Origin: Rhodobiaceae bacterium
Lineage (GTDB): Bacteria > Pseudomonadota > Alphaproteobacteria > Puniceispirillales > Puniceispirillaceae
Direction of reading: 5' to 3'
NCBI GenBank assembly: GCA_018624035.1
Contig: JAAZUU010000016.1
Span: 1-32,505, forward strand
Length of the DNA stretch: 32,505 bases
Below the pieces are notes generated by a model. It searched no databases. It saw only the letters and a list, made by a program, of their open reading frames with translations, and was not told the DNA's origin. Position numbers and translations under genes: made by a program. Positions 1-32,505 of this stretch are shown here, piece after piece. Position 1 is the first letter of the stretch; the number at the start of each line of letters is the position of its first letter.

Positions 1-116
1 GGATCAGGGCCCAGGGTTCAGGCAAGGTTGCAGGTAAGGTTTTGACAGTTGACCTGTAGGAGCGGTTTGCTAAGCTGTTGATATAGCTGGATTCAGTCAA
101 TGGCTGGTGCTTGTGA

Positions 117-146
117 GAGGCTTCGAACCTCCCTTCACCCGCTCCA
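117..146 (+). other. tRNA-Gly 3'-end remnant, candidate attachment site
   Basis: The last 16 bases (131-146, CCCTTCACCCGCTCCA) equal the usual 3' end of a bacterial tRNA-Gly: part of the T stem, the acceptor strand CACCCGC, then the discriminator T and CCA. A TTCGAA T-loop core lies at 122-127, but two extra bases separate it from the T stem. No matching 5' acceptor strand GCGGGTG is seen upstream, so this is not a full tRNA. Such 3' ends are typical att duplications left by integrases, and an integrase stub follows within 230 bases. That it is an att scar is inference; the match to the tRNA end is seen directly. Confidence 0.55.
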
Positions 147-371
147 TTTTCCAGACCAGAAGGTCCGTGGACCGTGGTTCAAGTGACTGTTTCCAGACGA
201 TTAACGTCCTGGAACAGGAGCTTGGTCCTACGGTCTTGCCAGAGGCTACAACGACAGCTTCTGACAGTTTCAGTTTGACCGACGCGCTGGCGCTCTGTCA
301 CCGGTTGAAGGGTGTCGCTGGTCAGAGCGTCACTCTGGGCAGCGCGCAGGGTCCTGGAAACCGGCTCCACC
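147..371. other. Non-coding or decayed stretch between att-like site and integrase stub
   Basis: No convincing intact gene is present. One plus-strand reading frame here encodes a segment with SLTDALALCHRLKG, which faintly resembles the start of the core-binding region of some tyrosine integrases. It runs into an LH just before a run of five C at 370-374, beyond which the integrase signature continues in another frame. This could be the collapsed 5' part of the same integrase with a large internal deletion and a 4-base length change, but the similarity is weak. Confidence 0.3.
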
Positions 372-533
372 CCCTCCTTCCGGCACAGCAGGCGGGATCG
401 CTTCCGTGCGATTGAATGCCCTGCCGACCTCATCGATGCCATCGGTGGTTGGACGACCGAAGGCGTCGGCCATCACTATGGCAAAGGGCATAGCCTTACC
501 GTCATGAATGGGTGGATGGAAAAGCTCCCGTGA
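372..533 (+). pseudogene. Tyrosine integrase, C-terminal fragment
   Basis: The frame ending at the TGA 531-533 reads SFRHSRRDRFRAIECP and then IGGWTTEGVGHHYGKG, ending GWMEKLP. This is the C-terminal catalytic part of a phage-type tyrosine recombinase: the HxxR-region arginine box (SFRH), a GGW where many relatives have GH/GW, and the Tyr nucleophile in HHYGKG. The His expected just before SFRH is replaced by Pro at a C-run (370-374). Everything upstream (core-binding domain, first catalytic Arg) is missing in this frame. The gene cannot encode an active integrase. It lies between the tRNA-Gly-like scar and an AT-richer gene, which fits a degraded integrative element. The identification rests on motif recognition only. 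Confidence 0.72.
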
Positions 534-698
534 AGACATTTATCGGCTAGCGTGCGACATCATCGCTAAAATGTGTCTTTTGGCACAGTTGTGTTGTGAA
601 ACCACAAGAAACGGCGCTACGATCGAAGGAATTATCCAATAATTACACGGCGCTGAATTTCAGCATGCCACACCCCATGAATTAATTAAGGCGATGTC

Positions 699-3600
699 AT
701 GAAATTATTCTCAGAGGTTCCTTTGAGGTTGATGCTGGCTTTAACTGCAATTTTTCTTGTAGCGCAGTCAGCGTCCGCTCTCACCTTCAAAACCAAAAAC
801 AGTTCCGAGCATGACGATGTTCAGAGACGAACACCGGTCCAGATGCAATCAAGCCCTATTGATGCCTTAACGCTTCCAAATGAGTGGCCATTTAAACCTT
901 CAAACAAACTCTCACTGATAAACAGGCAGCATCTTTCAGACGAACTCCAAGATGACAACTTCCTGTCCGGCGGTCAGGCAGGCCGTTGTAGTGAGATTGG
1001 CACATCTGATTCGTCGCCAGAGCAACTCGCGTCATGCATTCACGTTGTCGCTCTAGAATTCTATCGGTCCGGTTCGATGGCACATTTCGAACCCACGCTT
1101 GTGAATATCGCCAAAACAGACCCTTTGACCTATGTCACGAAGGCCAATGATTTTTCACCAGACCGTTATAACGCCAGAGCGGCGATGACCGTGTATGGAG
1201 CCTTCTACGCCTATTATTACGACTTCTTTGATTTCGATAGTGAGACCAGGCAGCTGGTTGACAATTATTTTGAGCGCAAGCTGACATATCTCAATATGGA
1301 TGCTGTTGGTGAATACAATCGACAACGCTTCTGCGACCCCAGAAAGCCAAAACGGATCGGTCTAAAGACCGATGGTCGGGCAGACATAAATACCTGCGAG
1401 TCAAACCGTTGGAAGGCCACAATTGCCCAGCTGTTGCTTGGCATGCGCTTGAAAAACGAGACGTTGTTCCAGCGGGGTATCTACAACACTAAGTTCATGC
1501 TTCTGTTTTTTGATGACGAAGGCATATTCATCCCATGGGCAGTCCGCGGGGCGCTGGCCATACATTATTCAAATGAAGTGCCGCGCTTCCTCAGCAAGCT
1601 CACCGAAATCTATCATGCTCTCGGTTATGATTTTCTGGAGCATGAACTTGAAACTGGCCTTCGGGTAAAGGACATCTACAAGACCTATTTCAATATCTAC
1701 GACAACAAGGACATTCTGAACAAATACGCAAAGCGGCGTTATGCCGAGAAGGGTGAGAGTTACGCGCAGTACCAGAAGCGGTCGACTGAAGAAGAGCTTC
1801 GTCGATGGAATCTCACCAAAGAAAGTTTCGCACGTGAGAGTATGCGCTACATCACAAGTTATCGGCCTGATCTTGAAAGCCTGATTGCATGTGATTTCCG
1901 TTTGCGCGACGAAAACAATGAACCGCAACGGCTGGTATCCAGTTTTTCAGCGATAGACAGTTACGAACTTTTCCTCGCCAACTTTTCAGACAAGCAAGCT
2001 CCGGAGGAGCACTGCCAGAAATTTCGCGGCAAAAAAAATCAAACCGAAATCAATCAGCCTGTCGAAGTTGCGTCAGATGTCCAGAGTGACGCAAACACCC
2101 AAAAAGCCACAGAATCGAAGGTAGATGGTGACAGCGCGCATAATGCCGGTGGCCCGCAGCCTTTCAGGTTTGGGTTCGCCGAAGATGAGGAGCCATTCTC
2201 ATTAGGGCAAGACATCGGATTTGGCCTGAATTACCAGCATCAGATGGGGCGGACTTTTCAGGAATGGGGGGCAACTGTTTCCACAGATATCGTCCGACTG
2301 GGTGACAGGGCGCTGAAATTCGAAACCAGAGAAGGTTTCTGCGGCCATAACTCTTCTTGGAGTGATTGTGATAATGGCCGCCAGAGACATGAGTTTGGCT
2401 CCAGATATTCTGTCAGCCAGAAAGCCTTCAACCTAAACGAGGAATACTGGCATGCCATCAGCGTCTATGTTCCACGAGATATAACGTTTGCCAAACCTGT
2501 CAATACGGGAATCTTTCAGTTCTTTGCGCCGCCAACCGGCGCGTGGATGTTCCACTACTCGGACACCCTGGGCTTTGAGGTTGTGAACTCAAGTCATGGA
2601 CCAGATCACGATGAGGATCATCGGGACAGTGTATTGGTCCTCCCAGAAGATTTCGTCGGGAAATGGAATGACATCGTCATTCAGGCCAATCACAGCAGGG
2701 ACCCAGATGGGTATATGAAAATCTGGGTTAATGGTGACCTTGTGCATGACTACAAAGGCATAAGCACGCGCCCCAGCGGAACGCCCTTCTTCAAGTTTGG
2801 CATTTATAAAACGGCGACTCCAATACCAAACCCTGACTACAACAATGGTGCAAATTTCGAAGATATGCATGTGTTCTATGACGAAATAAGGTTTGCCGAA
2901 GCTTGCGAAGATCTGGTGTTGGATGATTTGGGTTATAGCTGCGAAAAGCTTCTGCAAAGCGAGTTCAAAGGCCCAAATTATCAGAATGAAAAAGCGCCTG
3001 GCACAAAAGCATTCAGCACAACGGAACCATTCAACAAAGCTGGGGAATGGTCGCCCGAGGACTTGAGTGTCTATGGACCTGACGATCAGGTATTTCTGAT
3101 TTCCTATTTCACAAAGCTTCTCGGTGAAGCCCACCCAGGGTTGGAAGCAGAGGACATAGCAGTTTTTCCAGGCGGCAAAACTGCAACCAACAAAGAAGCC
3201 ATATCACCAATCTTGCGCTTCGGGGACAACTCCGAAGACGGTGTGGAGAAAGACAGTAAAGGAAGCGGAAGGGACGCATTGGACATTCGGTTGACGGAGA
3301 ATGGCATGTTGTCGATCTCTGGAAGAATGCAGCTGTTCCCCGGGGAAGCTTTCATCAGGGTTGGGCTGAAGGCGCTCGCCCCCAATGGTGAGATGGAAAT
3401 TCCTTATTATGCCGGCGATAAAGTCTTCATCAGGTGGAAGTCGGTCTCGGACTCTGGCACCGAAGGCGAGCAGGAATTTGCAGTGCAAGATTCAAAGCCA
3501 AAATATGATCGCACACGCGCCGGCCTGTCCATGAGGTTTGAATGCCTTCTGACAGCGCTGACAGACATCGGGGAAGAGAGCCTCCCGACCGACCAAGAGA

Positions 3601-3770
3601 TCGATCTTGTCATCGACGGCCTAGAAGGAAATAAGTTCTACAGAACAAAACGGCATCTGGAAAAGCTCGGGATGTCAAAAGACGCCGTAAAAGCGCACAA
3701 GGCGGCCCTTCTGCGGCTGGTAAATTTTGAAGGCACGAACGAAGCCTTCTGCGCCAAGCCTGTCAGGTGA
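699..3770 (+). CDS. Secreted bipartite polysaccharide lyase-like protein
   Basis: 1023-residue exported protein. A Sec signal peptide ends near residue 27 (AQSASA). AAGG eight bases upstream supports the ATG. Residues about 75-420 look like an alpha-helical alginate-lyase-type domain, with a DDEGIF...RGA.A.HY segment and a following G.DFLEHEL stretch. A polar Gln/Asn/Asp-rich linker (about 445-490) leads to a jelly-roll-like region (about 492-745) resembling heparinase I/PL20-like lyases. Its marks are an RHEFGS segment, EYWHAISVYVP, GKWNDIVIQANHS, a KIWVNG strand and FKFGIYK. The last 250 residues are unrecognised. Role inferred: outer or extracellular depolymerisation of a uronate-containing polysaccharide; the substrate cannot be told. 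The gene is visibly poorer in G+C than its neighbours (27 of 60 bases at 1201-1260) and sits beside an integrase stub, so acquisition by transfer is likely. Fold assignments are from memory of family patterns. Confidence 0.62.
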   Translation: MKLFSEVPLRLMLALTAIFLVAQSASALTFKTKNSSEHDDVQRRTPVQMQSSPIDALTLPNEWPFKPSNKLSLINRQHLSDELQDDNFLSGGQAGRCSEIGTSDSSPEQLASCIHVVALEFYRSGSMAHFEPTLVNIAKTDPLTYVTKANDFSPDRYNARAAMTVYGAFYAYYYDFFDFDSETRQLVDNYFERKLTYLNMDAVGEYNRQRFCDPRKPKRIGLKTDGRADINTCESNRWKATIAQLLLGMRLKNETLFQRGIYNTKFMLLFFDDEGIFIPWAVRGALAIHYSNEVPRFLSKLTEIYHALGYDFLEHELETGLRVKDIYKTYFNIYDNKDILNKYAKRRYAEKGESYAQYQKRSTEEELRRWNLTKESFARESMRYITSYRPDLESLIACDFRLRDENNEPQRLVSSFSAIDSYELFLANFSDKQAPEEHCQKFRGKKNQTEINQPVEVASDVQSDANTQKATESKVDGDSAHNAGGPQPFRFGFAEDEEPFSLGQDIGFGLNYQHQMGRTFQEWGATVSTDIVRLGDRALKFETREGFCGHNSSWSDCDNGRQRHEFGSRYSVSQKAFNLNEEYWHAISVYVPRDITFAKPVNTGIFQFFAPPTGAWMFHYSDTLGFEVVNSSHGPDHDEDHRDSVLVLPEDFVGKWNDIVIQANHSRDPDGYMKIWVNGDLVHDYKGISTRPSGTPFFKFGIYKTATPIPNPDYNNGANFEDMHVFYDEIRFAEACEDLVLDDLGYSCEKLLQSEFKGPNYQNEKAPGTKAFSTTEPFNKAGEWSPEDLSVYGPDDQVFLISYFTKLLGEAHPGLEAEDIAVFPGGKTATNKEAISPILRFGDNSEDGVEKDSKGSGRDALDIRLTENGMLSISGRMQLFPGEAFIRVGLKALAPNGEMEIPYYAGDKVFIRWKSVSDSGTEGEQEFAVQDSKPKYDRTRAGLSMRFECLLTALTDIGEESLPTDQEIDLVIDGLEGNKFYRTKRHLEKLGMSKDAVKAHKAALLRLVNFEGTNEAFCAKPVR

Positions 3771-3919
3771 ATACAAAGCCAGCGACCAACGTTCTGGGAC
3801 AGGGGCTTGTATGCCCATGATGTGGGCAAGCTCTCGGGTATATTTCCGGAATCGCAACAGTTCGGTTGAACACCGGCCCTGCATATTCAAGAATGGTCGG
3901 AGCAACCCGGGTCTGAACC

Positions 3920-4516
3920 ATGACACTCACAACATTGTTCGAAGAATTGTGTGATCTCCTTTCCGAGGATTACCCGATTGAGAGAAATGCACGGGCAGAA
4001 CTGCGGCGGGCGAAAACAGAGGTCAGTCTGCCGCGTGACCCGGCCTCTTTGCCCAGCCCCTTTCTCGAGGTCATGAACCGCGACAGCGCCCATCCCATCT
4101 GTCATCTCATAGGCAGGCTGCCCGTCCATTGGGCGCCGCCAAAGACGTCCTCGGACCCTCTCTATCAGGAACACAGTCATTTCAAGGCACATGTCGAACT
4201 TCTCGGGCCGGACGGGCTTGTGGCCTCCTCACGGATCCGTCTCGGTCTGTACGGTATGCTGCCGCATTCTGAATATGGGCTTCGCACGCATCCTGCAGAG
4301 GAAACCTACCTGATGCTGGCCGGGAGTGCGTTCTGGAAGCTTGCAGACGCTCCCTATCGGCAACTGTTTACCGGCCAGAGATCCCATCATCCGTCAATGA
4401 TGCCGCACGCCACCCGAACCGGGGATGAAGCCTTCATGTCGATCTATATTTGGGATGGGGATATCGCGACAGATCAATACAGGTATTTCGGTCTTCCGGA
4501 GGACGAGGGAAGCTGA
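3920..4516 (+). CDS. DMSP-lyase-family cupin (DddQ/DddL-like)
   Basis: 198-residue single-domain cupin, close in length to DddQ (about 200). DMSP lyases of this family split dimethylsulfoniopropionate into dimethyl sulfide and acrylate in the cytoplasm. The sequence shows the family core THPAEETYLMLAG followed by a second motif, SHHPSMMPHATRT, and an IYIWDGD strand. Placed against the known pattern HxHxxxExY...H, the protein offers His124, Glu128, Tyr130 and His163, with Tyr119 upstream. The first His of HxH is Arg122 here. That could weaken metal binding or mean a related but different substrate. There is no strong Shine-Dalgarno before the ATG. A zinc alcohol dehydrogenase follows 43 bases downstream on the same strand, probably co-transcribed. 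Family membership is fairly sure; actual DMSP cleavage is not. Confidence 0.72.
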   Translation: MTLTTLFEELCDLLSEDYPIERNARAELRRAKTEVSLPRDPASLPSPFLEVMNRDSAHPICHLIGRLPVHWAPPKTSSDPLYQEHSHFKAHVELLGPDGLVASSRIRLGLYGMLPHSEYGLRTHPAEETYLMLAGSAFWKLADAPYRQLFTGQRSHHPSMMPHATRTGDEAFMSIYIWDGDIATDQYRYFGLPEDEGS

Positions 4517-4559
4517 GGTCGAAGAGCCGGAATCAAGCCAGATATTGTTGGGAGGTGAC

Positions 4560-5603
4560 ATGCGCGCTGCGATCATCACGGAATATGAGAGGCCTCTGAA
4601 GATTGCGAACGTCGCTGATCCCGAGTTGCCAAAAGACGGAATCATCATGAAAGTCCGGGCGACGGGGGTCTGTCGCAGCGACTGGCACACATGGATGGGG
4701 CACTATCGCGACCAGATCTCGTTGCCTCTGATTCCGGGTCATGAGATGGCCGGTGATGTCATCGAGGTGGGTCCGGATGTGACCGGACTACAGCCGGGTG
4801 ACAGGGTGACCGTTCCTTTCGGTCTTGCCTGTGGACGCTGCCATATCTGCCTCGACGGGAATCACCAGAGTTGCCATGAGCAGGTGCAGCCAAGCACCGA
4901 TTTTGACGGCAGCTTTGCAGAGTTCATCGCCTTGCCGCGGGCAAGCATCAATGTCATCAAACTTCCCGATACGGTCGGATATGCCGAAGCGGCCAGCCTC
5001 GGTTGCCGGTTTATCACGGCGTTCAGGGGTGTCGTTGAACAGGCGGCGGTCCGACCGGGAGACTGGCTCGCGGTTCACGGCTGTGGAGGTGTCGGGCTGT
5101 CCGCGGTGATGATCGCCGCGGGGATGGGCGTCAATGTGGTTGCTGTCGATATTGATGATGCAACCTTGGGCAAGGCTTGCGAGTTCGGGGCGGCGGCGAC
5201 TGTCAACGCGCTGCGTTCACAGGGCGTTCCCGAGGAGATTGTCGAAATGACCGGCGGCGGCGCCCACGCTTCGATGGATGCGCTTGGCAGCACGGTGACC
5301 TGTCAGAATTCCATTCTCTGCTTGCGAACTCTGGGACGCCACGTTCAGGTCGGATTGATGAAGGACAGGCACGCGCACCCGGAAATACCGATGGGTACGG
5401 TCGTTTCAAAGGAAATCGACATTCGCGGATCGCGCAGCATGTCACCGAAGAACTACCCTTCCGTCTTCAACATGATCAAATCGGGGGTTGTGGCTCCAAA
5501 GTCATTGATCGGGTGCGAGCTGAGTCTTGAAGAGGGAGCGGAACTGCTGACACGAATGGATGAGTTTCCCGGAACGGGCGTCGCGGTCATTACGTCTTTC
5601 TGA
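4560..5603 (+). CDS. Zinc-dependent alcohol dehydrogenase (MDR family)
   Basis: 347-residue medium-chain dehydrogenase/reductase. The start is fixed by a strong GGGAGGTGA just upstream of ATG 4560, although the frame is open further upstream into the cupin gene. Catalytic zinc ligands are Cys38 (GVCRSDWH), His61 and Glu62 (PGHEMAG). A structural zinc lobe has four cysteines (91, 94, 97, 105). The Rossmann motif GCGGVG precedes a VVAVDID strand whose Asp favours NAD over NADP. Oxidation of an alcohol, or reduction of an aldehyde, is expected; the substrate is unknown. Being directly behind a DMSP-lyase-like cupin, it may process a C3 product of that reaction. The intact zinc sites argue against it being the zinc-free acryloyl-CoA reductase AcuI. 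Confidence 0.85.
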   Translation: MRAAIITEYERPLKIANVADPELPKDGIIMKVRATGVCRSDWHTWMGHYRDQISLPLIPGHEMAGDVIEVGPDVTGLQPGDRVTVPFGLACGRCHICLDGNHQSCHEQVQPSTDFDGSFAEFIALPRASINVIKLPDTVGYAEAASLGCRFITAFRGVVEQAAVRPGDWLAVHGCGGVGLSAVMIAAGMGVNVVAVDIDDATLGKACEFGAAATVNALRSQGVPEEIVEMTGGGAHASMDALGSTVTCQNSILCLRTLGRHVQVGLMKDRHAHPEIPMGTVVSKEIDIRGSRSMSPKNYPSVFNMIKSGVVAPKSLIGCELSLEEGAELLTRMDEFPGTGVAVITSF

Positions 5604-5689
5604 ACTGGCCCGCCAGCTCACAGGTACCGTAAAGCGGCCGAATCAAACCATATCCACAGCCTGTCACGCGCTTTCAGACCGTCTGGCAG

Positions 5690-5714
5690 GATGATGCCTG
5701 CAACCGGCATCATC
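5690..5714. terminator. Hairpin 1 between convergent units
   Basis: Perfect 9-bp inverted repeat GATGATGCC / GGCATCATC with a 7-base loop. It lies between the stops of the alcohol dehydrogenase (plus) and urtE (minus). There is no clear T-run on either side, so it may act as a bidirectional mRNA end-stabiliser rather than a classic intrinsic terminator. Confidence 0.5.
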
Positions 5715-5728
5715 ACGAGGTCCCGGCA

Positions 5729-5748
5729 CGCCATCCATTCGGATGGCG
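5729..5748. terminator. Hairpin 2 between convergent units
   Basis: Perfect 8-bp stem CGCCATCC / GGATGGCG around the tetraloop ATTC, 14 bases after hairpin 1. On the plus strand it is followed only by GTTGTCTG, which is weakly T-rich. It is the best intrinsic-terminator-like element of the three in this gap. Confidence 0.5.
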
Positions 5749-5793
5749 GTTGTCTGCCGGAGCTGGATTGCCATGGTCGAACCGATGCCGGCG

Positions 5794-5809
5794 GTCGTCG
5801 ATTGACGAC
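5794..5809. terminator. Hairpin 3 next to the urtE stop
   Basis: 6-bp stem GTCGTC / GACGAC with the loop GATT, ending eight bases before the urtE stop codon. On the minus strand it is the first structure met after urtE and could protect the 3' end of the urt mRNA. Confidence 0.4.
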
Positions 5810-5817
5810 ATGTTGAG

Positions 5818-6513
5818 CTAGACCCCGACGGACTGGCGAAGCCGTGCCTTGTCGATCGTGGCCGCCGGACTTTCATAGACAACCTCGCCGCGTGTCATGG
5901 CGAAGATGTAATCGGCAAGGCCGAAGGCGAAGTCGAAATATTGCTCGACAAGCACAATGGCCATGTCCTGTCGCGAGCGCAGATAGGCGATGACTTCCCC
6001 GATTTGGCTGATGATGTTGGGCTGGATCCCCTCGGTTGGTTCATCCAGAAGAAGAAGCTTCGGTTTCGTGATCAATGCGCGGGCGATGGCAAGCTGCTGT
6101 TGCTGCCCCCCCGACAGATCGCCGCCACGCCTGTCCAGCATGGTCTTGAGCACCGGAAACAGGTCGTAGATTTCATCCGGGACAAATTTCTCGCGTGCGG
6201 CAAGACAACCGAACCCGGTTTCCAAATTCTCGCGGACGGTCAGCATCGGGAAAATGAAACGTCCCTGTGGCACATAGCCGACACCTGCATGTGCCAGCTG
6301 GTCTGGCCGCGCGCCGGTCACGTCGATGCCATCAAGCATGTAGCTTCCTGCACTGCTGGCATGCGTGCCTGACAATATTTTCAGCAAGGATGTCTTGCCG
6401 ACGCCGTTTGATCCCATGATGCAGGTGACCTCGCCAAGCCGGGCGGAAACGCAAACACCGTGGAGTATCTGTGATGAGCCGTAATGCAAGGTCAGATCAG
6501 TGGCGGCGAGCAT
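5818..6513 (-). CDS. urtE: Urea ABC transporter ATP-binding protein UrtE
   Basis: 231-residue ABC ATPase of the branched-chain amino acid (LivF-like) group. Walker A is GSNGVGKTS (about residues 34-42), the signature LSGGQQQQLAIARAL and Walker B LLLLDEPTEGIQP. The very short insert-free form and the tail matching LivF proteins fit UrtE. It powers import of urea together with UrtD at the cytoplasmic face of the UrtBC channel. It is the last gene of urtABCDE and starts two bases after the urtD stop, so it is translated as part of one operon mRNA. Confidence 0.93.
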   Translation of the reverse strand: MLAATDLTLHYGSSQILHGVCVSARLGEVTCIMGSNGVGKTSLLKILSGTHASSAGSYMLDGIDVTGARPDQLAHAGVGYVPQGRFIFPMLTVRENLETGFGCLAAREKFVPDEIYDLFPVLKTMLDRRGGDLSGGQQQQLAIARALITKPKLLLLDEPTEGIQPNIISQIGEVIAYLRSRQDMAIVLVEQYFDFAFGLADYIFAMTRGEVVYESPAATIDKARLRQSVGV

Positions 6514-6515
6514 TC

Positions 6516-7256
6516 CTACCTCCCGAGATAGACATCGATGACCCGCTGGTCGGCGGTGACGAAATCCATCGACCCCTCGGCCAGCACCGCGCCTTCGTGA
6601 AGAACGGTGACCCGGCAGTCGAGAGCGCGGATGAATTCCATATCATGCTCGACCACGACCACCGATCTGGTCTGCGCCAGTTCTTTCAGGAGGGCCACGG
6701 TCACTTCGCGTTCCGGTGCTGTCATGCCGGCTGCAGGTTCGTCCACAAGAAGCAGTTTCGGGTCCTGGGCCAGAAGCATGCCGATTTCGAGCCATTGTTT
6801 CTGACCATGGCTGAGTTCGCCGGCCAGCCGGTCGAGGCTTTCGGATAGCCTGATCTGCTGCGCGATGCCAGATATCCGGTCCTCGTCAGGCTGCGAGCGG
6901 CGATAGACAAGCACGGCAAGGGGATCCCGCCTGTTGGCAAGGGACATCAGGAGATTTTCATGGACCGTCTGATCTTCAAAGGTTGTCGGCTTTTGAAATT
7001 TGCGACCAATGCCAAGCTGGGCGATCTGTGATTCCGACCGCTTCAGCAGCGAGACATTTGTACCGGCCCAGCGCACATCGCCACTATCAGGCCTTGTCTT
7101 GCCTGTCACAATGTCCATGAAGGTTGTCTTGCCGGCCCCGTTGGGCCCGATGATGGCGCGCAACTCGGCATCGCCTATATCGAAGCTCAACGCGTTGATG
7201 GCCTTGAACCCATCAAAGGACACCGAAATATTATCGACGTGAAGAAGTGGTGCCAT
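6516..7256 (-). CDS. urtD: Urea ABC transporter ATP-binding protein UrtD
   Basis: 246-residue LivG-like ABC ATPase. Walker A is GPNGAGKTT (residues 37-45), the signature LSHGQKQWLEIGMLL and Walker B LLLVDEPAAGM. LSHGQKQWLEIGM is characteristic of UrtD rather than LivG. The ATG was chosen because it overlaps the urtC stop as TGATG, the usual arrangement for coupled translation. The same frame stays open for 81 further codons upstream, but these lie inside urtC. It forms the ATPase pair with UrtE. Confidence 0.93.
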   Translation of the reverse strand: MAPLLHVDNISVSFDGFKAINALSFDIGDAELRAIIGPNGAGKTTFMDIVTGKTRPDSGDVRWAGTNVSLLKRSESQIAQLGIGRKFQKPTTFEDQTVHENLLMSLANRRDPLAVLVYRRSQPDEDRISGIAQQIRLSESLDRLAGELSHGQKQWLEIGMLLAQDPKLLLVDEPAAGMTAPEREVTVALLKELAQTRSVVVVEHDMEFIRALDCRVTVLHEGAVLAEGSMDFVTADQRVIDVYLGR

Positions 7257-8449
7257 CAGCCTCTTTCCCTTGTCACGAGCTTGTCGATCAGGCCGCCAAG
7301 CCCCTGCGGCGCATAGATTGTGACGACGACGAAACTCAGACCCAGAAGCACAAGCCACCAGTCGGTCCAGATGATGGTCGCAAAGCCAAGTGGAATGTCC
7401 GGGGCCTGGCCACCGGTGAAATAGCTCGACAGCAAGGAGACGAAGGCAGCGCCGATCACCGCGCCATAGATGCGCCCCCGTCCACCGATGGCCACCCAAA
7501 CCGCCAGATAGATCGAGGCGATGGGTGCCAGCTCGGTCGGGTTGATGATTCCCGCCTGAGGGTAATAGAGGGCGCCTGCGATCGCCGCGATCACCGCGGT
7601 GAGAACAAAAATGAAAAGTTTGTAGCTCTCGACATTGTAGCCGAGAAATCGCACCCGCGCCTCGTCATCGCGGATGCCGCGGATGATGTTCCCCAGCTTG
7701 CTGCCCACCACCGCCGACGCCATGATGTAGGTGACGGCGAGGGCCAGCCCGCTGGCCAGAAAGAAGATGATTGACAGAATCGATTGCGGGACATGGTCCA
7801 GCCCCGGGATATTCTGCAGCCCTGACAGCCCGTTATTGCCACGAAGGCCGCTGTCGTTCTGAAGCAGATACAGTGACAGGGCCAGCGTCATCGCCTGGGT
7901 GAGAATCGACAGGTAGACCCCGTTCACGCGCGAGCGGAAGGCAAGCCAGCCAAACACATAGGCCAGCAGGCCGGGCACAAGGGCAATGAAGGAAAGCTGC
8001 ACCCAGAACAGGTCGGCAAAGGCCCAGATCGCGGGAATCTCGGCGCCGCCGACAACACCGAAAATCTGTGTCCCGACAGCCTCGCTGATCTCCACGGGCG
8101 TTGGCGGAAGGACGTTGTTCTGAGCCGCCTCGATGACGATCATCCTGGTGCGGGCGAACATCATCCACATGCCGATCATGTAGCCGCCAAGGGCGAAAAA
8201 GGCAAAATGGCCAAGTGACAGGATTCCGCAGAATCCCCAGACAAGATCCATGGCGATGGCGATCATGCACAGACACAGGGTCTTGCCCAATGTCTTGATG
8301 AAACTGGTTGAGATCAGGCCGATCCCGAACCCTTCCCCGAGAATTGTGACGGCAAGGCAGACACATGCCAGCGCGCCAAGGAAGATCATGAGTGAGGGGT
8401 TGCGAAGCAGATGCCGCGTCAGCACCGTTCTCTGCAGAAGTTCCGGCAT
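7256..8449 (-). CDS. urtC: Urea ABC transporter permease UrtC
   Basis: 397-residue integral membrane permease of the LivM type with about ten hydrophobic spans. Recognisable stretches are WGFCGILSLGHFAFFALGGY in the N-terminal half and AVWVAIGGRGRIYGAVIGA near the C-terminus, both typical of UrtC. The ATG at 8449 has GGAG eight bases upstream, inside the last codons of urtB. The frame continues upstream but overlaps urtB. UrtC pairs with UrtB to form the urea channel. The gene overlaps urtD by one base. Confidence 0.93.
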   Translation of the reverse strand: MPELLQRTVLTRHLLRNPSLMIFLGALACVCLAVTILGEGFGIGLISTSFIKTLGKTLCLCMIAIAMDLVWGFCGILSLGHFAFFALGGYMIGMWMMFARTRMIVIEAAQNNVLPPTPVEISEAVGTQIFGVVGGAEIPAIWAFADLFWVQLSFIALVPGLLAYVFGWLAFRSRVNGVYLSILTQAMTLALSLYLLQNDSGLRGNNGLSGLQNIPGLDHVPQSILSIIFFLASGLALAVTYIMASAVVGSKLGNIIRGIRDDEARVRFLGYNVESYKLFIFVLTAVIAAIAGALYYPQAGIINPTELAPIASIYLAVWVAIGGRGRIYGAVIGAAFVSLLSSYFTGGQAPDIPLGFATIIWTDWWLVLLGLSFVVVTIYAPQGLGGLIDKLVTRERG

Positions 8450-8451
8450 GG

Positions 8452-10530
8452 CTAGGTCTCCACGGCCCGGCCCCTTTGCGCGATGATACCGCGCGGCCGG
8501 AACTGGATGAACAGGATGATGAAGATGATCATGTAGGTCTGCGCCGCCAGCGTGTTTGACGGGTTGAACCATTCGATCCCCTTTTGCAGCGAGCCGATCA
8601 TCGCCGCGCCGGCAAGGGTGCCCCAGATATTGCCGACGCCGCCGACCACCACCGTCATGAAACTCTGCACGATGTAATCGGCACCCAGTTCGGAGGTGAC
8701 CTTGGAATAGAGGCCGATGGCGACTCCGGCGATGCCGGCAATCCCCGACCCGAAGCCGAAGGTCAGCATGTTGATACGGTCGGGATTGATTCCCATGCTG
8801 GCGGCCATCATCGGGTTCTGCGTCACCGTCCGTGTCTCGAGCCCGAATCGTGTGCGCTTCATTACATAAAGAAGAAGCCCGAGGAACATCAGCGCGAGGC
8901 AGAAGATGGCGATCCTGATGTTGCTGATGGCAAGCACGTCATTCACCGCAAATGCCCCGTCAAGCCAGCTCGGGGCTGTCAGGGGGCGCGCCTGCGTGCC
9001 GAAGATGTTCTTCGCAAGCTGCTGCAGCGCGATGCTGATGCCGAATGTTGCCAGGAGGGTTTCCAGCGGCCGCTTGTAAAGATGCCGGATGACAAGCCGT
9101 TCCATGGCCACACCAGCGGCAAAGGTGACGATAAAGGCCGCCGGCACGGCGATGGCGATGGACAGTGTATAGCCGGGAACGAGCAGCTGTACGACATATC
9201 CGGTATAGGCGCCCATCATGATGAATTCGCCATGCGCCATGTTGATCACCCGCATCACGCCAAAGGTGATGGCGAGGCCGATCGCGGCAAGGAAGTAAAT
9301 CGAGGCAAGGCTCAGCGCATCCAGCAGCAGATCGAGATATTTGTAGAGCGCCACCCTTGTCTGTATCTCGTTCAGCACATCATGTGCCGCACCCGTGACC
9401 AGCGGTGACGGATTGTCGTAGAAGGCGAAAAAGATGGCGCCCTCGACGGCCTGCTGGCGTTGCAGCGCCGAGACAAGCGCCGGCGCACGCCCCTGATCGA
9501 CAAGCTGTTGATAAGCGGCATCGCGTGCATTGTCGTTATCGAGATCGGCCACGGCAAAGCTGCCGACCCTGCCGTCAATGGCGGCCTCCACAAGCGCCTC
9601 GTCGCGCATGCCGCGTGTCACGAAGGGGGGCGCCAGGCCCTGCGCCACCATCATGTCATAGGCGGCCATCACGCTCATCTCGGCATCCTTGCCACCAATG
9701 GCGGACATCCTGCCCGCCGTGCCGTCGCCCTGTCTGGTCGTGCGGCCGGGAATGATCACCCGCGCGATATTCACACCATCGGGGAGTTTCGTCGCAACTG
9801 ACACCGTGCTCGCCAGTACCGGGGTCAGCGCTGCCCGAACGTCAAGAGACAGATCACCGGCAAGGCTTCTTATGGCGCCTTCAACCTCGGCTTCGTCGGT
9901 GCCATGCGCCAGCATGCCGAACACATAGGCCTTTTCCATCTGCGATTTCAGGGACGGGACTTTTTCCCTGGTGATGGCAGCTTTCAGAGGCGCAAGATGT
10001 GACGGCTGGATGTCGCGAAGAAGGGTCTTCAGCGTTGTTTCACGAATGGCCGGGTCGGGGTTGCCCAGCTGGAAGGGGACAAGGGTGGCCGCAATCTTCG
10101 ACCGGACGCCGCTGTTTGGCTTGATCTGACGGACCGATTTGGCCGGTACAATCCCGATCTCCTCGCCGGTGACAGCGTCACGGATCAACAGCTGTTTCTT
10201 GCCGCTGGCCGTCTTGGCGGCCTTTTCGGCAAGAACAAACTGTCCGGTCTTTTTGATGAAATAGAGTTCTTTGGCTTGCCAGCGGGTCAGGAACGCCTCG
10301 GCCTCATCGCCGCCATGTTGGCGAAGCTGTTCGAGAACCGGACCAACCGTCTTTGAAGAGCTCTTCGCGATCAGCCCGGCATTTGCCTGGAGAAGCTCCT
10401 CGAAGCCGGCCTTGGCGATGGCCGGGTGGATGGCCGGTATCAGCACCAGCAGAACAAGGGCGGCCAGCACGGCGGAAATAAATCTGTGCACGGTATGCAA
10501 TCCATCTGAAGACGTGGAGCCCGGAGACAT
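8452..10530 (-). CDS. urtB: Urea ABC transporter permease UrtB with long N-terminal region
   Basis: 692-residue protein. The C-terminal 300 residues (from about 395) are the LivH-like permease, with FGVMRVINMAHGEFIMMGAY and VVGGVGNIWGT. Residues about 1-40 contain a signal-like hydrophobic segment. Residues about 40-390 form a soluble, presumably periplasmic region with HEAT-like helical stretches, as in other UrtB proteins. The whole is longer than the roughly 520-550 residues I know for many UrtB proteins. The start ATG lies inside a perfect 10-bp hairpin whose other arm carries the GGAG ribosome site, so initiation may be controlled by folding. A GTG 14 codons downstream, just before the hydrophobic segment, is an alternative start. 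Confidence 0.9.
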   Translation of the reverse strand: MSPGSTSSDGLHTVHRFISAVLAALVLLVLIPAIHPAIAKAGFEELLQANAGLIAKSSSKTVGPVLEQLRQHGGDEAEAFLTRWQAKELYFIKKTGQFVLAEKAAKTASGKKQLLIRDAVTGEEIGIVPAKSVRQIKPNSGVRSKIAATLVPFQLGNPDPAIRETTLKTLLRDIQPSHLAPLKAAITREKVPSLKSQMEKAYVFGMLAHGTDEAEVEGAIRSLAGDLSLDVRAALTPVLASTVSVATKLPDGVNIARVIIPGRTTRQGDGTAGRMSAIGGKDAEMSVMAAYDMMVAQGLAPPFVTRGMRDEALVEAAIDGRVGSFAVADLDNDNARDAAYQQLVDQGRAPALVSALQRQQAVEGAIFFAFYDNPSPLVTGAAHDVLNEIQTRVALYKYLDLLLDALSLASIYFLAAIGLAITFGVMRVINMAHGEFIMMGAYTGYVVQLLVPGYTLSIAIAVPAAFIVTFAAGVAMERLVIRHLYKRPLETLLATFGISIALQQLAKNIFGTQARPLTAPSWLDGAFAVNDVLAISNIRIAIFCLALMFLGLLLYVMKRTRFGLETRTVTQNPMMAASMGINPDRINMLTFGFGSGIAGIAGVAIGLYSKVTSELGADYIVQSFMTVVVGGVGNIWGTLAGAAMIGSLQKGIEWFNPSNTLAAQTYMIIFIILFIQFRPRGIIAQRGRAVET

Positions 10531-10545
10531 GAAAAATGTCTCCGG
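10521..10545 (-). promoter_or_regulatory. Hairpin enclosing the urtB ribosome site and start codon
   Basis: Perfect 10-bp inverted repeat CCGGAGACAT / ATGTCTCCGG with a 5-base loop (TTTTC on the minus strand). On the urt mRNA the upstream arm contains the GGAG Shine-Dalgarno and the downstream arm begins with the AUG of urtB. It could limit urtBCDE translation relative to the binding protein UrtA, or protect the urtA mRNA 3' end. There is no following U-run. Confidence 0.6.
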
Positions 10546-10571
10546 GATAATTTGGACGGGATAATTTGGAG
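10544..10571. repeat. Tandem 14-bp duplication in the urtA-urtB gap
   Basis: GGGATAATTTGGAC at 10544-10557 is followed immediately by GGGATAATTTGGAG at 10558-10571, a 13/14 tandem copy. It abuts the urtB hairpin and lies downstream of the urtA stop. It looks like a recent slippage or duplication product. Confidence 0.7.
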
Positions 10572-10587
10572 TGGCCGGAGGGAATGC

Positions 10588-11850
10588 CTAGTAGATCGAC
10601 TTCAGCTGAACGCAGGTCTTTGTGGCGGTGTTGTACATGCCGCACTCAAGTCCCTGCCAGTCCGATACCAGTACCTTGGATTCCGGCAGGAAATCGGTCC
10701 ATGCGTCACCGGGAACCTCTTCGGTCTGGCTGATGATGTCAAACTGGCCATCATCCTGGATCTCGCCAATCAGGACCGGCTTTGCCAGGTGATGGTTCGG
10801 CAACATCTCGGCGACCCCGCCCGTCAGGTTGGGGAACGTCAGGCCATACATGTTCTTGCGCACCGCATCGACATCGGTGGTGCCGGCCTTGGTGGCGGCT
10901 TCGACCCACATGTTGAATCCGATATAATGCGCCTCCATCGGATCGTTGGTCACACGGTCGCTTCCCATCTTCTCTTTCCACGCCTTGATGAAGGCATCAT
11001 TGGCCTCGCTCTCTGCGGACTGGAAGTAGTTCCAGGCAGCCAGATGGCCGACCAGGTTCGTGGTGTCGAGACCGGAAAGTTCTTCCTCGCCGACCGAGAA
11101 AGCCACAACCGGAATGTCGTCAGCCGATACACCGGCAGCCGCAAGCTCTTTGTAGAAGCCGACATTGGCGTCACCATTGATGGTCGAGATCACGCCGACC
11201 TTCTTGCCGTCAGCGCCAAGCGCGACCACGTCAGCGACAATTTTCGACCAGTCGGAATGGCCGAACGGGGTGTAGTTGACGAAGATGTCATCTGCGGGGA
11301 TGCCCTTGTCCTTCAGATACTGCTCAAGGATCTTGTTGGTCGTACGAGGGTAGACATAATCGGTGCCAAGAAGCGCGAATTTTTCAACGCCAAGCTCTTC
11401 GAGATAATAGTCGGTTGCCGGGATCGCCTGCTGGTTCGGCGCGGCGCCTGTGTAGAACACATTCTTCGAGCTTTCCTCACCTTCATACTGAACCGGATAG
11501 AAGAGCAGGCCGTTCAACTCCTCGATGACGGGAAGCACGGATTTCCGCGATACAGATGTCCAGTTGCCGAAGATCACGTCAACTTCGTGGACGGTGAGAA
11601 GTTCCCGCGCCTTTTCAGCGAACAGCGGCCAGTCAGATGCCGGGTCGACAACGACCGGAACGATCTTCTCACCCAGAAGGCCGCCCTTGGCGTTCTGCTC
11701 TTCGATCAGCATCAGCATGGTGTCCTTGAGGGTTGTCTCGGAAATCGCCATGGTGCCGGAAAGCGAATGCAGAATTCCGACCTTTATTTCGGCCATGGCT
11801 TCGCTCGCAACGGCGCACATCAGCGCGGAAGCAGCAATTATTTTTCTCAT
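10588..11850 (-). CDS. urtA: Urea ABC transporter substrate-binding protein UrtA
   Basis: 420-residue periplasmic binding protein of the Leu/Ile/Val-binding type. The signal peptide ends near residue 20 (SEAMA). The mature start EIKVGILHSLSGTMAISE, the FGNWTSVSRKSVLPV segment and NGLLFYPVQYEGEE are typical of UrtA. It is the first gene of urtABCDE. AAAGAG lies about eight bases before the ATG. A sigma-54 promoter about 130 bases upstream suggests nitrogen-limitation control through NtrC. No urease genes are in the window. Confidence 0.95.
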   Translation of the reverse strand: MRKIIAASALMCAVASEAMAEIKVGILHSLSGTMAISETTLKDTMLMLIEEQNAKGGLLGEKIVPVVVDPASDWPLFAEKARELLTVHEVDVIFGNWTSVSRKSVLPVIEELNGLLFYPVQYEGEESSKNVFYTGAAPNQQAIPATDYYLEELGVEKFALLGTDYVYPRTTNKILEQYLKDKGIPADDIFVNYTPFGHSDWSKIVADVVALGADGKKVGVISTINGDANVGFYKELAAAGVSADDIPVVAFSVGEEELSGLDTTNLVGHLAAWNYFQSAESEANDAFIKAWKEKMGSDRVTNDPMEAHYIGFNMWVEAATKAGTTDVDAVRKNMYGLTFPNLTGGVAEMLPNHHLAKPVLIGEIQDDGQFDIISQTEEVPGDAWTDFLPESKVLVSDWQGLECGMYNTATKTCVQLKSIY

Positions 11851-11976
11851 AACAGTCTCTTTCGTTTCGATTGCTGGTTTGCCGGGACCAGGAAGGGGAA
11901 GAACCGCTGCCCGGCGACAGGCAAAAGATGGGACAATCGAGCGGAAAGAAAAACGGTTAAAAATTTTACATAATGA

Positions 11977-11992
11977 TGCAAAAAACGCACCA
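11977..11992 (-). promoter_or_regulatory. Sigma-54 (-24/-12) promoter for urtABCDE
   Basis: On the minus strand the bases read TGGTGCGTTTTTTGCA, against the consensus TGGCACGNNNNTTGCW. The GG and GC elements are separated by exactly 10 bases, and only two consensus positions differ. It faces urtA and would start transcription near 11966, giving a leader of about 115 bases. No clear NtrC dyad could be picked out further upstream. Confidence 0.75.
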
Positions 11993-12085
11993 CATCACGT
12001 CGGCGCCCACAGGTCAGGGCGCGTCACAGTTCATGCGCTGGCCGATGGATCGGCTGTTATGTCAGCGGGCAGCCCAATCTCAAGG

Positions 12086-12310
12086 CTATGAAATATCGAC
12101 CGCTTTCGATGCGGTCATTCCATCATTACGGCATTCCCAGCTATACCTTGCCCAAGCCCGCCGCTGCATGCGCGAATTGTATCGACCCCGCTCCATGGCG
12201 GCAGCAATCTGGCATGAATCATGGCTGGCATATTCCAACTCACGTGGAAATTCGTGGCACATGGTCTGCTGTTCGAGCGTCACGCAGGTGACAAGTACAA
12301 GCAGGAACAT
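12086..12310 (-). CDS. Small exported cysteine-containing protein, function unknown
   Basis: 74-residue protein beginning MFLLVLVTCVTLEQQTMCHE. It starts with a short hydrophobic leader, followed by a polar region with DSCQIAAAMERGRY and YSWECRN. The mature part has three cysteines (CHE, SCQ, ECR). The ATG is preceded by a strong GGGGAGA seven bases upstream, which argues that it is translated. It ends about 95 bases before the urtA sigma-54 promoter, on the same strand. I do not recognise the family; leader plus spaced Cys suggests a periplasmic protein. It could be a chance frame, but the ribosome site and composition favour a real gene. Confidence 0.6.
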   Translation of the reverse strand: MFLLVLVTCVTLEQQTMCHEFPRELEYASHDSCQIAAAMERGRYNSRMQRRAWARYSWECRNDGMTASKAVDIS

Positions 12311-12433
12311 CAGCTTTCTCCCCAAAAAACTGAACGTCCATAGATAACAGCAAAATAACAGGAATGTGACAAGTCACCCCGCGCCAGCCTGCCGGCGCGC
12401 GCCCGGGGTCGTCCGGTCAGCTGAACCCTTGCG

Positions 12434-13189
12434 TCAGAATCCGCCAAACTGCCGTTTGACACGAAGTTCCTGCTGAAGCATCAGTTTTTCAGCGAACTGC
12501 ATGTGCTCCGACATGATATCGCGTGCGCGCTGTGAATTCCCGGCTCTCAGCGCTTCAAGCAGACGCAACTGATAGTCGCGCCCTTTCGCCCAGAGTTCGT
12601 GGTTCGCAGGTTCAAACAGACGCCGGCTTGTGGTGACTTCGGACAGGGTGTCGGCCATGAATCTGATGATAAAACCGAGAAGCTGATTGTCCGACTGCTC
12701 AGCCAGCTTGGCATGGAATGTCAGCGCGATCTCGTGGTGACGGCGGTCTTCTTCGGCCGTCCCGGGCAGTTCGGCATATTCGTCCGTGATGGCTTTCAAC
12801 TCCCCCAGAACCCTGTCATCCAGCCTGCCGGCCAGATGATAGACCATATCCGGTTCAAGCTGCTTTCTGAGCTGGTAGATATCCCTGATCGTCAGGTTCC
12901 TGAAATAGAAATAGTTGGACAGCAGCGCTCTTGTCCGCAGCTCGGAAACTTCGTGAACAAAACTGCCACCACCGGGCCCCGTTCTCGTTTTCAGCAGTCC
13001 CTGCGCCTCGAGGATTCGCATGGCCTCGCGAATCGTTCCCTTGGAATGACCATAGCGTTCCATGAGCTCGGCCTCTGATGGCAGCTTGTCGCCCGGCCGC
13101 ATGGCCTCGGCGACAACCCACTGCTTGATGGCCTCGGCAACCTGCAACGGCTTGCTGGCGCGCCTCTTGGCGTCCTTTTCAGTCTTCAT
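12434..13189 (-). CDS. GntR-family regulator, FCD (FadR) subfamily
   Basis: 251-residue transcription factor. The N-terminal winged helix (about 12-78) has PSEAELMERYGHSKGTIREAMRILEAQGLL. The C-terminal all-helical FCD ligand-binding domain spans about 95-235. The FCD histidines in TFHAKLAEQ and SEHMQFAEKL are present, but the middle one (usually in H..LL.AL) is not obvious, so metal binding may be altered. The ATG overlaps the end of the preceding ATPase gene by 11 bases, making it the last gene of the transporter operon. It probably binds the twin palindrome at 18624-18653 and answers to the imported substrate or a catabolite; this is inference. Confidence 0.88.
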   Translation of the reverse strand: MKTEKDAKRRASKPLQVAEAIKQWVVAEAMRPGDKLPSEAELMERYGHSKGTIREAMRILEAQGLLKTRTGPGGGSFVHEVSELRTRALLSNYFYFRNLTIRDIYQLRKQLEPDMVYHLAGRLDDRVLGELKAITDEYAELPGTAEEDRRHHEIALTFHAKLAEQSDNQLLGFIIRFMADTLSEVTTSRRLFEPANHELWAKGRDYQLRLLEALRAGNSQRARDIMSEHMQFAEKLMLQQELRVKRQFGGF

Positions 13190-14135
13190 CTGCAAAGTGG
13201 CAGGCAACATCGGAACCGGCATTTGTTGTTTTGAGCCCTGGATTGATTGTGGCACAGATATCGGAGGATTTGGAACAGCGCGCGCGAAAGGCACAACCTT
13301 TCGGCGGGTTCAGCGGGTCAGGCAGCTCGCCATCGGCTTCGGCAAGGATGTCATCGCCCCGGCGCGGGGCCGTATGGGCAAGAAGCCTTGTGTAGGGGTG
13401 CCTTGCACCGGAAAACAGCGAGCGTGATCCGGTCACCTCGACAATCTCGCCGAAATACATCACCGCCACACGATCACAAAAGCCCTCGACAACGGCAAGA
13501 TCGTGGGAAATGAAAATATAGGTCAGATCGAATTTTTCCTTGAGGTCCGCCAGCAACTCGAGGATCTGCGCCTGGATCGACACATCCAGTGCCGACACGG
13601 GCTCGTCCAGCACGATGATGTCCGGTTCGGCCAGAAGCGCGCGCGCGATGCAGATCCTCTGCGCCTGGCCACCGGAGAACTCATGGGGAAACCGGTCAAG
13701 CGCCTCCAGAGGAAGATTGACGGCCCTCATGATCTCGTCGAGCCTTTCCCGTGTTTCCTGTTTGCCAAGACCGCGCAGAAGTTTCAGGGGTGTGGCCAGA
13801 ATCTGACGGATTGTCTTTCTGGGATTCAGGCTTCCTGCCGGATCCTGAAACACATATTGGACCATGCCGTGACGCTCATGCGCGGACAGGCTGGCGGCGT
13901 CCCTGCCGGCAAACCGTATCACCCCGCTGTCCGGGCCGTGCAGGCCAACCATCATGCGCGCCAGAGTGGATTTCCCGCATCCGGACTCACCGATGACCCC
14001 GAAGGTCTCGCCGCGCGCTATCTCGAGTGACACATTCTTGACAGCATGAAGATATTGCCGTGGTTTCAGGATAGACAATCGCTTCTGGGCAAAGCTCTTG
14101 TTCAGATCTCGCGCGGTTACCATCGCTTCAGCCAT
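13179..14135 (-). CDS. Peptide-type ABC transporter ATP-binding protein (DppF/OppF-like)
   Basis: 318-residue ATPase. Walker A is GESGCGKST, Q-loop FQDPAGSLNPR, signature FSGGQAQRICIARAL and Walker B IIVLDEPVSALD. The oligopeptide/dipeptide C-terminal cluster has HPYTRLL and cysteines in GCAFRARCSKSSDIC, which in relatives hold an Fe-S cluster. ATG 14135 follows GGGAG at seven bases and overlaps the preceding gene by eight bases. It is the partner of the DppD half of the fused protein upstream. Confidence 0.92.
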   Translation of the reverse strand: MAEAMVTARDLNKSFAQKRLSILKPRQYLHAVKNVSLEIARGETFGVIGESGCGKSTLARMMVGLHGPDSGVIRFAGRDAASLSAHERHGMVQYVFQDPAGSLNPRKTIRQILATPLKLLRGLGKQETRERLDEIMRAVNLPLEALDRFPHEFSGGQAQRICIARALLAEPDIIVLDEPVSALDVSIQAQILELLADLKEKFDLTYIFISHDLAVVEGFCDRVAVMYFGEIVEVTGSRSLFSGARHPYTRLLAHTAPRRGDDILAEADGELPDPLNPPKGCAFRARCSKSSDICATINPGLKTTNAGSDVACHFADED

Positions 14136-15999
14136 GAGCCGGCTCCCATTTGATGCAGCGAACCTCGCGCTCATCCGAAATCACCAGATCAACTGGCAGT
14201 GCCCGACAGGCCTTCGATGCGAGGCTGCATCTTGCGGCAAATGTGCAGCCAGCCGGCAGGTTGTCAGCTGGCGGCAGACTGCCACCAATCGGCTTTGGCA
14301 GACCGGCGGCCATACCAATCTGCGGTGAACATGCCAGCAGAGCGCGGGTGTAGGGATGGGCCGGGTCGTCCAGCACATCCCGGCTGGGACCATTTTCCAC
14401 AATCTGGCCGGCATACATCACCGCAATACGGTCACTGATCTGCGCGACAACATTCAGGTCATGGGAAATGAAGACCAGCCCGACACCTTTCTCGCGCCTC
14501 AGGCGATCGAGGATCTTCAGCACCTGGGCCTGCACCGTGACGTCAAGGGCGGTGGTGGGCTCGTCGGCGATGATGACATCCGGGTCGTTCGCCAGCGCCA
14601 TGGCAATGCTGATGCGCTGGCGCATCCCTCCTGACAGCATGTGCGGATAAGAGGCAAGGACATGCGCCGGGTTGGCGATCCTGACATCCTCGAGCAATTT
14701 TGTGGCGCGTTCCCTCAATCTGTCGCTGGACAATCCGGCCTCATGAGACTGCATCGCCTCTGTCAGCTGCTCGCCAACAGTCAACATCGGATGCAGGCTG
14801 TTCAGCGGGTCCTGGAAAATATAGGCGATCCTGTGCCCACGAAGGCCGCGCAGCACGTCATATGTCTGCGCAAGCAAATCCCGCCCTCCATAGCTGACGG
14901 TGCCGGCAGTGATTACGGCTGGCGGCGAGGCCACAAGACCCATCACCGAGAGCGCGGTCACCGACTTGCCGGACCCGCTTTCACCGACAATCGCGAGACA
15001 CTCGCCCGGGGCAAGCCCGAGGGTGACATTGCGGACGGCGAGCAGAGGCGAGGAACCAACACGGAATTCGGTGCACAGCCCGGACAGATGAAGGCCGGGC
15101 TGGCGTGACGGTGCCGGCGGTTTCGATCTGTCAATTTCCGTGACAGGCCGTGACCGTTGAAGGCCACCTTTGGAAAGCCTCGGATCGAGGGCATCCCTCA
15201 TGCCATCGCCAAGAAGGTTGATTCCCATGACAATCACAAAGATCATCAACCCCGGAATCAGCGATGTGTGGGGGTTTGTGATCAGCGCGGCACGGGCTTC
15301 ACCAAGCATCGAGCCAAGGTCCGACTGGGGTGGCTGCGATCCCAGCCCCAGAAAGGACAACCCTGCCGTTTCGAGAATCATCCAGCCAACGGTCGTCGAG
15401 AATGCCACGATGATGACCGCCCACAGATTTGGCAGCACCTCAAACAGCAGAAGCGACAGGTTCCCCCGCCCGGAAAGCCTTGCGGCGGCGATGAAGTCCG
15501 AGCGCGCGATCACAAGCGTCATGCCGCGCACGTTCCTTGCAAAGAAGGGAACATTCACAACCGCCACGGCGATGAGGGCATTCATCAGGCCGGGTCCGAG
15601 AACCGCAACAATCGCCAGAGCGAGCAGAATGTAGGGGAAGGCCATGAGCACGTCGACGGACCGCATAAGCAACGCATCCACACGGCCGCCGAAAAACCCC
15701 GCCGCTATGCCAATCAACGAACCCGCCAATGCGGCGATGAGCGCTGCCGTGAGCCCGACAGCGAGGCTGAGCCGTGTCCCCCACAGAAGACGCGAGAGAA
15801 TGTCACGCCCGAGATGGTCGGCGCCAAGGATGTAGCCCTCATCGAACGGCATTGTGAAGCGATCCGCCGTATTGATGATGTTCGGGTCGACAAGGCCAAG
15901 AAAGGGCGTCGCAAGACACAGGCAGGTGACAGTCAGCAGCAGGCCGGCCCCGAAGGCCGCCAGCCTGTTGCGAACAATACGTCTGGCAAGCGGCATCAT
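14128..15999 (-). CDS. Fused DppC permease and DppD ATPase
   Basis: 623-residue protein carrying two subunits that are usually separate. Residues about 1-275 are a DppC-type permease with about six membrane spans, containing ILGADHLGRDILSRLLWGTR and the EAA loop AAARLSGRGNLSLLLFEVLPN. A short linker (about 275-300) leads to a DppD-type ATPase with Walker A GESGSGKS, Q-loop FQDPLNSLHP, signature LSGGMRQRISIAMAL, Walker B VIIADEPTTALD and the C-terminal Cys motif GCTFAARCSLASKAC. There is no stop or frameshift between the halves. It overlaps the dppB stop by four bases (ATGA). Fused C-D proteins are known in some lineages, but they are a minority architecture. Confidence 0.92.
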   Translation of the reverse strand: MMPLARRIVRNRLAAFGAGLLLTVTCLCLATPFLGLVDPNIINTADRFTMPFDEGYILGADHLGRDILSRLLWGTRLSLAVGLTAALIAALAGSLIGIAAGFFGGRVDALLMRSVDVLMAFPYILLALAIVAVLGPGLMNALIAVAVVNVPFFARNVRGMTLVIARSDFIAAARLSGRGNLSLLLFEVLPNLWAVIIVAFSTTVGWMILETAGLSFLGLGSQPPQSDLGSMLGEARAALITNPHTSLIPGLMIFVIVMGINLLGDGMRDALDPRLSKGGLQRSRPVTEIDRSKPPAPSRQPGLHLSGLCTEFRVGSSPLLAVRNVTLGLAPGECLAIVGESGSGKSVTALSVMGLVASPPAVITAGTVSYGGRDLLAQTYDVLRGLRGHRIAYIFQDPLNSLHPMLTVGEQLTEAMQSHEAGLSSDRLRERATKLLEDVRIANPAHVLASYPHMLSGGMRQRISIAMALANDPDVIIADEPTTALDVTVQAQVLKILDRLRREKGVGLVFISHDLNVVAQISDRIAVMYAGQIVENGPSRDVLDDPAHPYTRALLACSPQIGMAAGLPKPIGGSLPPADNLPAGCTFAARCSLASKACRALPVDLVISDEREVRCIKWEPAHG

Positions 16000-16943
16000 C
16001 TGCCAAGCCTTGGATCAAGCCAGATCTGCGCGACGTCAACGACGATATTGAACAGGACATAGCAGGCGGCGACGAAAAGGACACCGCCCTGCACAAGCAT
16101 GATATCACGCGTCAGGATCGCATCGACAAGCATTCTGCCGATACCCGGCCATTGAAACACAATTTCGATATAGACAGCCCCCGAAAGGACAAATCCCGCC
16201 TGCAAACCGAGGATCGGCAGAATGGAGACAATGGCATGGCGCAGAGCATGACGAAGGACCACCCGGCTTTCCCGAACACCCTTGGCGCGGGCAGTGCGGA
16301 TGAAATCGAGACGAAGCACCTCCAGCATCGCCGAGCGAGACATGCGGGCGACAACGCCCGTCGCGACCACCGCCAGCGCGGTGGCGGGCATCACAAGATG
16401 ACTGATCAGGTCCGGCAGGTCGCCACCGCCATAGAGCGCATACATGCCTGACACCGGAAACCATCTCAGGCTGACGGCGAAATACAGAATCATCATCATG
16501 CCGAGAAAGAATGATGGCACCGAGATGCCGATCAGCACGGTGAGGGTGATCAGCTTGTCAAGCACACCATATTGCCGGATTGCCGAGATCACGCCCGCGG
16601 CAACGCCGAAGACCGAGCATATCAGAAAGGCGAGACCGGACAGGATCACCGTCGCGTTGAACCGCTCCAGGATCTCGTCGATGACCGGTCGATTCAGCGA
16701 AAATGATCGGCCAAGGTCCCCATGAAGAAGATTGCCAAGCCAGATGAAATACCGTTGCACCAGTGGCCGGTCCAGCCCGAGCTGGGCGTTCAGGCGGGCG
16801 ACATTCTCCGGCGTGGCATAAGAGCCGAGTATAGCCGTCGCCGGGTCACCGGGAATCATCGAGAGGATAAAAAAGACGATGATGGTGATCCCGAGAAGAA
16901 CCGGAACCGATGCCGCGGCCCGGAAAAGGATATAGCGTCCCAT
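15996..16943 (-). CDS. Peptide-type ABC transporter permease (DppB-like)
   Basis: 315-residue inner-membrane permease with about six spans. The N-terminus MGRYILFRAAASVPVLLGIT and the segment IPGDPATAI are typical for DppB/GsiC. LGLDRPLVQRYFIWLGNLLHGDLG precedes the second span, and the EAA-like loop is RTARAKGVRESRVVLRHALR. GGTGAG lies about seven bases before the ATG. It forms the translocation pore with the DppC half of the downstream fusion. Substrate cannot be deduced from the permease. Confidence 0.93.
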   Translation of the reverse strand: MGRYILFRAAASVPVLLGITIIVFFILSMIPGDPATAILGSYATPENVARLNAQLGLDRPLVQRYFIWLGNLLHGDLGRSFSLNRPVIDEILERFNATVILSGLAFLICSVFGVAAGVISAIRQYGVLDKLITLTVLIGISVPSFFLGMMMILYFAVSLRWFPVSGMYALYGGGDLPDLISHLVMPATALAVVATGVVARMSRSAMLEVLRLDFIRTARAKGVRESRVVLRHALRHAIVSILPILGLQAGFVLSGAVYIEIVFQWPGIGRMLVDAILTRDIMLVQGGVLFVAACYVLFNIVVDVAQIWLDPRLGR

Positions 16944-16971
16944 AGCAAGCTCACCATATCGCGCAGAAGGT

Positions 16972-16996
16972 GCTGGCCATCATGATAATGGCCAGC
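16972..16996 (-). promoter_or_regulatory. Hairpin between binding-protein and permease genes
   Basis: Perfect 9-bp stem GCTGGCCAT / ATGGCCAGC with a 7-base loop, extended by three more pairs past a one-base bulge. It sits in the 64-base gap between the solute-binding-protein stop and the dppB start. Such hairpins usually stabilise the abundant binding-protein mRNA and reduce read-through into the permease genes. No U-run follows. Confidence 0.6.
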
Positions 16997-17007
16997 GCAC
17001 TGTTTGT

Positions 17008-18585
17008 TTAGTTCTTCTTCACATCCTTCAGAAGAAGGAAGAAGGATGGCTGGAGAGAAAAATTCTGCACCCTGTCACTGGTGACCGCGTTCTGTTTCCA
17101 GTTCGCGACAAACACCCAGGGAGCGTCATCCTGAACAATTGTCTGCATTTCCTGATACAGACGCGCCCGCTCAGCCTGATCGGTGGAGGACCGCGCAGAC
17201 TCAAGAAGGGAGTCCACCTTCGGGTTCGAATAGTAACCCGAATTGAAGCCGCCCTTGTCAGGCCAGGCACCGGTACGAAGCGCCAGATATGGCAGGGTAT
17301 CGGGATCGTTCGTCATCCAGGCCATCTCGGCCATGTCGGCCTTGCCCTCGAGACCCGGATTGACCTCGCCAAGGAAGGCATTCCATTCGAAGGTCTTGAT
17401 CTCGACATCAAAGCCTACAGCGGCCAGGTCGGCCTGGATCGCCGTTCCCATTGCCACGGGATCCAGCATGCCGGAACCGCCCTGTGTGACATAGAAGGTG
17501 AGCTTGGCGCTGGAAACACCCGCCTCTTGAAGCAGGGCCCTGGCCTTTGCCGGATCATAGGGATAAGGCTCCAGCGATTCATTATACGCCCAGGCAAAGG
17601 CGGGCGGCGTCGGGCCGGCGGCGATCGCGGCCGTGCCCTCCAGAACATCCTCGACAATCGCCTTCTTGTTGATCGCATAATTCGCCGCCTGGCGAACCAG
17701 CTTGTTGGCAAAAGGCCCTTCCTTGGCGTTCAGGATCAGAAACCACACATGCGGTCCGGCCTGTTCCACCACCGAAAAATCACTTCCGGAGAATTTCGAA
17801 AGCGAGACCGGGGGCACCTCGACCATCATGTCGATGCCGCCCGAAAGCATTTCGGCGACACGCGTGTTGCCGTCGGTGATGGGGCGGAACACGATGGCCT
17901 CGGATCCGGGCTTGCCGTCCCAGTAATCATCGTTCCGCGACACCACAACAGCTTCATTTGCCTTCCATGAGTCAAATCTGAAGGCACCTGATCCCACCGG
18001 ATTGCGACCAAAATCCTTGCCGCTCTTCCTGATGGCGGTGGGCGAGGCAATCAGTCCTGTCGGGTAGGCCAGATTTGACAGGAAGGGTGCATAGGGCGCG
18101 TTCAGGGTGAATTCGACAGTACTTCCATCGATCACCTTCACATCCTCAATCGCGGAAAAGAAGAAGCTGAGCGGGAACGGTCCTGTGTCATGTTGTGGGT
18201 GACTTTCATCCAGCATTCTGTCGAAATTGAACTTGACCGCTTCCGCATCCACTGCGGTGCCATCATGAAATGTGATGCCGGAGCGCAGCGTGAAGGTGTA
18301 AACGGTGCCATCCGCACTGATCTTCCAGCTTTCCGCAAGCGCCGGCTCAACCTCGAGGGTGCCGTCCTTGTAGCGGACAAGCCCGTCATACATGTTCATC
18401 AGAATCCGGAAATCATTCACCGCCGTCACCGTTGCCGGATCAAGCGATTTTGGCTCGGCGATCTGACCGACAACAAGCACATTGTCTGGTGTGCTTGCCG
18501 ATACCGAAACCAATGTGAAGCCCAGAGACAATGCGAACGCCAAAGCCGCGATTACGGTACGGCCAACCGTCTTCATGATCGTCAT
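17008..18585 (-). CDS. ABC transporter substrate-binding protein, family 5
   Basis: 525-residue periplasmic binding protein. A signal peptide covers about residues 1-31 (ending SVSAS). The family 5 signature runs through EPKSLDPATVTAVNDFRILMN, LAESWKISADGTVYTFTLRSGITFHDGT, NPVGSGAFRF and the C-terminal half with SGYYSNPKVDSLLESAR. The usual cargo of the family is peptides, but it also takes glutathione, nickel, opines and sugars. The neighbouring M20 amidase and DUF1028 gene point to a nitrogen-containing, possibly ureido or N-carbamoyl, ligand. AAAGG precedes the ATG by about eight bases; a second ATG three codons on is possible. First gene of the minus-strand operon. Confidence 0.92.
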   Translation of the reverse strand: MTIMKTVGRTVIAALAFALSLGFTLVSVSASTPDNVLVVGQIAEPKSLDPATVTAVNDFRILMNMYDGLVRYKDGTLEVEPALAESWKISADGTVYTFTLRSGITFHDGTAVDAEAVKFNFDRMLDESHPQHDTGPFPLSFFFSAIEDVKVIDGSTVEFTLNAPYAPFLSNLAYPTGLIASPTAIRKSGKDFGRNPVGSGAFRFDSWKANEAVVVSRNDDYWDGKPGSEAIVFRPITDGNTRVAEMLSGGIDMMVEVPPVSLSKFSGSDFSVVEQAGPHVWFLILNAKEGPFANKLVRQAANYAINKKAIVEDVLEGTAAIAAGPTPPAFAWAYNESLEPYPYDPAKARALLQEAGVSSAKLTFYVTQGGSGMLDPVAMGTAIQADLAAVGFDVEIKTFEWNAFLGEVNPGLEGKADMAEMAWMTNDPDTLPYLALRTGAWPDKGGFNSGYYSNPKVDSLLESARSSTDQAERARLYQEMQTIVQDDAPWVFVANWKQNAVTSDRVQNFSLQPSFFLLLKDVKKN

Positions 18586-18623
18586 TTCTCGACCTTTCCA
18601 AAGTGTGAAGTTGCATCACTGTA

Positions 18624-18653
18624 TTTATCATGATAAATATTGATCATGATAAA
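18624..18653. promoter_or_regulatory. Twin palindromic operator in the divergent control region
   Basis: TTTATCATGATAAA (18624-18637) is a perfect 14-bp palindrome. TTGATCATGATAAA (18640-18653) is a second copy differing at one base, centred 16 bp away. Both lie in the AT-rich gap between the divergent binding-protein and DUF1028 genes, where a regulator could control both arms. The GntR/FCD protein at the end of the operon is the natural candidate. Which protein binds is inference. Confidence 0.7.
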
Positions 18654-18716
18654 TTTGCAAATCAAGTGAAAAATGCCACTCTTGAAAATCTGCAAGAAAA
18701 CTTCTATTGGCCAGCG

Positions 18717-19394
18717 ATGACGTTCTCCTTACTTACCTTCGATCGAGCCACCGGCCAGTTTGGCGGGGTTTCTGCCACCGGCAACCTGTGTGTTGGCGGA
18801 TGGGTCTTGCGCGCTGATGCCCTCGCCGGGCTTTCGGCCTCGCAAGGGGCGGAGCCAAGCGTTCTGTGGGGCGAAGATGTGCTGACCAGGATGAAAGGCG
18901 GCAGCACCGCCAGCACCGCCGTGTCCGAAGTCACGGCACCCGATCCGCGCCGGGACTGGCGGCAGCTGGCCGCGCTTGACGCCGATGGCGGTGGCGGTGC
19001 TTTCAGTGGCCGTCACAATGGCAGTCTGGCGCGCCACATTGTCGAGCCCGATCTGGTTGTCGCTGGCAATATCCTTGCAAATGAAGATGTGTTGCCACGG
19101 ATGCTTCAGGGATTTCGGCGCTCTTCGGGTGATCTGGGGGATCGGCTCATCGCCTCGCTCAGATCGGGTGCCGAGGCCGGTGGCGACTCCCGCGGCTTGA
19201 TGTCGGCGGCCCTGCTGGTTGTATCTGCGGACAAACCGCCCCTCACATTGCGCGTTGACTATGATGACAGCCCCATCGACAGGCTTTCCTGCCTGCTCGC
19301 CCGCACCCGCGAGACAGCCTACAGTCAATGGCTCGACGAACTGCCGACGGTGAGTGATCCACACGGGCTTGGCGCTGAAAAGCGGTCCGCCTGA
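18717..19394 (+). CDS. DUF1028 family protein (Ntn-hydrolase-like)
   Basis: 225-residue cytoplasmic protein. Family landmarks are MTFSLLTFDRATGQFGGVSA at the start, then RRDWRQLAALDADGG, the GR/HNG segment, VVAGNILANEDVLPRM, and AGGDSRGLMSAALLVV. The ATG at 18717 is chosen because it gives the family's usual N-terminus; an earlier ATG at 18630 lies within the operator. The Shine-Dalgarno is poor. DUF1028 is thought to be an Ntn-type hydrolase of unknown substrate and often sits with peptide transporters and amidases. Divergent from the transporter, followed at four bases by the M20 amidase, so both enzymes probably act on the imported compound. Confidence 0.88.
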   Translation: MTFSLLTFDRATGQFGGVSATGNLCVGGWVLRADALAGLSASQGAEPSVLWGEDVLTRMKGGSTASTAVSEVTAPDPRRDWRQLAALDADGGGGAFSGRHNGSLARHIVEPDLVVAGNILANEDVLPRMLQGFRRSSGDLGDRLIASLRSGAEAGGDSRGLMSAALLVVSADKPPLTLRVDYDDSPIDRLSCLLARTRETAYSQWLDELPTVSDPHGLGAEKRSA

Positions 19395-19398
19395 ACAG

Positions 19399-20619
19399 AT
19401 GCGTGACCAGATCTCAGATCTGCTCGAGGACATCGCGAGGCACAGCGCCCCCGGTGCCGGCGTAACCCGCCTTCCATTCACTGCAGAACATCAGGCTGCG
19501 CTTGTCACCATCCGGCACTGGATGGAGACGGCGGGGCTGGAGGTGCGGCTCGATGCCGCCGGTACCCTGATCGGCCGACGCGAGGGACCGCCCGGCGCGC
19601 CGGTACTGCTTTTCGGCTCACATCAGGATTCGGTGCGCAATGGCGGCCGGTTTGATGGCATCATGGGTGTGCTCCTTCCGATACTGGCGCTGCAGGACCT
19701 GCAACATGAAGAGCTTCCATTTGCGGTGGAGGTTCTGGCCTTTGCCGATGAGGAAGGTGTTCGGTTTCCAACCGCATTGGTTGGCCCGCGCGCGCTGGCC
19801 GGACGTCTTGATCCGGACTGCCTCGACCTCCAGGACAGGGATGGGGTGACGATCCGTGAGGCGATGACAGGGTTTGGCCTGAAACCACAGGACATCTCGG
19901 GCCTTGACCGGCGCAACAGCGCGATCATCGGCTATGTCGAGACGCATATCGAGCAGGGACCCGTGTTGCAGGACAGAGGGCATCCCATTGGCCTTGTGAC
20001 GTCGATCGCCGGCATCGAACGCCATCAGGTTACACTTCAGGGACAGAGCGGACATGCTGGCACCGTACCGATGCATCTTCGCAGGGACGCGCTGGCCGGA
20101 GCGGCAGAAATGATCGTCGCGGTGGAGGGTTTTGCCGCATCGGCTGGTGACGTCATCGCCACCACAGGGCGGATCTCGGTAACCCCGAACATGGTGAACG
20201 TGATCCCCGGCGACATCTCCATGTCTCTGGAAATACGATCAGCAGACGATGATGCCCGTCGGCAGGCCGCGACCACGATCATGACAACCTTCAAGGCCAT
20301 CGCCGCAAAACGTGATCTCAGCCTGTCAGCGGAACGCACCTATGCGCAACCTGCACAGCCATGCGATGTCACGCTGAAGGAAAGGCTGGCGTCAGCGGCC
20401 GAGGTGATTTCAGGTGATGTTCCGATGCTGCCATCCGGGGCCACGCATGACGCCTCGGCGATGGCGGAGCTCTGTCCGATGGCGATGCTTTTCGTGCGGT
20501 GCCGCGATGGTGTGAGCCACCAGCCGGACGAATTCGCCGCCGAGGCGGACATGCAGGTCGCCCGCCGGACGCTGTCAAGGCTGATCCGCGATCTTGCAGC
20601 GGACCATCACCGGCACTGA
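19399..20619 (+). CDS. M20-family amidase (hydantoinase/carbamoylase, allantoate amidohydrolase type)
   Basis: 406-residue dinuclear metal hydrolase. All expected ligands are visible: His75 (GSHQDSV), Asp86 (GGRFDG), Glu118-Glu119 (ADEEGVRF), His183 (ETHIEQGP) and His374 (DGVSHQPDEF). A dimerisation lid with GQSGHAGTVPM and NVIPGDISMSLEIRS lies between. The family hydrolyses N-carbamoyl-L-amino acids, allantoate, ureidoglycolate or beta-ureidopropionate, freeing ammonia and CO2. The sequence alone does not choose among them. ATG 19399 has a weak ribosome site; an in-frame GTG at 19354, inside the end of the DUF1028 gene, is an alternative. It shares a transcript with DUF1028 and sits beside a urea transporter locus. 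Confidence 0.9.
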   Translation: MRDQISDLLEDIARHSAPGAGVTRLPFTAEHQAALVTIRHWMETAGLEVRLDAAGTLIGRREGPPGAPVLLFGSHQDSVRNGGRFDGIMGVLLPILALQDLQHEELPFAVEVLAFADEEGVRFPTALVGPRALAGRLDPDCLDLQDRDGVTIREAMTGFGLKPQDISGLDRRNSAIIGYVETHIEQGPVLQDRGHPIGLVTSIAGIERHQVTLQGQSGHAGTVPMHLRRDALAGAAEMIVAVEGFAASAGDVIATTGRISVTPNMVNVIPGDISMSLEIRSADDDARRQAATTIMTTFKAIAAKRDLSLSAERTYAQPAQPCDVTLKERLASAAEVISGDVPMLPSGATHDASAMAELCPMAMLFVRCRDGVSHQPDEFAAEADMQVARRTLSRLIRDLAADHHRH

Positions 20620-20674
20620 GATGACAGGTCATCACCATCGGGATGGAAAGGGCTGACGGAAAGGACCCTTTCCG
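20620..20674. terminator. Hairpins between convergent genes
   Basis: Immediately after the amidase stop, GATGAC / GTCATC (20620-20633) forms a 6-bp stem. Further on, GGAAAGGG (20645-20652) can pair with CCCTTTCC (20666-20673), or CGGAAAGG (20657-20664) with the overlapping CCTTTCCG. The latter ends 32 bases before the stop of the minus-strand gene. A bidirectional terminator role is likely, though there is no strong T-run. Confidence 0.45.
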
Positions 20675-20705
20675 CTGTGAAAGTCCGTATCGGCGCCATC
20701 CCGGC

Positions 20706-21335
20706 TCAGCCGCGACGCCCCCCAAGCAACAGACCTGTATCGGCGTCCTCGACCCCGATGACGTCGCCGGACTGGTTGTAGATCGGCCTGGCGCCGGTGC
20801 GAAGCGCGCGGATCATGCTTTGCTCCGACCAGGTGCTGATGGTCTTCAGCGCGACCACCAGACCGACCCCCGGATAGACCCGCGACGGGTACTGCCTGGT
20901 GGACATTGATTCCTCCAGCTCGAGAATTGCCAAATCCGCGACATCCGGGGCGGCAACAGGACCGGACCGCGGCACCACCGCGGCCTGTGCGGAAACAAAT
21001 GCGGGCCAGACCCGGGCTGGTCGGCTGTCCGGCTGGTCAGACGAACGTCCGTCGCTGGTCCGCAACATGGTGCGAAACTGATTGATGCGGGTGAGATGTC
21101 TTTCGAGATGCGGCTGGCTGTCGAGGTGGGACAGGTGCGCTGGCCCTGTCATGGCCCCGGAGAATCCATCCCCGGAGAATCCATCCCCGGCGAATCCATC
21201 CTGCTGATCGGTCAGCCGCACCGTTGAAAGGCCTGTCTGGGCCAGGGCTGAGGATGCCGCGAACAGCACCGCCATAACGCTGCAGACAAATGCTGATGTG
21301 AAAGAGAAGGATCGTGGTGGTGTAACGGCTGACAT
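20706..21335 (-). CDS. Secreted hypothetical protein with GDGFS repeats
   Basis: 209-residue protein of unknown family. A clear signal peptide (SAFVCSVMAVLFAASSALA, cleavage before QTG) is followed by three repeats of five residues (DGFAG, DGFSG, DGFSG) encoded by a 15-bp tandem repeat. A Pro/Ser/Arg-rich middle leads to a more conserved-looking C-terminal part with YPSRVYPGVGLVVALKTISTWSEQSMIRALRTG and IYNQSGDVIGVEDADTG. The chosen ATG gives the best signal peptide; one six codons upstream is also possible. It is the last gene after the DUF1800-DUF1501 pair and is probably exported with them. Confidence 0.7.
   Translation of the reverse strand: MSAVTPPRSFSFTSAFVCSVMAVLFAASSALAQTGLSTVRLTDQQDGFAGDGFSGDGFSGAMTGPAHLSHLDSQPHLERHLTRINQFRTMLRTSDGRSSDQPDSRPARVWPAFVSAQAAVVPRSGPVAAPDVADLAILELEESMSTRQYPSRVYPGVGLVVALKTISTWSEQSMIRALRTGARPIYNQSGDVIGVEDADTGLLLGGRRG
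21155..21199. repeat. Three tandem 15-bp repeats
   Basis: CCCCGGAGAATCCAT occurs at 21155-21169 and 21170-21184, with a one-base variant at 21185-21199. They are in frame in the secreted hypothetical gene, so copy-number change would alter the protein by five residues without frameshift. Confidence 0.9.
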
Positions 21336-21412
21336 GCCGCCTGTCAGCAACATCCATGCCAATCGGGATGCCGGGTTACGAAAGCGTGCCGGCACCGGTG
21401 ACGGGGGTGTGA

Positions 21413-22552
21413 TCAAACGCGGAACAGCCTGTCTGTCACATCCGTCAGATCCTCGTCCCAGAAGGCATGTTTCTTCATGTAGTTGAAATCGACATCGAAA
21501 CAGGCCGACATCGCCGCGCAGTAAATCGACCGCGCATCGACGGTGGCGTTCAGATCCTGACCCTCGAACAGATCCCTTGATCTCAGCCCCGGCCAGTCAG
21601 CATGGATCTCGGCCTTCCTGACCAGCCCGCCGGCCATAAGAATGGCCGTGCCATAGCCATGCTCGGTACCGTAACCGCCATTCTGTTCCACCTTCCGGCC
21701 GAATTCGGTCAAAGTCAGGATCAGCGTGTTGTCATAGGCATCGCCAAGATTATCCTTCAGGACCGACAGTACCCTGTCATAATTGTTCAGCTGCTCGCCA
21801 TGCTCGCCGTCACGGCCGCCCTGCGCCGCATGCGTGTCAAACCCGTCCAGATCGAACACGGCGATCCGCGGCCCGTCCTCACGCAACAGTTCGCTTGCCG
21901 CCACCGCCGCCAGCTCGTGGGCTTCGTTGTCGCCATGCATCATCATCATCGAGGCCGGCCGACGTCTGACCTTCTTCAGCGTATGCGCCAGCTCTGAACC
22001 GGGCGTGTAGGAGGCCTGGATTTTCGCCAGTGCCAGCCGCGAGGGCATGTTCATATAAGTTGGAAAATAATTGTCCAGACCGGAACTGCCACGAAGCAGC
22101 AGCGGCATGGGAAGCGACACCGCAAGGCCATCCAGTTCGGCGGCGTCCATGCCACGGCCAAGCCAGCCTGTCTTTTCGGAATAGGCAACATGCGCCCCGG
22201 TTTCCATCAGGTTCTGACCATCAAAATGCGATCTGCCGGTGTAGGGAATCGAGGTGGCGTGATAGACCGCCGCGGTCCCCTCCTGCCAGCATTGATGAAA
22301 GGCCTCGAGCCGCGGATGAAGATTGAAGTCCGAGGTCAGCTTTTTCGTGCCCTCGACCAGAATGTCGGGGCGAACCTTCTTCATCTGATTGTCGCGGGGT
22401 TGCACGGCGGTCAGACCGTCCATACCGCCACGAAGCATGATGATGACAAGGTTGCGCTTCGACAGTGTGGCGGCGCGGGCATTGAACAGCGGCGATCCCA
22501 CAAGTGTGAGTGATCCGCAGGCGGCGATGAATTCACGTCTGTTCACACTCAT
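21413..22552 (-). CDS. DUF1501 protein, Tat-exported
   Basis: 379-residue protein. The N-terminus MSVNRREFIAACGSL carries a twin-arginine signal with a hydrophobic stretch and cleavage near ARA. The body has the DUF1501 features NLVIIMLRGGMDGLT, GRSHFDGQNLMETG, FDLDGFDTHAAQGG and TEFGRKVEQNGGYGTEHGYGT. These place it near the alkaline-phosphatase/sulfatase superfamily. Enzymatic role is undetermined. The ATG overlaps the DUF1800 stop as ATGA. These two families nearly always occur as neighbours, so they likely act together in the periplasm or outer membrane. Confidence 0.92.
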   Translation of the reverse strand: MSVNRREFIAACGSLTLVGSPLFNARAATLSKRNLVIIMLRGGMDGLTAVQPRDNQMKKVRPDILVEGTKKLTSDFNLHPRLEAFHQCWQEGTAAVYHATSIPYTGRSHFDGQNLMETGAHVAYSEKTGWLGRGMDAAELDGLAVSLPMPLLLRGSSGLDNYFPTYMNMPSRLALAKIQASYTPGSELAHTLKKVRRRPASMMMMHGDNEAHELAAVAASELLREDGPRIAVFDLDGFDTHAAQGGRDGEHGEQLNNYDRVLSVLKDNLGDAYDNTLILTLTEFGRKVEQNGGYGTEHGYGTAILMAGGLVRKAEIHADWPGLRSRDLFEGQDLNATVDARSIYCAAMSACFDVDFNYMKKHAFWDEDLTDVTDRLFRV

Positions 22553-24000
22553 ACCTTCAACATCCATTCGCTGGGAAACAGGTAGATGCCATCCGAACGG
22601 GCGGCTGAATAGGCGCCTGATGTCCGGCCCTTGCACATCTTCAGATAGTCGATGAGATCGCTTTCATTGTCGAAGTTTCTGGCAATCGACTCGCCGAATG
22701 CCGGGTTATTCCTTGTCCGGTCCGACATCTCACGCGACACGGCAAGCCTGCGGATCAGAAGTTCAGGCGACAACCATTCCGCCTCGGAATCAGGCCAGCC
22801 ATTCGGCTGCGCGGGGCGATAGGGATGATGTCCCATCTCCCACATCAATGATCGTGGCCTGTTCAGCTTTCCGCGCGGCTTGCTCTTGAAGTCATATTTC
22901 ATCTCGGCCGGCGTTGGCGGCCATGGCGCCTCGCCAAGCTTGACGCTCTGCAGGAACCACACTTCCGGATTGAGGAACTTTTTGTGCGTGCCTGTATGTT
23001 CATACACCACCCTGATCAGCGCCTTGTATATGGCGGGCAGATGTCCGCCCGTCTCGTTCCAGGCGCTGATCACCGGGGCCACCATCTCCGGGGTCGCATC
23101 GTCACTCACGAAATGACGGACAAGCTTTGTGGAGACAAACTCGGCGCACATCGGATGGGCGCACAGATCCTCGATGACGTCGATCAGCTTGGTTTTCGAG
23201 CTGAGACCACGCTGCTTGTATCGCTTGCCAAGGACAGCGTGGTCGCCAGGCTCATGGCTTTTCTGATCGAACCTGACAGGGTTGCATTCCTCGCGCCCTT
23301 CAGACCAGCGATTCTCCCAACCAGCCATAATATAGGACAACGCCACCACATCTTTCTGTGTATAGCCGGCAGCCGGCGAGACCGTATGCAGCTCCAGCAA
23401 TTCGCGGGCGTGATTCTCATTTACCGTGGCGGGCTTGCCGCGTTCGCGCCGCCGCCGTCCCCGTTCCGAATTCGGGCCCACGGACTCGCTGTTGTCCAGA
23501 TGATGGATCATTGTCCATGATGTGGTCACGGCCTTCACAAGATCGGTGAAGCTTCCACACATGTTCGGGCGAATGGTCTCGCGCGTGTAGGCGCCCGTAT
23601 TCCAGGATGCCAGAAGGTCCTTTTCGGCGATCGCGAAATGGTTGTTCCAGAACAGCCAGAGCCTCTCGAAGACCGGTGCCCCGGAATGCAGGGCGGTATT
23701 GTGCCGGATCGCAATTTCCAGACTTTCGTAATATTTCTGCCCGGTCTCCCAGCGAAGCTGCGTCTTGGCCTCGCGATAGGCCTTGCGGTCATTCTTGAAT
23801 TTCTTGCGGATGACCCGGCGGTCCGTATGGACGAATTTCGCCCGCTCATCGAGAAGGTGCGACGCTGTCGGGATGTCGCCATCCCATACCAGTGGCGGCA
23901 CTGTTTCAACCTGCGCGTCCGCCCAGGCAACAGGATCCTCGGGCAACATTTCATCAGGGCCGAGGCCAAAGCCAATCTTGCGAAAGAAGTCCTTTTTCAT
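22549..24000 (-). CDS. DUF1800 protein
   Basis: 483-residue protein of the DUF1800 family. It shows FGLGPDEMLPEDPVAWADAQ at the start, LFWNNHFAIA, the NENHARELLELHTV core, YTQKDVVALSYIMAGW and HEPGDHAVLGKRY, then FVSTKLVRHFVSDD. The ATG at 24000 has no good ribosome site, and the frame is open 17 codons further to a TTG. There is no obvious export signal. It is translationally coupled to DUF1501. Function unknown; paired genes suggest a shared surface-related role. Confidence 0.9.
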   Translation of the reverse strand: MKKDFFRKIGFGLGPDEMLPEDPVAWADAQVETVPPLVWDGDIPTASHLLDERAKFVHTDRRVIRKKFKNDRKAYREAKTQLRWETGQKYYESLEIAIRHNTALHSGAPVFERLWLFWNNHFAIAEKDLLASWNTGAYTRETIRPNMCGSFTDLVKAVTTSWTMIHHLDNSESVGPNSERGRRRRERGKPATVNENHARELLELHTVSPAAGYTQKDVVALSYIMAGWENRWSEGREECNPVRFDQKSHEPGDHAVLGKRYKQRGLSSKTKLIDVIEDLCAHPMCAEFVSTKLVRHFVSDDATPEMVAPVISAWNETGGHLPAIYKALIRVVYEHTGTHKKFLNPEVWFLQSVKLGEAPWPPTPAEMKYDFKSKPRGKLNRPRSLMWEMGHHPYRPAQPNGWPDSEAEWLSPELLIRRLAVSREMSDRTRNNPAFGESIARNFDNESDLIDYLKMCKGRTSGAYSAARSDGIYLFPSEWMLKV

Positions 24001-24109
24001 GGGGAAATCATGCAGCAGGCAGGCAGCTTTGCCCAGTTGGAAAATTGCCAAGAGCAGCAGGGTTTGTTGACATTATGAAGGATGGATTTGCCAATTCGCA
24101 GCCAACCCA

Positions 24110-24126
24110 GGCACCCTCTCGGCGCC
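24110..24126 (-). terminator. Small hairpin just after the SIS-domain gene
   Basis: On the minus strand GGCGCC and GGTGCC form a 6-bp stem (one G-U pair) around a 5-base loop, directly adjoining the stop codon of the isomerase gene. No U-run follows. It may separate that gene from the DUF1800 operon. Confidence 0.35.
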
Positions 24127-24714
24127 TCAGACCTCAAGCAGCTGTTCAACCGCAAGCGTGATCGCATGTCCAAGCGCGATATGCGACTCCTGAATGTGCA
24201 TTGTCACGCTGCTTGGCACGGCCAGCAGGATATCGGCATGTTCGGCAAGTTTGCCACCGCCATCACCGGTCATGGCGATGACCCTGATGCCCTTTTGACG
24301 TGCCGCGATACAGGCGGCGACAACATTAGCCGAATTGCCGCCTGTCGAAATGCCAATCAACACATCACCTTCATCACCAAGCGTTTCGACCTGGCGACTG
24401 AACACGCCCTCGAAACCAAAATCATTGGCATAGGCCGTGAGAAAGGATGTGTCGGTGGTCAGGGCCAGCGCGGCCAGACCGGCGCGCGGCCGACGATGGT
24501 CCAGCGTGGCGACGAACTCGGCCGCCAGATGCTGGGAATCACCGGCGGAGCCACCATTGCCACAAAGCATCAATTTTCCACCGGCCTGCAGCGAGGCGGC
24601 AATCATATGCGCCGCCTCCATGGCACCGGCGCTGCAGATGTCGGCAGTCCGGCGTTTCACTTCGGCAGATTCAACAAGAAGCTCTCGAAGCGTTTCTGTT
24701 TGAAAAGGCGGCAT
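24127..24714 (-). CDS. gmhA: SIS-domain phosphosugar isomerase (GmhA-like)
   Basis: 195-residue protein resembling sedoheptulose-7-phosphate isomerase, which makes the heptose precursor of LPS core. Motifs are CGNGGSAGDSQHLAAEFV, NDFGFEGVFSRQVE, GISTGGNSANV and VTMHIQESHIALGH. The likely zinc ligands His62, Glu66, Gln175 and His183 are present, as in GmhA and unlike the replication factor DiaA, which lacks catalytic function. AAGGTGA precedes the ATG. Divergent from galU, consistent with a sugar-nucleotide/envelope locus. The exact substrate is not certain. Confidence 0.82.
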   Translation of the reverse strand: MPPFQTETLRELLVESAEVKRRTADICSAGAMEAAHMIAASLQAGGKLMLCGNGGSAGDSQHLAAEFVATLDHRRPRAGLAALALTTDTSFLTAYANDFGFEGVFSRQVETLGDEGDVLIGISTGGNSANVVAACIAARQKGIRVIAMTGDGGGKLAEHADILLAVPSSVTMHIQESHIALGHAITLAVEQLLEV

Positions 24715-24750
24715 GGATCACCTTCAGCGATGGAGTGACGTTCTGACGTC

Positions 24751-24779
24751 TTGACCGGCAATTCCGGCGCGGCTATCCA
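24751..24779 (+). promoter_or_regulatory. Sigma-70-like promoter for galU
   Basis: TTGACC (24751-24756) and TATCCA (24774-24779) are separated by 17 bases, with the galU start 39 bases downstream. The -10 is a weak match (3 of 6), so this is a moderate prediction. Confidence 0.45.
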
Positions 24780-24818
24780 TGCCTACCAACACCCATCCCC
24801 AACTGCAAGGGTGACCTG

Positions 24819-25673
24819 ATGATCAAGAAAGCCATCTTTCCGGTCGGCGGGCTCGGAACACGATTTCTACCGGCCACCAAGGCGATGCCCAAGGAAATGC
24901 TGCCGGTGGTCGACAAGCCACTGATCCAATATGCTGTTGAGGAAGCCGCAGCGGCCGGCGTTGAGGAGTTCATCTTCGTCACCGGGCGCAACAAGACCGC
25001 CATCGAGGATCACTTTGATCACTCCTTTGAGCTTGAGGCCACCTTGCAGGCCAAGGGGAAGAGCGACGCACTGAGCCTTGTCAAGGCGATGATGCATGGC
25101 CCCGGGGCGGTACAATATGTCAGACAACAGCAGCCTGCCGGGCTGGGTCACGCCGTCTGGTGCGCGCGGCATCTCATCGGCAGTGACGCGGTGGCCGTTC
25201 TGCTGGCTGATGATCTGATACTCGGCAAGAGTTGCGTCGCGGAAATGGCACAGGCCTATGATGGCGGCAACATGGTTGCGGTCATGGATGTGACTCCTGA
25301 TCAGACCGACGCCTATGGCATCGTCACCCCGGGCGATGATGATGGCCGCGTCGTCGATGTCCGGGGGTTGGTTGAAAAGCCGAAACCCGCCGAGGCGCCG
25401 TCGACGATCGCTGTTGTCGGTCGCTACATCATTGCGCCCGAAGTGTTTGCGACACTGGACAGCCATGAGCGCGGCACCGGCGGTGAGATCCAGTTGACCG
25501 ATGCCCTCGCCAAGCAGATCGGCAGAATGCCTTTCAAGGGCCTGCGCTTTTCCGGTGAACGTTTCGACTGCGGATCAAAGCTTGGATTCTTGCAGGCAAA
25601 CATCGCCTTTGGGCTGGCAAAGGACGAACTCGAGGCCGATCTGCGAGACTGGGTGGTGAGACGAGTGTCATGA
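24819..25673 (+). CDS. galU: UTP-glucose-1-phosphate uridylyltransferase
   Basis: 284-residue nucleotidyltransferase making UDP-glucose from UTP and glucose-1-phosphate. The N-terminal nucleotide loop GLGTRFLPATKAMPKEMLPVVDKP is complete, and DDLILG and VRGLVEKPKP carry the metal and sugar-phosphate residues. AAGGGTGA lies before the ATG. It overlaps the following phosphomannomutase gene by four bases, so the two are one operon feeding exopolysaccharide or LPS precursors. Confidence 0.96.
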   Translation: MIKKAIFPVGGLGTRFLPATKAMPKEMLPVVDKPLIQYAVEEAAAAGVEEFIFVTGRNKTAIEDHFDHSFELEATLQAKGKSDALSLVKAMMHGPGAVQYVRQQQPAGLGHAVWCARHLIGSDAVAVLLADDLILGKSCVAEMAQAYDGGNMVAVMDVTPDQTDAYGIVTPGDDDGRVVDVRGLVEKPKPAEAPSTIAVVGRYIIAPEVFATLDSHERGTGGEIQLTDALAKQIGRMPFKGLRFSGERFDCGSKLGFLQANIAFGLAKDELEADLRDWVVRRVS

Positions 25674-27055
25674 ACTGTCACGACTTTGACCCGACGATTT
25701 TGCGCGCCTACGACATTCGTGGCATTTACGAGCAGACCCTGTATGGCGAGGATGCGTTCGCCATCGGCCTTGCCTTCGCCACAATGCAGCAGGACCGCGG
25801 GTTTGGACCACAGATTGCTGTTGGCCGTGACGGCAGACTGTCGTCGCCGGCGCTTGCGGCCATGCTGGCAGAAGGGCTGCAGGCCGGCGGCGCGGATGTC
25901 ATTGATATCGGATGCGGGCCGACCCCGATGCTGTATTTCGCCGCGCATGAACTTGACACTGGCGGGGCCATTCAGGTGACCGGAAGTCACAATCCTCCGA
26001 CCCATAACGGCTTCAAGATGGTCATGGGTGGCCATTCCTTTTTTGGCGATGACATATTGGCGCTTGGCGAGGCGAGTCGCGCCGGCGTGACCCGGCGCAG
26101 TGGTGGCATATTGCGGCAGGAGGACATTCAGCCAGCCTATATCGACCGCCTTGCCAGCGGCGCCCGGGCATCGGGACTGTCCGTGATCTGGGATTGTGGC
26201 AACGGTGCCAGCGGCCCGGTAACCGAGGCGCTTGTCGCGCGACTGGACGGACAACACAAGGTGCTGTTCCCGGAGATTGACGGCACCTTCCCCAACCACC
26301 ACCCGAACCCGGTTGATCCCGAAACGCTGAACCTGCTTCGCGCCGAAGTGGCCAAAGCCGGGGCTGACCTAGGCATCGGCTTTGATGGTGACGGGGACAG
26401 GATCGGTGTGGTGGACGCCACCGGCCGGCAGGTGCCCGGCGATTTCCTGACCGCCTATCTTGCACAGGACATCGCCGCCCGTCATGCCGGTGCTCCCATC
26501 ATTCTCGACGTCAAATCCTCGGAAGCGGCGCTGCGGTTGATTGGTGATTCCGGTGGCGCGCCGGAAATCTGGAAAACCGGCCACAGCCACATGAAGCGCC
26601 GGATGAAGGAGATCAACGCACCGCTTGCCGGCGAGATGTCGGGGCATATCTTCATCAAGGATGGCTATCTCGGTTTTGATGACGCCATCTATGCCGGCGT
26701 GCGCGTCATCACCCAGATGGTCGAGACCGGCCAGTCGATCTCCGCCTTCATGGATTCGCTACCGATACAGCACGCGACGCCGGAACTTCGCATCGACTGT
26801 GAGGACACGCTTAAATTCGGCACCATGGACCGGATTCACAACCATGTTCTGACGCGACATGACGCATCGAACGTCAATGCCATCGACGGTGTCCGCGTGC
26901 GATCGGCCGACGGCTGGTGGCTGATCCGCGCGTCAAACACCGAGGCTGCGCTGGTCGCCCGCGCCGAAGCCGCCAGCGCCGTGGGGCTTGAACAGCTGGT
27001 TGAAGAGATCCGGGCAACATTGAAGGCTGCCGGGCTTGACTGGCGCCACCCCTGA
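25670..27055 (+). CDS. Phosphomannomutase/phosphoglucomutase
   Basis: 461-residue alpha-D-phosphohexomutase interconverting hexose 1- and 6-phosphates. The phosphoserine loop is TGSHNPPTHNG (Ser106), the Mg loop GFDGDGDRIG, the sugar loop GEMSGH and the C-terminal phosphate loop RASNTEAALV, all complete. Length fits the AlgC/ManB bifunctional enzymes. ATGA overlap with galU implies coupled translation and links glucose-1-phosphate supply with GalU. Confidence 0.94.
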   Translation: MNCHDFDPTILRAYDIRGIYEQTLYGEDAFAIGLAFATMQQDRGFGPQIAVGRDGRLSSPALAAMLAEGLQAGGADVIDIGCGPTPMLYFAAHELDTGGAIQVTGSHNPPTHNGFKMVMGGHSFFGDDILALGEASRAGVTRRSGGILRQEDIQPAYIDRLASGARASGLSVIWDCGNGASGPVTEALVARLDGQHKVLFPEIDGTFPNHHPNPVDPETLNLLRAEVAKAGADLGIGFDGDGDRIGVVDATGRQVPGDFLTAYLAQDIAARHAGAPIILDVKSSEAALRLIGDSGGAPEIWKTGHSHMKRRMKEINAPLAGEMSGHIFIKDGYLGFDDAIYAGVRVITQMVETGQSISAFMDSLPIQHATPELRIDCEDTLKFGTMDRIHNHVLTRHDASNVNAIDGVRVRSADGWWLIRASNTEAALVARAEAASAVGLEQLVEEIRATLKAAGLDWRHP

Positions 27056-27063
27056 ATAACGGC

Positions 27064-27086
27064 CGCTGCTTCGCATCGAAGCAGCG
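27064..27086 (+). terminator. Strong hairpin after the phosphomannomutase gene
   Basis: Perfect 10-bp stem CGCTGCTTCG / CGAAGCAGCG with the loop CAT, starting nine bases after the stop codon. No T-run follows. Its place before a promoter supports a terminator or mRNA 3'-end role. Confidence 0.55.
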
Positions 27087-27094
27087 CAAGGAAC

Positions 27095-27123
27095 TTGGCA
27101 AGGTGCTCGCCAGCATTTATATC
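27095..27123 (+). promoter_or_regulatory. Sigma-70-like promoter for malate synthase
   Basis: TTGGCA (27095-27100, 5 of 6) and TATATC (27118-27123, 4 of 6) are spaced by exactly 17 bases. It lies between the upstream hairpin and the malate synthase start, giving a leader of about 30 bases. Confidence 0.6.
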
Positions 27124-27161
27124 TTCCCCTGTTCTGGACTATCCACACCTTGGAGAAAATA

Positions 27162-29324
27162 ATGCCCAATTACGTCGCCCGCGGGGACCTGTCGGTCGCT
27201 GTGGAGCTCGCCGATTTTGTCGATAACCAGCTTCTTGAAAGCGCCGATATTACGATCGACAGTTTCTGGTCCGGCTTTGATGCAGCGGTGCACCGGCTGG
27301 CACCGCGCAACCGCGATCTGCTGACACGGCGCGATGACATGCAGGCAAGGATCGACCAATGGCTCCGCGACAATGCCGGATCGGGCATTGATGCTGACGC
27401 CTATACCGGCTTCCTGTCCGAAATCGGCTATCTTGTCGAGGAAGGCGCTGATTTCAGCATCGATACCGTTGGTGTCGACCCCGAGATCGCCAGCATCGCC
27501 GGACCGCAGCTTGTCGTGCCAATCACCAACGCCCGCTATGCGCTGAATGCCGCCAATGCAAGGTTTGGCAGCCTGTATGACGCCTTTTACGGCACCGATG
27601 CCATCCCGGCTGAAGGTGACGCCGGTGGTCGCGGGTATGATCCGGTTCGCGGCGGCAAGGTTATCGCCCGTGTTCGCGCCTTTCTTGACGAAACCTTCCC
27701 GCTTCTGGGTGGCAGCTGGGCCGACCTGTCAGCTCTGTCAATTTCCGACGGTAACTTACAGTTGCGACGCGGCGATCAGGATGACGCGCTTGTCGATGCC
27801 GACGCCTTCGCCGGACATGCCGGTGATCCGCAGGCGCCGGAAATGGTGGTACTTCGCAATAACGGCCTTCATATCCTCATCAAAATCGACAGGGCGGGCG
27901 CGATCGGGCGGAATGATGCCGCCGGGATCAATGATGTTGTCGCGGAATCGGCGCTGTCCAGCATCATGGATTGCGAGGATTCGGTGGCGACCGTGGATGC
28001 CGAGGACAAATTGCTTGCCTATGGCAACTGGCTTGGTCTGATGCGCGGCACTCTTCAGGAAACCTTCACCAAGGGCGAGCGCACCGTTACCCGCAAGCTT
28101 GCCGACGATATTGCCTATACCACCTCTGATGGCAACGCGGCGCATCTCAAGTCCCGCGCGCTGATGCTTGTTCGCAATGTCGGCCATCTGATGACGAACC
28201 CGGCCATAAGGCTGGCCGATGGAAGCGACATTCCGGAAGGCATCATGGATGCCTTCATGACCGTTGCCGGAGCGCTTGCCGATGTGAAGGCGGGGCGGAA
28301 CTCGACCACCGGATCAGTCTATATCGTAAAGCCGAAAATGCATGGTCCCGAGGAAGTGGCCTTCGCCGGCGAAATCTTCACCGCCGTCGAGGAGGTGCTC
28401 GGGTTGCCGGCCAACACGGTCAAGATGGGAATCATGGATGAAGAGCGCAGGACAACCGTCAATCTGAAGGAATGCATCCGCGCCGCAAAATCACGCGTCG
28501 TCTTCATCAACACCGGCTTCCTGGACCGCACTGGCGACGAGATCCACACCTCGATGGAGGCCGGTCCGATGATTCGCAAGGCGGATATGAAAGGTGCCAC
28601 CTGGATCGGTGCCTATGAGGACTGGAATGTCGATATCGGGCTTGCCTGCGGCCTTGCCGGCAAGGCCCAGATCGGCAAGGGCATGTGGGCGATGCCGGAC
28701 CGTATGGCCGACATGCTGGAACAGAAGATTGGCCATCCCATGGCAGGCGCGAACTGCGCCTGGGTTCCATCACCGACCGCGGCGACGCTTCATGCGCTGC
28801 ATTATCACAAGGTGGATGTCGCCGCTCGCCAGGCGGAACTCGCCAGCCGCCCGCCGGCAAGGCGCGAGGATATCCTGTCGATTCCGGTGGCGATCCGGCC
28901 GAACTGGTCAGAGCAGGATATTCGCGAGGAATTGCGCAACAACGCGCAGGGAATTCTCGGCTATGTGGTGCGCTGGGTCGATCAGGGTGTTGGATGTTCA
29001 AAGGTGCCGGACATCCATGATGTAGGCCTGATGGAAGATCGTGCGACCTTGCGGATCTCGTCACAGCATATCGCCAACTGGCTGCATCATGGCGTCTGTG
29101 ACGAGGCAACCGTCATGTCCGTGATGCAGGAGATGGCGTCCGTCGTCGACCGGCAGAACGCCGGTGACAGCGCCTACACGCCGATGGCGCCGGACTTCGG
29201 GTCATCGGTGGCATTCCAAGCGGCCTGTGACCTTGTCCTGCGCGGCAAGGAACAGCCATCCGGCTATACCGAACCGGTGCTGCATGCGCGCCGGCTCGAG
29301 AAAAAAGCGCAGGATGTCATTTAA
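27162..29324 (+). CDS. glcB: Malate synthase G
   Basis: 720 residues, close to E. coli GlcB (723). Condenses glyoxylate with acetyl-CoA to malate in the glyoxylate/glycolate route. Motifs include [56 protein letters not shown] with the Mg-binding acids, and [21 protein letters not shown], which holds the catalytic-base Asp. ATG 27162 has GGAG seven bases upstream; a TTG four codons earlier is open but unlikely. No isocitrate lyase lies in the window, so glyoxylate could come from glycolate or purine/ureide breakdown. Followed by apt with an 11-base overlap. Confidence 0.96.
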
Positions 29325-29835
29325 CGCCGACCCCTTCATCTCGAAGACCCCGGGCTTCCCCAAGGAAGGCATCACCTTCTATGACATCAGCCCGATCCTG
29401 GAGGATGCGGCGGCGCTGCGCCAGTCGATGGCGGCGCTGAGCGATCTTGCCAGGCCGATGCGGCCCGACATCATCGCCGGCGTCGATGCGCGCGGCTTCC
29501 TGTTCGCACTGCCGCTGGCCATGTCGATGGAGTGCGGCATGGTGATGGTGCGCAAGGCCGGCAAGCTTCCCGGCGAGCTGGTCGAACATTCCTATGCGCT
29601 GGAATATGGCGAGGCGCGGCTGTCGATCCAGGCAAGTCGCCAGCTTCGCGACCGACGGGTGGTTCTGTGCGACGATCTTCTGGCCACCGGCGGCACGCTG
29701 GATGCGGCGGCGCGGCTTGTTGGCCAGTGCGGCGGTGTCCTTGCCGGGGCGGTCTGTGTCATTGAACTGACAGGACTGAACGGGCGGCAACGTCTTGACT
29801 GCCCGGTGGCGGCCCTGCAAACCTACGAATTCTAG
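29314..29835 (+). CDS. apt: Adenine phosphoribosyltransferase
   Basis: 173-residue PRTase salvaging adenine with PRPP to AMP. The N-terminal [18 protein letters not shown], the flexible-loop region with RKAGKLPGE, and the PRPP motif [13 protein letters not shown] are all typical of Apt. ATG 29314 lies inside the last codons of malate synthase, giving an 11-base overlap in another frame and likely translational coupling. The frame itself is open far upstream but only as a shadow of malate synthase. Confidence 0.94.
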
Positions 29836-29878
29836 CGCCGGACAACAGGCTGGCGCGACGCTTCACGGGAGGAAAGGC

Positions 29879-31096
29879 ATGCGCCTCGGCCGCCGGCTGA
29901 TCGCCTGGTCGCTCTATGACTGGGCAAGCTCGCCCGTTCCCACGCTTCACGCCACCTTCATATTTTCCGTCTTCTTCACCACCGCCGTGATGCCCGAGGG
30001 CGGCACCGCCGCTTGGGCCTGGATGACCTCGGCAAGCGCCCTTGTCGTCGCCGCGGCGGCACCCTTTCTTGGCCGGCTTGCCGATGCGCGCGGTGCTGTC
30101 AGACTGTGCCTTGGCGTCACCACGGCCCTGGGGGCGCTGGCGACCGCAGGCCTTTGGTTTGTCGAACCCGACCCGTCCTTTGCCATGCTGGCGCTTTGCC
30201 TGTCGGCCCTGTCAATCTTCGCAATGGAAATCAGCTTTGTCTTTTACAACGCGATGCTGCCATCCGTCGCGCGCGCCGATGAATTCGGGCGGGCCTCCGG
30301 GCTTGCCTGGGGCCTTGGCTATGCCGGCGCCATCAGCGCGCTGGTGATCGTCCTGCTGCTGTTCGTTCTTCCCGATCAGCCGGCATTCGGTGTCAGTACC
30401 GACGATGCCGGCCATATCAGGATCACCATGTGTTTCGCCGCGCTGTGGCTTGTTCTGTTCGCCGTGCCGCTGTTCATCCATGTGCCGGCACCACCGCCAG
30501 TCCGGTCGCATGAACCCTTCCTCGCCAGCCTGAAACACAGCCTGCGGGTCGCCATGTCGATCCCGGGCATGCCGCGCTTCCTGCTGGCACGTATGCTGTT
30601 CGCGGACGGGCTGGTAACACTGTTCGCCTTTGGCGGGATCTATGCCGCCACCGTCTTCGGCTTTTCCCAGACCATGGTTCTTGTCTTCGGAATCATCCTG
30701 AATGTCACGGCCGGCATTGGCGCGGCGCTTGGCGGCATGGCGGATGACAGATTCGGGTCACTGTGGGTCATGCGACTGTGTCTGCTGGCACTGGCGGCGC
30801 TGGGGCTGGTCGCCATCATGGCGCCCGGCGAGGCCGTCTTCTGGGCTGCCGGGGCCACACTTGGCCTGTTTATCGGGCCGCTGCAGTCATCGGCCCGCGC
30901 CTGGGTCGCGCGCCGCGCGCCACCCGACCAGCGGGCCAGTCTTTTTGGATTGATGATGTTCTCGGGAAAGGCGACAAGCTTCGTCGGGCCGTTCATCTAC
31001 GGGGTGCTTGTCACCACCACCGGCAGCGATCGCGCCGGCATGGCGATCGTCATCCTGCTGCTGCTTGCCGGCTGGGTGGTGATGCCACGGCGCTAG
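29879..31096 (+). CDS. MFS transporter, UMF1/Atg22-like family
   Basis: 405-residue membrane protein with about twelve hydrophobic spans. The start SLYDWASSPVPTLHATFIFSVFF is the family hallmark, and paired motifs such as FLGRLADARG and GGMADDRFG follow MFS topology. ATG 29879 follows GGGAGG. The transport substrate of this family in bacteria is poorly known. It is the third gene behind malate synthase and apt on one strand, and its stop is four bases from the convergent ccrM stop. Confidence 0.85.
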   Translation: MRLGRRLIAWSLYDWASSPVPTLHATFIFSVFFTTAVMPEGGTAAWAWMTSASALVVAAAAPFLGRLADARGAVRLCLGVTTALGALATAGLWFVEPDPSFAMLALCLSALSIFAMEISFVFYNAMLPSVARADEFGRASGLAWGLGYAGAISALVIVLLLFVLPDQPAFGVSTDDAGHIRITMCFAALWLVLFAVPLFIHVPAPPPVRSHEPFLASLKHSLRVAMSIPGMPRFLLARMLFADGLVTLFAFGGIYAATVFGFSQTMVLVFGIILNVTAGIGAALGGMADDRFGSLWVMRLCLLALAALGLVAIMAPGEAVFWAAGATLGLFIGPLQSSARAWVARRAPPDQRASLFGLMMFSGKATSFVGPFIYGVLVTTTGSDRAGMAIVILLLLAGWVVMPRR

Positions 31097-31100
31097 CGGC

Positions 31101-32423
<1,323 letters not shown>

Positions 32424-32505
32424 TCAGGATGAAGCCGAAATGGCGCGGCGGACCGGCGCGAAGCTGCGCCGGTGATGCGGTGTGACGCCAAGCGATGCCA
32501 GCCCC
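32424..32505 (-). CDS. rnhB: Ribonuclease HII, C-terminal end (partial)
   Basis: The minus-strand frame entering from the window edge encodes 26 residues including LGVTPHHRRSFAPVRRAI and ends at a TGA (32424-32426). HHRRSFAPVR is the typical last conserved block of bacterial RNase HII, which removes ribonucleotides from DNA and RNA/DNA hybrids. The rest lies beyond the window. The rnhB-ccrM order is the common alphaproteobacterial arrangement. Seen: the tail motif. Inferred: the gene identity. Confidence 0.78.
   Translation of the reverse strand, partial: GLASLGVTPHHRRSFAPVRRAISASS

Follow-up and report, generated by a model that had tools for sequence, protein, structure and literature searches.

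The locus poses two questions: what an exported chain with two lyase-type regions does for the alphaproteobacterium that encodes it, and how its gene came to lie beside the remains of an integrase. The window, i.e. the whole stretch of DNA that was analysed (32,505 nucleotides), is an entire 32.5-kb contig of a 2.75 Mb genome in 207 contigs. The open reading frame of the protein (P0001) is real, with an ATG start and 1023 codons, and its Sec signal peptide, MKLFSEVPLRLMLALTAIFLVAQSASA, was read by eye. The large exported chain announced in an earlier note on this DNA is therefore present, and its parts, all on the forward strand, are as follows.

699..3770, + strand: gene for the exported three-module protein P0001 (open reading frame)
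699..779, + strand: signal peptide, residues 1-27 (sequence)
783..2033, + strand: PL5-type alpha toroid, residues about 29-445 (profile and predicted fold)
1401-1409, + strand: toroid Ser235-Asn236-Arg237
1545-1547, + strand: toroid Arg283
1566-1568, + strand: toroid Tyr290
2034..2153, + strand: polar linker, residues about 446-485 (sequence)
2196..2948, + strand: PF14099 / PL20-like jelly roll, residues about 500-750 (Pfam and PDB matches)
2517-2519, + strand: jelly-roll Gln607
2805-2807, + strand: jelly-roll Tyr703
2880-2882, + strand: jelly-roll Asp728
2949..3494, + strand: stretch without detected relatives, residues about 751-932 (no match in Pfam, PDB and genome searches)
3495..3767, + strand: 90-residue C-terminal module, residues about 933-1022 (alignment and profile distribution)

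The N-terminal region is predicted to adopt the fold of the PL5 alginate lyases. As a single sequence, residues 229-346 match alginate lyase A1-III (E 0.0037), and a five-member toroid profile reaches E 1.2e-6 against A1-III chains. The AlphaFold2 model of residues 29-445, built from five sequences, is of moderate confidence (pTM 0.70, mean pLDDT 61). A Foldseek search with this model placed the PL5 enzyme A1-III on top (E 9e-5), and VIA-align gave Z 17.0 over 282 residues for A1-III, about 15-16 for other PL5 structures and 11-13 for PL17, PL38, PL33 and PL15. The Pfam family PF05426 was not reported for P0001 at E values up to 10; its cut-off is passed by the relatives L026, L027 and L028. 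With the PL5 alginate lyases (A1-III, 1qaz/1hv6; AlgL, 4ozv; Smlt1473, 7fhu) the toroid thus has in common the alpha toroid itself, at Z about 15-17, and an active-site Arg and Tyr: in the profile alignment Arg239 and Tyr246 of A1-III correspond to Arg283 and Tyr290, position 283 being Lys in three toroid relatives. It differs from them in its low identity (at most 14% in structural alignment), in being fused to further modules and in the catalytic Asn-His dyad. Asn191-His192 of A1-III land on Ser235-Asn236 or, with a shift of one residue, on Asn236-Arg237, and the His is missing in either register. Tyr290 and the cysteines 97, 113, 212 and 233 are invariant in the eight members of the toroid clade compared, across which no His is conserved. 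"Alginate-lyase-like", as the domain had been described, is therefore true of its fold and not of its chemistry.

The missing His bears on the substrate. In alginate lyases of PL5, PL15, PL17, PL38 and PL39 a His is retained at the matching place, and the alginate activity of GAGase III requires its His188; other PL35 enzymes carry Asn at that site, which goes with glycosaminoglycan activity (PMC12088678). These PL35 lyases (GAGases) are likewise toroids with Asn replacing His at the neutraliser site. The likeness is an analogy of one residue: PL35 enzymes additionally possess a large beta-sheet domain and another His, and no sequence match was found between P0001 and PL35. By this analogy alginate appears a poor guess as the toroid substrate and is not favoured. 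The toroid site could also be dead, distant members varying even in the Ser-Asn-Arg motif. One toroid relative (L081, in genome G041 of the same order) is preceded by genes for a sugar-type ABC transporter, an aldo/keto reductase and an amidohydrolase, a neighbourhood that gives a weak hint of sugar use.

The second lyase-type region follows a polar linker, as had been proposed. PF14099 (Polysacc_lyase) matches residues 521-731 with E 1e-24 and 88 bits, against a curated cut-off of 29.9. In the PDB its closest match is 2zzj, a PL20 glucuronan lyase from Trichoderma reesei, at E 1.3e-4 for the single sequence and 2.5e-10 for the profile. Gln607, Tyr703 and Asp728 fall in the profile alignment on Gln91, Tyr200 and Asp222 of 2zzj, in numbers counted off the alignment. 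We take Tyr200 to have a role in the PL20 active site. His53 of 2zzj, presumably the proposed catalytic His, lies opposite Ser552 in the single-sequence alignment, in a stretch outside the profile alignment. A cleft Gln and a calcium-binding Asp have been described for the 2zzj fold (PMC3764139). The PF14099 match and the aligned cleft Gln, Tyr and calcium Asp are hence common to both proteins, whereas the P0001 jelly roll is distant, leaves the proposed His unaligned and sits between the toroid and the tail of a 1023-residue chain. Of the expected "heparinase I-like jelly roll", the jelly roll stands, and the heparinase I identity is not supported by the PDB sequence searches, which gave no heparinase I match and 2zzj as the only jelly-roll lyase.

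Standalone relatives of the jelly roll, of about 260-350 residues and mostly 27-37% identical, are common in the order. PF14099-like lyase genes, several of them with signal peptides, are likewise present in twelve contigs of marine origin that have been classed as viral (L082-L093). As to a known phage origin, P0001 itself found no match among 50,697 phage records and only E 0.03 at best in a PHROGs search, and a search of viral contigs found no relatives of the toroid or of the C-terminal module.

Two differing lyase-type regions, a toroid by profile and predicted fold and a jelly roll by PF14099 and 2zzj, are thus present in a single chain as had been noted. Their fusion was searched in 61, 136, 385 and 398 genomes (overlapping samples) and was not found elsewhere, bearing in mind that incomplete genomes could conceal one; the matches were single modules or, in L025, a toroid with the C-terminal module. 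As far as these genome sequences indicate, P0001 is built of modules that otherwise occur apart.

The tail, announced as 250 unrecognised residues, turned out to be of two kinds. Residues 751-932 have no detected relatives, and no fold is claimed for them because the structure model of residues 486-1023 (jelly roll and tail) was too poor for a fold search (mean pLDDT 35). The last 90 residues, by contrast, are a recurring module restricted to the order. Aligned to the C-terminal ends of five other proteins they are 44-56% identical, and 15 columns are invariant, among them those of the two cysteines Cys949 and Cys1018. The module is carried by the PL5-like proteins L022, L023 and L025 and by the proteins L024 and L071, which lack Pfam matches; a weaker copy (E 1.9e-13) is seen on the FG-GAP-repeat protein L077 when one stop is read through. 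A profile search over 136 genomes of the order detected the module in 7, and over 385 genomes sampled across the class it matched the window's own genome only. Comparison with Pfam and the PDB gave nothing significant (best PDB E 0.23). The module thus appears to be new and has so far been seen only within its own bacterial order. From its position and cysteines one may guess at a role in retention or assembly outside the cytoplasm; the signal peptide and the conserved cysteines fit an exported protein.

Other features of these exported proteins were observed in passing. L071 (positions 1501-3066 of its locus) is an exported protein of 522 residues that bears the C-terminal module and has no matches in Pfam and the PDB; in it SMSIGKS, noticed by eye, hints at an SxxK serine hydrolase. 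In L022 the gene of the PL5-like module-bearing protein is flanked by two IS1595-type transposase genes (7892-8545 and 10883-11536), a further mobile setting. Right after the signal peptide (residues 27-31 of P0001), the start (A/G)LTFK, often LTFKxG, is common to the otherwise differing exported proteins P0001, L070, L055, L029, L025 and L065; one (A/G)LTFK protein is encoded in the bacterium's own genome (contig C150).

What the protein does is best approached from its two lyase-type regions. P0001 probably cuts uronic-acid polysaccharides. The jelly roll, with its Gln, Tyr and calcium Asp, is the likelier lyase, the toroid lacking its His. By beta-elimination it would break down a uronate polymer with 1,4 linkages, perhaps a uronan of the glucuronate type, which is likelier than alginate. 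The toroid may either act as a lyase too, though with altered chemistry, or bind the same polymer, and the C-terminal module may serve in retention, assembly or binding outside the cytoplasm. The proposed "bipartite polysaccharide degrader" is accordingly borne out in its bipartite lyase-type architecture, while "degrader" is an inference; the toroid may serve in binding or be an altered domain.

Three readings divide the work between the domains differently. That the jelly roll is the sole enzyme, with a toroid that has lost catalysis and binds or positions the substrate, is a real possibility, a little short of an even chance. It agrees with the varying dyad site and the want of a conserved His in the toroid clade, the more so as the PL5-like proteins L022, L023 and L025 of the same order retain Asn-His; against it speak the retained Arg/Lys, the Tyr290 invariant in the eight members compared and the active PL35 glycosaminoglycan lyases with Asn in place of His (PMC12088678). 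Retention of active-site residues, Arg and Tyr in the toroid and Gln and Tyr in the jelly roll, would suit a bifunctional lyase whose two folds attack a single uronate polymer, at one and the same bond or at successive ones; each of the folds, which a linker connects within the exported chain, belongs to a lyase family that acts on 1,4-linked uronans. The dyad His missing from the toroid weighs against this possibility, and we rate it as clearly less than an even chance. Finally, both domains could be inactive as lyases and P0001 a surface or matrix binding protein made of lyase-derived folds. Cip1, a structural relative of 2zzj, showed no convincing lyase activity (PMC3764139), and the C-terminal module does occur on unrelated exported proteins, including the FG-GAP-repeat protein; the cleft Gln, Tyr and calcium Asp retained in the jelly roll make this reading unlikely.

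The second question, how the gene arrived, is addressed by its flanks, which hold the following features.

117..146, + strand: tRNA-Gly(GCC) 3'-end-like sequence (identity to the genome's own contig C196)
160..224, + strand: upstream integrase-leader copy (91% identical to own contig C123, 88% to L108)
363..533, + strand: remnant, the last ~50 codons of a DUF6538-type tyrosine integrase (comparison with the L023 integrase)
3788..3845, + strand: downstream integrase-leader copy (84% identical to L108, 82% to contig C123)

Positions 117-224 are 89% identical to contig C196, in which ARAGORN identified an intact tRNA-Gly(GCC) gene; 117-146 are the counterpart of its 3' end. In C123 and L108 the upstream leader runs into a DUF6538-type integrase gene (for C123 the translation was read). 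The integrase stub that had been reported beside the gene is indeed there, 57% identical to the C-terminus of the full-length DUF6538 integrase of L023 (E 7e-16). Just 3' of the lyase gene, 3788-3845 corresponds to the continuation of the L108 leader, and its 22-nt core (3788-3809) repeats the end of the upstream leader (203-224) with 19 of 22 positions identical, so that remnant and gene are enclosed by two leader copies. These repeats were found by comparison with integrase leaders; a gapless repeat search did not show them, and an RNA-family search of positions 1-5000 gave a single chance-level match. Tycheposons are an example of tRNA-linked integrase islands in marine bacteria. The tRNA 3' end, tyrosine integrase, cargo gene and repeated leader of such islands also occur here, with the differences that the integrase is of another family and only a remnant. 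The lyase gene is apparently cargo of a tRNA-Gly-linked integrase island, and its two leaders might stem from neighbouring islands in tandem instead of a single element.

Base composition points the same way: the gene is AT-richer than its neighbours, as had been stated, with 49.2% G+C against 59.5% in the remaining window and GC3 of 0.55 against 0.62-0.75 in seven other genes of the window. At L021, which holds a toroid homologue of 60% identity with 44.6% G+C, a low G+C is not exceptional, the flanks being at 43-50%. Directly 3' of the lyase gene, positions 3920-4516 encode a DMSP-lyase family protein (PF16867, E 3.2e-15), followed by a zinc alcohol dehydrogenase gene; other downstream reading frames, named from the translations read, resemble urea-type and peptide-type ABC transporters, and no polysaccharide-utilisation cluster is visible among the neighbouring genes of the window.

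The association with integrases extends beyond the window. Elsewhere in the order, 8 of 42 lyase-related genes lie within 1.5 kb of a DUF6538-type integrase where 0.23 would be expected, an enrichment of about 35-fold in a count compiled by hand with the window left out and the G132 stub taken in. The Poisson P value of 1.6e-10 is a guide only, since the test assumes independent genes and was chosen after the pattern was seen. In the tightest cases (G061:C15, G065:C4, G096:C9, G045:C91 and G113:C25) a jelly-roll lyase gene is convergent with a DUF6538-type tyrosine integrase, and the matched stretches are separated by about 20-70 bp. Twenty other integrase regions have mixed neighbours, which speaks against lyases as the usual integrase cargo and for their being enriched among accessory cargo.

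Vertical inheritance, with a low G+C that stems from the gene's own constraint and an accidental integrase remnant, could draw on the frequency of integrases in the order (87 of 136 genomes). It is very unlikely in view of the leader copies on both sides, the tRNA 3' end, the patchy distribution, the enrichment of integrases beside related genes and the absence of close full-length homologues from 11 genomes of the same genus, many of which are incomplete. The horizontal arrival suggested by the earlier note is well supported by the two leaders, the tRNA-Gly 3' end, the integrase remnant and the low G+C.

Overall, the computations show where the modules begin and end, to which fold or family each lyase-type region belongs, how widely the tail module is spread, and which repeats and integrase remnant surround the gene. 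The account that best joins them is a carbohydrate-active protein that an alphaproteobacterium, probably of SAR116 type, exports by the Sec route, built of otherwise separate modules, presumably active on a uronan and encoded by a gene that a tRNA-Gly-linked integrase island would have delivered as its cargo; taken as a whole we consider it rather probable. The more far-reaching proposal is rather doubtful, namely that a single chain turns two unrelated lyase folds on one glucuronate-type polymer, bears a new 90-residue module that is restricted to the order and shared with other exported proteins, and owes its spread to a tRNA-linked integrase system which in SAR116 bacteria has taken up secreted lyases again and again. 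The kinds of lyase to which toroid and jelly roll belong were known, and new are the accessory C-terminal module and the combination in one chain. In surface seawater SAR116 bacteria are an abundant group, and what they contribute to the breakdown of acidic polysaccharides is poorly known. If the account given here is right, the toroid would be a test case of how loss of the alginate-lyase His retunes a PL5-type fold, the tail would be a new module of exported proteins, and the integrase linkage would show a route by which lyase genes are exchanged among SAR116 bacteria.
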